NCBI RefSeq assembly: GCF_000350165.1
Contig: NZ_CAUI01000023.1
Span: 248,001 to 312,000 of the forward strand
DNA length: 64,000 nt
Reading direction: 5' to 3'
Source: Halanaerobium saccharolyticum subsp. saccharolyticum DSM 6643
GTDB taxonomy: Bacteria; Bacillota; Halanaerobiia; Halanaerobiales; Halanaerobiaceae
Shown here: piece by piece, positions 1-64,000 of the stretch
Numbering within the stretch: the stretch's first letter is position 1
Layout: each line of letters starts with the position of its first letter
Notes under the pieces: generated by a model
What the model was told of the DNA's origin: nothing
The model's database searches: none
Seen by the model: only the letters and a program-made list of their open reading frames with translations
Program-made: the position numbers and the translations under genes

Positions 1-397
1 CGGTACCAATAATTAAGTATGCATCCTCATCTGCATCTATGACATACCAGGCTTCATTTTTCCCAGACTCTCCCTGGTATTTTTCAGCATATTTGTCGTC
101 AGGATGAACTTGTATCGAAAGTTGTGCCTGTGCATCTATAAATTTAAGTAATAACGGAAATTCTTCAATTTCAATATCTTTCCCTAAAATTTGTTGTGGA
201 TACATTTCCGCTAATTCTTTTAAAGTTTTGCCAGCAAGCTTGCCATTTACCGCAACACTCATCTCAGATTCATGAGCAGATATATCCCAACTTTCACCTA
301 TTTTACCTTCGGGCATATCTTCTCTATAATTTTCAAATTTGCGTCCACCCCAGACTTTTTCTATATATTTATGATCAAATTTTAATGGATAAAACAT
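1..397 (-). CDS. manA: Mannose-6-phosphate isomerase, class I (3' truncated by window edge)
   Basis: Interconverts mannose-6-P and fructose-6-P in the cytoplasm. Translating the minus strand from the ATG at 397 gives an N-terminus beginning MFYPLKFDHKYIEKVWGGR, then GESWDISAH and the zinc-site segment SIQVHPDDKYAEKY, all typical of class I (cupin) phosphomannose isomerases. A good AGGAGG Shine-Dalgarno lies just upstream. Only about 132 residues are inside the window; the C-terminal half and stop codon lie beyond position 1. The FtsA-like gene ends 69 bp upstream in the same direction, so readthrough is possible. Confidence 0.9.
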   Translation of the reverse strand, partial: MFYPLKFDHKYIEKVWGGRKFENYREDMPEGKIGESWDISAHESEMSVAVNGKLAGKTLKELAEMYPQQILGKDIEIEEFPLLLKFIDAQAQLSIQVHPDDKYAEKYQGESGKNEAWYVIDADEDAYLIIGT

Positions 398-465
398 AAA
401 AATTCCTCCTATTGTGTTATTCTAATTTTTAAGCTTCTAGCTCTATTAAACTGGAAAATGAAAAT

Positions 466-2652
466 TCATGCATTTAGTTTAACCTTCAATTTATCGTCCT
501 CTTTTATTTTTGTTGCTAAATCAACACTCTCTCCATTTAATATTAGTTTCATTTTTTCTCGCATAGTTTCTGATATTTCATAATTTATATAATTGAATAC
601 TCCTTTTATTGTTAATGTTCTTGAAAAAGCCTTAATCTGATCTCCAGCTTGTATTTTATAATTTAAATCTTCTTTTTCTCCATTGATTTTTACTTCCCAA
701 ATCTGATCTGGCACATTTAACTCACTACCGTTAAAATAAAAACTAATTTCTTTATTACCTTTTTTTTGCAATAAACTTCTTATAGTTAAAAATCCATTTT
801 GCTGTTCTTCAATTTCCAATTTAATACCGTCTTGTAATGGTTCTTCTAAATTTATCTTTTTTTGTTCAGAGGTAATTAAATAATTAGATTTGCTAATTTC
901 TTCTTTTTGACCGTTATAAGTATATTCAATGCTTTCATTCTTTAGTTTTTCCGGTTGTAAATCCATAATTTGAGATAATCCATCTTTTATTGTCCTAGGT
1001 ACTTTGTATTCAATTTCAGCACCATCAATTAAATCTTGATCACTATTAACCAACTTTCCATTTTGTGTTATTCTTGTCCCTACCTTATTTTTAGTTCCAT
1101 TAAGATAAATAATATAATTAAATAAATCAGAATCTGGAATCACATCTCTAATTTTAGCTTCAGCATCAACTCCAGGTCTTCCAGGTTTAAAGCTGATTTT
1201 ATCACCATTATTTACTCTTTGCTTTAAACCAACTTTTTTACTATTAAGTAAAATCTCACCTGAAGTTCCCATTTCCCCTTTTATAATTTCAAGTTTGCCA
1301 TTTACAGTAGCTGTAATTCCCATCCCGGGGTGTGGACGAAACTGATCTAATTCAATATCTGCGGCTAACAAAGCATCTGACACTTTGGGTTGAGAAAGAG
1401 TTAATAAATTAATGCGCTCTCCATTGACCTCAACTTCTAAAAATACAGCCTTACTTTTAGTTTCGATAGTTGTTATAGCTATTCCAATTGGTGTTAAAGT
1501 TTGTATAGTATTTACTCCATTTATCTCTCCCTTAATGTTATCTAAATCTTCTCTTTTTCTTATTCCAATTCTATTTTTAATAATATCCATTTTTTTAGAA
1601 AATCTTTCTGTCAAACCAGGAGTTAAACTACCTCCGCCTATAAATATAACTGCTTGTGGCGGACTAGAATTAATTTCTAAAATCTTATCTGCAATAGATT
1701 TACTTAACTGATCCAATTCTTTTTCTATTGTTTTCAGAATTTCTTCTTTACTCAAATCTAAAGTTTCACCTAAAATTGTTTTTACTTCCAATCTGTCATT
1801 TCCATTTAGATTACACTTTAATTTCTCAGCATTATTGTAATCTACCAAAAAATTTTCTGATATAGTTTCAGTAATTTCATCACCCGCTATTGGTACCATT
1901 GCATAACCGGAAATAGATCCATTTTTAGTAATTGCAATATCAGAAGTTCCAGCACCAATATCTACCAAAGCCAAATTAAAATTAATCATTGCTTCAGGTA
2001 TAACAACATGTGAAGCAGCAATTGGTTCTAAGGTTAAATGTTCTACTTCTAAACCAACTCGATTTATGACAGACAACAAAGAGTCTATAACTATTCGAGG
2101 TAAAAAAGTTGCTACAAGTTCAACTTCTATGATTTTACCCCTTTGGCCTAAAAGATGACCAATTTCCATCCCATCCAGTCTATATTTGCGGACAGTATAA
2201 CCTACAAAATGATAATCTGTTTCATTTTTATTTTGTTTTTTCTGCTTTAAATTATTTTTAAATTCTGATATCGAATTTGAATTTTTTAATTTCTTTTGGG
2301 ATTGCTGAATAGCTTCCAATTCTAATGTTTTTAAATCCGCTTCTTCAATATATCTGCTTCTCTCTAATTTAATTTTATGAGTTTGCATTACTGTTTTTAG
2401 TGCTCTACCTGCAGCAGCAATTGCAACATTTTTTAAAGATAAACCAGATTTTTCTTCCAACTCTTTTTTTACTTCTGCTACAGAATCTGCCACTCGAGCT
2501 ACATTATGTATTTGACCATCAAGCATTGCTCTGGTTTGATGTTCACGCACAGCAGAATGGATAACATCATAATTATTTTCGTTTTTTTTAATTAATATAC
2601 CAATAATTGTTCTGGTGCCAATATCCAGAGCAAATGTGATCTCGTCAGTCAT
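466..2652 (-). CDS. FtsA/PilM-like actin-fold ATPase with long beta-grasp-like tail
   Basis: 728 residues. Residues 1-400 carry FtsA/PilM/MreB-type actin-fold motifs: FALDIGTRTIIGIL (phosphate 1), LVDIGAGTSDIAI (phosphate 2) and VIFIGGGSLTPGL (adenosine). This is much longer than cell-division FtsA (about 420). From about 410 to the end, a tail repeats a pattern of NG, a hydrophobic strand and a GD/DG turn (for example NSKKVGLKQRVNNGDKI and INGEKEDLNYKIQAGDQI), suggesting several tandem beta-grasp (ThiS/SLBB-like) modules. No membrane anchor or FtsA C-terminal amphipathic helix is visible. It has its own SD and is separated from the HD-GYP gene by a terminator. Role unknown; cell-envelope or pilus scaffolding is inference. 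Confidence 0.75.
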   Translation of the reverse strand: MTDEITFALDIGTRTIIGILIKKNENNYDVIHSAVREHQTRAMLDGQIHNVARVADSVAEVKKELEEKSGLSLKNVAIAAAGRALKTVMQTHKIKLERSRYIEEADLKTLELEAIQQSQKKLKNSNSISEFKNNLKQKKQNKNETDYHFVGYTVRKYRLDGMEIGHLLGQRGKIIEVELVATFLPRIVIDSLLSVINRVGLEVEHLTLEPIAASHVVIPEAMINFNLALVDIGAGTSDIAITKNGSISGYAMVPIAGDEITETISENFLVDYNNAEKLKCNLNGNDRLEVKTILGETLDLSKEEILKTIEKELDQLSKSIADKILEINSSPPQAVIFIGGGSLTPGLTERFSKKMDIIKNRIGIRKREDLDNIKGEINGVNTIQTLTPIGIAITTIETKSKAVFLEVEVNGERINLLTLSQPKVSDALLAADIELDQFRPHPGMGITATVNGKLEIIKGEMGTSGEILLNSKKVGLKQRVNNGDKISFKPGRPGVDAEAKIRDVIPDSDLFNYIIYLNGTKNKVGTRITQNGKLVNSDQDLIDGAEIEYKVPRTIKDGLSQIMDLQPEKLKNESIEYTYNGQKEEISKSNYLITSEQKKINLEEPLQDGIKLEIEEQQNGFLTIRSLLQKKGNKEISFYFNGSELNVPDQIWEVKINGEKEDLNYKIQAGDQIKAFSRTLTIKGVFNYINYEISETMREKMKLILNGESVDLATKIKEDDKLKVKLNA

Positions 2653-2778
2653 AATAGCTGCCTCCTATAAATATAAGTTAACTAAAATCATTAAAATTAA
2701 TTTTGCTACCTGCTAATTATATTCTATGTTAAAAACAATATCCCTTTAAAAATCTTAATCCAATATACATTGAAAATT

Positions 2779-2817
2779 TAAAAGCTATCTTTCTAAATAA
2801 ACAGAAAGATAGCTTTT
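2779..2817 (-). terminator. Long hairpin terminator after the HD-GYP gene
   Basis: A 15-bp nearly perfect inverted repeat (AAAGCTATCTTTCT and its complement, 8-nt loop) follows the HD-GYP stop at 2866 and precedes the FtsA-like start. The arm ends in AGCTTTT on both strands, so it may act in both directions. The remainder of the 2653-2865 gap is AT-rich and holds no ORF. Confidence 0.7.
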
Positions 2818-2865
2818 AATAAAAGAAAAGCATAGTAATATTTAATCTTATCAGAGCCTGAAAAA

Positions 2866-3921
2866 TCAAACAACAACCTTGATTATAGTAATATTCATAT
2901 GCTTTAAAAGATCTAATTTCTTATCAATCTCGTTTCCTTCATCATCTTCAATAAGTTTAATTACTGGTCTAGTTGGAAAACCAACATTTTGATCTTTTAC
3001 AATCCCTCTATGCCCACTGCTCAAAATAATCTCTGCTCCATTAGGATAAAATGAAATCTGTGGCAGAAATCTTTTAACTAAATGATAATCAAATAACTTC
3101 TCTGTATTATTTATAATATACTCTGCTGCCTTATAAGTTGGCCATTTATCTCTGTATACTCGATCACTAGTTAATGCATCAAAAACATCTGCAATTGCAG
3201 CTATCCTAGCAAATTCATGGATTTCATCACCTTTAATTCCTCGCGGATAGCCAGAGCCGTCTATTCTTTCGTGATGTGAATATACTACAATTCTTGATAA
3301 AGGACTAATAGAGTGGATTTGCTGTAAATAATTGAATCCTAATTCTGGATGGTTTTTAATTATTTGATATTCATGTTCTGTTAAACTATCAGATTTATTT
3401 ATTATTTCTTCAGGAATCAAGGTTTTACCTACATCATGAAGCATTCCTCCCATTCCTAATTTAAACAGATCATTTTTATTATAGCCCAGCATTTTACCTA
3501 AAGCAATACAAATAACACTTACATTTACTGAATGTTCATAAGTATAATTACTTGTGCTTTTCAAACTTACCAGGTTCAATAATACATCTTCGTTTAAAAC
3601 TAACTCATCTGTTATATCTTCAACCACATTTTTTAATTCTTTTGTATTAAGATCTAAAAAGCCTTTTTTTATTTTATCAAATGTATTTTCAACTATTTTT
3701 TTCCCTTTACGTCTGGTTCCATCTTTGATTGTTTGATTAATCTTGATATCATATGAATATTTGTCCTCTACATAAAGATGCTTAATCCCTATTTCTAAAA
3801 GTTTATCTTTATATTTATATAAATTTGTAACTCCTTTATTTAATAATATATTCCCATTTTCATAAATTGCTTTAGCTAATTTCATATCTTCTTTAATATT
3901 TTCTGTTAAAATCAAACGCAT
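2866..3921 (-). CDS. HD-GYP domain cyclic di-GMP phosphodiesterase
   Basis: 351 residues. Residues about 130-300 carry the HD-GYP signature: HSVNVSVICIALG, LHDVGKTLIP (HD), NHPELGF, and HHERIDGSGYP (the HHExxDGxGYP motif), followed by ARIAAIADVFDALTSDRVYR. The family hydrolyses c-di-GMP to pGpG/GMP. The N-terminal 120 residues are the alpha/beta region common in stand-alone HD-GYP proteins, with no recognisable sensor or membrane segment, so the protein should be cytoplasmic. It follows the PfkB gene by 38 bp. Together with the GGDEF protein at 39.6-40.6 kb and the c-di-GMP riboswitches at 61.6-61.8 kb it indicates an active c-di-GMP circuit. Confidence 0.9.
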   Translation of the reverse strand: MRLILTENIKEDMKLAKAIYENGNILLNKGVTNLYKYKDKLLEIGIKHLYVEDKYSYDIKINQTIKDGTRRKGKKIVENTFDKIKKGFLDLNTKELKNVVEDITDELVLNEDVLLNLVSLKSTSNYTYEHSVNVSVICIALGKMLGYNKNDLFKLGMGGMLHDVGKTLIPEEIINKSDSLTEHEYQIIKNHPELGFNYLQQIHSISPLSRIVVYSHHERIDGSGYPRGIKGDEIHEFARIAAIADVFDALTSDRVYRDKWPTYKAAEYIINNTEKLFDYHLVKRFLPQISFYPNGAEIILSSGHRGIVKDQNVGFPTRPVIKLIEDDEGNEIDKKLDLLKHMNITIIKVVV

Positions 3922-3959
3922 ATATCATAATCCTTCCCCTAAAGATTAACTAAAATATT

Positions 3960-4802
3960 TTATTCATGAACATTATTATATATCTTTACATCTTTTTTTC
4001 TTGGTTGAAAAACACCAAGACTCCCCTTGATTTTACAATATTTAGAAGCGGTTTTCAAGCCTTCATTTAGAGCCTTTTTATAATTGTTTTCGTCTTGAGT
4101 TAAAGAAGTTAAAAAAGCAGCAATAAATGCGTCGCCAGCACCTAAGGTATCAATGTTCTCTGTTTTAAGCGCTTTTTCTTTGATTATTTCATCTCCAATT
4201 TTCATTAAAATTTCATCTTTCCCTTGAGTTAAAATAGCAATTTCAACTCCTAATTTTGAGACCCAATTTAAAAATTCTTGAGGATCCTCTTCTCTTTTAC
4301 TTTTAGAGAAAAAAGCTATATCTACTTTTGGAATAATATCTTGAATATATTTTTTATTTCTAAGGTAAGAAAAATCAAAAGAAAGTTTAGTTTTATAATG
4401 AAGTTTTGGAAGATAATCTTCAAAATAGGCATATATATTACTGTGAACTATCTTCGAATTTTTAATTATTTCTAAAACATTTTTATTTATACTTAAATTT
4501 TTATAAACACCTTTATCAACTGCTTCAATCTGTGATTCTGCATCTTCTTTTTTGATAATAGAAACAGCATTTCTTCCTTTTCGAATGTCATTGACTGGGT
4601 ATGCTACTTTTTCTTTTTTTAGAGTATCATATAAAAATTTTGCATTTTCATCTGTACCAAAAACACCATAATATGCTGATTTAGCACCTAATCTTTTTGA
4701 AATTACAGCAACATTATAGGCACCACCACCTGCGTAAATATTTTTTTCTTCAGGATAATAGTCAGCAACATTATCTCCTACAGCAAATATATCGTAATTC
4801 AT
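3960..4802 (-). CDS. PfkB-family sugar kinase (fructoselysine-6-kinase-like)
   Basis: 280 residues, PfkB/ribokinase fold. The N-terminal glycine motif is AGGGAYNVAVISKRLGA and the C-terminal anion hole with catalytic Asp is DTLGAGDAFIAAF. It is shorter than ribokinase (about 305) and the layout MNYDIFAVGDNVADYYP...YAGGGAYN resembles FrlD-type fructosamine kinases; that substrate is inference because no deglycase is nearby. It starts behind GGGGAGGG and lies between the ECF S-component and HD-GYP genes on the same strand. Confidence 0.8.
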   Translation of the reverse strand: MNYDIFAVGDNVADYYPEEKNIYAGGGAYNVAVISKRLGAKSAYYGVFGTDENAKFLYDTLKKEKVAYPVNDIRKGRNAVSIIKKEDAESQIEAVDKGVYKNLSINKNVLEIIKNSKIVHSNIYAYFEDYLPKLHYKTKLSFDFSYLRNKKYIQDIIPKVDIAFFSKSKREEDPQEFLNWVSKLGVEIAILTQGKDEILMKIGDEIIKEKALKTENIDTLGAGDAFIAAFLTSLTQDENNYKKALNEGLKTASKYCKIKGSLGVFQPRKKDVKIYNNVHE

Positions 4803-4872
4803 TACTTTCCCTCCCCGTATAATATCTGTTAGTAATATTGAGATATATTACCATTAAATATGATAGTTTTAT

Positions 4873-5418
4873 CTAGTTTAATTTTCTATTCAAATCCGAA
4901 AATGCCTTAATTGGCTTTATTTTTTTAATAATTGGTGGAATAATTAATAATTGAATTACCATTCCAGGAATTCCAGTTACAAATGCGCCCTGCATAAAAG
5001 GAATAAACGGTGGATTAAAATTAAAAATAGGACCAACTGCTATTAAAGCCAGGCCATAAACAAAACGGCCAAAAATCATAGCTAAAATCAAGCTGATATA
5101 GATATTCTTTTGCCGCTTAGAATATATATAACCTGTGATTAATCCAAAAGCAGCTAACTCAAAAGCCATTAATACTGTAATTGGTGGCATTAAAGGAGGC
5201 ATCGCAAAAAGCAAGGTGCTGAGAAGCGGTGTTATAAACCCAACTAGCACCCCATATAACGGTCCTAAAATTAATCCTGTTAAAAATACAGGAATATGCA
5301 TCGGCGAAATTAAATTTCCTAATGTAGGACTACCAGCTAGATTAATTAGCCTTGGTAAAATAATTCCTAAAATTAATAAAAAACTTGCCCATACTAGTTT
5401 TCTTGTCTCATTCTTCAA
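4873..5418 (-). CDS. ECF transporter S component (vitamin/cofactor uptake)
   Basis: About 181 residues with 5-6 hydrophobic helices. GNLISPMHIPVFLTGLILGP is the signature of a large ECF S-component family whose members bind small vitamins or precursors and share the EcfA/EcfT energising module; the ligand cannot be told from sequence alone. The reading frame also has an ATG at 5436 without an SD. GGAG followed 8 nt later by a TTG at 5418 is the better start and gives MKNETRKLVW. It begins immediately after the M48 peptidase gene (about 26 bp), so the two are probably cotranscribed. Confidence 0.75.
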   Translation of the reverse strand: MKNETRKLVWASFLLILGIILPRLINLAGSPTLGNLISPMHIPVFLTGLILGPLYGVLVGFITPLLSTLLFAMPPLMPPITVLMAFELAAFGLITGYIYSKRQKNIYISLILAMIFGRFVYGLALIAVGPIFNFNPPFIPFMQGAFVTGIPGMVIQLLIIPPIIKKIKPIKAFSDLNRKLN

Positions 5419-5444
5419 AGTACCCACTCCAATCATTTATCTAA

Positions 5445-6701
5445 TTATTGAAATCTTATTGTCTGAATAAGTCTGTCAATTAATTTCGTTTGCTGATTCT
5501 GTTTGGCTCTATTAATTTCAAATCTTAATTTTAAGAGCTGCTGTTCATTTTTTTCGCTAATAAAATATTCAAAAAACAATTGATTGTCTTGAATAATTTC
5601 TATTTGATAAATATCTAATTTTTTGTTTTCAATATTATTTTTCTTAACTTTAGCTCCATTTTCTTCTGCAGTTATAGCTGTATAAATAAATTGTTTTTTT
5701 GCTGTTTGCATAAAAGTTTTTTGACTTAAATCTTCTAATTGGATGCCTCCACTAAGGTTATCTGCTTCTATATTGTATTTAAATACAACTTCTTTTTGCA
5801 AGACTTTTTCTTTTTTTAATGTCCATTCTTTAGGATAAGAAAATAAAATATTATGCTCTTTAAAAACATTATCTAAATTAACAGTCAAATCTTCCTGACT
5901 GTTTTCTTGATTAGTAGTCTTTTGATTTGCTTCATTTATTTCTCTGCTTTCTTCTTTATTCTTAACAGTTGATTTTGATTTTTTCTCAGCTATATATTCA
6001 CGCAGATAATCAATTCTACTGTCTGGTATAGGATGTGTTTGAGTAAATTCTAATAATTTTACATTATGACTGTTTTCTTTAAAAATTTTCATTAATTCTA
6101 TTAATCCATCTGGATCATAACCACTTCTCAACATCAAATCAACAGCATAAATATCTGATTCCTGCTCCTGTTCTCTCGAGTAGCCATTTGCTATTAAGTT
6201 TTGAGCAATATTAGTCATTAATTGATAATCATTTTCTGTAAAATGATTAAATAATATATTTAAAATTGATAAACTCATATTTCTTTCTAAGTCTTCTGTT
6301 AAATGTTCCTCGACAGCATGCCCCATCTCATGTGCAACTAATCCAGCCAACTGATCTTCAGTCTTTAATTTTTGTAAAAGTCCTTCAAACAACATTATAT
6401 TCCCATCACCTATATAATAAGCATTAATAAGCTTATCATCAATATGATGAAGTTTGAATTCTTCATTTTTAAACTTTCTATTTATAATATTCGCTTCTAG
6501 TTTTTTTAGAGTCTTATATTCCAGACTTTGTTGATCAAATTCAGTTATTTCATATTCCTCTTCTAAATTTTTATATAATTTCGAAGCAACATCTTTCTCA
6601 TAATTAGAAAAGGCTGCTGTTGAAAGACTTAAAAATACTAATAAGAATAAAGTTATAATTAGTGTGAATAGTTTTTTTGAAGTTAAATTTAATTTTTTCA
6701 A
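5445..6701 (-). CDS. Secreted/membrane M48-family metalloprotease
   Basis: About 418 residues from the preferred TTG start at 6701 (SD GGAGG, 7-nt spacing; an in-frame ATG at 6761 lacks an SD). An N-terminal hydrophobic signal or anchor (FTLIITLFLLVFLSLSTAAF) is followed by the zinc site GLVAHEMGHAVEEHL (HExxH) and the third-ligand region EQEQESDIYAVDLM. TQTHPIPDSRIDYL is typical of BepA/YfgC-like M48 proteases. The C-terminal 150 residues are a separate alpha/beta region, probably a PsbP-like or binding module. A role in extracytoplasmic protein quality control is inference. Confidence 0.85.
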   Translation of the reverse strand: MKKLNLTSKKLFTLIITLFLLVFLSLSTAAFSNYEKDVASKLYKNLEEEYEITEFDQQSLEYKTLKKLEANIINRKFKNEEFKLHHIDDKLINAYYIGDGNIMLFEGLLQKLKTEDQLAGLVAHEMGHAVEEHLTEDLERNMSLSILNILFNHFTENDYQLMTNIAQNLIANGYSREQEQESDIYAVDLMLRSGYDPDGLIELMKIFKENSHNVKLLEFTQTHPIPDSRIDYLREYIAEKKSKSTVKNKEESREINEANQKTTNQENSQEDLTVNLDNVFKEHNILFSYPKEWTLKKEKVLQKEVVFKYNIEADNLSGGIQLEDLSQKTFMQTAKKQFIYTAITAEENGAKVKKNNIENKKLDIYQIEIIQDNQLFFEYFISEKNEQQLLKLRFEINRAKQNQQTKLIDRLIQTIRFQ

Positions 6702-6761
6702 CCCTATTCCTCCAATCTTTAGCTTTTTTAATATATATTTATTGTAATACTTTTTTTGCAA

Positions 6762-6809
6762 AAATAAAACCCCTAATTTAGAATTACTTAAAAAACTAAA
6801 AAAGGGGTT
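6762..6809 (-). terminator. Terminator of the argGH operon
   Basis: Downstream of argH on the minus strand, AACCCCT pairs with AGGGGTT across an AT-rich loop and is followed by TTTTATTTTT. It sits between the argH stop and the start of the M48 peptidase gene. Confidence 0.75.
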
Positions 6810-6824
6810 AAGATAAAATTTGTT

Positions 6825-8231
6825 TTATTTATCTGTTAAAAATTCTTTTTCTTTATTTATTACTCTTTTACTTTCTTCAAAAGCTGGGCCACCCTTAGTG
6901 GAATGAGAATTAACAGCAGCTTCCACTGAAAGTTTTTCTTTTAACTCTTCTGCATCAATATCCAGATATTCACCTAAAATTTCGTCCCAATCCTGCTGCT
7001 GCAGCTGATCAAGTTCTTTTTCTTTTTTGGAAGCAAATAAGACTGCTTCTCCTACAATTTGATGTGCCTGACGAAATGGGATTTCATTTGCTGCCAGATA
7101 ATCAGCCAACTCCGTTGCATTGAGAAATCCAGTTGCTGCAGCTTTTTTCATAGCTTTTTCTTTAACAGTCATGGTTTTTAACATTTCAGGATATAGTTCT
7201 AAAATAATTTTAACTGTCTTAACACTATCAAAAAGACCTTCTTTATCCTCCTGCAAATCCTTATTATAGGCTAAAGGCAGACCTTTAATTGTGTACATCA
7301 ACTGATTTAAGCTGCCAATAACTCGACCAGTTTTTCCCCGCACTAATTCTGCTAAATCTGGATTTTTCTTTTGCGGCATAATTGAACTGCCAGTTGTGTA
7401 CTGATCAGCAAGTTCAATAAAAGAAAATTCTTTTGAATTCCATAAAATTATTTCTTCACTTAAACGGCTTAAATGAAGCATTAAATTAGAAGCCACAGCC
7501 AGAAACTCTAAAACGAAATCGCGATCACTAACTCCATCCATTGAGTTTTCGCAGGCTCTATCAAAGCCCAGTTCTTTAGCTGTAAAATCTCGATCTAAGT
7601 TAAAAGAACTACCAGCCAGTGCCCCTGCTCCCAGAGGAGAGACATTGATTCTTTTTAAAGCATCCTGAAAACGCTCATAATCACGCTTTAACTTAAAATA
7701 ATAAGCTAACAGATGGTGGCCAAAGGTTAAAGCCTGAGCTCGCTGCAGATGAGTATAGCCAGGCATTACAGTTTTAATATGTTCCTCAGCTAAATCTAAA
7801 ATAATCTGCATAAAGTTTATAGTCAAATCCATAATTTGCTCAGTCTGATCTCGTAGATATAATCTCAAATCAACAGCCACCTGATCATTACGACTGCGAC
7901 CTGTATGCAGTTTACCACCAATTTCTCCAATTTCAGCAGTCAATCGAGCCTCAACCAAACTATGAATATCCTCTGCTTCATTGAAATCAAAGTTCCCAGC
8001 TTTTAATTCAGCTTCTAAATTATTTTTTACTCTGTTTAAACCTTCAGTAATTTTTTCAACCTCAGCCTCACTTAAAATATTCTGTTTGCCTAACATTTTA
8101 ACATGAGCTAAACTGCCTTTTATATCATATTCCATTAAATTAATATCAAAAGGAAGAGAAGCATTAAACTGTTCCATTAACTCAGAAGTATTTGCTTCAA
8201 ATCTTCCTCCCCATAATTTGCTTTTTGCCAT
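6825..8231 (-). CDS. argH: Argininosuccinate lyase
   Basis: Cleaves argininosuccinate to arginine and fumarate, the last step of arginine synthesis. 468 residues, the usual length. It begins with KLWGGRFE and contains the superfamily signature GSSIMPQKKNPD, the TGRSRNDQV substrate loop and the HTGRSRND region. It starts 3 bp after the argG stop with an in-frame SD in the 3' end of argG, so it is translationally linked to argG. Controlled by the T-box upstream of argG. Confidence 0.97.
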   Translation of the reverse strand: MAKSKLWGGRFEANTSELMEQFNASLPFDINLMEYDIKGSLAHVKMLGKQNILSEAEVEKITEGLNRVKNNLEAELKAGNFDFNEAEDIHSLVEARLTAEIGEIGGKLHTGRSRNDQVAVDLRLYLRDQTEQIMDLTINFMQIILDLAEEHIKTVMPGYTHLQRAQALTFGHHLLAYYFKLKRDYERFQDALKRINVSPLGAGALAGSSFNLDRDFTAKELGFDRACENSMDGVSDRDFVLEFLAVASNLMLHLSRLSEEIILWNSKEFSFIELADQYTTGSSIMPQKKNPDLAELVRGKTGRVIGSLNQLMYTIKGLPLAYNKDLQEDKEGLFDSVKTVKIILELYPEMLKTMTVKEKAMKKAAATGFLNATELADYLAANEIPFRQAHQIVGEAVLFASKKEKELDQLQQQDWDEILGEYLDIDAEELKEKLSVEAAVNSHSTKGGPAFEESKRVINKEKEFLTDK

Positions 8232-8234
8232 CTT

Positions 8235-9446
8235 TTATTCTTCTCTCTTTTTCTTGTTAGCAACCTGTACAGGTAAAGCCCAAAGATTAATAAATCCAGG
8301 CGCGGCTTTATGATCAAAATTATCACTTTCATCATAAGTAGCAAGTCCGTGATCATATAATGAATACTCTGATTTTCTACCAGCTAGAGTACAGCTTGCT
8401 TTATATAATTTGACTTTAACTGTACCGGTAACTGTCTGCTGAGACTTATCAACAAAAGCATCCAAAGCATCTCTTAAGGGGGAGAACCAAAGACCATTAT
8501 AGGTTAATTCTGCATATTTTGCTGACATTTCTGCTTTATAGTTTTTAGTATCTCGATCTAGAGTCAAATCTTCTAGAGCTTTATGAGCTTTTATTAAAAT
8601 TTCACCGGCTGGGGCTTCATAAATCTCTCTAGATTTAATACCAACCAGTCTATCTTCTAACATATCAATTCTACCAACACCATATTCAGAACCCATTTCA
8701 TTTAATTTTTCAACAAGATCAATCGGCGCCATTTTTTCTCCATCAATTGCTACTGGAATACCTTTTTCAAAATCTATAGTAATATATTTAGGCTTATCTG
8801 GAGTATCATCTACATCCTTAGTCCACTGATAAGCATCTGCAGGTGGTTCAGCCCAGGGATCTTCTAAAATTCCGCATTCTATACTAATACCCCATAAGTT
8901 CTGGTCGATACTGTAAGGACTGTCTTTAGTTGCCTTAACAGGAATCCCATTTGCCTCTGCATATTCGATTTCTGCATCTCTAGAAACGAATTCCCAGTCT
9001 CTTAAAGGTGCAATGATTTTCATTTCTGGAGCCAGAGCTTTAAAAGAAACCTCAAATCTTACCTGGTCATTCCCCTTACCTGTACAGCCATGAGCTAAAG
9101 CATCCACACCTTCTTTTTGAGCAATCTCAACCATTCTTTTAGAAATCAGAGGACGTGCCAGTGCTGTAGCTAAAGGATACTTTTCTTGATACATTGCATT
9201 AACTTTTAAGGCTGGATAAACATAATCTGTAATAAATTCTTCTCTAATATCATCAATATAGGCTTTAGAAGCACCTGTAGCCATAGCCTTTTCCTCTACA
9301 GCATCCCAGTCCTGAGGCTGTCCTAAATGAGCGGTATAAGTAATAATTTCTGCATCATATTTATCCTGCAGCCACTTAATCGCCACTGAAGTATCGAGTC
9401 CACCTGAATACGCCAATAAAATTTTCTTAATTTCTTTTTCTGCCAT
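8235..9446 (-). CDS. argG: Argininosuccinate synthase
   Basis: Condenses citrulline and aspartate using ATP. 403 residues, standard length. The P-loop-like ATP pyrophosphatase motif LLAYSGGLDTSVAIKWL is near the N-terminus, followed by HGCTGKGNDQVRFE and SPYSIDQNLWG. It starts with ATG behind AGGAGG. A T-box leader with arginine-type specifier precedes it. No carbamoyltransferase or other arg genes are in this window. Confidence 0.97.
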   Translation of the reverse strand: MAEKEIKKILLAYSGGLDTSVAIKWLQDKYDAEIITYTAHLGQPQDWDAVEEKAMATGASKAYIDDIREEFITDYVYPALKVNAMYQEKYPLATALARPLISKRMVEIAQKEGVDALAHGCTGKGNDQVRFEVSFKALAPEMKIIAPLRDWEFVSRDAEIEYAEANGIPVKATKDSPYSIDQNLWGISIECGILEDPWAEPPADAYQWTKDVDDTPDKPKYITIDFEKGIPVAIDGEKMAPIDLVEKLNEMGSEYGVGRIDMLEDRLVGIKSREIYEAPAGEILIKAHKALEDLTLDRDTKNYKAEMSAKYAELTYNGLWFSPLRDALDAFVDKSQQTVTGTVKVKLYKASCTLAGRKSEYSLYDHGLATYDESDNFDHKAAPGFINLWALPVQVANKKKREE

Positions 9447-9551
9447 TTTTAAAATTCCTCCTTATATTTTCTGCTATCTTTTAAACCTCAATAAAGCTCA
9501 ACAATGCTTAATTAAATATGTATTTCAGCAAAAAATGCTGAAAATAACAAA

Positions 9552-9780
9552 AACCCACCTCTATAATATAGAGACAGGTTAAGATCCGTGGTACCACTCT
9601 GATTGATAAAAAATTATCCACTTTCAGTTAATTTAACGCAATTCTACGTTTTTTCCTACTTGATTTCAGAAAAAAACCTTCCAGATGCGCTTCAGAAATT
9701 AGTTTTGCTCGAGCTCTCACCATCCTCGATTCGCTGACCCCACTAAAATTCTTACTCTTCTGTTCACAGGTTTTATATTG
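9552..9780 (-). promoter_or_regulatory. T-box riboswitch, arginine-type specifier, upstream of argGH
   Basis: The leader RNA contains the distal Stem I GGATGGTGAGAGCTC region, the T-box core AGTGGTACCACGG (revcomp of about 9587-9599) and a terminator stem AACCTGTCTCTA/TAGAGGTGGGTT at 9552-9580 followed by a T run. In Stem I the 3' strand reads CTGAAG-CGC-ATCTGG. CGC, at 9889 minus 200 (9689-9687), is an Arg codon followed by the conserved A, so uncharged tRNA-Arg is the expected ligand. Uncharged tRNA would favour the antiterminator and turn on argGH. The alternative frame (GCG, Ala) fits neither the spacing nor the downstream genes. Confidence 0.88.
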
Positions 9781-9793
9781 ATTATTTTTCTGT

Positions 9794-9822
9794 ATTATAT
9801 ATTATTTACTTTATTATTGCAA
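9794..9822 (-). promoter_or_regulatory. Sigma-A-type promoter of the T-box-argGH transcript
   Basis: TTGCAA (-35, 9817-9822), a 17-bp spacer and TATAAT (-10, 9794-9799) on the minus strand, positioned to start RNA just upstream of T-box Stem I. Together with the T-box this accounts for most of the 9447-9894 gap; no ORF is seen there. Confidence 0.8.
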
Positions 9823-9894
9823 GTATTTTCGGACTATATTCCAACAGATTTTAATTTTAAGTATTTATATGTTACGTAAAATCATCACTTACTG

Positions 9895-10836
9895 TTATAA
9901 TTCTAATTGCCGAACTTCTTCTAAGGTTGGAAGTGCTGCCATTGCACCACTAGCGGAAGCCGCAAGTGAACCAGAATAATTTGCAAACTTAAGTGTTTTT
10001 TCTAAAAATTTATTATCAATCTCAGTCATTTTTAAATCTGCCTGATTGAAATTATATAAAACTCCTGACATGAAAGCATCACCAGCTCCAGTTGTATCAA
10101 CTGCATCAACTTTAAAGGCCTCGACAAAGCCGAGATCATTTAAGTAATAATATGAGCCTTTACTGCCACAGGTAATAAATAATACTGGAATATCATATTC
10201 GGCTTCTAAAATCTCTGCCCCTTTTTCAATATCGGTTTCTCCAGTTAAAAACTCCAGTTCTTCTTCTGAAACTTTAACTATATCTACCTGATCCATCACA
10301 GATAAGATAATCTCTTTAGCCTCATCCAGTGAGTCCCAGAGCATTTCACGCAAATTAGGATCATAGGAAATAAGCATCTCATTTTGATGGGCTAATTCTA
10401 TCCCCTTTTTAGTTGCTGACCTCGCTGGTTCATCAATTAAAGAAATTGAGCCGAAGTGATAGATTTTATTCTGCTCAAAAAGTTTTGCATCAATTTCATC
10501 TTCTCTTAAGAATCGATCAGCACTCGGATCTATGTAAAAATCAAAACTGCGGTCTCCATCTTCATCTAAAGTAACAAAGGTAATAGCTGTTTTAGCCTCA
10601 TCTGTTAAGACCAGGTTTTCAATATTAACGTTTTCTGACTGCAGTTTTTTAGCTAAAAAATTCCCTAAAACATCATTACCAACCTTACCGACAAAACTTA
10701 CATCTACTCCCAGTCTGCTTAGAGCAACAGCGACATTGGCTGGTGCCCCACCTGGATTTTTACGAAAGTCCATATTTTGATCATCTAATGGTGTAAAATC
10801 AATTAAAGCCTCACCTAAAGTTATTACTCCCTGCAT
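9895..10836 (-). CDS. Fructokinase, PfkB family
   Basis: 313 residues. GEALIDFTP at the N-terminus, NPGGAPANVAVALSRLG (sugar-binding PfkB motif 1) and DTTGAGDAFMSGVLY (catalytic Asp and anion hole, motif 2). These fit bacterial ScrK-type fructokinases that make fructose-6-P in the cytoplasm. It is apparently a single-gene unit: it starts behind AGGAGG and has its own promoter with a palindrome overlapping the -35. No sucrose transporter or hydrolase lies nearby. Confidence 0.88.
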   Translation of the reverse strand: MQGVITLGEALIDFTPLDDQNMDFRKNPGGAPANVAVALSRLGVDVSFVGKVGNDVLGNFLAKKLQSENVNIENLVLTDEAKTAITFVTLDEDGDRSFDFYIDPSADRFLREDEIDAKLFEQNKIYHFGSISLIDEPARSATKKGIELAHQNEMLISYDPNLREMLWDSLDEAKEIILSVMDQVDIVKVSEEELEFLTGETDIEKGAEILEAEYDIPVLFITCGSKGSYYYLNDLGFVEAFKVDAVDTTGAGDAFMSGVLYNFNQADLKMTEIDNKFLEKTLKFANYSGSLAASASGAMAALPTLEEVRQLEL

Positions 10837-10876
10837 TGAAAAATCCTCCTTATTAAATTAAAAAAACATTTATTTT

Positions 10877-10911
10877 ATTATAACATAAATAAAGCCAAAT
10901 CAATATTGATT
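10877..10911 (-). promoter_or_regulatory. Promoter of fructokinase with overlapping palindromic operator
   Basis: Minus-strand TGTTATAAT (extended -10; TATAAT at 10877-10882) with TTGATT as a -35-like hexamer at a short 15-bp spacing. A perfect 14-bp palindrome AATCAATATTGATT (10898-10911) covers the -35, a plausible repressor or activator site. The cognate regulator is not in the window. Confidence 0.55.
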
Positions 10912-10963
10912 ATAATAATACTTTGGTCTATATTTTCCATATATAAATTATTAATAATGCTAT

Positions 10964-11716
10964 CTATTTCCTTGTATATAAAATCTTTTCTCCCGGTTCA
11001 GCAATTTCAGCAACTCGAGTCCGATCGGAATTAAATCTCTCTTTAAAGAATCTAGTGATATCATAGTTATCAGCAAAATGAATGGGAATGAAAAGAGAAG
11101 GCATAATTTCTTCAATAAAATATTCTCCTGCTAAATAAAAATGCTCTTCTAAACGAGGATCAACCGGTACAAAGGCAATATCAATAATTTTCCCTGTAAG
11201 TTTATCAACTTCTCTTTTATATTCTCTCTCTTCTCTTTTCTGAACTTTGGCACTGAATTTTTTCCACTTCCACCAGTTTAAATCTCCGGCATGGAAAATA
11301 CTTAAATCCTCAAGCTCAACTAAAAAAGATACTCCTTCATCTGTACTACCATAACTTGAAATCTCGACATCTCCCAGCTTAAATTCTTCATCTTTTTCCA
11401 TTAAATAGAGATTAGCTTTATTTTTTAACTCTGCCTCTGGCTCTACCTCAGCTGCTAAAATATAATTTACATTATCACAATATTTTTCCCACTCAAAAAT
11501 AACTTTATTATAATGATCATGGTGGCTGTGAGAAACAAAAACATAAGCTTCATTTATATTTTTAAAAGTATCTTCCCTAATAATTCCTTTCTCTAGAGAG
11601 CTTGCAAGTGCTTTTTTCTGCTGTGGCTCATCTTTAAAATAATCAAAGATAAATAATTTATCTTTAACTCTAACTGCTGTTCCACTGTGAAACAAATGAT
11701 ATATTTCTGTCTGCAT
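10964..11716 (-). CDS. MBL-fold metallo-hydrolase (UPF0173/RNase Z-like fold)
   Basis: 250 residues. AYVFVSHSHHDHYNKVIF is the metallo-beta-lactamase HxHxDH motif; FHAGDLNWWKW supplies the later metal Asp and FIPIHFADNY the last His. Residues around 150-170 are a charged insertion (KREEREYKREVDK). The short single-domain form resembles UPF0173-type hydrolases of unknown substrate. It has its own SD (GGAGGAGAT) and lies between ThiF-like and fructokinase genes without obvious functional linkage. Confidence 0.78.
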   Translation of the reverse strand: MQTEIYHLFHSGTAVRVKDKLFIFDYFKDEPQQKKALASSLEKGIIREDTFKNINEAYVFVSHSHHDHYNKVIFEWEKYCDNVNYILAAEVEPEAELKNKANLYLMEKDEEFKLGDVEISSYGSTDEGVSFLVELEDLSIFHAGDLNWWKWKKFSAKVQKREEREYKREVDKLTGKIIDIAFVPVDPRLEEHFYLAGEYFIEEIMPSLFIPIHFADNYDITRFFKERFNSDRTRVAEIAEPGEKILYTRK

Positions 11717-11841
11717 ATTTAATCATCTCCTCCGGATAAGATTAACAAAGAAATTTAATTTTCTCAAGTGTAAGAGTTACAATTTTTGAGACGAATATCT
11801 TTCTAAATCAGTTAAATACAAATATGAACATCTGTGCAACT

Positions 11842-12513
11842 CTATTTTAATTCAATTTTTTCTATTTGACTGCTTAATAAGTCAATATGCAGCAGCTGAT
11901 TTTTTAAATAATTATCAAATTCAAGTAAATATTTTAAAGCTTCCAGTACCTGGACAGAAGCAGTTACTGTTACAGCTGGTGAAAAAACAGCTGGAGTTTC
12001 CTTTTTGGCTGAACCAGCAAAAACATCTTTTAAACGCAGCTTAGATTCAGGCAGCACCAGCATAATCTGAGCAAAAAACCCTTCTATTCCGGCATGGATA
12101 AAGGGAAGTTCATTTTCCAGAGCCAGCTGATCTAAGATAAAGCGCGATTCAAAATTATCCATCCCGTCAAAGATAATATCTATATCTTCTGGGATTTTAG
12201 TTGCCATAGATATTTTTTCATTTCTAGCAACTATTTCAGTTTCTAAATCAAACTCTTTTAAAAACTCAACTGCCGCTTCAACTTTAGGCCTCCCAATATC
12301 TTTTTTACCATAGCAAAGCTGACGATTGAGATTAGTTATTTCAACCAAATCATAATCATAAAGATAGATTTTATTTACTCCAACCCGCTGCAGCTGTAGG
12401 GCCTGATTGGTCCCTAGTCCTCCTGTGCCGGCAATCATAATATTTAATTTTTCTAACTGCTGCTGTTGTTTTTTATTAAATAATTTTTCCTGTCTTTTTA
12501 GATAATCTTTCAT
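11842..12513 (-). CDS. ThiF/MoeB/HesA-type E1-like adenylyltransferase
   Basis: About 223 residues. N-terminal Rossmann motif MIAGTGGLGTNQALQLQRVGV, YDYDLVEITNLNRQ for ATP/Mg, and FDGMDNFESRF. Family members adenylate the C-terminal Gly-Gly of a ubiquitin-like sulfur carrier. The MoaD-like gene overlaps immediately upstream, so that is the likely partner. It is short and has no CxxC zinc pairs or obvious catalytic Cys, unlike full MoeB/ThiF. The ATG at 12513 has AGGAGG 6 nt upstream; an ATG at 12519 overlaps the moaD stop. Confidence 0.85.
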   Translation of the reverse strand: MKDYLKRQEKLFNKKQQQQLEKLNIMIAGTGGLGTNQALQLQRVGVNKIYLYDYDLVEITNLNRQLCYGKKDIGRPKVEAAVEFLKEFDLETEIVARNEKISMATKIPEDIDIIFDGMDNFESRFILDQLALENELPFIHAGIEGFFAQIMLVLPESKLRLKDVFAGSAKKETPAVFSPAVTVTASVQVLEALKYLLEFDNYLKNQLLHIDLLSSQIEKIELK

Positions 12514-12515
12514 AA

Positions 12516-12800
12516 TCATCCTCCTGCCGATGGTGGAAATAAAGTTACTGTATCCTGATTATCAATTTTGGTTTCAAGCCCTTCCAAATGGATAACATTA
12601 TGACCGTTGACCAGAATAATTGAACCGGGAGCGATACTGCCATCTGACTCCAGTAATTTCTGACTAAAATAGCCGTCAAAATCTTGATCCAGCTTTTTAA
12701 TTAGCTTAGAAATAGTGGTTTCTCCCTCCAACTCATATTCAACCCCTGGACTTTTTAAATTAATTTTAAATAAAGAATAGAATTTAACTATCAATGCCAT
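12516..12800 (-). CDS. MoaD/ThiS-like sulfur-carrier protein
   Basis: About 94 residues from the ATG at 12800 (AAAGG SD about 9 nt upstream; GTG/ATG at 12809/12806 are too close). Beta-grasp pattern with C-terminal TLFPPSAGG, the diagnostic Gly-Gly that is thiocarboxylated. MoaD supplies sulfur for the dithiolene of molybdopterin/tungstopterin. Located between the AOR and the E1-like gene, it fits tungsten-cofactor supply for AOR. Its coding sequence runs into the thiF-like gene. Confidence 0.88.
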   Translation of the reverse strand: MALIVKFYSLFKINLKSPGVEYELEGETTISKLIKKLDQDFDGYFSQKLLESDGSIAPGSIILVNGHNVIHLEGLETKIDNQDTVTLFPPSAGG

Positions 12801-12824
12801 TTGCATCACCTTTCAATATTAAAA

Positions 12825-12857
12825 TTCCACCCAGTTCCCGGCAGAGAACTGAGTGGA
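12825..12857 (-). terminator. Hairpin between AOR and moaD-like genes
   Basis: TCCACTCAGTTC pairs with GGAACTGGGTGGA around a short loop, followed on the minus strand by ATTTTAATATT. It may be a leaky terminator or an mRNA-processing hairpin letting AOR be made in excess of the cofactor-carrier genes. Confidence 0.6.
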
Positions 12858-12907
12858 TTTAAATTGCTCAATTAAAATCAGCCACTAATTTAATTCTAAC
12901 TAAGTTA

Positions 12908-14716
12908 TTATTTAATTTTAAGATCCTTAAATTTCTGGTCACTAATCCAGCCATCTTCTTCCCAGCCGCGATGTTTATAATATTCGGGCAAAATCTCTTT
13001 ATATTTTGAAGCATTTCCTTTCAAAGGTCCATCAACAATTGGCTCAGTTAAGAAACGCTCTGGAAGTTTATCAGTATCTGGGGTTACACCCGCCTCATAA
13101 TTGAATAAGCGCTCTAAGTTCCATATTCTTTCTCCAACTTCAAGCAGAGATTCAGATGTATAATCAAATTTTGTGCCTGCATTGATTATTTCTCTGTAAT
13201 CATCTAGTCCCAAAGCAAAAGAAGTAAAGAGACACATCCCACTTGAATCAATTACAGCAGTTAGATCCTGAAAGATAATAACCCATTCTGGTTTTCCTTT
13301 TAACTCCTGGGGGTCAAGTTTTTCTGGTACACCAAGTACCTCTGGAGAAACCATATAGCCCCTTACATGACAACCTCCACGGTTGGAAGTAGCATAACTT
13401 AATCCATGGCCCTGTAGTCCACGTGGATCATAAGCCGGTAATTCCTGTTTCTTAACACTCATTGAAAACTCAGGATGGCCCTTGGAATCGGCAAAACGGT
13501 ATGATCCTTCTGCCATGGCATCTCCTATACCTTCTCTATAACCCATCTTTTGAGTATAATAAACAATTGACTCGGAAGAACCAAATTTAAGTTCTGGACC
13601 ATTTGCCAGTTCTTCTCTATCTATATAGCCTTTTTCATACATTTCCATGGCACAGGCAATTGTAGCACCAGCAGAAATAGTATCCATTCCAAGGTCATTA
13701 CAAATATAGTTTGCTTCTACAATCGCATTTAAATCCTTCACACCACAGTCTGCTCCAAAAGCCCAACCTGTTTCATATTCCGGACCTTCCCCGGAACGAC
13801 CATTTGGTAATTTAGTATCCCTACTACAGCGGATTGGACAAGCATAACAACCTTTATTACCCTGCAGATATCCTTTTTCCACCAGTGCTTCTCCAGATAC
13901 TTCAGCAACATCTTCATAAGTAGATTCCTGAAAGTTTCTAGTCGGATAAACTCCAGTAGAATTACAAATGTTATCAAGAACTTTAGTTCCTAATGCAGGT
14001 AAACCCTCACCAGTAACTCCATCTTCTTTGAGCATTTTAGTCTGTTTCTGAACTACTTTCAGCATTTCATCCTTAAAATATTCGACCTGTTTATCCTTAG
14101 CTCTTACTACAATAGCTTTTAAATTCTTAGAACCCATAACTGCACCAACCCCGGTTCTACCGGCAGCTCGATCCTTGTCATTCATAATTGAAGCAAATTT
14201 CACTAAATTTTCTCCAGCAGGTCCAATACAGCTAACTCTAGCATCGAGAGCATCCATAGCCTCTAACAGATAATCGGTAGTTTCATAAACTCCCTTACCC
14301 CAGATTTCAGAAGCATCTTTAAGCTCAACTTTTTCTCCTTCGATTGATAGGTAAAGTGGTCTTTCAGCCTTACCTTCAAAAATAATAATATCATTGCCAC
14401 TAAATCTCAATTCAGCACCAAAAAACCCACCTGAATTACTGCTGGCAATAGTACCTGTTAAAGGGCCTTTGGTAACAACCATATAACGGCCACCAGTAGA
14501 TGCTGCTGTTCCAGTTAAAAGCCCAGTAGCATAAATCAATTTATTTTCGGGGCTTAATGGATCAACCTTAGGGTCAATTTCATCATACAGAATTTTTGAA
14601 GCTAAGCCTCTACCACCAAGATATTTTTTTACATTTTCACCTGAAATTGTTTCTCTAGTAATTTCCTCATTTGTCAAATCTACTCTTAAAACTTGATATT
14701 CATAAATTTTTCCCAT
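12908..14716 (-). CDS. Aldehyde ferredoxin oxidoreductase (tungsten-dependent AOR family)
   Basis: About 602 residues, full length. Oxidises aldehydes to carboxylates, reducing ferredoxin, using a bis-tungstopterin and a [4Fe-4S] cluster. Seen: N-terminal VLRVDLTNEEI, the GGRGLASKILYDE region, cluster cysteines GCYACPIRC with the distant Cys in SSGMCLF, and YDPRGLQGHGLSYATSNRGGCH, all AOR-family hallmarks. Start: an ATG at 14716 with AGGAGG upstream; a TTG at 14722 is also possible. The 5' leader is a Moco/Tuco-type riboswitch. The flanking radical SAM, MoaD-like and E1-like genes support a W-cofactor role. Confidence 0.93.
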   Translation of the reverse strand: MGKIYEYQVLRVDLTNEEITRETISGENVKKYLGGRGLASKILYDEIDPKVDPLSPENKLIYATGLLTGTAASTGGRYMVVTKGPLTGTIASSNSGGFFGAELRFSGNDIIIFEGKAERPLYLSIEGEKVELKDASEIWGKGVYETTDYLLEAMDALDARVSCIGPAGENLVKFASIMNDKDRAAGRTGVGAVMGSKNLKAIVVRAKDKQVEYFKDEMLKVVQKQTKMLKEDGVTGEGLPALGTKVLDNICNSTGVYPTRNFQESTYEDVAEVSGEALVEKGYLQGNKGCYACPIRCSRDTKLPNGRSGEGPEYETGWAFGADCGVKDLNAIVEANYICNDLGMDTISAGATIACAMEMYEKGYIDREELANGPELKFGSSESIVYYTQKMGYREGIGDAMAEGSYRFADSKGHPEFSMSVKKQELPAYDPRGLQGHGLSYATSNRGGCHVRGYMVSPEVLGVPEKLDPQELKGKPEWVIIFQDLTAVIDSSGMCLFTSFALGLDDYREIINAGTKFDYTSESLLEVGERIWNLERLFNYEAGVTPDTDKLPERFLTEPIVDGPLKGNASKYKEILPEYYKHRGWEEDGWISDQKFKDLKIK

Positions 14717-14743
14717 AATCAATTATACCTCCTTTAGATTTAC

Positions 14744-14832
14744 TCTTCTTTCCAAGCACGGGAGGCTGAGTCATTTCTTCCTCAACCCAGCGGTCTAATT
14801 TCCTTAGAAAACTCCTTAGGCAAAAAGACTCG
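14744..14832 (-). promoter_or_regulatory. Moco/Tuco riboswitch upstream of AOR
   Basis: The minus-strand leader contains GAGGAAGAAATGACTCAGCC and then CTCCCGTGCTTGGAAAG. This closely follows the conserved 3' core of the molybdenum-cofactor riboswitch as I recall it from the E. coli moaA leader. Stem GGTTGAG/CTCAGCC (14781-14787 with 14764-14770) encloses the conserved GAAGAAATGA loop. A second hairpin TCTAA-GGAAA-TTAGA (14794-14808) stands where Moco aptamers carry the larger P2/P3 arm. The lack of a P3 matches the variant reported for tungsten-cofactor genes. AAAGGAGG lies about 20 nt downstream, allowing translational control. Confidence 0.82.
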
Positions 14833-14837
14833 AAGGT

Positions 14838-14868
14838 ATATTAGTACTTATTAAACTTAACAAGTCAA
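14838..14868 (-). promoter_or_regulatory. Possible promoter of the AOR transcript
   Basis: TTGACT at 14863-14868 and TAATAT at 14838-14843, spacer 19 bp (a 16-17 bp alternative gives TACTAA). The predicted RNA start coincides with the beginning of the riboswitch. Confidence 0.45.
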
Positions 14869-14940
14869 ATTCCTGCTTTAATTTTCAAAATATTAAAATT
14901 ATTTTATTCACATTTAAAGCAGCTTTTATTTTCAATTTTA

Positions 14941-16242
14941 TTATGGACATTGAATTACACCTCGAGCCCATAAGCAGTCTCCACAAACTGGAAACTGATT
15001 CCCGTGGCAGTCTTCTTTGTTTTCTTTAGACATTTCACAGCCTGAACATTGAGTACAATCTGAAAAAGGAAATTCTTTAACTTTTTTGCGAAATTTTTTA
15101 AAATCATCACTGTTCCAAATTTCTGAGAGCCCCGATTCTGATATTTTTCCTAATGAATATTTATTGATATGCTTTTCGCGCTCTCTAATATAAAGGTCAT
15201 AACTGTGCATTAGAGCAATACAAGGACTAATCTCTCCCTGCCAGTTAACTGCAATTGAGCCATCTTCTACAAACTTACAATAGCCCCGATGAGGATTAAA
15301 TGGTACCTGAGTTGTACTAATTGAGCTTGATTTTCCGCCGACTGCAGCCAGATCACGAATAATATCTTCCCTCAAATCAGTTGGAGGTAGATAAATTTCG
15401 GGTCTATGTTCAGTTCTGATTTTAGGTTGAGAGCGGCTAATAGAAAAAGAATATAATATTTCAGCTGACATATCTTCAGTATATGGAAGTAGATTTGTTA
15501 AAAAAATAAAAGAAGCCCCTATTCTACGAGCCAATTTACGCAAATCCCTAAGTTCCTCAACATTTGATTTCATAATCACATATTCGATGCCAATCTCACA
15601 TTCACTTTGTTTTTTATCCCGAAGATTACGAAAATAGTTTACATTTTTAATTACAGTCTTTAATTCTGCTCCCGATCGAATATCAGCCATTGTCTCCGGC
15701 GAAGTTCCATCCACAGAAACTACCAGACTGTTAAGTCCAGCCTCCAGTAATTCTGAAGCTTTATCTTTATTCAACAAAAGTCCATTTGTAATCATCTGAG
15801 TTTTAACTTTTAGTTCAGAAGCCAACTCAATCATCTCTGCAATTTGAGGATGAAAAAGAGGCTCGCCAATCCCCCAGAATGAAACTTTTTTCAGGCCTTC
15901 AAAATCTTTTAGTCCATTTATTAATTTTTTATAATCTTCCATTTTCATAAAACCCATTTCTTCATCCCAGGAATGCCTAACACAGGTTTTACAGTTTAAG
16001 TTACAGTCACTTGTAGGCTCTACATAAACTTTTGTCAGCCGGGGATCAGCTCTTTCAATATAAATTCCATCACTATTGAATTTAATTTTAATCTCTGTTT
16101 CAGAATCAATTCCTAATTTTTTTCTGATTTCTTTTGGCAGCTCAAGTTTTCCATTTTTCAGTTTGAGCTCTAAATTTTTTGGAAGCTCTTCATTTAAACC
16201 ATCACTACGCCAGAACTGTGGATTGTTGATTAAAAATTGCAT
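14941..16242 (-). CDS. Radical SAM/SPASM maturase for tungsten oxidoreductase, with AbrB-like N-terminal domain
   Basis: 433 residues. The radical SAM motif CNLNCKTC (CxxxCxxC) is at about residues 80-87, followed by SFWGIGEPLFHP. The C-terminus is cysteine-rich (CKFVEDGS, GEISPCIALM, DCTQCSGCEMSKENKEDC, PVCGDCLWARGVIQCP), as in SPASM auxiliary-cluster domains. Adjacent to AOR it matches the tungsten-cofactor oxidoreductase maturase type. Residues about 25-62 (KNGKLELPKEIRKKLGI and following) read like an AbrB/SpoVT swapped-hairpin domain, unusual on a radical SAM enzyme. It has its own promoter and a GGAAGGAG SD. Confidence 0.85.
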   Translation of the reverse strand: MQFLINNPQFWRSDGLNEELPKNLELKLKNGKLELPKEIRKKLGIDSETEIKIKFNSDGIYIERADPRLTKVYVEPTSDCNLNCKTCVRHSWDEEMGFMKMEDYKKLINGLKDFEGLKKVSFWGIGEPLFHPQIAEMIELASELKVKTQMITNGLLLNKDKASELLEAGLNSLVVSVDGTSPETMADIRSGAELKTVIKNVNYFRNLRDKKQSECEIGIEYVIMKSNVEELRDLRKLARRIGASFIFLTNLLPYTEDMSAEILYSFSISRSQPKIRTEHRPEIYLPPTDLREDIIRDLAAVGGKSSSISTTQVPFNPHRGYCKFVEDGSIAVNWQGEISPCIALMHSYDLYIREREKHINKYSLGKISESGLSEIWNSDDFKKFRKKVKEFPFSDCTQCSGCEMSKENKEDCHGNQFPVCGDCLWARGVIQCP

Positions 16243-16324
16243 TATCTACTCCTTCCTGCTAGATGTGTACTTTAAAGACAGCAAATTTAAAATTGATAAG
16301 TAGTTTTAATATTTAGATACTTAT

Positions 16325-16353
16325 ATTTTATCTTTACTGGCAACTCTTTGCAA
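16325..16353 (-). promoter_or_regulatory. Promoter of the radical SAM maturase gene
   Basis: Minus-strand TTGCAA (16348-16353), 17-bp spacer, TAAAAT (16325-16330), immediately downstream of the terminator that ends the nhaC transcript. The leader is about 75 nt. Confidence 0.75.
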
Positions 16354-16373
16354 TATTTATCTGAGATTTTCAA

Positions 16374-16406
16374 GAAAAAAAGCCAGCCTTAGACCAAGGC
16401 TGGCTT
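16374..16406 (-). terminator. Strong terminator after the nhaC-family gene
   Basis: AAGCCAGCCTT pairs perfectly with AAGGCTGGCTT (4-nt loop), followed on the minus strand by a run of T. It separates the nhaC transcript from the tungsto-enzyme cluster. Confidence 0.92.
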
Positions 16407-16452
16407 GAAAAAATAATATAAAGACTCTATTAAACTGCAAGTCTTAATTAAA

Positions 16453-17826
16453 TTAGTTGTTCACCACTTCCATAACTTCATCTTCTTCTTCCCAATCCCA
16501 TGGTTCTTTTCTAATTAAGGAATCAGCAAATGGGATATAGATTGAGGCGATACCAATTACTGCTAATATTCCCTGATACCATAAAAGAGGTATTATTTGG
16601 AATGGACCAACTGCACCTTCTGTTAATCCCATAACAAGAAGAATCTGAGCTCCATAGGGGAGTGCTCCCTGCATAACACAGGCAAAGATATCAAGTAAAA
16701 CAGCACTTCGTCTGGGATCTACTTTAAACTTAGTTGATATGTTTTTGGCTATTGGACCATTAATAATTATTGAAACTGTGTTATTTGCTATTGCTGCATC
16801 TGTGATAGCAATAAGTCCTGCTATTCCCAATTCAGCTGTATTTTTACTATTAATTTTTTTACTAATTGAATTAACAATAAACTGAAGTCCGCCAGCTTTT
16901 CTCATCATTTCTGCCAAACCACCAGTTATTAGTGAAACAAGGAAAACATTAATCATAGAAGTAAATCCATTATAAATCTCTTGCGGGAATGTTAAGAAAG
17001 TAAGATCTCCATAAAAAATCCCAATTATTCCAGATAAAACAATTCCAGAAGTTAGGACAACAAATACATTACCACCCATAACAGCAAACATTAACACAAA
17101 CAGATAGGGGATAATTTTAACTAAGCTATAACTATATTCTGCAGTTTGAATAGCTTCTGGAGTTCCTGAAAAGAAAAACAAGAGAATCATAGTTATTATT
17201 GCTGCAGGAATAGCAATATAGATATTTATTCTAAATTTATCTCTCATTTTAACTCCCTGAGTTGTTGTAGCTGCGATTGTTGTATCAGAAATAATTGATA
17301 AGTTATCACCAAACATTGAGCCACCAATTACAACTGCCATAATAAATGGAAGACTAAGTCCAGTCTTATCAGCAAATCCGAGGGCAATTGGTGCTACAGC
17401 CGCTAATGTTCCCATAGAAGTACCAGTAGAAACAGATATAAAACCAGATATCAAAAATAAGCCAATGGTTATAAATTGAACAGGTATTAATGATAATCCT
17501 AAATTAACAACTGAATCTACTCCACCCATTGCGCTTGAAACTGTAGAAAAACCTCCTGCAAGCAGATAGATCATACACATAATCATTATGTTTCTTTCTC
17601 CCAGTCCAGTTAAAAATGTATTCATCTTTTCTTCCATTGTTCCCTCAAACATCATAAATGCAATAACTACACCTATTGATACAGCAACCGGCATTGGAAA
17701 TTGATAAAATGCATTATTTACCCCGCGAAGATTTAATACAATTCCTGTACCTAGATAAATGGCCAAAAAGATAATAAACGGAAATAAAGCTTTAGCATTA
17801 CCCTTTTTGATTTCAGTGTTTTTCAA
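16453..17826 (-). CDS. NhaC-family Na+/H+ antiporter or related exchanger
   Basis: 457 residues with about 11-12 hydrophobic segments. FGDNLSIISDTTIAATTTQGV and GALPYGAQILLVMGLTEG are typical NhaC-family helices, and GFISVSTGTSMGTLAAVAPIA fits the same family (which also holds malate/lactate:Na+ exchangers). The start is a TTG at 17826 with GGGGG 7 nt upstream. It lies 81 bp after the gamma-lyase gene and probably shares its transcript. The pairing with an amino-acid lyase could mean substrate exchange, but sodium/proton antiport in a halophile is the simpler reading. Confidence 0.85.
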   Translation of the reverse strand: MKNTEIKKGNAKALFPFIIFLAIYLGTGIVLNLRGVNNAFYQFPMPVAVSIGVVIAFMMFEGTMEEKMNTFLTGLGERNIMIMCMIYLLAGGFSTVSSAMGGVDSVVNLGLSLIPVQFITIGLFLISGFISVSTGTSMGTLAAVAPIALGFADKTGLSLPFIMAVVIGGSMFGDNLSIISDTTIAATTTQGVKMRDKFRINIYIAIPAAIITMILLFFFSGTPEAIQTAEYSYSLVKIIPYLFVLMFAVMGGNVFVVLTSGIVLSGIIGIFYGDLTFLTFPQEIYNGFTSMINVFLVSLITGGLAEMMRKAGGLQFIVNSISKKINSKNTAELGIAGLIAITDAAIANNTVSIIINGPIAKNISTKFKVDPRRSAVLLDIFACVMQGALPYGAQILLVMGLTEGAVGPFQIIPLLWYQGILAVIGIASIYIPFADSLIRKEPWDWEEEDEVMEVVNN

Positions 17827-17907
17827 AGTAGTTCCCCCTAATATAATGTGGTTTTAATTTAAAACTAAATATTTTTTAAAAATAAATATGTAAAACCATA
17901 AATCATT

Positions 17908-19101
17908 TTATATTTTTGAAAGAGCATAGCCAAGATCATCAATAATATCTTCTACATCTTCAATACCTATTGAAATTCTTATTAAACCATCCGTAATTCC
18001 TGATTCAATTCTTTCTTCTCTTGGAACTTGTGAGTTTGTCATCGATGCTGGATGCTGGATTAATGTATCAACATCCCCCAAACTAACAGCTAAAGTTGCA
18101 AGTTGAACGTTATTCATCATTTTTTCACCTGCGTCAACCCCACCTTTCAATTCACAGCTAATCATGCTGCCAAAGCCTGTTGCCTGTTTTACTGCAAGAT
18201 CATACTGAGAGTGACTTTTAAGGCCTGGATAATATACTTTGTCTACTTTTTCATGCTCCTCCAAAAATTGAGCAACCTCCATCGCATTTTTTGCATGTTT
18301 TTCCACTCTAATTGGGAGAGTTTTAAGACCTCGCAAAAGAAGCCAAGCATTAAATGGACTAATAATACCTCCAAAATCTTTTAAGGTTGTTCCTCTAATT
18401 TGATCCATCATTGCTTGAGTTCCAACGATAATTCCAGCAACAGTATCTCCATGACCACCAATATACTTAGTAGCACTATGAACAACCATATCAGCTCCAA
18501 GTAAAAGTGGCTTTTGCAAATAAGGAGTCATAAAAGTATTATCAACAATAACTTTTGCACCTGCAGCATGAGCTTTTTTACTGATTGCTTCAATATCAAC
18601 TAGACTCAAAGATGGATTAGCAGGACTTTCTAAATAAACTAATTTAGTATTATCCTGCAGATACTTATCTACATTATCAAGATTTGATAAATCAGCAAAA
18701 GTTACTTCAATCCCATACTTAGGTAAAGTTTCCTCCATCAAAACATGAGTTCCTCCATACAAACAATCAAGTGCTAAAATATGATCACCTGCAAATACTA
18801 CCGCCATTACTGCAGCAGAAATCGCTGCCATTCCAGAAGCTGTTGCAATAGCTGCTTCGGCTTTTTCTAAGGCTGCCATTTTTTCCTCAAGTGCATTTTG
18901 AGTTGGATTTGCTAATCTAGTATAAATATAACCTTCTTTTTCTCCAGCAAATTTGGCTGCTCCATCCTTAACATTTTCAAAAGCAAATGTTGAAGTTTGA
19001 TAAATTGGAGTATTATGAGCTCCAGTTTGTGGATCAGCATGCTGACCGGCATGACAACAAAGTGATTGAAAACCAAGTTTTTCTAAATCTTTTTTTTCCA
19101 A
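17908..19101 (-). CDS. PLP-dependent methionine gamma-lyase / Cys-Met metabolism enzyme
   Basis: About 397 residues. Typical Cys/Met-metabolism PLP fold: HNTPIYQTSTFAFEN, YTRLANPTQNALEEKMAALE, VDNTFMTPYLQKPL and the PLP lysine in VVHSATKYIGGHGD. The closest type is methionine gamma-lyase (methanethiol, ammonia, 2-oxobutyrate), but the loop that reads LYGCT in classical enzymes is LYGGT here, so a cystathionine or homocysteine gamma-lyase activity is possible. A TTG at 19101 with GGAGGG 7 nt upstream is a better start than the ATG at 19116, which overlaps that SD. Confidence 0.85.
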   Translation of the reverse strand: MEKKDLEKLGFQSLCCHAGQHADPQTGAHNTPIYQTSTFAFENVKDGAAKFAGEKEGYIYTRLANPTQNALEEKMAALEKAEAAIATASGMAAISAAVMAVVFAGDHILALDCLYGGTHVLMEETLPKYGIEVTFADLSNLDNVDKYLQDNTKLVYLESPANPSLSLVDIEAISKKAHAAGAKVIVDNTFMTPYLQKPLLLGADMVVHSATKYIGGHGDTVAGIIVGTQAMMDQIRGTTLKDFGGIISPFNAWLLLRGLKTLPIRVEKHAKNAMEVAQFLEEHEKVDKVYYPGLKSHSQYDLAVKQATGFGSMISCELKGGVDAGEKMMNNVQLATLAVSLGDVDTLIQHPASMTNSQVPREERIESGITDGLIRISIGIEDVEDIIDDLGYALSKI

Positions 19102-19181
19102 AATAAGCCCTCCCATTTAGTATAATACTTTAGAATTATTTAAAAGATTAAAAATATTAAAATAATTCAGCGACAATTAAA

Positions 19182-19210
19182 ACTATATATTATTCAGAAT
19201 AATTTGTCAA
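19182..19210 (-). promoter_or_regulatory. Promoter of the gamma-lyase-nhaC operon
   Basis: Perfect TTGACA (19205-19210), 17-bp spacer, TATAGT (19182-19187) on the minus strand, about 80 nt before the start codon. No SAM or other riboswitch is seen in this leader. Confidence 0.85.
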
Positions 19211-19307
19211 TGTTTTTTGAAATAATAATTAACATATATGCTTTTTTTAGTAAAATGACTACATAAATAGAATATTAAATAATATTTTGTAATTATATTT
19301 ATTAAAT

Positions 19308-20123
19308 TTACTTATATAAATAAATTTGGTCCATAAATTCAAGCTTAAATTTGGCAGGGGTTTTTGCTTTTTTTGCTGCTTTTTCTCCAGCCAGAGAATA
19401 ATAATAAACTGCTGTTTGAACTGCTTCAAATAAAGATAAATTTAGAGCTTCAGCTTCAGCTTCAGCTGCAGCAGCAAAAACACCTAAACTTGAAGCCAAC
19501 ATACAGCCGGTTCCCACAACTTCCCCCATTAAAGGGTTCCCTCTCTTGATTTCTTTAATCTGACTGCTATCACAAATTAAATCAACTTCAGAACTTACAA
19601 CTACAACTGCCTCTAATTTTTGAGCCAGTTCCGTCGCAGTTGTATTTATTTCCGTATATTCTCCAATAGATTCGACTCCAAGAACTTCAGCTGATTTTCC
19701 AGCCAGAAAACTGATTTCAGCTTTATTCCCTTTAATAATTGCAATTTTTAGCTCAGACAATATTTTTTGAGCAGCTTCACCTCGATATTTGCTTGCCCCA
19801 ACTCCAACCGGATCTAAAACTATAGGTATCTGCAGCTCATTTGCTCTCTTTCCAGCTTTAAGCATTGAGTCAAGCTGCCTGGAAGAAATTGTACCCAAAT
19901 TTAAAACTAAAGCAGCTGCATTTTCCACCATTTGTGCTGACTCTTCTATGGCAGGTGCCATCACCGGCAGAGCTCCCCAGTTCAAGATGATATTAGCACA
20001 GTCATTAATGCTTACCTGATTTGTTATCTGATGAATCAGCGGCTTTTTATTTTTAATTATCTGGATTATTTTTTCGAAGTTAGCAGTAAATCGCTTTTTA
20101 TTTTCATCAATTTCTGCTGACAT
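19308..20123 (-). CDS. thiM: Hydroxyethylthiazole kinase
   Basis: 271 residues. Phosphorylates 4-methyl-5-hydroxyethylthiazole for salvage. Seen: PLIHQITNQVSINDCANIIL, LDPVGVGASKYR (PVGxGA), NLGTISSRQLDSM and VVGTGCMLASSLGVF with the catalytic Cys. A low-complexity segment AAAAEAEAEAL near residue 225 is encoded by tandem CTTCAG-like hexamers. The start at 20123 has AAAGGAGGG 7 nt upstream, so the gene overlaps the 3' end of thiE by 58 bp. Last gene of the TPP-controlled operon. Confidence 0.95.
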   Translation of the reverse strand: MSAEIDENKKRFTANFEKIIQIIKNKKPLIHQITNQVSINDCANIILNWGALPVMAPAIEESAQMVENAAALVLNLGTISSRQLDSMLKAGKRANELQIPIVLDPVGVGASKYRGEAAQKILSELKIAIIKGNKAEISFLAGKSAEVLGVESIGEYTEINTTATELAQKLEAVVVVSSEVDLICDSSQIKEIKRGNPLMGEVVGTGCMLASSLGVFAAAAEAEAEALNLSLFEAVQTAVYYYSLAGEKAAKKAKTPAKFKLEFMDQIYLYK

Positions 20124-20779
20124 TTTAGCGCCCTCCTTTTACTTTTAGCAGCTCGAATAATTTCTTTAAATTCAGCAGTGTTAGCTGCTATTTCTTTTGC
20201 TTTAGTAATGGCAGTAATTACCGAAACAGTATCTGCTCCATTTTTTATCGCCTGAGCTGAGTTATCTTGATTTAAACCTCCAACTGCAATTAAAGGGAGT
20301 TCGGTCTGTTTCCTGATTTTCTTAAGCCTCTGCAGTCCAATTCCATTTTTATCTGAACTTAGCTTTTTAGATTTAGTTTTAAAAATTGAACCGACTCCAA
20401 GGTAATCTGCTCCTTCAGCCTCAGCTCCAGCAATCTCTCCATCCTTCCAGGCGGTAATTCCAATAATCTTATCTGATCCTAAAATTCTGCGGGCAGATCT
20501 CAGTGGTAGGTCACTCTGCCCCAGATGAACTCCATCTGCATCTAAAGCTAGGGCCAGATCCACTCGATCATTAACTATAAAATCAATATTATGACGCCTG
20601 CATATTTTTTTAATTTCTTTGCCCAAACTAAATTTTTCTCTTAAAGGTAACTCCTTTTCCCGCAGCTGAACCGCATCTACTCCTGCAGCTGCTGCCTCTT
20701 TTACTACTTCTATACTTTTTTTACCAGCTGACAAGCTTTCTTCTGTGATCAAATATAAATCCCAGTTTATAGTTTTCAT
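20066..20779 (-). CDS. thiE: Thiamine-phosphate synthase
   Basis: 237 residues. Joins HMP-PP and thiazole-P to thiamin-P. Motifs: DAVQLREKELPLREK, FIVNDRVDLALALDADGVHLGQSDLP and GADYLGVGSIFKTKSKK; AVGGLNQDN binds phosphate. The C-terminus (RALKCQQKLMKIKSDLLLTSKK) extends about 20 residues past the usual end and lies over the thiM N-terminal codons in another frame. Confidence 0.95.
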   Translation of the reverse strand: MKTINWDLYLITEESLSAGKKSIEVVKEAAAAGVDAVQLREKELPLREKFSLGKEIKKICRRHNIDFIVNDRVDLALALDADGVHLGQSDLPLRSARRILGSDKIIGITAWKDGEIAGAEAEGADYLGVGSIFKTKSKKLSSDKNGIGLQRLKKIRKQTELPLIAVGGLNQDNSAQAIKNGADTVSVITAITKAKEIAANTAEFKEIIRAAKSKRRALKCQQKLMKIKSDLLLTSKK

Positions 20780-20838
20780 AACTTCTCCTTTCCTACAGTT
20801 AAATATTCCATGTTATAATTTAAGTCAGCCAAAATTTT

Positions 20839-21636
20839 CTACTTTAGATTCCAGACATGATTAACTGGACTATTACCCTGGCCAACAATAAAATGATTTC
20901 TAATTGCTTCTGTTAAATAATCTTTAGCCTCTGCAACGGCTTTTCCCATCTCCATCCCCTTCGCCAAATTTGAAGCAATAGCTGCTGACAGTGTGCAGCC
21001 AGTACCATGGGTATTATTAGTCTCAATATATTCTGCTTCAAATTTTCTAAAATAACTACCGTCATAAAGTAGATCAACAGCTTTTCTAGACTGATTATTT
21101 TGACTGCTGTGACCTCCTTTAATTAATACATAGTTACTCCCAAACTTCATCAATTCTGCTGCCAACTGCTCTAAATCAATGCTTTTTTCAGCTTCTAAAC
21201 CAGCCAAAACCTTAGCTTCATGGAGATTAGGGGTAATAATTTCAGCCAGCGGGAACAGTTTTTCTTTATAGGTTTTAACTGCCGCTTTTTTTAAAAGCAG
21301 ATCTCCGCTTGTTGCGACCATTACCGGGTCCACAACCAAATTACTTAGAGAATATTTTTTAATTTTTAAAGCCACTTCTTCAATGATCTCGCTATTAGCC
21401 AGCATCCCGGTTTTTAGAGCCGAAAACTCTATATCATTTAAAACAGATTCCAGCTGAGAAGAAACCGCTCTTGCCGAAAGAGTTTTTACATCCTGCACTC
21501 CCAAAGTGTTTTGAGCTGTTACTGCTGTAATTACTGAAGCCCCATAAACCTGATGGACAGTCATCGTCTTTATATCAGCCTGAATACCGGCCCCACCTCC
21601 AGAATCAGAACCGGCAATTGTTAAAACTTTTTTCAT
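20839..21636 (-). CDS. thiD: Hydroxymethylpyrimidine (phosphate) kinase
   Basis: 265 residues, ribokinase-like fold. Phosphorylates HMP and HMP-P. IAGSDSGGGAGIQADIKT near the N-terminus, LVVDPVMVATSGDLLL, and the anion-hole segment NNTHGTGCTLSAAIASNLA are diagnostic. Located between thiW and thiE on the same strand with 60-85 bp spacers, under the TPP riboswitch at the head of thiC. Confidence 0.96.
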   Translation of the reverse strand: MKKVLTIAGSDSGGGAGIQADIKTMTVHQVYGASVITAVTAQNTLGVQDVKTLSARAVSSQLESVLNDIEFSALKTGMLANSEIIEEVALKIKKYSLSNLVVDPVMVATSGDLLLKKAAVKTYKEKLFPLAEIITPNLHEAKVLAGLEAEKSIDLEQLAAELMKFGSNYVLIKGGHSSQNNQSRKAVDLLYDGSYFRKFEAEYIETNNTHGTGCTLSAAIASNLAKGMEMGKAVAEAKDYLTEAIRNHFIVGQGNSPVNHVWNLK

Positions 21637-21719
21637 TATAATTTACTCCTTTCAACTACTTTATATCTTTAATTTAATCGATGTTTTTACTCAAAAATAA
21701 GATGATTAAGCAGCTAATT

Positions 21720-22217
21720 TTAATTTAACTCATCAATGAAACTCAAGTTATCTGCTTTTTCTACTGCTTTTAAAAATAAATAGGAAATCACTGCCCCACC
21801 AGCAGAACTTAAGGCAAAGGGTATAACAAAGAAAAATACTGCCGCTGAACTTCCCATTAAAAATTTAGCAACCGGATAAGCAGCTACTGCTCCCAAAAGA
21901 CCGGTCCCAATTAACTCCCCTGCTAAAGCCCAGTTCTTACTTTTAAATTTTTTATAAAGCAGTCCAGCCATTAAAGCTCCTATCATACTGCCTGGAAAAG
22001 CCAATAATGAACCTGTACCCAGCATGTTTCGAAACAGAGAAATTGCAAATGCATTCCAGACTGCATAAGCCGGCCCCAGTAAAACAGCAGATAAAATATT
22101 AATTAAATGCTGGACCGGAAAAGCTTTAGCCACTCCAATTGGAATATAAATTAAGTGACCGGTCATTGTTCCCAGAGCAATTAAAAGTGCTGAAAAAGTT
22201 AATTTTTTATTGTCCAT
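21720..22217 (-). CDS. thiW: Thiamine-precursor ECF S component ThiW
   Basis: 165 residues, about 5-6 TM helices. It starts MDNKKLTFSALLIALGTMTGHLIYIPIGVAKAFPVQHLIN, and the PVQHLINILSAVLLGP segment is typical of ThiW, the predicted thiazole-precursor transporter that works with a shared ECF module. Its place between thiC and thiD in the TPP-regulated operon supports the assignment. Confidence 0.9.
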   Translation of the reverse strand: MDNKKLTFSALLIALGTMTGHLIYIPIGVAKAFPVQHLINILSAVLLGPAYAVWNAFAISLFRNMLGTGSLLAFPGSMIGALMAGLLYKKFKSKNWALAGELIGTGLLGAVAAYPVAKFLMGSSAAVFFFVIPFALSSAGGAVISYLFLKAVEKADNLSFIDELN

Positions 22218-22284
22218 TCTAATCTTCCTTTCTGATTTTTTAATTTTTTTAAAGTTATCAATAATTTAAATTTATCTGTTTTTA

Positions 22285-23571
22285 TTAATTAAGCTGCTGA
22301 TCTACTATTTTCATCGCACAATAAGAACCACACATTGTACAGGCATCTTCTGCTTTTAATGTCTGATTATGGTTTTCCCTTGACTCTCTTAATTTTTCTG
22401 GCGCCAGAGCCAGCTCAATCTGCTTTTCCCAGTCTAATTTTTTTCTAGCAGCTGCCATTTTATTATCTCTTTCTTTTGCTCCTTTAACTCCTTTTGCAAT
22501 ATCTGCTGCGTGGGCTGCAATTTTGCTGGCAATTACACCTTCTTTTACATCTTCAATATCTGGTAAACCAATATGTTCTGCAGGAGTAACATAACAGAGA
22601 AAATCTGCTCCTGCCGCTGCTGCTGCAGCTCCACCGATTGCCGCAGTAATATGATCATAACCTGCTGCAATATCTGTAACTAAGGGTCCGAGCACATAAA
22701 AAGGAGCATCTTTACAGAGTTCTTTCTGCAGTTTAATATTTGTCTCTATTTGATCATAGGGTACATGGCCTGGTCCCTCTACCATTACCTGCACTTCTGC
22801 TTCTCTAGCTCTATCTACCAACTCAGCTAAAACTAAAAGTTCGTGGATCTGAGCCCTATCTGTAGCATCTGCCAGACTTCCTGGTCTTAAAGCATCACCA
22901 AGGCTTAAAGTTACATCATTTTTATAACAGATTTCTAAGAGGCGATCATAATATTCATAAAGTGGATTTTCCTGATTATTATGCAGCATCCAGGCCGCCA
23001 TAAATGAACCACCCCGGCTAACAATATCAGTAACTCTTCCTTCATCAGCTAAGTGCTTAAGTGTTTCCAGAGTCAATCCACAGTGAACTGTAACAAAATC
23101 AACCCCTGCTTCAGCTTGAGCCTTAATTACTTCAAATAATTCTTCTACTCCCATTTCTATAATTCCACGCCCCGAATTTACTGTTTCCACGGCTGCCTGA
23201 TAAATTGGAACAGTTCCAACTGGCAGCTCAGAATTATTTAAAATAGCCTCTCTGGTCTCTTTAATCTTTTCGCCTGTAGATAAATCCATCACTGCATCAG
23301 CACCAGTTTCAACCGCTGCTTTTAATTTTTTTAGTTCATTTTCAATACTGTCATAGTCTTCGGAAGTTCCAAAATTGGCATTAACCTTAGTTTTTAAGCC
23401 TTTACCAAAGGCTTTTACTTTAAGATTTAAGTGATTAACATTTGCCGGGATGACAATAGTACCTTCAGCAATTCCCTTCCGGATGAATTCTACACTCACC
23501 CCTTCCTCAACTGCTGCTGTTTTCATTTCTGCACTTATTTCACCTTTTTTTGCTCTTGTTACTTGAGTCAT
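22285..23571 (-). CDS. thiC: Phosphomethylpyrimidine (HMP-P) synthase
   Basis: 428 residues. Radical SAM enzyme converting AIR to HMP-P. The C-terminal cluster motif [12 protein letters not shown] (CxxCxxxxC) is present, with [30 protein letters not shown] and [13 protein letters not shown]. It is the shorter, N-terminally trimmed form common in anaerobes. First gene of a thiC-thiW-thiD-thiE-thiM operon behind a TPP riboswitch with terminator. Confidence 0.97.
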
Positions 23572-23660
23572 ATTTGTCAGCTCCTCTTATTTTAATTATT
23601 TTTAAATATATTTAAATTTTTCACCTCTAATTAAGCTTCTACTTTTTAAAAAATAATAAC

Positions 23661-23697
23661 AAAAAAACACAGCCCCCAACTAAGGAAACTGTGTTTA
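23661..23697 (-). terminator. Riboswitch-controlled terminator before thiC
   Basis: AACACAG pairs with CTGTGTT across a loop ending in a G-run, followed on the minus strand by TTTTTTTGTT. It lies between the TPP aptamer and thiC, so it is the likely expression platform for transcription attenuation by TPP. Confidence 0.82.
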
Positions 23698-23732
23698 ATA
23701 AAATATAGTAATCATATTCCAAATCACTCCAC

Positions 23733-23817
23733 ACAACTCCCTTCGCTGGTATTATCCAGATCAGGTTCAAAGGGTTAAAGCAGCTACTTTATCTCAGCCC
23801 GAAGGCTCCCCTGTTAA
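23733..23817 (-). promoter_or_regulatory. TPP riboswitch upstream of thiC
   Basis: The minus strand reads AACAGGGGAGCCTTCGGGCTGAGA, ACCCTTTGAACCTGATCTGG, ATAATACCAGCGAAGGGAGTT: the full THI-box consensus (CTGAGA, ACCTGATCTGG, TACCAGCG) with P1 closed by AAC/GTT. TPP binding should favour the terminator at 23661-23697 and switch off thiCWDEM. Confidence 0.96.
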
Positions 23818-23830
23818 ATTTATTAAATTG

Positions 23831-23963
23831 TACTGAGCTTTCTTTTATAAACGAATGGTCAGCTCAGCATTAGGGCATCGAGCCCGTCTCACTAACTCTT
23901 AATTTTTATCACGCATGGTCGAGTTAGCATTAGGGCATCGAGCCCGTCATACTGAGCTTTCTT
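23831..23963 (-). repeat. Two tandem 60-bp repeat units with covarying inverted stems
   Basis: Positions 23851-23910 and 23911-23970 repeat with an exact 60-bp period; both contain CATTAGGGCATCGAGCCCGT. Each unit also has a 7-bp inverted stem: CTGAGCT (23833-23839)/AGCTCAG (23861-23867) in one, CTAACTC (23892-23898)/GAGTTAG (23921-23927) in the other. The stems differ in sequence but each is perfectly self-complementary. GGGC/GCCC forms a second small hairpin in each unit. A third partial left arm (ACTGAGCTTTC) abuts the thiT stop. It fills the gap between thiT and the thiC riboswitch. Function unknown. Confidence 0.85.
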
Positions 23964-24494
23964 TTACTTATTTTCCAGTGCTTTCATTACAATTAGAAGC
24001 AAAATATAAGTGACAATAGTAGTCGGAATCAAAAAACTTGCATTATAAATAGTCGAGTAGGCCCAAACATTCTGTCCTTCTGGAGCATAACTGCCAAAAA
24101 AGATAACCCCTGATAGAATATGGACTATCAATCTTAAGGCAGAGGCCACCAAAACTGCCCAAAACATTCTTAGAGGCTGAATTATATCATCTTTTCTAAT
24201 TTTGAAAATTCCTGCAGCACCTAAAACCATATATGGTAACGGATAATCCATAATTAGCTGAATCGGATGAATAATATAAGCTCCAAACATCAGCTGCAAT
24301 AAACCGTAGGCCAGGCCGCTAAACATTCCCGCTCCTAGACCCCAGCGAAATGCAATTACCAATATCGGAAGCATTTCTAGACTTACTGATCCTCCCTGTG
24401 GCATCCGCCAGAGTTTTAAAAAATTTAATACAACTGCTAAGGCAACCGCAACTCCAATCTCAGCCATCATTCTTGTTGAAAATTTATTCTCCAT
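23964..24494 (-). CDS. thiT: Thiamin ECF transporter S component ThiT
   Basis: 176 residues, six predicted TM helices. It binds thiamin and uses the shared ECF module. LKLWRMPQGGSVSLEMLPILVIAFRWG is the ThiT signature region (W and E contact thiamin), followed by GLAYGLLQLMFG and YPLPYMVLGAAG. A TPP riboswitch and its own promoter lie directly upstream. Confidence 0.95.
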   Translation of the reverse strand: MENKFSTRMMAEIGVAVALAVVLNFLKLWRMPQGGSVSLEMLPILVIAFRWGLGAGMFSGLAYGLLQLMFGAYIIHPIQLIMDYPLPYMVLGAAGIFKIRKDDIIQPLRMFWAVLVASALRLIVHILSGVIFFGSYAPEGQNVWAYSTIYNASFLIPTTIVTYILLLIVMKALENK

Positions 24495-24502
24495 AATAAA
24501 AA

Positions 24503-24534
24503 CCCTCCTGATTTGTGAGGAACAAACCGGAGGG
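24503..24534 (-). promoter_or_regulatory. SD-sequestering hairpin of the thiT TPP riboswitch
   Basis: CCCTCCGGTTTGT pairs with ACAAATCAGGAGGG; the 3' arm contains the GGAGGG that is the thiT Shine-Dalgarno, 9 nt before the ATG, with only a short T run after it. This suggests translational (possibly mixed) control, unlike the terminator used for thiC. Confidence 0.75.
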
Positions 24535-24551
24535 CTTAATATTTTTATATT

Positions 24552-24634
24552 ACTACCTACGCCTGCATTACCAGGATCAGGTCAATGGGTCGATAATTAC
24601 TTATCCTCTCAGCCTCCAGTTTGGCTCCCCAGTC
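24552..24634 (-). promoter_or_regulatory. TPP riboswitch upstream of thiT
   Basis: The minus strand reads ACTGGGGAGCCAAACTGGAGG, CTGAGAGGATAAGTAATTAT, CGACCCATTGACCTGATCCT, GGTAATGCAGGCGTAGGTAGT. The CTGAGAG, ACCTGATC and GCGTAGG elements match the THI-box; P1 is closed by ACT/AGT. Confidence 0.94.
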
Positions 24635-24678
24635 TTTAGTTTTAAAATTTAATCATATCTAAATCTCTATCTAGCTGT

Positions 24679-24707
24679 ATTATACAATAGAAATTTAAAT
24701 TAATCAA
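24679..24707 (-). promoter_or_regulatory. Promoter of the thiT transcript
   Basis: TTGATT (24702-24707), 17-bp spacer, TATAAT (24679-24684) on the minus strand, placing the RNA start just ahead of the TPP aptamer. It lies downstream of the SLC13 gene stop. Confidence 0.82.
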
Positions 24708-24748
24708 ATAAAATTATTCATCCATAATTTTTCAGCTGACAATAAAAG

Positions 24749-26680
24749 CTAAAAACCCCAGAATAACCTGACCAGCATTGGAACAATCAAAGCCAGTAAA
24801 ATCTGCAGTGGTGCTCCAACAACAATAAAATCCTTAAACTTAAAACCACCTGAACTATAAACCATTAGATTTGTCTGATAGCCAACAGGACTGGCAAAAG
24901 CTGCACTGGCAGCAAAAGTAGTTATCAAAACAAAAGCAAAAGGATTAACTGCCAGCTGCTGAGCAGTACCAATCCCAATTGGCAGCATCAAAAGCACACT
25001 AGCATTATTACCAATTACATTCGCCATTATTGAAGTTGACAGATAAATAATCATTGCAATTGCAAACGCCGGTAAAACATCTGCCAGATTTAAAATTTTT
25101 GCTGCAATATAGGAAGCAGTGCCTGATTTTTCAATTGCCATTCCCATTGGTATTAATCCTGATAATAAAAAGTATACCTCCCAGTCAATAGAACTAAAAA
25201 AGTCACTTTTATTAATAACACCACTTAAAGTCATTAAAAAAGCCCCACTCAAAGCGGCAATAGCCACTGGTAAAATATTTAAGGCAACTGTCAAAATAAA
25301 AAAGAATAAAATTCCAGCTGAAATATACATTTTTTTACGATCAAATAAATTTGGATCATATTCGTGATCAATAATAAAGTTATTATTTTTACTCAGACGA
25401 CCCAGAGTTTTCTCAGTTGCTAAAAGCAAAATTAAATCTCCAGGTTGGAAACGATAATCACGCATTTTTTGATGAGTAATTTCTTCACCGCGCCTTAGGG
25501 CTAAAACATTACAATTATACCTTTCCAAAAAATTTATTTCATCTAAAGTTTTATTTACTAAAAAAGAATGCGCTGGCACTACAACTTCTATCAAAGTTTC
25601 ACCAGCCAGTGGCTGTTCTATAGAATGATCATCAACAACCATTTCGGGCAAAGTTTTCATTCCTTTACTTTTAACTAACTTTAGTAAAGTTTCCTCTCTA
25701 GCCCGAATGATCAAGTGGTCTCCTACCCTAACAGTCTTTGCATTTAAGGGTTTCATAAATTGTTTTCCATTACGAATAATTCTAATAATGTCATAATCTA
25801 ATTCTTTATCTTCAGCAATTTCGTTAAAAGTTTTACCAACAAAAATACAATCTTCTCCTATTAAAACCTCAGTTAAATAATTTTTCATTTCGTATTCATC
25901 AGTTAAATCTTCCTCTGTTTCAAGTCGGGCCGGAATTAATTTATGACCAACTGTTAGTAAATAAAAAATACCAAACAATAGAACGATAATTCCTAAACCA
26001 GTAAACTCAAACATTGAAAATGGATGTCCCAACATTCTATCTGAAACCTGACTTGCCAATAAATTAGTTGAGGTACCGATTAAAGTCACTGTCCCTCCTA
26101 ACATTGCTGTGTAAGAAAGCGGTATTAATAATTTAGAAGGAGAAACATTAGTCTTTCTACCTAATTCCCTAACCATCGGAATTAAAGCAGCTACAACAGG
26201 AGTATTATTAACTATTCCAGAAGTAGAGCCGGTTAAAACTGAAATTAAAGCAATCTGTTTGCGTGGGTTTTCACCTGTAATGTTAGATATTTTATCACCT
26301 AAAAGCTGGACAGCTCCACTGCGTTGAATACCAGCACTGAAAACAAACATCGCCATAACTGTAATTGTAGCTGAGTTACCAAAGCCTGATAAGGCATCTT
26401 CTACTGACATTTTTGACAGTTCATTGAAAACAGCAAGCGTAATTGGAACTAAAATAGCCATTAAGCTGATTGGCATTGGCTCCCAGATAAATAAAACAAG
26501 GATCACTACAATTAAAGAAATTATAAATATTATACTGCTGTTCAACTGATTTTCGACCTCTAGCTCTCCAACTTTTTGATTAGTATTTAAGTCCTGGGCT
26601 GAAATGTTCAAAGAAAAGAATATCAAAATAGTAATTAAAATTAATACTGCAATATTTTTCTTATTTATTAGAAACATCAT
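24749..26680 (-). CDS. SLC13/DASS-family transporter with two TrkA-C (RCK_C) domains
   Basis: About 643 residues. N-terminal signal-like helix, then a transporter half with STSGIVNNTPVVAALIPM (SNNT motif), two cytosolic TrkA-C modules around residues 290-460 (GEDCIFVGKTFNEIAED; LIEVVVPAHSFLVNKTLDEI), then a second half containing GLIPMGMAIEKSGTASYIA and NVIGNNASVLLMLPI. Related proteins carry sulfate, citrate or dicarboxylates with sodium. The best start is the ATG at 26680 behind GAGGAGGG; an in-frame ATG at 26728 would read through that SD. Divergent from the SulP gene, so anion uptake is the shared theme. Confidence 0.88.
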   Translation of the reverse strand: MMFLINKKNIAVLILITILIFFSLNISAQDLNTNQKVGELEVENQLNSSIIFIISLIVVILVLFIWEPMPISLMAILVPITLAVFNELSKMSVEDALSGFGNSATITVMAMFVFSAGIQRSGAVQLLGDKISNITGENPRKQIALISVLTGSTSGIVNNTPVVAALIPMVRELGRKTNVSPSKLLIPLSYTAMLGGTVTLIGTSTNLLASQVSDRMLGHPFSMFEFTGLGIIVLLFGIFYLLTVGHKLIPARLETEEDLTDEYEMKNYLTEVLIGEDCIFVGKTFNEIAEDKELDYDIIRIIRNGKQFMKPLNAKTVRVGDHLIIRAREETLLKLVKSKGMKTLPEMVVDDHSIEQPLAGETLIEVVVPAHSFLVNKTLDEINFLERYNCNVLALRRGEEITHQKMRDYRFQPGDLILLLATEKTLGRLSKNNNFIIDHEYDPNLFDRKKMYISAGILFFFILTVALNILPVAIAALSGAFLMTLSGVINKSDFFSSIDWEVYFLLSGLIPMGMAIEKSGTASYIAAKILNLADVLPAFAIAMIIYLSTSIMANVIGNNASVLLMLPIGIGTAQQLAVNPFAFVLITTFAASAAFASPVGYQTNLMVYSSGGFKFKDFIVVGAPLQILLALIVPMLVRLFWGF

Positions 26681-26880
26681 TTGACCCTCCTCGGGGCAAG
26701 CCCACGAGGTTTGCGAGCAGACTTTCACTCTATAACCTCAATTTTTATAATATTAAACTAATATAAATTTTAATGCTACCTTATATAACATTTTAACAAA
26801 TTTTGATTGTTAATTCTAGTCTTTGGAAGTTAATTTGATTCACTTAAAATAAACTGAATTAATTTAATTTTAATATTTAA

Positions 26881-26909
26881 TTGAAACTTTTAAGCTGGCC
26901 TGTTAAACT
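26881..26909 (+). promoter_or_regulatory. Promoter of the SulP gene
   Basis: TTGAAA (26881-26886), 17-bp spacer, TAAACT (26904-26909), about 40 nt before the start codon. The rest of the 26681-26952 divergent gap is AT-rich with no ORF. Confidence 0.7.
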
Positions 26910-26952
26910 AGAAGCAAAGTTAAACTAACAAAAAAAGATGGGGTGGTTGACC

Positions 26953-28635
26953 TTGCAAGATATAAAGAAATTATTTAAAAAGTACAGTGCTGATATGGTA
27001 AGTGGTTTAACTACTGCTACTATTGCTCTACCCCAAAATATGGCTTATGCATTAATACTGGGGATTAATCCAATTTATGGTATCTATGCTTCTATTTTTT
27101 CCATGCTGACAGCATCTATATTTAATTTATCTTCTTATATAATTGTAGGACCAACCAATATGATGGCAGTAGCTCTCTACAGTAGTTTAAATAACTATCA
27201 GGGAGAAAATTATTTGCAAGTTATTTTCTTGACTACTTTTTTAATTGGTTTATTTCAATTTTTACTGGTTAGTTTCAATTTAAGTGAATTAATTAAGTAT
27301 GTATCTCATCCAGTAATTGTAGCACTTTCACATGGAGCTGCAGTTTTAATTCTTTTTTCTCAGATTGAAAATTTTACTGGGGTCAGTGTTAGTGGTTCAA
27401 ATGTGATAACTAAAGGCTGGCAGTTTATTTCAAATTTTTCTCAAATTAACTATACAAATTTAACGGTAGGTTTAATTACTTTAATTTTAATTTATATTAT
27501 TCCGCTGCTAAAAAAAGAACTGCCAGAGTATCTTTTAGCAGTTATTATTATGACTTTATTAACTACTTTAACAGGAATCAATAATTCTATACCTTTAGTT
27601 GGTGAAATACCAAAAAAAATTATAGATTTTAATTTAATTCATTTTGATTTTCATTTAATTGGTCAGCTGTATACTAAAGCTTTTTCAATTGCGCTGCTTG
27701 GTTTAATCCAAACTATGGCTGTACTCCAGGCTTTATCTTTAAAAACAGATGAAGATCCAAATTTTAACAGAGAATTCAGAAGTCAGGGTATTAGCAACAT
27801 GGTAATCTCATTTTTTAGTTCTTTTGCTATCTCTGCTTCTTTTTCAAATACCTTTGCAAATTTAAGTGCTGGTGCCAAAAACAGGATATCACAATTTTTC
27901 TGTGCGGTTTCTATTATAATTTTTATCCTATTTTTTAGACCTTTAATTTCATATATTCCAGTAGCCGTTTTAGCAGGCCTTGTAATAGCAGCTGCTTTGG
28001 GGATTACAAATTTAAAAGAAGTAATCAAAAATATGAAAACAACCAAAGGTGATGCATTAATTTTCTTCTCAACATTTACAGCTACAATAGTTTTGCCAAA
28101 TCTTGATCAGGCAATTTATTTTGGAGTTTTAGTTTCTTTAGTTATAGTTTTACAAATTTCTAAAAAAGCTGATATAGAAATGCTATATTATGATAAAAAA
28201 GAAGATGATCAGGCCTATCACCTACATCATGCAAGCCATGAGGATGTGGATGAATCTGAAATTTCAACTAAACAGGCAAGAGTTGTTGACCTTAAAGGGG
28301 CAGTTCACTTTAGTGCTGCCGATGATTTAAAAGACCAACTTGATGATTTTTTTGAACCGAATACAGATTTCATTATAAGGCTTAGAAATGTAAGAAGAAT
28401 TGATATCACAATTATTGGAGTTTTAGAAGAATTTATAGATAGAGTCCACGAAAATGATGGAGAAATTATGCTAACCGGGGTCAACGAGCGTTTATTAAAG
28501 ATTTTTCGAAAGATAGGTCTCGCTAAAAAGGTTGGCGAAGGCAATATCTACCTTCCGGAAACTGAATATTTTGCTGCTACAAATAAAGCACTTGATTTTA
28601 GTGCACATGAAATCGGAAAAAAAGAAGATGAGTAA
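26953..28635 (+). CDS. SulP-family anion permease with STAS domain
   Basis: About 560 residues. SADMVSGLTTATIALPQNMAYALILGINPIYGIYAS is the SulP N-terminal signature; there are 10-12 TM helices to about residue 410, then a cytosolic STAS domain (ARVVDLKGAVHFSAADDLKDQLDDF, IRLRNVRRIDITIIGVLEEF, VNERLLKIFRKIGL). The family moves sulfate, bicarbonate or other anions. GGGGTGG with 6-nt spacing favours a TTG start at 26953 over the ATG at 26938, which lacks an SD. Confidence 0.9.
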   Translation: MQDIKKLFKKYSADMVSGLTTATIALPQNMAYALILGINPIYGIYASIFSMLTASIFNLSSYIIVGPTNMMAVALYSSLNNYQGENYLQVIFLTTFLIGLFQFLLVSFNLSELIKYVSHPVIVALSHGAAVLILFSQIENFTGVSVSGSNVITKGWQFISNFSQINYTNLTVGLITLILIYIIPLLKKELPEYLLAVIIMTLLTTLTGINNSIPLVGEIPKKIIDFNLIHFDFHLIGQLYTKAFSIALLGLIQTMAVLQALSLKTDEDPNFNREFRSQGISNMVISFFSSFAISASFSNTFANLSAGAKNRISQFFCAVSIIIFILFFRPLISYIPVAVLAGLVIAAALGITNLKEVIKNMKTTKGDALIFFSTFTATIVLPNLDQAIYFGVLVSLVIVLQISKKADIEMLYYDKKEDDQAYHLHHASHEDVDESEISTKQARVVDLKGAVHFSAADDLKDQLDDFFEPNTDFIIRLRNVRRIDITIIGVLEEFIDRVHENDGEIMLTGVNERLLKIFRKIGLAKKVGEGNIYLPETEYFAATNKALDFSAHEIGKKEDE

Positions 28636-28638
28636 CTT

Positions 28639-28695
28639 AACTCCCATTGAACTGCAGAAAAATTTAAACTGCTTTTCAAATGGGAGTTTTTAATT
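28639..28695 (+). terminator. Terminator of the SulP gene
   Basis: AACTCCCATT and AATGGGAGTT close a long hairpin with an inner CTGCAG/CTGC stem, followed by TTTTAATT on the plus strand. It lies between the convergent SulP and hydE genes. Confidence 0.78.
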
Positions 28696-28708
28696 AAATA
28701 TCTGTATT

Positions 28709-29752
28709 TTATTTTCTCAAACTATGTCCTTTATTTTGACTTACATGACGACCAAGTGAAGAAATAATACTACCAATACACTGGCGGCAATCTCCGGCTT
28801 CTTCATTAACACATATCTTATCCGGATAAATTTGATACTGCTCCCGGTATTTACCATCAGTTACATTAGGCATTACTACATTGGCACCTGCCTTCAAGGC
28901 TTTTTGTCTACCCTCGTCATCAATTGTACCTAAAGCTGTAGTAGCTGGAATATGAGTTAAAGGAAGTAGTAGCCTGCTTAAAGCTGTGAATTTTAGTGTC
29001 ATTTCTACTGTACCAGTCTTAGTTCCTTTTAAAGGAGTTTGCTGGTGAGGAATAAAAGGGCCAGAGCCAATCATATCAAGCTCTAGTTTTTGACAGAGCA
29101 ATAAATCTTCTGCCAAAATATCTGGCGTCTGTCCCGGCAAATCGATAATAACTCCACTTCCAATTTGATAACCCAACATTTTTAAATATCTAAGGCTTTC
29201 AATTCTATTTTCAAAACTCATTCCAGGATGATATTTTTCATATAAATTTTTAGAAGCTATCTCATGTTTTAAAAGGTAGCGATCTGCTCCCGCCTCACGC
29301 CAAAGTTTATATGCATCAAAATCTCTTTCTCCCAGACTTAAAGTAATTGCCATTCCGGTAGTTTTTTTAATCTCTTTGATGATTTCTGCTATTTCTGCAG
29401 CTGGATAATCATCCTCTCCTGACTGCAGAACTACTGTCTGATAACCTAGTTCAGAAGCCATTTGACTTGTTTTTATAATTTCTTCTTTCCTTAATCGGTA
29501 GCGCTCTAACTGCTGATTATCTTTTCTTAAGCCACAATAATGACAATTTTGTTTGCAATAACTAGAAAATTCTATAATTGCCCGCAAATGAACCTCATCA
29601 CCACAAATTTCAGTTCTTTTCTGGTCTGCTTTTTGCAATAAATAATCTAATTTGTTTATATCTTCAGCCAAAATTGATTTAATCTCTTCTTTGCTTAGCT
29701 TAGCTTCTCTATAAGCTTGGTCAACTAATTTTTTGATTTTAAACTGGTTCAA
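28709..29752 (-). CDS. hydE: [FeFe]-hydrogenase H-cluster maturase HydE
   Basis: 347 residues. Radical SAM enzyme of the H-cluster pathway: SSYCKQNCHYCGLRKDN carries CxxxCxxC, then VVLQSGEDDYP, and a C-terminal CVNEEAGDCRQCIGSI cysteine set. It starts with TTG at 29752, next to the hydF stop, with GGAG 8 nt upstream in the 3' end of hydF. Forms an operon TM1266-hydG-hydF-hydE. Confidence 0.95.
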   Translation of the reverse strand: MNQFKIKKLVDQAYREAKLSKEEIKSILAEDINKLDYLLQKADQKRTEICGDEVHLRAIIEFSSYCKQNCHYCGLRKDNQQLERYRLRKEEIIKTSQMASELGYQTVVLQSGEDDYPAAEIAEIIKEIKKTTGMAITLSLGERDFDAYKLWREAGADRYLLKHEIASKNLYEKYHPGMSFENRIESLRYLKMLGYQIGSGVIIDLPGQTPDILAEDLLLCQKLELDMIGSGPFIPHQQTPLKGTKTGTVEMTLKFTALSRLLLPLTHIPATTALGTIDDEGRQKALKAGANVVMPNVTDGKYREQYQIYPDKICVNEEAGDCRQCIGSIISSLGRHVSQNKGHSLRK

Positions 29753-31021
29753 TTATACCACTCCTATAATTTTTTCTTGATCCTGCTGCCATAATTTTAA
29801 CGCCTCAGGAAATGGTTTTAAGGCTCTATCTAAAATTCCATGCAGCCAGGCAATACCAATTCCATAGTTAATAACCGGCACACCAGCATTTTCTGCTTCT
29901 TTCAGCCGGGATAATACCTCTTTCCGATTCAACATACAACTGCCGCAATGTAATATTACATCATAATCTTTAAGATTTTCTGGAAACTCACGTCCTGAAA
30001 CATGATCAAACTCTATTTCAGAACTAATCTTACTGTGAACCCAATTTGGGATTTTCACTGTCCCGATATCATCCTGCTGGCGGCGGTGAGTACATGCTTC
30101 AGCCACCAAAACTTTATCACCCGCTTTTAATTGCTCCATCGCTTTAGCTCCCTGCACAAAAGTATTAAGATCACCTTTATAACGGGCAAAAAGTACAGAA
30201 AACCCGGTCATTAAAATATCTTCAGCTACAGCTTCCGAGACTTTTTCAAAAGCCTGAGAATCTGTAACTACAATTTTAGGTTTTTTCTGAAGTTTATCTA
30301 TTTCAGAACTAACTTCTGCTTTTTTAGTTACTAAAGCTGTTCCATCATTATCTAAAATATCTCTGATAGTTTGAACTTGCGGTAAGATTAACCTACCTTT
30401 TGGAGCTGCAGAATCAATAGGAGTTACAAGGACTACTACATCACCTGGGTCAAATAAATCACCCATTATTGTATCATAGCTTAAGTCCTCTGGCATTTTT
30501 TTAGCAAGGGCATCTCTTATTTTTTTGATCCCAATTTTTTCTTCAGCACTTGCTTCAATAATTATTAAATTTTTTTCTGCTGTAAATTTATTAATTTTAT
30601 CTTTTAATAAATTAATTTCTTTTTTATTTTTTAACATTTCAATTTTATTAATAACAATAATATAAGCTATATCTTTTGCTTTGAAATCTTTAATTAATTC
30701 CTCTTCAAATCGCCCTATTCCCTGGCTGGCAGAAATCACAAGCAGCGCTAGATCAGTTTTTCTGAGAATTTCTTTTGTTTTTTTGATCCGCATTTCTCCC
30801 AGTTCACCTTGATCATCAATCCCAGCTGTATCAATCATCATCACTGGACCAATAGGCAGAAGTTCCATTGCCTTATAAACAGGATCTGTGGTAGTTCCTG
30901 GTTGACTGGAAACTAGCGCTAGATTTTGATTTGTCAGCTTATTTATTAATGAAGATTTACCAACATTACGCCTGCCAAAAACTGCAATATGAGGCCGATC
31001 TCCCTTTGCTGTTGAATTCAT
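29753..31021 (-). CDS. hydF: [FeFe]-hydrogenase maturation GTPase/scaffold HydF
   Basis: 422 residues. GTPase domain GRRNVGKSSLINKL (P-loop), DTAGIDDQGE (G3) and IVINKIEML (G4); C-terminal cluster-binding residues ACTHRRQ and LHCGSCMLN (CxH...HCxxC). HydF assembles and delivers the 2Fe subcluster to HydA. Located between hydG and hydE; hydE begins directly at its stop. Confidence 0.96.
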   Translation of the reverse strand: MNSTAKGDRPHIAVFGRRNVGKSSLINKLTNQNLALVSSQPGTTTDPVYKAMELLPIGPVMMIDTAGIDDQGELGEMRIKKTKEILRKTDLALLVISASQGIGRFEEELIKDFKAKDIAYIIVINKIEMLKNKKEINLLKDKINKFTAEKNLIIIEASAEEKIGIKKIRDALAKKMPEDLSYDTIMGDLFDPGDVVVLVTPIDSAAPKGRLILPQVQTIRDILDNDGTALVTKKAEVSSEIDKLQKKPKIVVTDSQAFEKVSEAVAEDILMTGFSVLFARYKGDLNTFVQGAKAMEQLKAGDKVLVAEACTHRRQQDDIGTVKIPNWVHSKISSEIEFDHVSGREFPENLKDYDVILHCGSCMLNRKEVLSRLKEAENAGVPVINYGIGIAWLHGILDRALKPFPEALKLWQQDQEKIIGVV

Positions 31022-31048
31022 TTTCCCACTTCCTTCTCTAATCTTAAT

Positions 31049-32497
31049 TTAAAGATATAAGTCATGTTCTCCTTCTGCTATCGCATCAAGTTTATCTGCT
31101 ATATTTTCTGCCAACTTGGGATTATCTTCTTTTAGATCTTCCATTAGATTAGCCAGACATTCTTTACCGTATTCACGACTTTTATCTGTTCCATAATCTT
31201 TCAAATACTCTTTAAAAGTAAGCATTGCATTGGGGCGACAAAATTCCTGAATCTTACCCGGCTTAGCCAAATCCATAAAATCTTTGCCAGTCCTGCCAAG
31301 ACGATAGCAGGCCGTACAGAAACTTGGAATATAACCATCTTTAGCAATTCCAGAAATTATTTCATCAATCGGACGCAGATCATGCAGTGAAAACTGAGCC
31401 AGCTCTTTTTTATTCTTATCTTTTTTATCATAACCACCGGGAGTTGTTCTGGAACCAGCAGATATCTGAGAAACTCCATGCTCAAATAATTCATTTCTCA
31501 TCTCTGTACTCTCCCTGGTTGATAAAATCATTCCGGTATAAGGAACTGCTAATCTTAAAACAGCAACTAATTTACGAAAGTCAGCATCTGAAACCGGATA
31601 AGGTACTTCATCCAGAGGAGTTCCTGTAGCTGGATTAAGTCTTGGTACCGAAACTGTGTGAGGACCAACTCCATATTTTTGATCTAAATATTCTGCATGA
31701 AGCAGCATCCCAATCACATCAAATTTATAATCATAAAGGCCAAATAAAGCCCCAATACCAACATCATCAATCCCTGCTTCTTGAGCTCTATCCATTACTG
31801 ATAATCTCCATTCGAAATTACTCTTAGGACCAGAAGGGTGCAGTTTTGCATATTGTTTTCTGTTATATGTTTCCTGAAAACAAGTATAGGTTCCTATTTC
31901 AGATTCTTTAAGCTTTTTAAAGTCCTCTGTACTTAATGGTGCAATTTCTGCGTTAATTCTCCTAATTTCTCCACCATTTTCTGTTTTAACATCATAAGCA
32001 GTCTTAATACTTTCTACCACATAATCTAAATCAGTAATTGGTGCTTCACCAGTTAAGACTAATAATCTTTTATGGCCTTCACGTTCTAAAGCTTCAACTT
32101 CCCTGCGAATTTCGGTTTGACTAAGTTTTTTACGGTCAATCTGATGATTATCCTTGCGAAATCCACAGTAAAGACAATTATTCACACACTGATTAGCAAA
32201 ATATAAAGGGGCAAAGATAACCAGTCTTTTACCATAAATTTCTTCCTTTACTTTTCTTGCTGCTTCTAAAAATTGGTCAATTAAATCTTCATCCTCTACC
32301 TGAAGCAAAGTTGCTGCTTCTATAGAAGTAATTCCATCTAACTTCAGCGCCTTATCTATAATTCTTTTAACCTCCTGCTGACTTGGCTCTTTAGCAGAAG
32401 CTAAAATATGTTCAATTTTTTCGTCAGTTATATAATCACAAACCTCAGTTCTGTAATTGTTCCCAAATTCCTCTTTAAAATAATTTATTTCACTCAT
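31049..32497 (-). CDS. hydG: [FeFe]-hydrogenase maturase HydG (tyrosine lyase)
   Basis: 482 residues. Cleaves tyrosine to make the CO/CN ligands. Radical SAM motif QCVNNCLYCGFRKDN (CxxxCxxC) and the C-terminal auxiliary cluster FCTACYRLGRTGKDF...EFCRPN that separates HydG from ThiH. VPRLNPATGTPLDEVPYPVSD is a HydG core segment. First maturase in the operon, 107 bp after the TM1266-type gene. Confidence 0.96.
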   Translation of the reverse strand: MSEINYFKEEFGNNYRTEVCDYITDEKIEHILASAKEPSQQEVKRIIDKALKLDGITSIEAATLLQVEDEDLIDQFLEAARKVKEEIYGKRLVIFAPLYFANQCVNNCLYCGFRKDNHQIDRKKLSQTEIRREVEALEREGHKRLLVLTGEAPITDLDYVVESIKTAYDVKTENGGEIRRINAEIAPLSTEDFKKLKESEIGTYTCFQETYNRKQYAKLHPSGPKSNFEWRLSVMDRAQEAGIDDVGIGALFGLYDYKFDVIGMLLHAEYLDQKYGVGPHTVSVPRLNPATGTPLDEVPYPVSDADFRKLVAVLRLAVPYTGMILSTRESTEMRNELFEHGVSQISAGSRTTPGGYDKKDKNKKELAQFSLHDLRPIDEIISGIAKDGYIPSFCTACYRLGRTGKDFMDLAKPGKIQEFCRPNAMLTFKEYLKDYGTDKSREYGKECLANLMEDLKEDNPKLAENIADKLDAIAEGEHDLYL

Positions 32498-32604
32498 AAT
32501 TTCCTCCTCTAAGTAGAACTAACGTTGACACAACAATTTTTTTAATTGTAGTAAAATTAATAAGTTTTAATAAAATATAAGTCCAGCCTGTCCAGATTTC
32601 TAGA

Positions 32605-32862
32605 TTATTCGACTTCGACTGAGGTTAAAGCTGATTTTAGATTTACTCCCGGCAAACTTCCAAGTTGACCTGTAATTGCTCCAATCTCATCTGGAGTTCC
32701 TTCTACTATTAAAGATATCATTGATAATCCATGTTCAGCCGATGGAATGCCCATTCGACCAATAATACAATCAGCATTTTTGCTTAAAATTTTATTGATT
32801 TGATTACTCACTTTTTCTCTTTTTTTGACAACAATAGCAACTGAACCAATTCTTTTTTTCAT
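32605..32862 (-). CDS. TM1266-type iron-only hydrogenase system regulator (ACT/NikR-C-like fold)
   Basis: 85 residues. The layout KKRIGSVAIVVKKREKVSNQINKILSKNADCIIGRMGIP...HGLSMISLIVEGTPDEIGAITGQLGSLPGVNLKSA is that of the small ferredoxin-fold protein usually encoded next to hydE/hydF/hydG and thought to sense or regulate; no DNA-binding domain is visible. It begins behind GGAGGCAGG and opens the hyd maturation operon. Confidence 0.88.
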   Translation of the reverse strand: MKKRIGSVAIVVKKREKVSNQINKILSKNADCIIGRMGIPSAEHGLSMISLIVEGTPDEIGAITGQLGSLPGVNLKSALTSVEVE

Positions 32863-32896
32863 TTTCCTGCCTCCAATATTTGTGATTCATTTCTTT

Positions 32897-32947
32897 TTAA
32901 CCCGGTACAAAATAAAATCGGTACAAACAAAATTTAAAATTAGACAT
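32897..32947 (-). CDS. Putative 16-residue small ORF in the hyd operon leader
   Basis: An ATG at 32947 is preceded 8 nt upstream by GGGAGGGG, an unusually strong SD, and opens a 16-codon frame (MSNFKFCLYRFYFVPG) ending in TAA at 32897, 35 bp before the next gene. It is aromatic-rich with one Cys. Two direct TTTGTACCG copies lie inside it. It may be a leader peptide or a real small protein; I know of no family. Sequence support is the SD and its position in the transcript only. Confidence 0.4.
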   Translation of the reverse strand: MSNFKFCLYRFYFVPG

Positions 32948-33058
32948 AAAAATATCCCCTCCCTTGATTTGCAGAAATATCCTTAAATTCAGGAAGAACT
33001 AAAATATTTTATCCTTTCAGACAGTTAACCCGGCTGATCAGATATTAACTTGTAATTA

Positions 33059-33087
33059 ATTATAACTTATTCCAGTAGTTTGTTCAA
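33059..33087 (-). promoter_or_regulatory. Promoter of the hyd maturation operon
   Basis: Minus-strand TTGAAC (33082-33087), 17-bp spacer, TATAAT (33059-33064). It produces a leader of about 190 nt before the TM1266-type start; that leader contains the small ORF at 32897-32947 and no recognised riboswitch. Confidence 0.82.
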
Positions 33088-33201
33088 GTTTTCACTTAAA
33101 AATTTATTTTCTCAATTTTTGAAATATTAAGCTATCTATCTAATTAAAGCTTTAAACTCTTTAAATGATTGATAATGGAGTTCAAGCCTAAAATTCTATT
33201 C

Positions 33202-33274
33202 TTGCTTTTTGACATCAAATGTTGTAAAATTGAATAGGAACACTTTATTCAAAAAATATATATGTTAAAGTGTT
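33202..33274 (+). promoter_or_regulatory. Promoter and inverted repeat upstream of the TAXI-TRAP operon
   Basis: TTGCTT (33202-33207), 17-bp spacer, TAAAAT (33225-33230); an overlapping TTGACA at 33209 is followed by only a poor -10. Just downstream a perfect 9-bp inverted repeat AACACTTTA (33239-33247)/TAAAGTGTT (33266-33274) with an 18-nt loop lies in the 5' UTR, a candidate operator or leader hairpin. The remainder of 32863-33319 is covered by the divergent hyd promoter and leader. Confidence 0.6.
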
Positions 33275-33319
33275 AAAGCATTAAATTCTTTTAATTAAAG
33301 AAGGGAGAAGATATAATTT

Positions 33320-34279
33320 ATGTTAAAAAGTAAAAACACTTTATTTATTCTAAGTGCTGTTCTTGTTATTAGTCTTTTACTCAGTGGAATGGTTACTGCA
33401 CAGGGAACTACTTTCTTATCAATTGCAACCGGAGGTACATCAGGTACTTACTATCCAATTGGAGGTGCACTGGCTAAAGTCTTAAATGAGAATATAGATA
33501 ATATGAACGCTTCTGCTCAATCAACAGGAGCTTCTGTGACTAATACTCGTTTAATTTATAATCAGGAGGTAGAGCTCGCAATTCTACAAAATGATATTGC
33601 TAACTATGCGGTTAATGGTGAAAGACAGTTTGAAGGCAACCAAGTTAACAATATGAGTGGTGTTGCTTCTTTATATCCAGAAGTAATTCAAATTATTGTT
33701 CGTAGTGATGCAGGTATCAATAACATTGCAGATCTTAAAGGTAAAAGTGTGGCTGTTGGAGCCCCTGGTAGTGGTGCTGAAGCAAATGCAAGTCAGATTT
33801 TAGACTTCTTTGGTTTATCTTATGATGATATCGAAGAAGATTATTTATCTTTTGGAGAAGCAGCCAGTCGTTTAAAGGATAGACAGATTGATGCAGCTTT
33901 CTTAACAGCTGGTATTCCTACAGCTGCTGTAATGGATGTAGCAGCAACTCAGGATATTAAATTATTAAACTTCAGTGATCAAGATATTGAATCTTTAAAT
34001 GAAGCATATCCTTATTTAACCGGAGTTACTGTTCCAGCTGGAACTTATAATGGTTTAGATAATGATGTTCAGACAGTAGCTTTACAGGCTATTTTAGTTG
34101 CTGAATCAAGCTTAAGTGAAGATGTAGTTTATAATATTACAAAAGCAATTTTTGAAAACAGAGATACTTTAATTGCTGCTCATGACAGAGCTAGAGACAT
34201 CACTTTAGATGGTGCTATGTCTGGTATGACAGTTGAATTACATCCCGGTGCTCAAAAATATTATGATGAAGTAAAGTAA
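33320..34279 (+). CDS. TAXI-family TRAP transporter solute-binding protein
   Basis: 319 residues with a cleavable signal (FILSAVLVISLLLSGMVTAQG). SIATGGTSGTYYPIGGALAKVLNE is the TAXI (TRAP-associated extracytoplasmic immunogenic) signature; VAVGAPGSGAEANA and the C-terminal LHPGAQKYYDEV also fit. It binds a substrate, often a dicarboxylate, glutamate or similar, outside the cell and hands it to the fused permease encoded two genes downstream. Confidence 0.93.
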   Translation: MLKSKNTLFILSAVLVISLLLSGMVTAQGTTFLSIATGGTSGTYYPIGGALAKVLNENIDNMNASAQSTGASVTNTRLIYNQEVELAILQNDIANYAVNGERQFEGNQVNNMSGVASLYPEVIQIIVRSDAGINNIADLKGKSVAVGAPGSGAEANASQILDFFGLSYDDIEEDYLSFGEAASRLKDRQIDAAFLTAGIPTAAVMDVAATQDIKLLNFSDQDIESLNEAYPYLTGVTVPAGTYNGLDNDVQTVALQAILVAESSLSEDVVYNITKAIFENRDTLIAAHDRARDITLDGAMSGMTVELHPGAQKYYDEVK

Positions 34280-34291
34280 AGATTAAAAAAT

Positions 34292-34382
34292 TTAGATTTT
34301 AGATTAGCTTAAAGTTTAAATAAATCATTATAAAATTGATTTAAAAGACTTTTAAAATTAATATCAAGCCTCTAAAATCTAA
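34292..34382 (+). promoter_or_regulatory. Large nested stem-loop between the TAXI and DUF1850 genes
   Basis: A perfect 12-bp outer stem TTAGATTTTAGA (34292-34303)/TCTAAAATCTAA (34371-34382) encloses an imperfect TTAAAGT/ACTTTTAA stem and an inner AAATCA/TGATTT hairpin. No T run follows, so it looks like an mRNA-stability or processing element that would raise binding-protein output relative to the permease genes. Confidence 0.6.
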
Positions 34383-34396
34383 CCAAAGGAGGATGA

Positions 34397-34418
34397 CCGG
34401 GTATTGCAAAATACCCGG
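34397..34418 (+). promoter_or_regulatory. Stem-loop between SD and start of the DUF1850 gene
   Basis: CCGGGTA pairs with TACCCGG (8-nt loop) directly after AAAGGAGG. An ATG at 34393 opens a 13-codon frame whose TGA overlaps the ATG of the DUF1850 gene at 34431, so the site could act by translational coupling or SD masking. Confidence 0.5.
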
Positions 34419-34430
34419 CTCTCATTTGTT

Positions 34431-34934
34431 ATGACAAAAAATAAAAACTTTAAATTTTTTTTGCTTTTATTCTTGTTTATAATTCTAATATTTTCACTCC
34501 TTGTTTTTAAAGTTAATGTACTACAAATTATTAATTACCAATCAGATAAAATTATCTGGGAACAGACTGTTGAAGATGGAGATGATTTTAGTATTAAATA
34601 TTTACATTCTGTTGCTAAAACACCGGTAATTGAATTCTTTGAAATCAAAGATGGAAAAATATTATTAACAGGAACAGAATATCAGTCTTATGGAGCAGGG
34701 CTTCCCACTTCAGCTGAGCAGGGGGATTATATAGTAGCTGATGATAAGTTTATAATTAAAAATATAGATCAAAAGTTACCTGAAATAATGCTCAGAGTTA
34801 GTGATTATGCTCAACACGAATTTATTTATAATGAAAAAAATTATAAATTATACGAAAATGTTAAAACTGAAACTTTACTGCAGATCAAGACTGAAAAATT
34901 TAGCTATTTACGATTTATCTTAAGGAGGTATTAA
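34431..34934 (+). CDS. DUF1850 family protein of the TAXI-TRAP operon
   Basis: About 167 residues. One N-terminal TM helix (FFLLLFLFIILIFSLLVF), then an extracytoplasmic beta-rich domain with IKYLHSVAKTPVIEFFEI and YQSYGAGLPTSAEQGDY, the conserved DUF1850 features. The family sits almost always between the TAXI binding protein and the fused TRAP permease, as here, but its function is not known. The next gene starts 1 bp after its stop. Confidence 0.85.
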   Translation: MTKNKNFKFFLLLFLFIILIFSLLVFKVNVLQIINYQSDKIIWEQTVEDGDDFSIKYLHSVAKTPVIEFFEIKDGKILLTGTEYQSYGAGLPTSAEQGDYIVADDKFIIKNIDQKLPEIMLRVSDYAQHEFIYNEKNYKLYENVKTETLLQIKTEKFSYLRFILRRY

Positions 34935-34935
34935 A

Positions 34936-36870
34936 ATGGCTGAAAAAGAACACTTACAAGAAGATGAACTACTTAAAAAATATGACCCGACTACAGATTA
35001 CAGACATTATACGGGGCTAGCAGCAATATTAGTTTCTACAATTGCTGTAACTTTATCTTTATTTCATCTTTATACCGCTGGATTTGGTATCTTACTTGCC
35101 TTAAAACAGAGAGCGGTTCATTTGGGATTTATTTTTACACTGATCTTTCTTTTATACCCAACACTAAAACATAAAAAAGAAAGTAAATTATTACTGACTT
35201 TTGATATGATTTTAGCCTTAGGAAGTATTGCTATTTCTTCTTATATTATATTCAACTATGAATCTTTGGTACGCAGAGCTGGTATGTACACTCAATTTGA
35301 TCAGTTTATGGCTATCCTTGCTATTATAATTGTACTAGAAGGAACCCGACGGGCCTTAGGTCCTGAATTACCGGTAATCTCGATTTTGTTTTTACTTTAT
35401 GCACATTATGGTCAGCAAATGCCGGGAATGTTAGCACATAGAGGTTATAGCTGGTCTCGTATTGCAAGTCACATGTATTTTACCACTGAAGGTATTTTTG
35501 GAATTCCACTTGGAGTCTCTGCAACATATATTTTCTTATTCTTACTTTTAGGTGCTTTTGCGAAAAGGACCGGGTTGGGAGATTTATTTATTGATCTTGC
35601 ATTATCTTTAACTGGTAGAACTACCGGTGGTCCTGCAAAGGCTGCTGTTGTTTCCAGTGGTTTAATGGGTTCAATTTCCGGAAGTTCTGTTGCCAATACG
35701 GTAACAACAGGTTCTTTTACAATACCATTAATGAAAAAAGTAGGCTATAATTCTCAATTTGCAGCCGCAGTTGAAGCCTCAGCTTCTACTGGAGGTCAGA
35801 TAATGCCACCAATTATGGGTGCTGCAGCCTTTATTATGGCAGAATTTATTGGTGTCCCATATGTTACTATTGCTAAAGCTGCTATTCTACCGGCAATTCT
35901 TTATTATATAACTGTTGGTTTAATGGTTCACTTTGAAGCAAAAAAACAGGGCTTAGAGGGAATGAGCGATGATCTAATTCCGAAGTTTTTAACAGTTTTA
36001 AAAAATAGAGGTCATATGATTGCACCTTTAATAATTATTTTCTATTATTTATTTAAGGGTTATACCCCTCTTAGAGCAGCATTTTTAGGAATTATTGTTT
36101 CTTATGCTTTAAGTTTTCTTAAAGAAGATACGCGAATGGATCTGCAGGATCTACTCGATACTTTAAGAGAAGGTGCCATTTCTGCATTAGGAGTTGCTGC
36201 AGCCTGTGCCGCGGTTGGTTTTATAGTTGGTGTTACAACTTTAACCGGGCTCGGACTTAAATTTACCTCTTTAACAGTAGCCTTAGCTAATGGTAATCTA
36301 TTTTTTGCTCTATTCTTTACCATGGTAGCCTGTACTATTTTAGGAACAGGATTACCTACCACAGCTACATATATTGTCCTAGCAACAATGGCAGCTCCAG
36401 CTTTAACTCAACTTGGAGTACCAATTTTAGCAGCACATTTATTTGTACTATATTTTGGAGTAGTGGCAGACTTAACACCACCAGCTGCTCTGGCAGCCTA
36501 TGCAGGAGCAGGTATAGCTGGCTCTAATCCACTTAAGACTGGATTAACGGCTGTTAAACTTGCAATTGCAGGTTTTGTGGTTCCTTTTGTCTTTGCTTAT
36601 TCTCCTTCACTATTATTGATTGATACCACGGTTTCGCAAGTAATTTTAATCACTGGTAGTTCAATTTTAGGAGTATTTGCACTGGCAGCAGCAGTACTGG
36701 GTTATTTAAATCATAAAACCAGTTTTATAGAACGAATTATACTGGTAGCAAGTTCTCTTGGTTTATTAATTCCGGGCTGGCAGTCAGATATTATTGGTAT
36801 TATTTTATTAGTAGTTGTTTTATTTATGCAGTTTAAAAGCGGCAAAAAATTAAATAATGCTGCAGCTTAA
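34936..36870 (+). CDS. TRAP transporter 4TM/12TM fused permease
   Basis: 644 residues. N-terminal DctQ-like four-helix part (to about 170) fused to a DctM-like large permease with SSGLMGSISGSSVANTVTTG, ASASTGGQIMPPIMGAAAFI and GTGLPTTATYIVLA, all typical of TAXI-type TRAP permeases, which use a sodium or proton gradient. Very close behind DUF1850 with an AAGGAGG SD. Followed by a clear terminator. Confidence 0.95.
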   Translation: MAEKEHLQEDELLKKYDPTTDYRHYTGLAAILVSTIAVTLSLFHLYTAGFGILLALKQRAVHLGFIFTLIFLLYPTLKHKKESKLLLTFDMILALGSIAISSYIIFNYESLVRRAGMYTQFDQFMAILAIIIVLEGTRRALGPELPVISILFLLYAHYGQQMPGMLAHRGYSWSRIASHMYFTTEGIFGIPLGVSATYIFLFLLLGAFAKRTGLGDLFIDLALSLTGRTTGGPAKAAVVSSGLMGSISGSSVANTVTTGSFTIPLMKKVGYNSQFAAAVEASASTGGQIMPPIMGAAAFIMAEFIGVPYVTIAKAAILPAILYYITVGLMVHFEAKKQGLEGMSDDLIPKFLTVLKNRGHMIAPLIIIFYYLFKGYTPLRAAFLGIIVSYALSFLKEDTRMDLQDLLDTLREGAISALGVAAACAAVGFIVGVTTLTGLGLKFTSLTVALANGNLFFALFFTMVACTILGTGLPTTATYIVLATMAAPALTQLGVPILAAHLFVLYFGVVADLTPPAALAAYAGAGIAGSNPLKTGLTAVKLAIAGFVVPFVFAYSPSLLLIDTTVSQVILITGSSILGVFALAAAVLGYLNHKTSFIERIILVASSLGLLIPGWQSDIIGIILLVVVLFMQFKSGKKLNNAAA

Positions 36871-36882
36871 AAATACAAAAAG

Positions 36883-36917
36883 CCCCTCCAACTTGAAAAA
36901 AGTTAGAGGGGTTTTTT
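36883..36917. terminator. Bidirectional terminator between the TRAP operon and the PH-like gene
   Basis: AGCCCCTCCAACT pairs with AGTTAGAGGGGTT; T runs follow on both strands (TTTTTT on plus, CTTTTTGTATTTT on minus). It closes the convergent TRAP and PH-like transcripts. Confidence 0.92.
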
Positions 36918-36937
36918 AATAATTATTATTTTCAATT

Positions 36938-37402
36938 TTAGTGATTATTATATGAAACTCTTTTTTTACGGATTTTATTTACAAATTTTTCAAATTCCCT
37001 ATAATATTTAGCAGTATTAAATTCAACACTGATCTCAGGCTCTTTAGAAGAAGTCATGATCTTAAAATAACCCTGAAGCAGACACATATCAAGTTCCATA
37101 GCACTTATTTTATCATAGTAAATATGCTTCATCTTATAGCCAAAATAATCATCTCTAATTTCTTTAAAGCCTTCTTCTGCATAAACAAGCCCCTGATTTG
37201 TAGCAACCAAAAGCTTGGCTGAAGAAAAAACTGGTGAAGATTCAACTCTTTCATTCACGTGCTCTCTTTTGATAAAAACAAGTCCCTCAATTTCTTCATC
37301 TTCAGTAAAAATCGACTGTTTTTTCACCACATCTTTAAAAATTTGATGAACCTCAAAATCAGCCTCAATGATTTCTGCAATCTTATCCTTTAAAGTTCTC
37401 AT
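36938..37402 (-). CDS. Conserved hypothetical protein, bacterial PH-like domain
   Basis: 154 residues, no signal or TM. Pattern FSSAKLLVATNQGLVYAEEGF...HIYYDKISAMELDMCLLQGYFKIMTSSKEPEISVEFNTAKYYREFEKFVNKIRKKR follows the seven-strand-plus-helix layout of bacterial PH/YokE-like domains (strand, basic turn, YDKISxxE, terminal helix). Function unknown. The N-terminal 45 residues are charged and helical. Confidence 0.6.
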   Translation of the reverse strand: MRTLKDKIAEIIEADFEVHQIFKDVVKKQSIFTEDEEIEGLVFIKREHVNERVESSPVFSSAKLLVATNQGLVYAEEGFKEIRDDYFGYKMKHIYYDKISAMELDMCLLQGYFKIMTSSKEPEISVEFNTAKYYREFEKFVNKIRKKRVSYNNH

Positions 37403-37475
37403 TTTAATCTCCTCTCTACTCGACTAATAAACAAAATACGGTGAGATTAAAACAAATTAAAAATCAAAATTCAAC

Positions 37476-37517
37476 TCAGAATAAAAGTAATACCCACCAA
37501 TGCAGCTGTTTTTTCAT
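37476..37517 (-). other. Possible 13-codon ORF with strong SD (leader or decayed gene start)
   Basis: AGAGGAGG lies 7 nt upstream of an ATG at 37517 that opens MKKQLHWWVLLLF and then stops at TGA. It looks like the first residues of a signal peptide or TM helix. It may be the remnant of a lost gene or a short hydrophobic peptide; nothing else in the 37403-37561 gap is coding. Confidence 0.25.
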
Positions 37518-37561
37518 AAGATCTTCCTCCTCTAAATTAATTTTATCATAATTTTATTAAC

Positions 37562-38338
37562 TTAATCAATAATTAAAATATTATGAGGATCATTTACAAC
37601 AATCTGAGGACTTCCCTGATAAATTTTTATTTCTCCTAAAACTTTAATTTTTTTATCTAAAATATATTCAGCTGGTGGATAATCAAATTTATTTAGATTT
37701 TGATTAAAAATAATTATAGAAAGTGTATTTTGATAATCATTAGAAAAATTAAGATAATTAACAGAAGTTGTAGCCGCAGTATTGACAATTTCACCTTCTA
37801 TAATTACCCTCTCCCCTATAAAAGAAGCTGCTTCTTGATAAGAAATTATTGGTAAACTTTTTTGTAATTCCAAAATTTGTGACCAAATTCCCAGTCTTGA
37901 TTTTCTTGCTTTTTTTACTGCTTTTTTAAATTCAGCTTCATATTGATCATTTGGAGCCACTATCATCAAATTTGCATAACCGTTTTCTAATAATTTTTGA
38001 TTAAAATTTTCTCCATCTTGAAAGATATAGGCTAAAGTTCTCCCATAATGATCTTCTTTTTCATTATCATATTCTAAAACAACATTTTCTCCTAATAAAT
38101 TTTTAATACTATAATCCCTGGCTTCTTCAGCATAATATTCGGAGTTATTATTTTTCCAATCAATCTCAGGGGTATCAACTCCAAGCAAACGAATTGAATC
38201 ACCAGCTGCAGTTTTAACGGTATCTCCATCAATAACTCTTTCAATATATACCTCATCTGTCAGCTGCTGATTACAGCCTGTAATTGATAAAATTAAAACT
38301 GCTAGTATTGTTAATAAGATTAATGATTTCTTAAACAT
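37562..38338 (-). CDS. Thermonuclease-family lipoprotein with C-terminal OB-fold
   Basis: 258 residues. Lipoprotein signal LLTILAVLILSITGCNQQ (lipobox ITGC). Staphylococcal-nuclease domain: VIDGDTVKTAAGDSIRLLGVDTPE, YYAEEARDY and EKEDHYGRTLAYIFQDG, with the catalytic Asp, Arg and Glu positions visible. From about 165, a second domain (RVIIEGEIVNTAATTSVNYLNF, IKVLGEIKIYQGSPQIVVND) resembles the OB-fold seen in DNA-binding nucleases. Likely a surface-anchored nuclease for DNA scavenging or uptake. Confidence 0.88.
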   Translation of the reverse strand: MFKKSLILLTILAVLILSITGCNQQLTDEVYIERVIDGDTVKTAAGDSIRLLGVDTPEIDWKNNNSEYYAEEARDYSIKNLLGENVVLEYDNEKEDHYGRTLAYIFQDGENFNQKLLENGYANLMIVAPNDQYEAEFKKAVKKARKSRLGIWSQILELQKSLPIISYQEAASFIGERVIIEGEIVNTAATTSVNYLNFSNDYQNTLSIIIFNQNLNKFDYPPAEYILDKKIKVLGEIKIYQGSPQIVVNDPHNILIID

Positions 38339-38401
38339 TCGATCAATCCTTAGCCTAAATTATTATAATAATTGATTATTTTCAAACTGATATCCAAGAG
38401 A

Positions 38402-39616
38402 TTATTGCTGATAATTACTCAAAAATTTCTTTAAACGCCCAATTGCAATTCTTAAGTCCTCCTCTGATGGCAAAAACACCATGCGGAAATGATCAGGATT
38501 AGGCCAGTTAAAACCGCTCCCCTGAACTAAAAGAACCTTTTCCTGTACCAAAAAATCAAGTATAAATCGTTCATCATTTGTAATATTAAACTTTTCAGTA
38601 TCAAGCTTCGGAAAAAGATATAAGCCTGCTTCTGGCTTCACACAACTAATTCCTGGTATATCTGTTAAAAGTTTATATGCCAAATCTCGCTGTTCTTTAA
38701 GTCTACCTCCGGGTAAAACTAAATCATCAATGCTCTGATAGCCACCTAAAGAAGTCTGGATTGCATACTGAGATGGAACATTGCTGCAGAGCCTCATTGA
38801 CGAAAGTATATTCAAACCTTCAATATAACTTTCTGCATGATATTTAGGTCCGCTGAGCATCATCCAACCAGCTCTAAAACCAGGTACTCGATGAGATTTT
38901 GAAAGACCACTAAATGTCACTACTAAAACATCATCTGTTAAAGTTGCTATCGATGTATGTTCAGCTCCATTATAAGTTATCTTTTCATAAATTTCATCAC
39001 TATAAATAATCAGATCATTTTCTTTAGCAATCTTAATTACGGCTTCTAAAATTTCAATTGGATAATTAGCACCAGTCGGATTGTTAGGATTAATCAGTAC
39101 AATTGCTTTAGTTTTTTCGTTAATCTTAGCTTTGATATCATCCAGATCGGGATACCATTTAGACTGCTCATCACAAATATAATGAACAGCTTTCCCGCCC
39201 GCTAAATTGACTGAGGCTGTCCAGAGTGGGTAATCTGGCATTGGAATCAAAACTTCATCTCCATTATTTAAAAGCCCCTGCATTGCAAGAGTAATTAATT
39301 CACTAACCCCATTACCAATATAAATATCATCAATCTCAACATCCATAATCCCTTTTTTCTGGTAATACTGCATAACTGCCTTGCGGGCAGGAAAAATACC
39401 TTTGGAATCACAATATCCCTGAGAATTTTTTAAATTATACATAACATCATGAATAATTTCATCCGGTGCATTCAAACCAAAAGGTGCAGTGTTACCAATA
39501 TTCAATTTGTAAATAGTGTATCCCTCTTCTTCTAACCTAGCTGCCTCGTCAAGAACAGGCCCCCTAATATCATAACAAACATTTTCCAATTTAAGTGATT
39601 TTTTAATATAATCCAT
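38402..39616 (-). CDS. PLP-dependent aminotransferase class I/II (AlaA-like)
   Basis: 404 residues. Starts YIKKSLKLENVCYDIRGPVLDEAARLEEEG, then KLNIGNTAPFGLNAPDEI as in AlaA-type alanine/glutamate transaminases. The PLP lysine is in TFSGLSKSHRVPGFRAGW; LINPNNPTGANYP and YSDEIYEKITYNG are fold-type I features. Cytoplasmic. Precedes the GGDEF gene's stop by 29 bp on the same strand. Confidence 0.9.
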   Translation of the reverse strand: MDYIKKSLKLENVCYDIRGPVLDEAARLEEEGYTIYKLNIGNTAPFGLNAPDEIIHDVMYNLKNSQGYCDSKGIFPARKAVMQYYQKKGIMDVEIDDIYIGNGVSELITLAMQGLLNNGDEVLIPMPDYPLWTASVNLAGGKAVHYICDEQSKWYPDLDDIKAKINEKTKAIVLINPNNPTGANYPIEILEAVIKIAKENDLIIYSDEIYEKITYNGAEHTSIATLTDDVLVVTFSGLSKSHRVPGFRAGWMMLSGPKYHAESYIEGLNILSSMRLCSNVPSQYAIQTSLGGYQSIDDLVLPGGRLKEQRDLAYKLLTDIPGISCVKPEAGLYLFPKLDTEKFNITNDERFILDFLVQEKVLLVQGSGFNWPNPDHFRMVFLPSEEDLRIAIGRLKKFLSNYQQ

Positions 39617-39645
39617 TTTTTTCCTCCAATTCTACTTAATACTCG

Positions 39646-40560
39646 CTACTCCATACTAATTAAAAACTCTCTTCCTTTATTATTATACATCATTTCATCA
39701 GCTTTTCTAAATATATTATCAATATTTTCTTCTTTTTTTGTTTTTATTGCAAAACCAGTTGAAATATTTAGCTGTTCAACAAATTTATTTTTTTTATTAT
39801 ATTCTTTGACATTGTTTTTTATTCGTTCAAACAGGCTTTTAGCTGTTTCCAAACCACTATTAGATAAAATAATAGCATACTCATCGCCACCAATCCTAGC
39901 GACTACATCTCCATCTCTAGTTGATCTGTTTAAAATTTCAGCTGCTTTTTTAATATATTTATCTCCCTTTTTGTGGCCATAATTATCATTGACGTCTTTT
40001 AACTTATCTATATCAGCCACAAAAATTGTAATTGGTAATTCTCTAGAATTAGATAATCTTTCGAGTTCATTTTCAAAATACCGTCTATTATATAATCCAG
40101 TCATTTCATCGTGAAAGGAAAGATATTTAACTTCATTTAATAATTTAGTTAATTCCTTATTATTTTTTTCTATTTTTTTCTGAGTTTCGCTCAATTTTAA
40201 ATGTGTATTTACCCTTGCCAGTACTACTTCTTTTTGAAAAGGTTTGACAATATAGTCTACTGCTCCTACCTGAAAACCTTTAACAATATCTTTGCTTTTA
40301 TCAAGACCACTAATAAAAATTATTGGAATATCAGCAGTTTCAGAATTATTTTTGAGAAATTTACAAACTTCAAAGCCATTAATTTCAGGCATCATTATAT
40401 CAAGCAGAATCAAATCAGGTTTTTTAATTTTTGCAAATTCCAAAGCCCTTTTACCACTTTTAGCTACTACAATTCTATATAACTTTGCTTTTAAAATATC
40501 ACTTAAAATTTCTATATTTAATTTGCTGTCATCTACTATTAGTATGGTCTTTTTATTCAT
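39646..40560 (-). CDS. Response regulator with REC and GGDEF domains (diguanylate cyclase)
   Basis: 304 residues. REC domain 1-125: VDDSKLN, phospho-acceptor Asp in PDLILLDIMMPEINGFEVC, and the K in DYIVKPF. GGDEF domain 150-304: YNRRYFENELERL, DNYGHKKGD, and the active site ARIGGDEYAI (GGDEY variant of GGDEF). RDGD five residues before it is an RxxD inhibitory site, suggesting product feedback. It makes c-di-GMP when phosphorylated; no cognate kinase is in the window. Its start overlaps the stop of the M20 gene by 4 bp. Confidence 0.93.
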   Translation of the reverse strand: MNKKTILIVDDSKLNIEILSDILKAKLYRIVVAKSGKRALEFAKIKKPDLILLDIMMPEINGFEVCKFLKNNSETADIPIIFISGLDKSKDIVKGFQVGAVDYIVKPFQKEVVLARVNTHLKLSETQKKIEKNNKELTKLLNEVKYLSFHDEMTGLYNRRYFENELERLSNSRELPITIFVADIDKLKDVNDNYGHKKGDKYIKKAAEILNRSTRDGDVVARIGGDEYAIILSNSGLETAKSLFERIKNNVKEYNKKNKFVEQLNISTGFAIKTKKEENIDNIFRKADEMMYNNKGREFLISME

Positions 40561-41762
40561 ATGCTCTCCTTTACAAAAAAATCTAGGGCAGTTTGCACCA
40601 TCACCGCAACTCCATCTTTTAAAACTGAATCATTAAATTTAAAGTCCGATTGATGATGATTAATAATTTTACCTTCTGGTGCTATCCCCAGAAAATAAAA
40701 AACTGATGGTAGCTCTTTTCCAAAGAAAGAGAAATCTTCTCCACCCATTTCAGGTTTTTCTTTTTCCCTAACTTTATCTTCACCTAAAATTTTAGCGGCT
40801 GCCTGTGCTAAGAGCTCAGTCATCTCCGAATTATTAATTACAGGTGGATAACCAAATACATAATCAAATTCATACTCTGCTCCATAAATATTACAAATAT
40901 TTTTTATTACTGTTTCAATATTGTCAGCCAGTTGTTCTCTGATCTTAGATTTTAAAGAGCGCACAGTCCCTTTAAGAATTGCCGAATCTGGAATAACATT
41001 ATGAGTACTTCCTGCTTCAAAATTACAGACAGAAATAACTGCTGATTCTGAAGGATCAATTCGGCGGCTTATAATTTTTTGCAAGGCTGAAATAATTTCT
41101 GCTCCAATTGGTATCGGATCAATTGTATTATGAGGCCTGGCTGCATGTCCACCTCTACCAATTATTTTCAAATCAAAATGGTCTGGTGAAGCCATAAAAG
41201 GACCACTTTTATACTCGACTACTCCTTCAGGAGTGCTCCCCCACAGATGAAGCCCCAAAGCGGCATCAACTTCAGGATTTTTAAGAACCCCTTCTTTGAT
41301 CATGCCCTCAGCACCACCAGATGTTTCTTCACCTGGTTGAAAAAGAAACTTGATGTTTCCATTAAAATCAGCAGCTAATTCTTTTAATACCAAAGCAGTA
41401 CCAATTAAAATTGCTGTATGACCATCGTGGCCGCAGGCATGCATTACCCCATCTTTTTGGGAAGAGAAAAGCAAATCATTTTTTTCTTGGACAGGTAAGG
41501 CATCCATATCTGCTCTAATAAGGAGAGTTTTGGAATCAGGCTGATTACTATTTTTAAAAGTAGCTAAAACTCCAGTTCCAAATATATTTTCCTTAACTTC
41601 AAAACCAAGCTTGCGCATCTCAGTGGCTGCCAAGGCAGCTGTCTCAGTTTCTGCAAAAGATAATTCTGGATTTTGATGAATCTGATGTCTGATTTCAATT
41701 ATTTTAGACTCAATTTCTGCTGTTTTATTCAATATTTTTTGTCTTATAGTCATCTTATTCAT
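40557..41762 (-). CDS. M20-family amidohydrolase (N-acyl-amino acid / IAA-amino acid hydrolase type)
   Basis: 401 residues. Zinc-binding motifs MHACGHDGHTAILIG and FQPGEETSGGAEGMI, GLHLWGS, PEMGGEDFSFFGKELPSVFYFLG and HHQSDFKFNDS, as in M20D amidohydrolases removing N-acyl groups from amino acids. Overlaps the GGDEF gene start (ATGA-type), which suggests translational coupling. It follows the antiporter operon by 52 bp. Confidence 0.92.
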   Translation of the reverse strand: MNKMTIRQKILNKTAEIESKIIEIRHQIHQNPELSFAETETAALAATEMRKLGFEVKENIFGTGVLATFKNSNQPDSKTLLIRADMDALPVQEKNDLLFSSQKDGVMHACGHDGHTAILIGTALVLKELAADFNGNIKFLFQPGEETSGGAEGMIKEGVLKNPEVDAALGLHLWGSTPEGVVEYKSGPFMASPDHFDLKIIGRGGHAARPHNTIDPIPIGAEIISALQKIISRRIDPSESAVISVCNFEAGSTHNVIPDSAILKGTVRSLKSKIREQLADNIETVIKNICNIYGAEYEFDYVFGYPPVINNSEMTELLAQAAAKILGEDKVREKEKPEMGGEDFSFFGKELPSVFYFLGIAPEGKIINHHQSDFKFNDSVLKDGVAVMVQTALDFFVKESI

Positions 41763-41814
41763 TAGTTAATCATCCTCATTTTCTACTATATACTTTAAAT
41801 TTACTCTGTCAGGT

Positions 41815-43356
41815 TTAAAAATAGCTGTAAAGCTGCTGCCAAAATAAAAGTACAGTCATAAATACTGGAATCCAAAGCAGCTGTAACGTGAAATCCTGAT
41901 ATACAAAATCATGAATTTTTTTAGAAGCATTAAAAATTGCGTTATAGAAAAATGTTTCAAATATTTTCTCAGTATCAAATTTAACACTTTTACGGCTTAA
42001 ACCATAAACAAAATTTAAAAAAACCTGCAGATAATTTTCTAAAGATAAATTAGCCCTTGCTTCAATTTTAAATGCATTGTTGTTAATAAATAGATAAGCT
42101 GCCAGAGCAAAATATATTAATGTATCTCTTAAACCACTTATTAAGTGAAAGTCTTTTTCAGCTAATGTTCCCAGGACATTACCGGGCATTTCTGGCCAGA
42201 AACCAACAACGATAATACCGATTATTCCAGTAAATAAAGCCAGAATATCTGCTGTATAAATATGATAATGGTTAAAACCCTGCTTTAAGTCAGCAAAAAA
42301 ACTGCTGTAATCCTGATCTTTAATAAAAAGCCAGTAAACTACTCGAGCTGCATATAAGAAACTTAAGAGACCAAGCAAAAAGAAAACTAGAGTTGCCAGT
42401 AAACCAGGAGTCTGGGCTGACTTAATTAAATACTTACTATTATAACCAGCCGTAAAAACTACAGCTCCTAAAGATGCAAAACTCAAAATTGTTGCTAGAG
42501 CAGTAATTGGCCTCCTGGCAGCTGCATCTTTAAAATCGTAAATTATTCGAGTACCATACTCTTTCTGCCAGATACCACTACTGATAAATAATGTGGTTTT
42601 TGCAAATCCATGAGCAATAATATGTAATACGGCTCCATAAAAAGCATATTTACCGCCTGTACCAATGGCCAAAGCAATAAAGCCTAACTGACTTACAGTA
42701 GAATAAGCAAGCATTATTTTTAAGTCAGCAGAACGAAGCGCCTGCCAGCCAGCATAAACAATCATTGCTAGTCCTAGTAAAAAAAGAAAAGTATTTCCGG
42801 TTTCCATTGGAATTATTTTAAGTAAAAATATATAACCAAGTTTTACTACCCAACCTGATAAGATTGCACTAACAGGTGCTGGAGCCTCCGAATGAATTGG
42901 GGGCAGCCAAAAATGAAATAAAAAGAGACCACTTTTCATTCCAATTCCCAAAATCAATATAAACTGAAGTGGAACTGAGTTAATTACCCCAATCTGGGAA
43001 TAACCAAAAGCGTTAGCAGCTAAAGCACCAAAAAGCAAAATACTACTGCCGCTGAATTGAATCACAAAATATTGGCGAACAAGCTTCCAATCACTCCAGG
43101 CAAGCATAAAGGTTGTTGCCAGAGTTACAAGCTCCCAGGCAAAAAGAAAGAAAAACCAATCAGTAGTTAAAATTGCAACTAAAGCACTCAAAAGGTAAAG
43201 CAAAGTTAAAGCATAATACCAAAATTTATTTTCTTTAATATAATTCCAGGCTGCCAGAGCTGTCATTAGAGTTAAAATAACTCCTACTTCAGCCAGCAGT
43301 GGAAAAAAACTATCAAATTGAAAACTTGCAAGAAACTGCTGCCAGATAACAGCCAT
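41815..43356 (-). CDS. MrpD/NuoN-like antiporter subunit (third copy)
   Basis: 513 residues, about 14 TM. Proton-conducting antiporter family (Nuo/Mrp): GMKSGLFLFHFWLPPIHSEAPAPVSAILSG contains the conserved Lys and Pro helix; IMLAYSTVSQLGFIALAIG follows. It differs clearly from the two tandem copies upstream and has a shorter start. Last subunit of the Mrp/Mbh-type cluster. Confidence 0.9.
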   Translation of the reverse strand: MAVIWQQFLASFQFDSFFPLLAEVGVILTLMTALAAWNYIKENKFWYYALTLLYLLSALVAILTTDWFFFLFAWELVTLATTFMLAWSDWKLVRQYFVIQFSGSSILLFGALAANAFGYSQIGVINSVPLQFILILGIGMKSGLFLFHFWLPPIHSEAPAPVSAILSGWVVKLGYIFLLKIIPMETGNTFLFLLGLAMIVYAGWQALRSADLKIMLAYSTVSQLGFIALAIGTGGKYAFYGAVLHIIAHGFAKTTLFISSGIWQKEYGTRIIYDFKDAAARRPITALATILSFASLGAVVFTAGYNSKYLIKSAQTPGLLATLVFFLLGLLSFLYAARVVYWLFIKDQDYSSFFADLKQGFNHYHIYTADILALFTGIIGIIVVGFWPEMPGNVLGTLAEKDFHLISGLRDTLIYFALAAYLFINNNAFKIEARANLSLENYLQVFLNFVYGLSRKSVKFDTEKIFETFFYNAIFNASKKIHDFVYQDFTLQLLWIPVFMTVLLFWQQLYSYF

Positions 43357-43359
43357 ATT

Positions 43360-44895
43360 TTAACCTCCTAATACTAATTCTATATATCTTTCTACATTTA
43401 TAATACTATCAATTGCCATTTTAAGTGGTAAATCAAAAAATCTAAAACCAAGTCCAAAGCCGATGATAATTGCAGTATAAGCATAGGTTATAAAACTAAC
43501 AATTTTTTCTCTGTATAAAACAGAAAGTAATGGTCTACTAAAAACCTCTTCTTTTAGATCATCTTCGGTTAATTTTATTTCTTCAAAGCCTTTTGCTATA
43601 TAGCGCAGATAATATATAACAGCTGTTAAACTACCAAAAATCACAATAAAAGCCCCAAAATAGCTGCGCGCTTCCAAAAATGCCATTAGAACATACCATT
43701 TACTTGCAAAACCAAGTAATGGTGGCATTCCAATCATACTTAATAATAAAGCTATAAAAGCAATGAAAACTGATTTGTTTCTTAGTCCGACTCCTTTAAA
43801 ATCTCTATAGGCATGAGAGCGAGTATACTGCAGTAAATAACCACAAGCAACAAATAAGCCTGCTTTCATAAACATATGACTGATAATATGCAGTATTCCA
43901 CCATAAAAACCAGCTTCAGTATTTAACAAAATAACCGCTGTGATCATACCAATATGACCAATACTTGAATAACCTAAAAGCCGCTTAATATTGTTTGACT
44001 GCAGTGCAAAAACATGGCCTAAAAAAGATGAAAACAAAGCTATATCAAGCAAAAGAATATTTAAATTTAAGGCCATAATTGTATCAAAACCTATAACAGT
44101 CCAAAAAACTCTAATAAAAATATATAAATAAACTTTTGATAAAATACCTGATAAAACAGCTGTAACCGGTGATGGCGCTGAATCATAACTTTTAGGAAGC
44201 CAAAATAAAAACGGAAAAATCCCCATTTTAATTAAAATCGATGTTAAAAAGATAGCAGAAATAAATAACTGAATTCCACTTTCTAATGAAGCAAAACCCT
44301 GAGATACTGCTGCCATATTTAAAGTTCCCAGATTAAAATAGACTATTAATACTCCAAGAAAAAATAAGAGTCCTGCCAGAACATTATAAATTAAGTATTT
44401 AATAGCTGCTGCACTTGCCTCTTTATTTCTTTTAAAACCAATTAAAGCTCCAGAGGTTATGGTCAACATCTCTATAAAAACATAAATATTAAACAAATCA
44501 GCAGTTAATAAAGATCCCATCGAAGCTGCTGCTATTAAAAAATAAAGAACATAATATTTGCCTTCATGATGACCTATATAGCCAATTGAATAAATAACTA
44601 TCAACAAAAGACTTAAAGCAGTTATCACAACAAATAAAAGACTCAAACCATCCATTGCTAAAGTTATTCCTAATGGTGGGTGCCAGCCGCCTAAATAGTA
44701 CTGCAGAAAAAAATCGCCATCTTTAAGGCGCTGAAAATTATTTGTTATTATAGTAATAATCAAATATGATTCTAGTATAATTCCAAGCAGAACGAAAAAA
44801 CGCCTTAATTTTGCATTAATCAAATCTATTAATGGTATTAAAAAGGCCGTACCCAGAGGTACTAAAATCAGAAATAAAATTTTAATATCCATCAA
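43360..44895 (-). CDS. MrpD-like antiporter subunit (tandem copy 2)
   Basis: 511 residues. YFNLGTLNMAAVSQGFASLES and ILIKMGIFPFLFWLPKSYDSAPSPVTAVLSG, RLLGYSSIGHIGMITAVILLN, and the C-terminal VERYIELVLGG match the neighbouring copy at nearly every position. Length and C-terminus identical to that copy show a tandem duplication. Integral membrane protein of the Na+/H+ antiporter complex. Confidence 0.93.
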   Translation of the reverse strand: MMDIKILFLILVPLGTAFLIPLIDLINAKLRRFFVLLGIILESYLIITIITNNFQRLKDGDFFLQYYLGGWHPPLGITLAMDGLSLLFVVITALSLLLIVIYSIGYIGHHEGKYYVLYFLIAAASMGSLLTADLFNIYVFIEMLTITSGALIGFKRNKEASAAAIKYLIYNVLAGLLFFLGVLIVYFNLGTLNMAAVSQGFASLESGIQLFISAIFLTSILIKMGIFPFLFWLPKSYDSAPSPVTAVLSGILSKVYLYIFIRVFWTVIGFDTIMALNLNILLLDIALFSSFLGHVFALQSNNIKRLLGYSSIGHIGMITAVILLNTEAGFYGGILHIISHMFMKAGLFVACGYLLQYTRSHAYRDFKGVGLRNKSVFIAFIALLLSMIGMPPLLGFASKWYVLMAFLEARSYFGAFIVIFGSLTAVIYYLRYIAKGFEEIKLTEDDLKEEVFSRPLLSVLYREKIVSFITYAYTAIIIGFGLGFRFFDLPLKMAIDSIINVERYIELVLGG

Positions 44896-46431
44896 TCAAC
44901 CTCCCAGAACAAGTTCAATATATTTTGCTGGATTTAAAAGTTCAAAAATTGCTGTATTAACAGGCATTTCAAAAATTTTGAAACCCAGACCAAAAACAAT
45001 AATTAAAATAGTAAAAATATAAATTATACTTTTCATTGTATTAGCAGAATGAAAAAATCCTTTTAAAGAAAGAAATTCTTCTCTAATTGTTTTCCCTTCT
45101 TCTTTTACTGTTTCATAAGCATGAGAAATATATCGTAGATAGTAAACTAAAGCAATTAAGCTTCCAGCAGCGACCACAAAAGCTCCGAAAAAATGCCTTG
45201 CTTTCAAAAAAGCTAAAAGCACATACCATTTACTAACAAAACCAATCAGTGGTGGCATCCCGATTGTTCCCAGACAGATAACAATAAATGAAATAAAAAC
45301 CAAGCGATTTTTATGTCCTATTCCTCTAAGATCATCAATGTGATGTGAGAGAGTTGTCTGTAGCAAAAATCCACTGCTTAAAAACAGTCCAGATTTCATC
45401 ATCATATGGGCAATAATATGGAGCAGACCTCCATAAAAAGCAGCTTCTGAATTTAAAAGAAGTACAGCCAGGATCATCCCAATATGACCGATACTGGAAT
45501 AAGCAAGCATTTTTTTTAAATCATCAGCCTGCAGTGCAAAAACATGCCCAATTAAACTAGAAACTAAGGCAAGATCAAGCACAAAAGCACTTAAATGAAG
45601 TTCTACTAAAAAATCAAAAGCAATCATTGTCCAGAATAATCTCATAAATATATAAAGATAAACTTTTAATAATACACCTGACAAAAGAGCACTAATTGGC
45701 GCTGGACAAGCACTATGTGCTCTTGGCAGCCAGAAATGAATCGGGAAAATACCAAGCTTAATTATTAAAGCAAGTAAAAAGAAGATTATAATTGTCAACT
45801 GCATTGGAGTTGAGATTAAAGCAAAAGACTCAGCAACTGCAGCCATTTTTAAAGTCCCCAAATTAAAATAAATTAAAATCATACTGATGAAATAAAATAC
45901 TCCACCTGTAATTCCATAAAACAAATACTGCATTGCAGCTCTTGTTGTTTCCTTTGTTTTTTCAAAAGAAATCAGCGGAGTAGTAAAGATTGTTATTGCT
46001 TCGATAAAAAGATATAAAGTAAACAGATCTGCAGTTAAAATACTCCCCTGTATTGAAGCAAGCACTAGAAAAAAAAGAGAAAAATATGTATTTTCTTTTT
46101 CTTTTATGTATTGAGTTGAAAAAATAACTATAAAAAATATTACTGCAGTAACTATTAAGGAAAAAAGCAAACTCAAATTATCCATAGCTAAGTTAATAAC
46201 AAATGGCGTATCAGTATAGCCTAAAGTATACTGCAGAAAAAAATTAGAATTCTTAACAGCTTCAAAATTTAAAATGAATAAAGACAAGACTAAAAACAAT
46301 TCAATTCCGGCTCCAGTAACTGCTATTGAATTCCGAGCTCGTCGGTTAAAATTATTGCTAAAATACATCAAAACAGCAATTAGAGAAGGAAGTGCTACTA
46401 AAAGAATTAATTCAACATTCATTAAGCTCAT
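44896..46431 (-). CDS. MrpD-like antiporter subunit (tandem copy 1)
   Basis: 511 residues. YFNLGTLKMAAVAESFALIS, IIKLGIFPIHFWLPRAHSACPAPISALLSG and KMLAYSSIGHIGMILAVLLLN; C-terminus PAKYIELVLGG. Starts at the mrpC stop (overlap of 1 bp) and ends 1 bp before copy 2. The His in FPIHFWLPRAH is that of canonical MrpD. Confidence 0.94.
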   Translation of the reverse strand: MSLMNVELILLVALPSLIAVLMYFSNNFNRRARNSIAVTGAGIELFLVLSLFILNFEAVKNSNFFLQYTLGYTDTPFVINLAMDNLSLLFSLIVTAVIFFIVIFSTQYIKEKENTYFSLFFLVLASIQGSILTADLFTLYLFIEAITIFTTPLISFEKTKETTRAAMQYLFYGITGGVFYFISMILIYFNLGTLKMAAVAESFALISTPMQLTIIIFFLLALIIKLGIFPIHFWLPRAHSACPAPISALLSGVLLKVYLYIFMRLFWTMIAFDFLVELHLSAFVLDLALVSSLIGHVFALQADDLKKMLAYSSIGHIGMILAVLLLNSEAAFYGGLLHIIAHMMMKSGLFLSSGFLLQTTLSHHIDDLRGIGHKNRLVFISFIVICLGTIGMPPLIGFVSKWYVLLAFLKARHFFGAFVVAAGSLIALVYYLRYISHAYETVKEEGKTIREEFLSLKGFFHSANTMKSIIYIFTILIIVFGLGFKIFEMPVNTAIFELLNPAKYIELVLGG

Positions 46432-46766
46432 CAGTCATTCAGCCCCTCTATTTCATCTCGTTCAATGGTTCCACTGAACTTATTTAATTCTATTATTAAT
46501 GTTAATAACAGAGCAGCTGTACTAGCTCCAATTACAATTCCTGTTAAAGTTAAAGCCTGAGGCACAGGATCATTAAATTCTCCCATCGTCTCTCCCAGTT
46601 TATGAATAGAAATTTCGCCTCCAATATCTGAAAATGAAATAACCCAGAAAAAGACGGCTGCCTCCATTAAATTTAGTCCAATTACATTTTTGATTAAATT
46701 TGTCTTCATAATTAAAGCATAAAAGCCCAGCATAAAGAGGATAATAAAAATCAAATTACTAAACAT
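46431..46766 (-). CDS. mrpC: Na+/H+ antiporter subunit MrpC (NuoK-like)
   Basis: 111 residues, three TM helices. KNVIGLNLMEAAVFFWVISF and DPVPQALTLTGIVIGASTAALLLTLI are the MrpC/MnhC hallmarks (NuoK homologue). Overlaps the MrpB stop by 1 bp and the MrpD start by 1 bp. Confidence 0.94.
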   Translation of the reverse strand: MFSNLIFIILFMLGFYALIMKTNLIKNVIGLNLMEAAVFFWVISFSDIGGEISIHKLGETMGEFNDPVPQALTLTGIVIGASTAALLLTLIIELNKFSGTIERDEIEGLND

Positions 46767-47485
46767 TAAAAATCCTCCTCAAAAGTTTTTTGAATCATAC
46801 TATAAAAGATAATTGCCAGACCGGCCCCTACCTTAAAACCAACACCTATGTTTATATAAGGAATACTTCCAGCAGAAATTAAGGTTCCTTTTTCTGCAGT
46901 TAAAAAACCAAGATTATTTAAAAAGGCACCTTCCATAACAATTCCAGCAAGTCCAAATCCAAGAAAAGTCATGGCACCAACTGTTTCTAAAACAGTTTTT
47001 GTCTGTGGACTATAACGTCTGTAATCAAAAGCACTACCATAAACAATACTAAAAATAATTGAAATAGCTGCTAAAATTACTCCTCCTTGAAAACCTCCAC
47101 CTGGGGATAAATGCCCATGAGAAATTACATAGAAACCAAAAAGCGCGATAAAAGGAGTCATAATCCCTAAAGTTCTCTTTACAATAAAGGAAAGCCCCTT
47201 AGATGATACAGGCAGCATTTTGCGAGATAAAATTAAAACTATACCACTTACTGCCCCAAAAATAACTGTACTCTCTCCCAGTGAATCAAAAGCCCTATAA
47301 TCATATAAAACTGCTGTAATTAAATTTAGAGATCCAGTATCATTTAGACCATATGTAATAATATAATCTGAGATCCCCTCATCCAAGCCTTGATACTCGG
47401 GCATTAAAGCAAAATTGTGATAAAGAGCAAAAGTAACAGCAATTAAAACTGTCGAAATTAAAGTTTTTTTAATTAATTTATTCAT
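46766..47485 (-). CDS. mrpB: MrpB-type antiporter subunit with MbhE-like N-terminal extension
   Basis: About 239 residues from the ATG at 47485 (GGGGGTG SD 6 nt upstream). The N-terminal half has DTGSLNLITAVLYDYRAFDSLGESTVIFGAVSGI, the segment found at the C-terminus of MrpA or as separate MbhE. The C-terminal half has FGFYVISHGHLSPGGGFQGGVILAA, the MrpB signature. So two modules are fused and no full-length MrpA exists here. Confidence 0.9.
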   Translation of the reverse strand: MNKLIKKTLISTVLIAVTFALYHNFALMPEYQGLDEGISDYIITYGLNDTGSLNLITAVLYDYRAFDSLGESTVIFGAVSGIVLILSRKMLPVSSKGLSFIVKRTLGIMTPFIALFGFYVISHGHLSPGGGFQGGVILAAISIIFSIVYGSAFDYRRYSPQTKTVLETVGAMTFLGFGLAGIVMEGAFLNNLGFLTAEKGTLISAGSIPYINIGVGFKVGAGLAIIFYSMIQKTFEEDF

Positions 47486-47508
47486 AATTTTCACCCCCGG
47501 CTGACTTT

Positions 47509-47751
47509 TCAGTCGGAATCACCATGTCTTATCTGACTGATAGCACTCATAAAAATTGCTGTATTCAAACCAGCACCAATTACTGCTTCTGCTAAAGCAA
47601 CATCTGCTGCTTTATGCAGTAAATATAATGATGTTAAAATTAAAGAAAATATTGATAGAAAGATTATAGATATCAATTCCTCATCAAAACGAACAGCCAT
47701 TACAGCTGAAAAAATTAAAAACACAATTAGTATAATCTCAAGAATGGCCAT
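47509..47751 (-). CDS. DUF4040/MbhD-like antiporter subunit
   Basis: 80 residues, two to three TM helices. ISIIFLSIFSLILTSLYLLHKAADVALAEAVIGAGLNTAIFM is the MbhD/MrpA-C-terminal motif (DVALTEAxVGA-type). It supplies the part of MrpA missing elsewhere. It overlaps the mrpG 3' end by 14 bp. Confidence 0.9.
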   Translation of the reverse strand: MAILEIILIVFLIFSAVMAVRFDEELISIIFLSIFSLILTSLYLLHKAADVALAEAVIGAGLNTAIFMSAISQIRHGDSD

Positions 47752-48091
47752 CTTTATCTCTCCCTAAATAATCAGAATAAGCATCTATCTCATATTCTTT
47801 TGGTAAAGCAATTTGTCTTTTATAAGACGCTCTTGCGATGGCGTGAGTTGCCATTGGATTAGAAAATAAGAAAAATATTCCAACTAAAACAATTTTAGCA
47901 CTTAAGAAAAACTCCCAGACATAAATTGCAGTTCCTATTGTCATCAAAACTGCAGACATTGTAAGTACAACAGCTGCAGCATGCATCCGGGTATAAACAT
48001 CAGGGAACCGCAGCAGTCCTAAAACAGTTACAATTGCAAAGGCTGAACTAGCTGCCATAAAAAAATATGCAACTATTAATCTAATTGTCAT
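47738..48091 (-). CDS. mrpG: Na+/H+ antiporter subunit MrpG
   Basis: 117 residues. LGLLRFPDVYTRMHAAAVVLTMSAVLMTIG and NPMATHAIARASYKRQIALPKEYEIDAY are standard MrpG/MnhG motifs. Its start overlaps the mrpF stop. Confidence 0.94.
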   Translation of the reverse strand: MTIRLIVAYFFMAASSAFAIVTVLGLLRFPDVYTRMHAAAVVLTMSAVLMTIGTAIYVWEFFLSAKIVLVGIFFLFSNPMATHAIARASYKRQIALPKEYEIDAYSDYLGRDKDGHS

Positions 48092-48348
48092 TATCTATAC
48101 AGCTCCCCATGTTCAAAGTATTTAGCATAAATTAACATATCAATAAAAAGCAAAACTGCATATGCAAGTACAATGTCTATCAATAAAAGTATATCATATT
48201 CTAGGGCAATCATTAACATCACCATCGACATAAAAATCCCAATTGTATCGGCACCGATTAATCTATCTGTAATGGTAGGACCAATTACTACTCTGTATGA
48301 CACAATAAAAGATAGTATAGTAAAAAATATAGCAAGTCCAATTATCAT
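48091..48348 (-). CDS. mrpF: Na+/H+ antiporter subunit MrpF
   Basis: 85 residues, three TM. RVVIGPTITDRLIGADTIGIFMSMVMLMIALEYD is the MrpF signature. Overlaps mrpE by 4 bp and mrpG by 1 bp, indicating tight translational coupling. Confidence 0.93.
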   Translation of the reverse strand: MIIGLAIFFTILSFIVSYRVVIGPTITDRLIGADTIGIFMSMVMLMIALEYDILLLIDIVLAYAVLLFIDMLIYAKYFEHGELYR

Positions 48349-48851
48349 CTAAAGATCACTCCTACCCAGCGTTCAAATCTAGCAATTATTTTCTTTTTCA
48401 GTTCAGCCTCTTCAACTGTTTCTACATCAATCCAGTGGATATAGTAAGATTTTTCGTTTCTATCATAATCGAGAGTTAATGTTCCCGGAGTTAGTGTAAT
48501 CAGATTGGCTAGAAGACTTAAACCAGTAATATCTGTTAGTTCAGTCTTGACTTTAACAATTCCCGGGTTAAAGGAAGGATTTTTCTCAAAAACATGTTTT
48601 GAAACTTTTAAAGCAGCTGTAATTGCTTCATAAAAAAATACAGGAACAAATAATAGTAAGAGAAACAGCTTTCTTAAATAGTGATACCAGGGAAGTTTTC
48701 GGTGAACTTCCCTGAATAACATATCACTAAAAAATAATGTTACTAAAAGTGAAGCTGCACTACCTATTATTAAAACATCTACCGTTATTTTTCCTGCAAA
48801 TATAAACCATACAATCATTAAAAAACTAAAGGCAGATAATTTCTGCAGCAT
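48345..48851 (-). CDS. mrpE: Na+/H+ antiporter subunit MrpE
   Basis: 168 residues. N-terminal TM helices, FLLLLFVPVFFYEAITAALKVSKHVFEKNPSFNPGIVKVKTEL and LLANLITLTPGTLTLDYD, the MrpE/MnhE motif. First antiporter gene; only 17 bp after the alcohol dehydrogenase stop. Confidence 0.94.
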   Translation of the reverse strand: MLQKLSAFSFLMIVWFIFAGKITVDVLIIGSAASLLVTLFFSDMLFREVHRKLPWYHYLRKLFLLLLFVPVFFYEAITAALKVSKHVFEKNPSFNPGIVKVKTELTDITGLSLLANLITLTPGTLTLDYDRNEKSYYIHWIDVETVEEAELKKKIIARFERWVGVIFR

Positions 48852-48868
48852 TTAAGCACCTCCGAACA

Positions 48869-50035
48869 TTATTCTAAAGCATTATTATAAATAGTTAAAA
48901 CATCTTCAGTATCTAATTCAACAAAGCTGCCAATCGGTCCATTTTCCGTTGCTTTCTCAGCCATTTCTTCCAAACGTTTAGCTGGGATATCAAGTTCTTT
49001 TAAAGTTACAGGCATTCCGATCTGACTGAAGAATTCTTTTGTCTTTTTAATTCCCTGACGGGCAGTCCACTCTAAATCTTTAAAATCAGGATCTACATCC
49101 CAGACTCGATGAGCAAACTGGGCAAAACGTTCTAAATCATGCTGATAAACATAATTCATCCAGGCAGGAAATACAACGGCTAGACCAGCACCATGAGCAA
49201 CATCGTAAATTCCACTTAATTCGTGTTCCATACCGTGTGAAGACCAATCTTCTTCACGACCCGTACCCAATAGACCATTGTGAGCATTACTTCCAACCCA
49301 CATAATCTCAGCTCTAGCTGCATAATCTTCATTATTTTCCAGAACCTTAGGTGTATTATTAATAATTGTCTTTAATGATGCTTCTGATAATCTATCTGTA
49401 TATTCAACATTATCTGTATTTGTAAAATATCTTTCCATAATATGGGCCATAATATCAACTGCACCACAGGCAGTTTGATAATTTGGAAGAGTAAAGGTTA
49501 TTTCAGGATTCATAATTGCAAATTTAGGTCTAATTAGTTTAGAGTCAATACTTCTTTTATACATTCCATCCAGCTTAGTTACAACTGAGCTGGTACTTGA
49601 TTCACTGCCGGCTGCTGGAATTGTCAATACCACTCCAACCGGTAATGCCTCAGTAATTTCAGCATCGCCATAGTAAAAGTCCCAGACATCTCCATCATAA
49701 AAATAACCGACAGCAATTGCTTTAGCAGAATCAATAACACTTCCACCACCAACAGCTAAAATAAAATCAACACTTTCCTCTTTAGCAAGCTCAATTCCTT
49801 CCTGAACAAGTGATAATTTAGGATTAGGCTCAACACCACCTAATTCTACATATTCAACCCCTGCTGCTTCCAATGATTCTATAACTTTATCATAGGTTCC
49901 ATATTTTTTGATACTGCCTCCACCATAATGTAATAATACTTTAGAACCATGTTTAGCCGTATATTCTCCTACATCCTCTTCTTTACCTTTACCAAAAACT
50001 ATCTTAGTCGTATTTTGATAAGTGAAATTCTGCAT
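48869..50035 (-). CDS. Iron-containing alcohol dehydrogenase (YqhD/BdhA type)
   Basis: 388 residues. NAD(P)-binding VDFILAVGGGSVIDSAKAIAVG, metal ligands within CGAVDIMAHIMERYF and SSHGMEHELSGIYDVAHGAGLAVVFPAWMNY (Asp and three His). This is the butanol-dehydrogenase branch of group III ADHs, reducing aldehydes during fermentation. It opens the transcript that continues into the Mrp cluster. Confidence 0.93.
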   Translation of the reverse strand: MQNFTYQNTTKIVFGKGKEEDVGEYTAKHGSKVLLHYGGGSIKKYGTYDKVIESLEAAGVEYVELGGVEPNPKLSLVQEGIELAKEESVDFILAVGGGSVIDSAKAIAVGYFYDGDVWDFYYGDAEITEALPVGVVLTIPAAGSESSTSSVVTKLDGMYKRSIDSKLIRPKFAIMNPEITFTLPNYQTACGAVDIMAHIMERYFTNTDNVEYTDRLSEASLKTIINNTPKVLENNEDYAARAEIMWVGSNAHNGLLGTGREEDWSSHGMEHELSGIYDVAHGAGLAVVFPAWMNYVYQHDLERFAQFAHRVWDVDPDFKDLEWTARQGIKKTKEFFSQIGMPVTLKELDIPAKRLEEMAEKATENGPIGSFVELDTEDVLTIYNNALE

Positions 50036-50140
50036 AATAAATAAACCCTCCTATTAGATTAAAAACTCTAATTAATGAAGCTTATAATTAAATTTACCAC
50101 TTTTTCTTAAAATTAAATAGTTAAAAATATTTATATTTAT

Positions 50141-50166
50141 AAATGATTATCACTTAAATTATATCA
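50141..50166 (-). promoter_or_regulatory. Extended -10 promoter and palindrome upstream of the alcohol dehydrogenase
   Basis: Minus-strand TGATATAAT (TATAAT at 50158-50163) without a good -35; an AAATGATTATCACTT segment with the perfect TGATTATCA palindrome follows at the start of transcription. It might be a Fur-like half site, but the match is partial. It would drive adh and the antiporter genes. Confidence 0.45.
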
Positions 50167-50200
50167 TAATCTTTTTGTATAATTCCATTAAATACAAGAA

Positions 50201-51244
50201 TTAATTATTATTTTTTTTATTATTAAAATCTTGACCTCTATTTTCTTCTGTATTTTCTGCTTCATCTTCTAAAATGTTATCCCCAAATTCTTCGATGTTC
50301 TCTCCAAATTCCTGAACTCTGTCAAAGAAGTTAGCCAACATCTCTGCCCGATCTGTAATATAGCCATCTGCACTGAACCAAGAAAAAATTTTTAATTGCC
50401 AGGAACGATTAATTACATAAGGAAAAACAAATAAGCCTCTTTTATGAGCAGTACCAATGTACCAGGGAAAGCTAACATGTCCTTTAGGAGCAATTCCATC
50501 TGCAACTTCTTCGGTGATTTCAAGCCATCCTCGCCAACGTCTTGGAGATACAAAATTTCTTTTAGTCAATAGAATTCTAGGTGAATCCGGGCGTAATTCT
50601 GAGAGTCTTTTTAAACTTGCTGGAGAAAATGAAAAAAACAGTATATAAGGTGTTTTATTTTCAATTTCAAATATTTCTTTATCTGCTAACAGATCTGTTA
50701 TTTCTTTTTCAATTCCTTCATAAAGATAAGAACTTTTTAATTCTAATGCAAGCCCAACCCCAGTTTCAACTGGTTCTACAAACTCTAAAACCTGTTCCAA
50801 AGTCATTATGGTTAAATGACTATAAGCATCTTTAGCCCTTGCCGGATATTTAACATTAAACCAGGCACCATAATTTAATAATCTAAGTTCTTTTAAAGTG
50901 AAATTCTGAAGCTCATAGTTTTCGCGATCTGGGAACATGCTTTTTGCATTTGTTAAACGCAATAAATTAGTATCATGAAAAACCACTAATTCTCCATCCT
51001 TTGTCCGCTGTATATCAAGCTCAATATAATCAACACCGCTTTCAACTGCTTTTTTAACAGCAGGTACAGTTGACTCTGGCGCAGTATATGAGGAGCCTCG
51101 GTGAGCTACAAGTACTGGATAATCAAAATTATATTTTTCTATAATTTTTTTACCAAGTTTAGAAGGTCGAATTAAATAATAGAATTCAAAATATATAAAT
51201 GAAAAAATTAATATTATAATTGAAATAACTATAAAATATTTAAT
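50201..51244 (-). CDS. Membrane-anchored glycerophosphodiester phosphodiesterase with ATT/ATA start
   Basis: About 347 residues. One N-terminal TM helix (KYFIVISIIILIFSFIYF), then the GDPD core VLVAHRGSSYTAPES (HRG), YIELDIQRTKDGELVVFHD (ELD and HD) and the terminal DGYITDR; the tail is acidic and Asn-rich. Family enzymes split glycerophosphodiesters or polyglycerol-phosphate. Between the upstream stop and the HRG motif there is no ATG, GTG or TTG in frame. The best start is ATT at 51244, 7 nt after AAGGAGG, overlapping the ltaS-like stop (TAATT). Starting at the internal GTG (50986) would delete the HRG catalytic segment. Confidence 0.82.
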   Translation of the reverse strand: MKYFIVISIIILIFSFIYFEFYYLIRPSKLGKKIIEKYNFDYPVLVAHRGSSYTAPESTVPAVKKAVESGVDYIELDIQRTKDGELVVFHDTNLLRLTNAKSMFPDRENYELQNFTLKELRLLNYGAWFNVKYPARAKDAYSHLTIMTLEQVLEFVEPVETGVGLALELKSSYLYEGIEKEITDLLADKEIFEIENKTPYILFFSFSPASLKRLSELRPDSPRILLTKRNFVSPRRWRGWLEITEEVADGIAPKGHVSFPWYIGTAHKRGLFVFPYVINRSWQLKIFSWFSADGYITDRAEMLANFFDRVQEFGENIEEFGDNILEDEAENTEENRGQDFNNKKNNN

Positions 51245-53145
51245 TATTCCACCTCCTTAAAAATATCCCCCTGATTAATCATAAAAATACTACGCATATA
51301 AGCAATTATTTCATTTAATTCTTCTAATTTTTTTTGAGGTATTTCTATTTCTTTTTTCTGATCTTTTAGATGTCCCACTTTTAGCAATTCTTCAATCTCT
51401 TTAATAAAAAGCTGGCCATCTTTTAATAATTGTGGAGTTTCATGTAAAAACAAGATTGGATCTTCCTGTTCTAAAAATAATGATTTACCTACAAACTGCT
51501 TTGGCAGTTTCTGATATCCTAACAAATCAAGAATAGTTGGTGCAATATCGGTAGTGGTTCCCTCACGTTCATAAATTGTATTTTTAAGTTGGGGATGATT
51601 AATAAACAATGGAATATGATATGGAGTTTTAACATTACGCCAGAGAGTGAAATCTCTGCCTGATTCATATTCCATTGTTTTAATTTCTGATTCATGATCA
51701 GAATAAATTACTAAAAGTGTATTCTCCATAATCCCAGCTTTTTCAAGTTTGGAAATAAAATTCTTTAAAGATTTATCAAGAAAACTTATTGATTTAAAAT
51801 AATTTTGTACCAAATTATTATCAACTTCTGCAAAATTTTCAACTGCCGTTTGTGGATAAAAATTAAAAGGAGTATGACTTGTTAACGAAATTAAGTAAGC
51901 AAAAAAAGGTTTTTCTTGCTGGGCTGCCTCTTTAATCAATCCAGCTGAAGCATCAAAAAAATCATAATCATTAATTCCCAACCCTCTATCTTTGGGAACT
52001 GGAAAAATAGTTTCTTTAAAATATCGTTGACTATAAAAATGATCAAAGCCTAAATCTGGATAGGCTTCAGCTCTATTAAAAAAATTACGGTCATTATTGT
52101 GAAAAGCCAGTGTCTGATATCCTTTGTCTTTAAGCAGTAGTGGCAGAGAATGAAATCGACTTAAATCAATATCTCTAAAAACATAACTTCTGTTAACTGG
52201 ATAAAGTGAAGTTAAAGTTGATAAATCAGCATCAAAACTACCATTTACTTTTTGAGCATAAAAATTTTCAAAATAAAGACTTTCTTCTTTGAGATCATTT
52301 AAAAATGGTGTAATCTGTTTTCCCTGCTGCTTGTAATCTATTATTTTAGCATCAAGTGATTCAACCTGAATTAAAATAACATTTGTATTTTTAGCTAAAG
52401 TTTTAGTTCCACTTAACTGCTTCTGTTTTTGATAATATGGTATATCATCTAATTCTGGTCTAGGCTTTTTTTCACTTCGATGAAAATAACTATATGCTTC
52501 CATAGTATATAAAGGTAAAATCCCATATACCGAAGCCAGATAAGAACTACCTGATTGATAAAGCTTAACAGGACTTACTTCTCCCATAATAAGGCTTCCT
52601 GCAAAAACCTGGATAACTAAAACTAAGATAATTAATACAAAAACTGTTGTATTTTTTATAGTTGACTTTTTAAAGTAGAAGTTCCATAAACCCCAACTAT
52701 CTGATAATTTTAAATCAGGTAATGAATTAAAACCAAAAACACCTAAAAGTGCCAGATCCAGAATAATTATTATATCTCTAAATTTAAAAATATGAGTAAA
52801 CAAAACTTGATACATAGAAAATGTTCCAGTACCTTCTCCAGCAAAGATATCACTGACACTTAAGAAATTCCCAAAATAACGATTATACCAGTAATTAATC
52901 ACAAAGAAAAAAGTGAAAATAAAGAGCATGAAAAACAACCTCTGTCTTATTTTCTTCGAAATAAGCAGAGGCTCAACAAATTTTAAATAACAAGCTACAA
53001 AAAATAAATTTCTGATAATCAATGCTGTTATCGAAGGTGCATAAAAAACCTGCAGCATCAAGTAATTATATTTTAAAATAAATGCCAGAAAAAGTATTAG
53101 CGATAAATAACGCATACGATTTTCCAATTTATAATTATTGATCAC
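51244..53145 (-). CDS. LtaS-like lipoteichoic acid synthase / sulfatase-fold membrane protein
   Basis: 633 residues. Five N-terminal TM helices (to about 200), then an extracellular alkaline-phosphatase-superfamily domain: VILIQVESLDAKII (metal Glu), FDADLSTLTSLYPV with the catalytic Thr, FDHFYSQRYF, LISLTSHTPFNF and VIYSDHESEIK (Asp/His metal ligands). Such enzymes polymerise glycerol-phosphate from phosphatidylglycerol onto glycolipid. The coupled GDPD gene suggests turnover of the same polymer, an inference. Confidence 0.88.
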   Translation of the reverse strand: MINNYKLENRMRYLSLILFLAFILKYNYLMLQVFYAPSITALIIRNLFFVACYLKFVEPLLISKKIRQRLFFMLFIFTFFFVINYWYNRYFGNFLSVSDIFAGEGTGTFSMYQVLFTHIFKFRDIIIILDLALLGVFGFNSLPDLKLSDSWGLWNFYFKKSTIKNTTVFVLIILVLVIQVFAGSLIMGEVSPVKLYQSGSSYLASVYGILPLYTMEAYSYFHRSEKKPRPELDDIPYYQKQKQLSGTKTLAKNTNVILIQVESLDAKIIDYKQQGKQITPFLNDLKEESLYFENFYAQKVNGSFDADLSTLTSLYPVNRSYVFRDIDLSRFHSLPLLLKDKGYQTLAFHNNDRNFFNRAEAYPDLGFDHFYSQRYFKETIFPVPKDRGLGINDYDFFDASAGLIKEAAQQEKPFFAYLISLTSHTPFNFYPQTAVENFAEVDNNLVQNYFKSISFLDKSLKNFISKLEKAGIMENTLLVIYSDHESEIKTMEYESGRDFTLWRNVKTPYHIPLFINHPQLKNTIYEREGTTTDIAPTILDLLGYQKLPKQFVGKSLFLEQEDPILFLHETPQLLKDGQLFIKEIEELLKVGHLKDQKKEIEIPQKKLEELNEIIAYMRSIFMINQGDIFKEVE

Positions 53146-53280
53146 TTAAACTCCTCCTAGCTCTAAAATCATAATTCCATTTCGCTATAATCATATCAGA
53201 TAATTAATTTGATGAAAAGTAATTTCTTAACACAATTGCTTATCGATATTTTAGATAGCAGTTTAATTTTAAAACCAAAG

Positions 53281-53310
53281 AAAAAACGAACAGTTAAAAT
53301 GAACTGCTCG
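53281..53310 (-). terminator. Terminator between larA and the ltaS-like gene
   Basis: CGAGCAGTT pairs with AACTGTTCG (one G-T), followed by TTTTTTC on the minus strand. It ends the lrgA-lrgB-larA transcript. The rest of 53146-53423 shows no ORF. Confidence 0.85.
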
Positions 53311-53423
53311 CCTTAACTCCTGCTTAGATTTATTGTAAAATTTATCAAAACTTTACCAAAGAAGACTCCTCCTAAATATCTTGTTTAGGGAAGAGATATT
53401 CACAATCTTTAAGTGTTTAAATA

Positions 53424-54704
53424 TTATTGTCTAACTATTACTGAAACTCCATCTGGAATTGCAGTTATAGAAGCTTTAGCTTTCCCCAGAATTTTTTTAG
53501 CTTTTTTAACTGCATAATTTAAATTCTCTGCCCACTCCATCCCCATTTCTTCAATCATATCTTGTTTAGCAGGATCTGTAATCATAATAACTTTAAATTT
53601 AAGCATAATCCGTGCTAAAATTTGAGTTTCCCACTGATCAGGCACTGTTTCTTTGCGGCCTCTAGCAAGTATGTCATCCATAATCTGCTGAACACTTTTT
53701 GCATCTCTAAAAGTCTGGTAAAATTCTTCTCCTCCATGACCATCAGAGCATTCAGCTGCAATAATTATTACACCATCTTCTTTACAGGTGGCTTCAGCTG
53801 CTGTCATTCCTTTTACTGACTGATAAACATTTTGATCAAGTGGATAACCACCATTACTGGTAATTACTATATCCGCTGGTAAAGCATCCACTCCAGCTAA
53901 AGAATCAACAAATTCTGTGCCTTTTAGATGCGCTTTTTCTCTGTGGCCTGCAAAGGCATTAATTACTTTTTTCTCTGCATCAATTACTACATTTAAAATA
54001 AAAGCCAGTCCGGCTGCCTCAGCTGCATAAAGCATATCCTGATGCATTGGGTTAGCTTCTAAATTACCTGTTCTTGCATTGGCACTTGCAATAAATTCTG
54101 CACAATGATTAGCTAAAACTGTAGTTTTACTCGCTACTCCTGGCAGTACACTTTTACGTCCACCGGAAAACCCTGCAAAAAAGTGAGGCTCAATAAAACC
54201 TTCTGCAATTAATAAATCAGCTTCGACTGCTTTTTTATTTAAAAGCAGATTACCACCAGAAGGTAATTTACCTAAATTAACCATCTGTGATTGATCACGG
54301 CTATCATGCATTTCAATATTTACAAGTTCAACTATATCATCCCCATATTTGTCTCTCAGCTCCTCATCAGTTGAGGCTCTATGAAAACCAGTTGCTACTA
54401 AAATAGTAATTTCTACCTCTGGCGAACCCTTTTTAATTTCTTCTAAAATTAAAGGCATTGTAATATGACTCGGAACTGGACGAGTATGATCACTGGAGAT
54501 AATAACAACCTCTTTTTTGTTTTTAACTAATTCTGATAATTTCTGACTATTTATTGGATTATCCAGGGCTTCTTTTACAATTTGTAATTCTGACTTTTCA
54601 GCTTTAAATTGATGGGCCTTAGAAACTAAAACCCCCTGCAGCTGATCTTTTTCAATTTCAATATCTAATTCCTTTCTCCCGAAAGGAAAACTGATCTTTT
54701 CCAT
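53424..54704 (-). CDS. larA: LarA-family nickel-pincer racemase (lactate racemase-like)
   Basis: About 426 residues from the ATG at 54704 (AGGAG upstream; the GTG at 54716 overlaps that SD). HTRPVPSHITMPLILEEI, VATGFHRASTDEELRDKYGD, EPHFFAGFSGGRKSVLPGVASKTTVLANHCAEF and SNGGYPLDQNVYQSVKG are LarA features. The enzyme uses a nickel pincer cofactor made by LarB, LarC and LarE, none of which is in the window. The substrate may be lactate or another 2-hydroxyacid. Confidence 0.88.
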   Translation of the reverse strand: MEKISFPFGRKELDIEIEKDQLQGVLVSKAHQFKAEKSELQIVKEALDNPINSQKLSELVKNKKEVVIISSDHTRPVPSHITMPLILEEIKKGSPEVEITILVATGFHRASTDEELRDKYGDDIVELVNIEMHDSRDQSQMVNLGKLPSGGNLLLNKKAVEADLLIAEGFIEPHFFAGFSGGRKSVLPGVASKTTVLANHCAEFIASANARTGNLEANPMHQDMLYAAEAAGLAFILNVVIDAEKKVINAFAGHREKAHLKGTEFVDSLAGVDALPADIVITSNGGYPLDQNVYQSVKGMTAAEATCKEDGVIIIAAECSDGHGGEEFYQTFRDAKSVQQIMDDILARGRKETVPDQWETQILARIMLKFKVIMITDPAKQDMIEEMGMEWAENLNYAVKKAKKILGKAKASITAIPDGVSVIVRQ

Positions 54705-54815
54705 AAAAATTTCCACTCCTATACATAATACTTTTTTATATTCTAAATTTTAAATAGTCTAAATAACAGTATTTATCTTTCCTTAATCAAATAAGACTAA
54801 CAAAAGTTTAATGAT

Positions 54816-55505
54816 TTAAAATATTGTTAATAATATAGGAACAAGAAAAACAGTAATTAACCCTGCAATCCCAATAGCTAATCCACTCATAGCACCTTCT
54901 GTTTCTCCCAACTCGATAGCTCTAGAAGTCCCCACTGCATGAGAAGATGTTCCAATAGCAATTCCTACTGCTACTTTATTTTTAATACCAAACAAATTAC
55001 AAATAAAAGGTCCAATTACAGCCCCTAAAATACCAGTTAAAATAATTGCAGCTACTGTAATAGATGAAATTCCACCAATTTGTTTTGAAATTTCCATACC
55101 TATTGGAGTAGTTACTGATTTAGGAATCATTGCTAATCCAACTCCCACATCTAATTTAAATAATTTTGTTAAATATATTATAGATACTATCCCAGTTAAA
55201 GTACCTGTAGTAATCCCAATCAAAATTGCTTTATAGTTTGTTTTTAAAAGTTCAAGTCTGTTATACAGCGGGACTGCTAATATTACAGTTGCTGGCCCTA
55301 AGAAAAAAGATAATAAATCTCCGCCTTGATTATATATTTCCAAATCAATATTGAAAGCTACTAAAATAGATATTGTTAAAACTATGCTAACTAATAATGG
55401 ATTAAACAAAGATAAATTTGTCTTTTTATTCAAGTAAATTCCTAACTCAAAAGTTAAAATAGAAATAATAAGCCCAAAGTAAGGCGTACTTATTAATTCT
55501 TCCAT
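54816..55505 (-). CDS. lrgB: LrgB-family membrane protein (PftB-like)
   Basis: 229 residues from the ATG at 55505 (the frame extends upstream to 55601 but that part overlaps lrgA). KTNLSLFNPLLVSIVLTI, FLGPATVILAVPLYNRLELLK and GIAIGTSSHAVGTSRAIELGETEGAMSGLAIG are LrgB signatures. LrgA/LrgB pairs work in pyruvate uptake or holin-like processes. The start overlaps the lrgA stop as TAATG, indicating coupling. Confidence 0.92.
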   Translation of the reverse strand: MEELISTPYFGLIISILTFELGIYLNKKTNLSLFNPLLVSIVLTISILVAFNIDLEIYNQGGDLLSFFLGPATVILAVPLYNRLELLKTNYKAILIGITTGTLTGIVSIIYLTKLFKLDVGVGLAMIPKSVTTPIGMEISKQIGGISSITVAAIILTGILGAVIGPFICNLFGIKNKVAVGIAIGTSSHAVGTSRAIELGETEGAMSGLAIGIAGLITVFLVPILLTIF

Positions 55506-55852
55506 TAATTTTCCCTCCTCATAATAAACTGAATAGTTAAACCTGTAACCGCCATTATAATTATTGTAGAAGTGACTACTATTGTTAAAATAGCAAACCA
55601 ATCTTCTTTTAATTGGTCTAAATTTTGTATCAAACTTACTCCTGGTGGAATAAAAAACAGTGCTAGATGATTTAACATAAATTCTGCAACTCGATCAATC
55701 ATTTTTATTTTAATTAACCCTGTAGTAAGCAATACTAATAATAAAATCATTGCCAGAACATTTCCCGGAATAGGAGTTTTAAAGAAATGATTTATAATCT
55801 CTCCACTAAAAGCTATTAAAACCACAATTACAAATTGCCTAAAAATCTTCAT
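55505..55852 (-). CDS. lrgA: LrgA-family membrane protein (PftA-like, CidA/LrgA)
   Basis: 115 residues, four TM. TPIPGNVLAMILLLVLLTTGLIK and LALFFIPPGVSLIQNLDQLK are the CidA/LrgA motifs. First gene of lrgA-lrgB-larA; it begins behind GAAGGAGG and a perfect palindromic operator lies 40 bp upstream. With larA adjacent, pyruvate/lactate handling is a more likely role than lysis. Confidence 0.92.
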   Translation of the reverse strand: MKIFRQFVIVVLIAFSGEIINHFFKTPIPGNVLAMILLLVLLTTGLIKIKMIDRVAEFMLNHLALFFIPPGVSLIQNLDQLKEDWFAILTIVVTSTIIIMAVTGLTIQFIMRREN

Positions 55853-55891
55853 TATTTTTATACACCTCCTTCATAAATTTAACTAATCTTA

Positions 55892-55908
55892 TGATGGTCA
55901 GACCATCA
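55892..55908 (-). promoter_or_regulatory. 17-bp perfect palindrome, GntR/FadR-type operator upstream of lrgA
   Basis: TGATGGTCAGACCATCA reads the same on both strands around a central A. The TGGTCnGACCA core matches the operator type of LldR/FadR-family GntR regulators. It lies about 40 bp upstream of lrgA, between the promoter region and the SD. The FadR-type regulator gene at 57.8-58.6 kb is the obvious candidate ligand sensor. Confidence 0.8.
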
Positions 55909-55926
55909 GTACTCTATTAACTCTTT

Positions 55927-55944
55927 TCTAGATGAAAATCTAGA
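55927..55944. other. Small perfect hairpin upstream of the lrgA operator
   Basis: TCTAGAT-GAAA-ATCTAGA, 7-bp stem with tetraloop, between the operator and the IS605-type element. Possibly an additional operator half or structural element; nothing else is seen in this part of 55853-56030. Confidence 0.4.
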
Positions 55945-56043
55945 TTCCTGCTTAATTTTTAAATTTTTTCAATATTATAAAAAATAAATAAATCACAAAA
56001 ACTAATTGTACTACTCTTTAAGGTGATTTTCACATGAACCTCA

Positions 56044-56068
56044 CCACCTAAATCATAGATTTAGATGG
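56044..56068 (-). repeat. Predicted right-end hairpin of the IS / 3' part of reRNA (omegaRNA)
   Basis: GATTTAGATGG/CCACCTAAATC stem with one G-T pair, in a TCTATGATTTAGGTGGTGAGG context about 90 bp past the tnpB stop, where TnpB guide RNAs end. The RNA would run from the tnpB 3' end on the minus strand. Confidence 0.65.
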
Positions 56069-56159
56069 CGCTTCTAACTACTTCATATAGATTAAAACTC
56101 AACCTATATTACTAGGTTAGTTTACAAGATGTTTGGTTTTTAAGTCGCCTCCTAAGTTA

Positions 56160-57413
56160 TTAGGATACCCTTAATCTTGAAGGATTGGCCACATATCCAT
56201 TATCTCTCGCCTGTTTAATAGGTCTGAGAATACATTTATTTTTTAGGTATTTGCGAAGAATGTTAAGACTGCCATTCTGATCTGCATTAATTAATAGACC
56301 TTGATTAGTTTTAAAGAGACCTCTTTTAATTCTTCTGGATTTATTATAGTTGCTTTTATTTGTTTTTTCTAGATCTATTGCACTACAGCCAGAGGTATAA
56401 CTTTCATTAATTTTAACAACTTTGATACCATTTAATTTAGCTTTATATTCAATTAGTTCTTTTAATCTTTGGATTGGTATTTGGACAAAAGATTTAAGCT
56501 TGCTGCTTTGCTTAATATTTTTTATATCTCCGATTACAATAGCAGAAACCTTATTTTCAACTGCGAGCTCAACTATTTTCCAACTTGCTTTATGGAGATA
56601 ATCTCTAATATAATTTCTTCTCTTTAATCTGAGTCTTTTTATCTCGCTAGTATCTTTAATTTTACTGGTACCAAGCTGTTTCATTCTAATACTCTGCAGT
56701 CTTGCAATTTTTTTATTATAGTAAGCATTTTTAGATTTAATAGTTTTGCCATTGATAATATAACACTCAGAATTATTTTTAAATGTTAAGGTAGCTAAAT
56801 TATCAAGCCCCAAATCTACTGCCATCATGTTGGATTTCTTACTTTCTTTTGCTTCTTTAACTTTGTAGATAATTAAAAGATACCATTTTTTAGAGATGTG
56901 ATCCTGCTTGATCTTTATCTGCTGAACAGCATCTAAATCTACAATGCTTTGAACTGCTTCAGGCAGCTCAAAATTAAGGGCCTTCACATTATATTTAGAT
57001 TGTATCTTTTTAGATAAGGACAAAAGCAATTTATCATCTCTAATTCTAATAGCTAAGTTGGTAAATATTATTTCGCAGGGGTTGCTGTTTAGATGTTTAA
57101 AATTTGGTGGTCCTGGCTGCCCTTTATATTTTTGAGGATTCTTATTATAATCTTTGAGAGAAGCAAAAAAACTTTTCCAGTCCTGAGCTAACTGTTTTAA
57201 TGCCTGCTGTCTGTTATGAGAATGAAGGTATTCATTATGCCAGTTATTTTTAAACTGTTTTTCTAATTGAGTATAGACAGGTTTTTGCTCTTTATTATTT
57301 TTTACTTTATAATTAACTGTATTATATAATTTAGAGCAATGCCAGGCTAATTTCATAATTATCACTAACTGCTTATGGTTTAATTTAGGCTTAAATTTAA
57401 ATGATAACCGCAT
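56160..57413 (-). CDS. tnpB: TnpB, IS605 RNA-guided nuclease (OrfB)
   Basis: 417 residues, full length. N-terminal helix-turn-helix-like region, then RuvC-I MMAVDLGLDNLATL, a lysine-rich linker, IVIGDIKNIKQSSKLKSFVQIPIQRLKELI, NESYTSGCSAIDLE (degenerate, single-Cys zinc knuckle) and RuvC-III LLINADQNGSLNILRKYL. At the usual RuvC-II Glu position the sequence reads IVIGDI; the Glu in NESYTS may substitute as in rearranged-active-site TnpBs. It has its own good promoter. Confidence 0.92.
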   Translation of the reverse strand: MRLSFKFKPKLNHKQLVIIMKLAWHCSKLYNTVNYKVKNNKEQKPVYTQLEKQFKNNWHNEYLHSHNRQQALKQLAQDWKSFFASLKDYNKNPQKYKGQPGPPNFKHLNSNPCEIIFTNLAIRIRDDKLLLSLSKKIQSKYNVKALNFELPEAVQSIVDLDAVQQIKIKQDHISKKWYLLIIYKVKEAKESKKSNMMAVDLGLDNLATLTFKNNSECYIINGKTIKSKNAYYNKKIARLQSIRMKQLGTSKIKDTSEIKRLRLKRRNYIRDYLHKASWKIVELAVENKVSAIVIGDIKNIKQSSKLKSFVQIPIQRLKELIEYKAKLNGIKVVKINESYTSGCSAIDLEKTNKSNYNKSRRIKRGLFKTNQGLLINADQNGSLNILRKYLKNKCILRPIKQARDNGYVANPSRLRVS

Positions 57414-57439
57414 TGATTTTTCACCTCCATTCTACTATA

Positions 57440-57468
57440 ATTATACCATACATATGTTTGTATGTAAA
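57440..57468 (-). promoter_or_regulatory. Promoter of tnpB
   Basis: TTTACA (57463-57468), 17-bp spacer, TATAAT (57440-57445) on the minus strand; an inverted CATACA/TGTATG pair lies in the spacer. GGAGGTG precedes the ATG, so TnpB should be expressed. Confidence 0.78.
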
Positions 57469-57512
57469 AGAAAAAATGGAGTTTTAATTTTTATGAATAG
57501 AGACTTAAATAA

Positions 57513-57698
57513 CAATTATTTAAGTTAGTCAATACATTAAAAACTGTATCTTCAAGACTTATCAAAAAGCAATATGAACAATATTTGAAAAAATATTATT
57601 GGAAGTCTGCTTTGTGGTCTAGGAGCTACTGTATTGTATCTACGGGTGGTGCTACTATTGAGATAATCAAAAAATATATTGAAAATCAAAGTAAATAG
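57513..57698 (+). pseudogene. tnpA: Remnant of IS605 TnpA (Y1 transposase), C-terminal 61 residues
   Basis: The open frame after the TAA at 57510 reads KLVNTLKTVSSRLIKKQYEQ, WKSALWSRSYCIVSTGGAT and IEIIKKYIENQSK, ending in TAG at 57698. This is the C-terminal part of IS200-type TnpA; the Tyr in IKKYIENQ corresponds to the catalytic tyrosine. The HUH histidines, the start codon and about half the protein are missing, so the gene is dead. It is divergent from tnpB. Confidence 0.85.
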
Positions 57699-57707
57699 CC
57701 AATTCAT

Positions 57708-57735
57708 CTCCACCCAATGCATAGCTTGGATGGAG
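57708..57735. repeat. Predicted left-end hairpin of the IS
   Basis: CTCCACCCAA-TGCATAGC-TTGGATGGAG, 10 nt after the tnpA stop. Position and shape match the left-end subterminal hairpin recognised by TnpA. Confidence 0.65.
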
Positions 57736-57754
57736 TTTTCTTGGCAGTTTCAAA

Positions 57755-57780
57755 TAAAAAAACCTGCCAATTAAGGCAGA
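57755..57780 (-). terminator. Terminator of the FadR-type regulator gene
   Basis: CTGCC-TTAATT-GGCAG hairpin (57765-57780) followed by TTTTTTTA on the minus strand. It stops the regulator transcript just before the IS left end. Confidence 0.85.
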
Positions 57781-57848
57781 TTCTACTTTTTTAAATATTT
57801 AATTTAGATTGAGAGGTTCACGATGTTTCAATAGATGCCGACTGTGTT

Positions 57849-58565
57849 TTATTTTTCTTGATGTATTTCTTTATTAATCAATTTTTCAACATAATCAAGA
57901 TGCGCTTTCATTGCTGCTGCTGCCTTTTCCGGAGCATGATCTTTAATCCCCTTAAAAATTTGCTGGTGCTGAAGAGCAAAGTCCTGCATTGTTTTTTCTG
58001 TTGAAACCAGCTTTGTTCTTGTATTTTTAATATGAAAATCCATAGCTTCCGAAATTGAGCGCATAAAAAAGAGAAGTACTTTATTGCCACTTGATCTGGC
58101 TATTGTATAATGAAACATCTTATCTGCATTAATGCTTTTGTCTTCATAACCTGAACTTGCTAGCAGATCATCAATATATCGCTTCATTTCTTTTATTTGA
58201 GAATCACTTGCTCTTTTTGCTGCTAATTTAACACAATCAATTTCTAAAACTCTTCGCATTTCAAGCAGTTCAGATGCTACATTATCATTTAAAAGTAGTA
58301 TTAAAGATAGAGGATTAAAAACTTCTTCATCAAAGGAATCTCTAATAAATGTGCCTTCTCCTGGCCTACTCTCAATTAAACCAATCATTTCTAAAGCACT
58401 AAAAGCTTCTCTAATTGAAGCTCTACTAACACCCAACTCTTCTTTCAACTGCCTCTCTGAAGGAAGCTTATCTCCTTTTTTTAACTCTCCTTCATAAATC
58501 AACTCTCTTATTTGAGCAATAATCTGCTCATAAACTTTGTTGTTTTTTATCTGTTTAAATTCCAT
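57849..58565 (-). CDS. FadR/LldR-type GntR-family transcriptional regulator
   Basis: About 238 residues from the ATG at 58565 (GGAGG 9 nt upstream; the longer frame to 58700 lies within the upstream gene). Winged-helix domain IAQIRELIYEGELKKGDKLPSERQLKEELGVSRASIREAFSALEMIGLIESRPGEGTFI, then an all-helical FCD effector domain with HYTIARSSGN and QHQQIFKGIKDH metal-binding His. Likely senses lactate/pyruvate-type acids and binds TGGTCnGACCA sites; the perfect example is upstream of lrgA. It follows the MBL gene by 16 bp. Confidence 0.9.
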   Translation of the reverse strand: MEFKQIKNNKVYEQIIAQIRELIYEGELKKGDKLPSERQLKEELGVSRASIREAFSALEMIGLIESRPGEGTFIRDSFDEEVFNPLSLILLLNDNVASELLEMRRVLEIDCVKLAAKRASDSQIKEMKRYIDDLLASSGYEDKSINADKMFHYTIARSSGNKVLLFFMRSISEAMDFHIKNTRTKLVSTEKTMQDFALQHQQIFKGIKDHAPEKAAAAMKAHLDYVEKLINKEIHQEK

Positions 58566-58581
58566 TATCCTGCCTCCAAAG

Positions 58582-59400
58582 TTAAAATTTGAATTTATCG
58601 CCAACTGATCCAAGTTTAACTCTTTCCCCAAATGCCTGTTTGAATTTGACGGCAGCTTCACGACCGGTGCAGTGTATGGGTACCAAAAGCTCAAAATCAA
58701 TTTGAGAAAAATATTTTATCAGGTCTTCAATCTTATCGCTGCCGGCTCTTTTTAAATGCATACCACCAATAATTGCTCTAATTTTTTTATCTCCTACTTC
58801 AGCTATTATTTGATCAATAATATTTTTAACTCCTTTGTGACTGCAGCCTAACAAAATAACAAGACCACTTTCGCTTTCTAAATATAGAGAAGTATCATCA
58901 TTAAAAAGATCAATCTTTTCTTTGTCATTTTCTTTAACTACGTATCTGGGATTTGTATAATTTTTAGGATCAGCCTGAATAACTCCTGTATTATAAATTC
59001 CTGGAGCCGCCATTGAATTATTTTCAGCAGCCTCAAAATTTTTTAACTCACTTTTTTGAAGAGCTGTACCAATAAATTCAAGTTCTTTTTCGGTTTTTTT
59101 ATATTTCCCCATGAAAACTTCACTGTGAGCAAAAATTCTAAGCTCAGGTTTTAATTTTAATAATTCTTTTAAACCACCTGTATGATCATCATGCCCATGA
59201 CTTAAAAATATAGTGTCAATTTCTTTTAAATCAATACCTAATTTTTTAGCATTACCAAAAAGCACTTTACCCTGACCGGTATCAAATAAATATTCTTTGC
59301 CATTATATTTAAAATAAAGGGAAAGACCATGTTCAGCCAACAAATCCCTCTTTTCAACATTATTTTCTGCTAAAATTGTTATTTCTAAATTTTTAGACAT
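58582..59400 (-). CDS. MBL-fold hydrolase (DHPS-like)
   Basis: 272 residues from the ATG at 59400 (GAGGTGA SD; the GTG at 59409 lies inside it). FLSHGHDDHTGGL is HxHxDH; VILLGCSHKGVKNII, IIGGMHLKRAG and LVPIHCTGREAAVKFKQAFGERV are typical of the dihydropterin-synthase-like MBL clade, whose true substrates are mostly unknown. Cotranscribed with the FadR-type regulator. Confidence 0.85.
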   Translation of the reverse strand: MSKNLEITILAENNVEKRDLLAEHGLSLYFKYNGKEYLFDTGQGKVLFGNAKKLGIDLKEIDTIFLSHGHDDHTGGLKELLKLKPELRIFAHSEVFMGKYKKTEKELEFIGTALQKSELKNFEAAENNSMAAPGIYNTGVIQADPKNYTNPRYVVKENDKEKIDLFNDDTSLYLESESGLVILLGCSHKGVKNIIDQIIAEVGDKKIRAIIGGMHLKRAGSDKIEDLIKYFSQIDFELLVPIHCTGREAAVKFKQAFGERVKLGSVGDKFKF

Positions 59401-59629
59401 TGAATTCACCTCAATTTAGTTACTTTAAATCATTAAACAAATAAGTTGCTTCTAAATTATTAAATTCTCTAAAAAAATACGATTTCCTGCTTAAAGTTCT
59501 TTATATCAAGTATATATTATAAAGTTAAAGTTTTCCAATCCACAAAAAGGATTATCAGTTATAATCGAGAAGTTATAATTTAAGCTAATTAAAAATATAA
59601 ATTTATCAAAGAAGGTGAAAAAAGGAATT

Positions 59630-60730
59630 ATGAATAAAAAGAAAATCATATTTTTAATTTTAATTGCAGCAATTTTGATATTTTTTTCTTTCAATACAAC
59701 TGCTCAAAACTTAAAAATACATTTCATTGATGTTGGCCAGGGAGATTCAATTCTAATTGAAGAAGCTGGTGGGAAAAATATTTTGGTAGACGGTGGTGAT
59801 CGCGCTGATGAAATTGCAGCTGGAATTATTAATTATTTAAAAGACCAAAATATTAAAAAGTTAGATTACATAATTAGTACTCATCCTCATGCAGATCATA
59901 TAGGAGGATTAGTTGATATTATTAACAACTTTGAAATCGGACAAATATGGGATAGTGGTAAAATTCACAGTTCTATGACTTATGAAAATTATTTAATTAA
60001 AATTGATCAAGAAAACATTGCCTTTGATACTCCCAGGCAGGGAGATAAATTTAGAATTGGCAAAAGTGAAATTATCTTTTTACATCCAGACCAAAAACTT
60101 GATAATTATGATTTAAACAATTCTTCGCTGGTTTTTGTACTAAAGTATGGTCAGCAAAATTTTTTATTTACCGGAGATATCGAAAAAGAAGTTGAAACAG
60201 AATTATTAGCTGAAAATCCTAATTTAAAAGCAGATATTATAAAGGTTCCTCACCATGGGAGTGATACTTCCAGCTTAGCAAGTTGGGTCAAGGTTTTAAA
60301 GCCTAAAATAGCTGTAATCCAGGTTGGAGAAAATCATTATGGACATCCAGCAGCAACGGTTATTAAACTTTATCAAAATCAAGGGGCTCAGGTATATAGA
60401 AATGATTTGAATGGAAATGTTGTAATTACTGCTGATGGCAAAAATTATACTGTTAAAATAGATAAAATTGCTAATAACATAATGTCTGACAAAAATATTA
60501 GTCAAAAGCAAAATTATTCAAAAAAAGTAAAAAAAGAGTTAATTAATATTAATGCTGCAGATGCTTCAACTTTAGATATACTCTGGGGAATAGGGCCTGC
60601 TACTGCTAATAAAATTATTGAGTATCGAAGTGAAAATGGTCCCTTTGAAAAACTTGAAGAAATTAAAAATGTTGATGGAATTGATGATGGCAAATTTGAC
60701 CATTGGCATGATAAAATTACTGTTGAGTGA
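59630..60730 (+). CDS. Secreted ComEC-type MBL hydrolase fused to ComEA-like HhH domain
   Basis: About 366 residues. Signal peptide (IIFLILIAAILIFFSFNTTAQ), then the ComEC/Rec2 MBL domain: IHFIDVGQGDSILIE, ISTHPHADHIGGLVDII, FLFTGDIEKEVETELL and VPHHGSDTSSL. At the C-terminus LININAADASTLDILWGIGPATANKIIEYRSENGPFEKLEEI is a ComEA-type helix-hairpin-helix DNA-binding motif. So the extracellular DNase-like and DNA-binding parts of competence proteins are combined in one secreted protein. The GTG at 59615 is an alternative start. Confidence 0.9.
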   Translation: MNKKKIIFLILIAAILIFFSFNTTAQNLKIHFIDVGQGDSILIEEAGGKNILVDGGDRADEIAAGIINYLKDQNIKKLDYIISTHPHADHIGGLVDIINNFEIGQIWDSGKIHSSMTYENYLIKIDQENIAFDTPRQGDKFRIGKSEIIFLHPDQKLDNYDLNNSSLVFVLKYGQQNFLFTGDIEKEVETELLAENPNLKADIIKVPHHGSDTSSLASWVKVLKPKIAVIQVGENHYGHPAATVIKLYQNQGAQVYRNDLNGNVVITADGKNYTVKIDKIANNIMSDKNISQKQNYSKKVKKELININAADASTLDILWGIGPATANKIIEYRSENGPFEKLEEIKNVDGIDDGKFDHWHDKITVE

Positions 60731-60803
60731 AACTTTTTAACTTATACCCGGTACTGAAAAGGTATTGTACTTAAAACACATAAAAATATGAAAGGATGGT
60801 TTT

Positions 60804-61022
60804 ATGAAAGTAACAGTTGATAAAATTGAAAATGATAAGGCAAGGCTTTTAATTCGCCCTGATGAAAAAGAAGAATTCTATTTGCCCCTAGCTAAACTGC
60901 CAAAAGGGACTGCAGAAGGGAGTATCTTAGAAATGAATTTTGAATTAAACGAAGACGAAAAAAAAGCCGCCGAAAAAAGAGTCGGCAGCCTGTTAGATAA
61001 ACTTAAAAATAAGAAGAGCTGA
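60804..61022 (+). CDS. DUF3006 family small protein
   Basis: 72 residues, charged, no TM. MKVTVDKIENDKARLLIRPDEKEEFYLPLAKLPKGTAEGSILEMNFELNEDEKKAAEKRVGSLLDKLK follows the DUF3006 layout (short beta-barrel then a helix). This family commonly sits beside the ComEC-type MBL hydrolase, as here (73 bp downstream, GAAAGGATGG SD). Function unknown. Confidence 0.85.
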   Translation: MKVTVDKIENDKARLLIRPDEKEEFYLPLAKLPKGTAEGSILEMNFELNEDEKKAAEKRVGSLLDKLKNKKS

Positions 61023-61044
61023 AATTAATCAGCTCTTTTTTTAT
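61014..61044 (+). terminator. Terminator after the DUF3006 gene
   Basis: AAGAGCTGA/TCAGCTCTT stem with a short loop overlapping the stop codon, followed by TTTTTTTATT on the plus strand. Confidence 0.92.
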
Positions 61045-61053
61045 TATTTAAAT

Positions 61054-61572
61054 TTAATATAATTCTGGAACAAGACTATGTCTTAAATCCAAAGCTAAGT
61101 TTTCAATTGCAGTTCTAGAACTTTGATCTAAAATAAATTTCAAATCAAAAGTTATTTGCTGCACACCATTTTTACCGCTAAATTTTGCTGTAGTAGAATT
61201 TAAATTCTGCCATTCATAATCACTTTGATTACTTTTCCTAATCATTATTTTAGAATTCAAATTTTTATTATTCAAACGCAAATGCCATTTTGTATTACTT
61301 AAAATATTTAGTTTTAAAGCTTCTTCAATTACAATTTCTTTGCTGCCATTATAATTACTCATTAAATATGAATAATTTATATTGGGTTCTTCAATAATTT
61401 CAAGACGTTGAAATATAGGAATCTTTGCTCTTACTAAAACTCTAGCTTCACGCCTAAGTTGATCCTCATTATCAGCAGCAGCTTCAACAAAATTAGTTGT
61501 CGAAAAAACACTAAAAATTAAGAGTAAAAAGACAAAAATCCTTAACCCTGTACTTCTCAAGTTAAATTTCAT
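61054..61572 (-). CDS. Secreted protein of unknown function under c-di-GMP riboswitch control
   Basis: 172 residues. N-terminal signal peptide (GLRIFVFLLLIFSVFSTTNFVEA, likely cleaved after VEAAA). The mature part is beta-rich: VRAKIPIFQRLEIIEEP, WHLRLNNKNLN, QQITFDLKFILDQSSRTAIENLALDLRHSLVPELY. The pattern resembles pilin- or surface-associated small domains, but no family is recognised. Its control by two tandem c-di-GMP aptamers suggests a role in attachment or surface lifestyle. It starts at ATG 61572 behind AAAGGAGG. Confidence 0.75.
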   Translation of the reverse strand: MKFNLRSTGLRIFVFLLLIFSVFSTTNFVEAAADNEDQLRREARVLVRAKIPIFQRLEIIEEPNINYSYLMSNYNGSKEIVIEEALKLNILSNTKWHLRLNNKNLNSKIMIRKSNQSDYEWQNLNSTTAKFSGKNGVQQITFDLKFILDQSSRTAIENLALDLRHSLVPELY

Positions 61573-61576
61573 TATT

Positions 61577-61662
61577 TCCTCCTTTTAGCAGCCGGCTATC
61601 TCAAGTTGAGATCCTTAGCTTTGTGTCACTGCCTCAAAGCAGTTTTACCCTTTAAAAGAGGG
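61577..61662 (-). promoter_or_regulatory. c-di-GMP-I riboswitch, second aptamer, next to the SD
   Basis: The minus strand reads AAAGGGTAAAACTGCTTTGA, GGCAGTGACACAAAGCTAAG, GATCTCAACTTGAGATAGCC, GGCTGCTAAAAGGAGG. It has GGnAAAAC, the CTGC/GCAG P2 hairpin, GACACAAAGC, an ATCTC/GAGAT P3 stem and AGCCGGCTGC, the GEMM-I consensus. CCTCTTTT (61654-61661) can pair with AAAAGGAGG, extending P1 over the SD, so ligand could hide the ribosome site. Confidence 0.8.
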
Positions 61663-61671
61663 CTGAAAAAT

Positions 61672-61806
61672 AAAAATCCTGTCATATATTAAATGACAGG
61701 TCAAGCTTGCCCCTTGCCAGGTAGTTTCACAACCATTGTTTGAAAACATTAGGTCTGAAAACTTTGCGCCTCTATCCTTTCGGATTGAGTTGCCCTTTTC
61801 TGTCAG
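61672..61806 (-). promoter_or_regulatory. c-di-GMP-I riboswitch, first aptamer, with terminator
   Basis: The minus strand holds AGGGCAACTC, an ATCC-GAAA-GGAT hairpin with a GNRA tetraloop, GGCGCAAAG, a TTTCA/TGAAA P3 stem with inner GACC/GGTT and TGTTT/AAACA pairs, and CTACCTGGCAAGG: a GEMM-I aptamer. A perfect terminator CCTGTCAT/ATGACAGG (61678-61700) plus TTTTTATTTTT follows. TGACAG (61800-61805) at the aptamer 5' end can pair with CTGTCA of the terminator arm, so aptamer P1 and terminator exclude one another. Confidence 0.78.
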
Positions 61807-61926
61807 GTTAATTCTTATTTGATTTAATTATATCAGCTTGAAAATTAAAATCAAGTAATTTTTGGTAAATATTTAAAAAGGTGAATTGAAAATTACAAAA
61901 TGTTAGGTTTTGATTTTCTAGACATT

Positions 61927-61965
61927 AAAAAATGGCGGTAAGCCTATTATGACCTACCACCATTT
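61927..61965 (-). terminator. Terminator of the alkaline phosphatase gene
   Basis: AATGGTGGTAGGTC pairs with GGCTTACCGCCATT, followed by TTTTT on the minus strand. Between it (61927) and the riboswitch at 61806 is about 120 bp of AT-rich DNA that should hold the riboswitch promoter. Confidence 0.85.
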
Positions 61966-62015
61966 ATATTAATTTTATTCAATTTTAATTATTTATTCTT
62001 CTCTCAGTTATTTAC

Positions 62016-63374
62016 TTATGGACGCATTGAATCAAATAGCAGATCTGAGAATTCAGTATTCTGCATCATTCCATTAAATGCTTCTGCTCCTTCACCATAA
62101 GCAAAGACTGGTACTGAGTTAAGTGTGTGTCCACCAGTAGAGGAATTAGCTCTAATGCGAGAACTTAGAACTCCTGCCTGATACTCTTGAGCAATAACAG
62201 AGCCGATCTCCCATCCTACAAGATAGGTATACTTGAGATTACCTTCTTCATCTACAACTTTCTCATTGAAACTGGCAACTTCTGTATCGGATAAAGAAAT
62301 ATTTGCATATTCTTCAAATACTGACTTAACACTCTCTACAGTAAATCCATTCCCATTTTCTTTAGCTGTCATCTGTGCAGCCATATATTCTGGAGAAACA
62401 TCAATGTTCATTAAAGCTTCTTTATTAATTGGTTCAGATACTGAAAAACCAAGAGTTTCATGGTCAGCTGTTACAATAACTAAAGTATCTCCATTTTCCT
62501 CAGCAAAATCCATTGCTGCTCTTACACTGGCATCAAAATCAAGAGTTTCAGCTACAACGCCAGGGATATCTGCTGCATGAGATGCATGGTCAATTCTGGC
62601 ACCTTCTGCCATTAAGAAAAATCCATCTTCATCTTCAGAAAGTACTTCTAGAGCCTTTTTAGTCATTGCTTCCATTGAAGGTTCATTAGAACCAACATCA
62701 TCACGATCATTAACATAGTTCATATATGAATCATTAAATAAACCAAGAAGCTTTCCATCCATGGCAATAACTTTTTCTAATTGAGTTTTATCAGATACAT
62801 ACTGATAACCGTTTTCTTTAGCTTTAGCGATTAAATTTTCGCCAGCTTCTTCTTCCATAAAGTCTTCACGGCCACCACCAAGCATTACATCTACACCATT
62901 ATTAATAGCCTGCTTGGCAATTTCTCCACCCATACCTCTATCTTCAACTGAGGCAATAAAGGCAGCTGGAGTTGCATCAGTTACAGTATTTGTACTGATT
63001 ACACCTGTAGCTTTGTTTCTAACCTGAGCAAAGTCTAATACAGAATCCAGTTCAGCACCATTTTTATTCATAGCAATTGCACCATTATATACCTTATGGC
63101 CTGTTGCCATTGCAGTACCGGCTGCAGCTGAATCTGTAACTCCCTCAGTAGAACTGGTCATCATAATACCAGTTTCAGGTAGTTTCATTAATTCAAGTTC
63201 ATGGTCTTTATCCCCAGCAAGATAGCGTGTCATATCAATCTGGCCAATTCCCAGACCATCACCTATCAATAAAATTACATTTTTAACTTCAGCCTGGGCA
63301 GCTGCAGTAAATATCAAAGCAAAAACTAAGAACAATGAAGCTACTAACATTAATTTTTTGGACTTTTTAAACAT
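62016..63374 (-). CDS. Alkaline phosphatase, secreted
   Basis: 452 residues. Signal peptide (LMLVASLFLVFALIFTAAAQA). ILLIGDGLGIGQI (metal Asp), VTDSAAAGTAMATG with the phosphorylated Ser, RIDHASHAADIPGV, VIVTADHETLGF and SSTGGHTLNSVPVFAYG (metal ligands) are those of the PhoA family. It releases phosphate from organic esters outside the cell. Its SD is AAGGAGG. No PhoB-box was identified by eye. Confidence 0.95.
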   Translation of the reverse strand: MFKKSKKLMLVASLFLVFALIFTAAAQAEVKNVILLIGDGLGIGQIDMTRYLAGDKDHELELMKLPETGIMMTSSTEGVTDSAAAGTAMATGHKVYNGAIAMNKNGAELDSVLDFAQVRNKATGVISTNTVTDATPAAFIASVEDRGMGGEIAKQAINNGVDVMLGGGREDFMEEEAGENLIAKAKENGYQYVSDKTQLEKVIAMDGKLLGLFNDSYMNYVNDRDDVGSNEPSMEAMTKKALEVLSEDEDGFFLMAEGARIDHASHAADIPGVVAETLDFDASVRAAMDFAEENGDTLVIVTADHETLGFSVSEPINKEALMNIDVSPEYMAAQMTAKENGNGFTVESVKSVFEEYANISLSDTEVASFNEKVVDEEGNLKYTYLVGWEIGSVIAQEYQAGVLSSRIRANSSTGGHTLNSVPVFAYGEGAEAFNGMMQNTEFSDLLFDSMRP

Positions 63375-63508
63375 AAATTTAATTCCTCCTTAAAATTTTT
63401 GTTTGTCAGACGACTGATGTGTCCTTATTATTTTTATTCAATAGAAGAGGTGCAAACCCTTCTTTTTTTAAGATTTTTTCTGAAAATTATAAAGATGACT
63501 ATGCTCAT

Positions 63509-64000
63509 TTAGTCTAATGAAAATATGGCAACTTTGTCTCCTTTAAGATACTGCCACTTACCAGTAAATCCAGCTTTCATGGCACCAATTTCCAGGTGCA
63601 GCATAGCAATTCCGCAGTCAATATTTTTTGAGCGCTCCTCATTTTTTTCTTTATTGTCCAGCTGAATAATTATAGAATTTCCTTCAATTTTAAAACGCCA
63701 GGGCTGGCGATTCAGTGCTGATGGAGCTAATCTTGCTGTTTCAAGAGCAGTAATCATCCACTCAGGTATTTTTTCTAAATTATTTTTATTTACTATTAAT
63801 TTTTTTAAATCTAATCTTTTTTTACTTTTTATAACTTTTTTTAAAACTCTTTCTGAAATAGTTGGCTTAGCTTCCGGATAACCAATAGGAGAAATAGCAT
63901 AGAGTTTTTCTTTTTGATTTAAATTTAAATCAGCCAGTACTTTATCTGATTTAAAGGTACCAGAAACCCAGCAACTTCCGAGCTCTAAAGCGGTGGCCTC
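63509..64000 (-). CDS. Nitroreductase-family protein (TM1586 type), N-terminus beyond the window
   Basis: The minus-strand frame is open from the window edge to 63509. It reads ALELGSCWVSGTFKSDKV, LYAISPIGYPEAKPTISERV, IPEWMITALETARLAPSALN and RQPWRFKIEGNSIIIQLDN, ending in KGDKVAIFSLD. APSALNRQPW is the FMN-binding motif repeated in the C-terminal half of TM1586-type nitroreductases. About 163 C-terminal residues are inside; the ATG at 63757 is an internal Met, not the start. Confidence 0.82.
   Translation of the reverse strand, partial: EATALELGSCWVSGTFKSDKVLADLNLNQKEKLYAISPIGYPEAKPTISERVLKKVIKSKKRLDLKKLIVNKNNLEKIPEWMITALETARLAPSALNRQPWRFKIEGNSIIIQLDNKEKNEERSKNIDCGIAMLHLEIGAMKAGFTGKWQYLKGDKVAIFSLD

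Follow-up and report, generated by a model that had tools for sequence, protein, structure and literature searches.

The leader of a 172-codon gene in the window (by which we mean the whole 64,000-nt stretch of Halanaerobium DNA analysed) carries two complete c-di-GMP-I aptamers in tandem, and we suggest, with a probability of roughly 0.55, that it works as a two-stage c-di-GMP OFF/OFF switch that acts first on transcription and then on translation. The suggestion builds on features that were computed: the two aptamers, an intrinsic terminator after the first, a P1 helix that covers the SD on the second, the mutual exclusion of the competing pairings, and the recurrence of the doublet architecture in three related loci (G005:C14, G018 and G030).

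Layout of the leader and identity of the aptamers

The leader occupies about 250 nt of the minus strand, with an alkaline phosphatase gene on one side and the 172-codon gene on the other. A search with the Rfam covariance model RF01051 (c-di-GMP-I, gathering cut-off 35 bits) bears out the tandem proposed in the original prediction, as each of the two aptamers clears the threshold by a clear margin (Table 1); together they are two of the seven c-di-GMP-I aptamers in the whole genome. The different expression platforms foreseen for them are also present, with a terminator after aptamer 1 and the SD covered by P1 of aptamer 2. The leader thus holds a tandem in the sense of two complete aptamers of the same class, 57 nt apart, each with its own platform: the terminator lies in the gap, and the SD-covering P1 belongs to the second aptamer.

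The terminator reads CCTGTCA-TTTAATATA-TGACAGG-ATTTTTATTT, and is one of two that an independent terminator scan found in the region, against 0.4 expected from shuffles. A candidate promoter sits between the terminator of the alkaline phosphatase gene and aptamer 1; its position speaks for it, the pattern alone being at chance level (2 found, 1.6 expected). Transcription is expected to start near 61820, and the true leader would then reach to about that position, slightly beyond the span 61577-61806 of the original prediction.

Both aptamers keep the conserved binding-site nucleotides, and in the Rfam alignment the ligand-specificity position is a G and not an A in both (61793 and 61648). On our own alignment, we take these positions to be the equivalents of Vc2 G20. 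A G at the specificity position favours c-di-GMP over c-AMP-GMP (PMC9481103), and we infer that c-di-GMP is the ligand of both aptamers. Aptamer 1 contains a GAAA tetraloop and a CCUAA/AUGG tetraloop receptor. Aptamer 2 has a UUGA loop instead of GNRA and a short P3 without the 11-nt receptor; the P2 in question (61643-61628) carries a GNRA loop (GUGA) in the orthologs, and judging from the sequence, UUGA could lower the affinity for the ligand.

Table 1. Positions of the leader elements in the window and of the flanking units.
Feature	Position	Strand	Basis or remark
Terminator of upstream alkaline phosphatase gene	61965-61930		separates both units
Candidate promoter TTGATT-16-TATAAT, extended -10	61827..61854	-	pattern scan and position
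Aptamer 1, c-di-GMP-I	61717..61804	-	RF01051 49.4 bits, E 1.2e-6
5' segment of aptamer 1, complementary to 5' segment of aptamer 2	61789..61813	-
CCTGACAG, 5' strand of aptamer 1 P1, also partner of terminator 5' arm	61800..61807	-
CTGGCAAGG, 3' strand of aptamer 1 P1, directly after ligand-contacting C (61721)	61712..61720	-
Intrinsic terminator hairpin CCTGTCA/TGACAGG	61678..61700	-	sequence and independent terminator scan
CTGTCA, terminator 5' arm, predicted antiterminator partner of 61805-61800	61694..61699	-
T-rich tail of intrinsic terminator	61677-61666	-
Aptamer 2, c-di-GMP-I	61584..61659	-	RF01051 53.2 bits, E 1.4e-7
5' segment of aptamer 2 (anti-SD and J1/2), partner of 61789..61813	61642..61667	-
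CCTCTTTT, 5' strand of aptamer 2 P1 (anti-SD)	61654..61661	-
AAAAGGAGG, 3' strand of aptamer 2 P1, contains SD GGAGG (61582-61578)	61578..61586	-
Target gene, 172-aa exported protein, predicted Ig-like beta-sandwich, pilin-like	61054..61572	-

Competing pairings at the two expression platforms

In the window, P1 of aptamer 1 pairs GACAG with CTGGC plus flanking pairs (61804-61800/61720-61716), at offset 0 and with -6.1 kcal/mol. This is the place of P1 in the RF03167 consensus (the GGC variant), where the helix directly follows the ligand-contacting C and J1/2 is 6 nt long, and it is also where the 5' flank pairs best on average in an alignment of 60 aptamers (-4.4 kcal/mol, against about -1.6 to -2.6 kcal/mol at offsets 8-40). 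In G005:C14, G018 and G030, the same helix, formed by ACYCUGRCAG with CUAAGUAGGGU, reaches -8.2, -8.1 and -7.6 kcal/mol, respectively. Few individual P1 helices stand out against shuffles (p 0.0006-0.39; 0.16 for the window), owing to the biased composition of their strands; many single-helix values lie at p = 0.03-0.16, and there are only a few relatives, which are not independent of each other.

The original prediction had instead read TGACAG (61805-61800) and CTGTCA (61699-61694) as the P1 of aptamer 1, so that a folded aptamer would block the terminator (ON logic). The two segments are indeed perfect complements, and their helix, at offset 20, is worth -8.1 kcal/mol compared with the -6.1 kcal/mol of P1; as an aptamer P1 it is not supported, since it begins 20 nt past the class position and excludes the helix found there. 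It is better described as a predicted antiterminator. In the nascent fold of the window, the terminator 5' arm lies on the P1 5' strand with P ~0.9, and the antiterminator pairing amounts to -10.2 kcal/mol (shuffle p 0.009); in all four related doublets, a transcript truncated after this arm places it on the P1 5' strand, where the antiterminator beats P1 by 4.5-8 kcal/mol, in the models a difference of a size that ligand binding might offset. In full-length folds of the four, the terminator is favoured over the antiterminator by 7.3-7.9 kcal/mol, so that read-through would need kinetic control. P1 and the terminator, when P1 is forced, are compatible within one structure. Because the antiterminator excludes P1, and because the four doublets agree, ligand binding is predicted to release the terminator, and the folds make it more likely that aptamer 1 is an OFF than an ON switch; given the modest shuffle value of the window P1 (p 0.16), we regard the ON logic as weakened. 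An extension of the antiterminator into J1/2 was rejected as separate proof, as spacer-only shuffles gave p 0.02-0.43, and is taken as supportive only.

For aptamer 2, the foreseen covering of the SD by P1 is borne out and the OFF logic is supported: CCTCTTTT pairs with AAAAGGAGG just before the ATG at 61572, at offset 0 and with a duplex energy of -8.6 kcal/mol. The 3' strand is identical in all six aligned orthologs, and all SD-proximal aptamers of the family possess an anti-SD P1 strand (about -7 to -12 kcal/mol). The sole aptamer of the Halanaerobium single-aptamer orthologs corresponds in position to the window's aptamer 2, and in each case the SD is covered by its P1; without ligand, a hairpin AAAGAG..CTCTTT captures the anti-SD strand, the cost of freeing the SD is 0.4-1.2 kcal/mol, and in folds of G001, G004, G005 and G009 the unliganded SD is 45-75% unpaired. 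Since this competing hairpin frees the SD, the SD stage should be OFF, and we predict from the folds that aptamer 2 is a translational OFF switch, most clearly so in the single-aptamer orthologs. In the window the terminator stands where this hairpin would be, and the SD of aptamer 2 is, as in the doublets generally, predicted to be mostly sequestered even in the unliganded state (P in P1 0.81 and freeing cost 1.9-2.5 kcal/mol for the window); the response range of the second stage is therefore uncertain and may be weak. The freeing cost was used in place of an energy comparison with SD-P1 pairs forbidden, as that constraint turned out to be too broad.

A different arrangement was seen at L006 (1501-1577 and downstream; G000:C22:680687), and also at L094 and L098, where it is the P1 3' strand (TCTCC) that forms the anti-SD. 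These aptamers are predicted to be translational ON switches; that of L006 precedes a gene for a 93-aa secreted protein, and as it lies in the window's own genome, both signs exist in the genus.

The two-stage reading, its rivals and known systems

We propose that without ligand, TGACAG (61805-61800), weakly aided by J1/2, would capture the CTGTCA arm as it emerges, and RNA polymerase would read through. With c-di-GMP bound, the closed aptamer 1 would hold TGACAG in P1 and leave the arm free, allowing the terminator to form. Transcripts that escape would then meet the second stage, in which c-di-GMP-bound aptamer 2 sequesters the SD in its closed P1 and so keeps ribosomes from binding. Acting in the same direction, the two stages would result in deep and steep c-di-GMP repression of the pilin-like surface protein. 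The identity of the ligand, the sign of each stage and the kinetic control of the first are inferred.

The original prediction had combined an ON switch at aptamer 1, in which TGACAG:CTGTCA acts as an (extended) P1 that blocks the terminator when liganded, with an OFF switch at aptamer 2, possibly to give a band-pass response. The anatomy favours OFF for both stages, and we consider opposite signs quite improbable. It is true that this pairing is perfect and the strongest of the 5' flank in the window, that it is compatible with P2/P3 in the nascent fold, that the complementarity is kept in three relatives, and that a folded aptamer could shorten the loop which the helix closes. However, placed 20 nt beyond the class P1 start, it excludes the P1 that is present in four of four doublets, and extending it would consume J1/2, which is part of the binding site. 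Known ON switches moreover share strands between terminator and aptamer, and none are shared here: in Bc4 the terminator uses the ligand-contacting C, P1 and P3 (PMC4759541), and in pilM aptamer and terminator are mutually exclusive (PMC9262584). The homologs with a single SD-proximal aptamer have an OFF architecture, and since a kinetic ON stage would usually need more ligand than an equilibrium OFF stage, opposed stages could simply cancel each other. It is also unlikely that only one aptamer matters, be it that aptamer 1 is a recent cassette which provides constitutive attenuation, or that aptamer 2 is constitutively closed, with the other acting alone. Such a reading would fit the five Halanaerobium orthologs that have a single aptamer and no aptamer 1, the non-GNRA loop of aptamer 2 in the window with its SD mostly closed in unliganded folds, and the dominance of the terminator at full length; against this, both aptamers score above the covariance threshold with their binding-site nucleotides conserved, and the layout has been retained across four diverged doublets.

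There is a nearly even chance that the aptamers form an ordinary pseudo-cooperative pair, i.e. independent switches in series that only steepen the response; this shares the OFF/OFF signs, and its probability overlaps with that of the two-stage switch. It is the accepted reading of hundreds of c-di-GMP-I doublets (PMC9481103, PMC12452182), but the platforms here differ in level, one acting on transcription and the other on translation, and in four doublets the two aptamer 5' segments complement each other to an extent far beyond background. Their duplex is worth -16.1 kcal/mol in the window, -18.1 in G005:C14, -15.0 in G018 and -20.8 in G030 (shuffle p 0.001, 0.026, 0.004 and <0.0005, respectively), while the background from 49 other c-di-GMP-I aptamers amounts to -4.3 to -7.1 kcal/mol (sd about 3; -6.2 +/- 3.5 for the window), which places the four duplexes about 3 to 6 standard deviations beyond it. 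In full-length folds, the pairing has a P of 0.79, 0.81 and 1.00 in the three relatives and of 0.01 in the window, and when the duplex is imposed, the SD is 0.39-0.92 unpaired. The complementarity is absent from two unrelated doublets (G017, G003), and as J1/2 resembles an SD in every aptamer, part of it may be built in. When cognate and swapped duplexes were compared across the four doublets, the cognate one was not consistently best, and no covariation was demonstrated.

We hold it rather doubtful that the aptamers are physically coupled through one RNA segment. If they were, the 5' end of aptamer 1 (P1 5' strand and J1/2) would serve first as antiterminator and then, once aptamer 2 has been transcribed, pair with its anti-SD and J1/2; the SD would thereby stay accessible and neither aptamer would be active before one of them binds ligand, and the duplex would substitute for the local hairpin of the single-aptamer orthologs. 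The pair would then be truly cooperative, unlike two switches in series.

Tandem c-di-GMP-I riboswitches are common (347 doublets and 12 triplets; PMC9481103); they are the most numerous same-ligand tandems reported and are generally treated as two independent like switches. As in these doublets and in the triple tandem Bc3-5 of Bacillus thuringiensis (PMC4759541), complete c-di-GMP-I riboswitches stand in series before the gene of a surface protein. Unlike Bc3-5, where all three switches are transcriptional and ON and have terminators that overlap strands of the aptamer, the window pairs a transcriptional with a translational switch, both predicted to be OFF. Its first stage resembles Cd1 of Clostridioides difficile, a proven OFF switch in which aptamer and terminator form side by side, in competition with a transient antiterminator (PMC9262584): P1 and the terminator coexist in the window too, and transcriptional OFF logic is predicted against a transient antiterminator. 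The Cd1 antiterminator is, however, made with the 3' strand of P1 (A with T), and that of the window with the 5' strand (P with T). Bc1 of B. thuringiensis (PMC11218506) likewise acts at transcription and translation from one leader, but does so with a single aptamer and two terminators in an incoherent (opposed) manner, whereas the two aptamers of the window are predicted to be coherent. In the SAM-II/SAM-V tandem of Pelagibacter (described in PMC4759541 and classed as bi-mechanism in PMC9481103), two aptamers for one ligand also make transcriptional plus translational control possible, although the ligand is another one and the aptamers belong to two different classes.

Our search of the literature, which covered open-access papers, found none on the window leader or on riboswitch tandems in Halanaerobium. 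What could be new is the predicted 5'-strand antiterminator, combined with a translational second stage and with complementary aptamer 5' ends that possibly couple the two. If so, the leader would be well suited as a clean natural test of mechanistic coupling in tandems, as opposed to a mere steepening of the response, with natural controls in the five orthologs that keep aptamer 2 alone.

Target family, origin of the doublet and related elements

The target, which the original prediction described as a 172-residue exported protein that could not be assigned, is indeed exported and without a Pfam match, but it can be placed in a predicted pilin-like beta-sandwich family tied to c-di-GMP riboswitches. 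The AlphaFold model (pLDDT 78.8) consists of a signal helix and a beta-sandwich. By VIA-align, its closest structures are pilus subunits (FimG with Z 8.0, the PapG pilin domain with 7.4, CanA, Csu and TasA-like); as a Z of about 8 can reflect a common arrangement, we call the protein pilin-like and not a pilin. Foldseek found no confident relative in the PDB, the best match being to an esterase (E 1.4e-3).

An alignment-based search over 59 genomes of the class returned 15 confident family members, and each of the 15 is preceded by at least one c-di-GMP-I-type aptamer, in five cases as a doublet (window, G005:C14, G017, G018, G030) and in ten as a single aptamer. Two weak extra matches (G004:C4, G005:C42) have c-di-GMP-II aptamers instead, and c-di-GMP-II aptamers also occur beside further small secreted proteins of the same clusters or ahead of weak homologs (L018 401-486, L015 2852-2764, L086 838-753, L087 947-862); two unrelated c-di-GMP riboswitch classes thus serve the neighbourhood of the target gene. 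We found no description of a c-di-GMP-controlled pilin-like family in Halanaerobiales in the searchable literature. The neighbours of orthologs are consistent with a role in surface fibres: curlin, csgF and csgG lie upstream of the G001 copy, a curlin gene precedes the G009 copy and another adjoins that of G003, and the G022 copy has a secretin and a WxL-interacting-protein-like gene among its neighbours. This csg-operon adjacency holds for some orthologs only, and the curlin repeat is absent from the window's own genome.

At least two changes are required to explain the doublets on the protein tree. The tree groups the doublets G005:C14, G018 and G017 and sets the window gene separately inside the single-aptamer ortholog clade, with long branches calling for caution on G017 and with G030 not placeable. 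Aptamer 1 of the window shares 73% identity with its counterpart in G005:C14, and five single-aptamer Halanaerobium orthologs share a promoter (TTGACA..TATAAT) directly before their only aptamer, at the position of aptamer 1. The simplest reading of these sequences would be that the window gene gained a promoter-aptamer-terminator cassette of the paralogous type. An origin of aptamer 1 by duplication within the window's own genome was rejected, as no similar copy is found there; nor was a degenerate aptamer 1 found upstream of the single-aptamer Halanaerobium orthologs, which have the promoter there instead. In G024, a segment on the minus strand of L054 (10162-10130), ACCCTTGCAGAGAAAGGC, looks like the beginning of aptamer 1, with the rest of an aptamer not recognisable, and is possibly a decayed first aptamer.

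An unrelated c-di-GMP-I doublet stands before a short secreted protein in L058 (2277-2500; G003:C222) and L059 (7917-7694; G009:C21); its aptamer 1 is followed by GGAACAG/CTGTTCC arms with no T-tract terminator, and CCTCC:GGAGG covers the SD. Another group of Halanaerobium c-di-GMP-I aptamers (L003, L005, L033, L040, L041, L045, L048, L091, L093, L095, L097) mostly has little or no P1, with a conserved CTCAGG directly after the aptamer and then mostly a terminator with AGTG near the loop; these precede pilus-type genes among others. Further c-di-GMP-I aptamers in Halanaerobium precede a flgB-like operon (L001, L024, L028, L029), whose genes we judge to be of flagellar basal-body type, and chemoreceptor-like genes (L025, L034, L036), gene identities being judged from sequence in both cases.

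The GGDEF and HD-GYP domains reported elsewhere in the window are present (about 39673-40116 and about 3082-3558, respectively), in a genome with 24 GGDEF domains and 8 HD-GYP-type domains. The minus strand of the window holds four further RNAs over the Rfam cut-off, a T-box (9776-9567), a Moco riboswitch (14847-14729) and two TPP riboswitches about 700 nt apart (23822-23721 and 24641-24537), as well as a TnpB-like protein with OrfB_IS605 and Cas12f1-like TNB domains (56160-57413).
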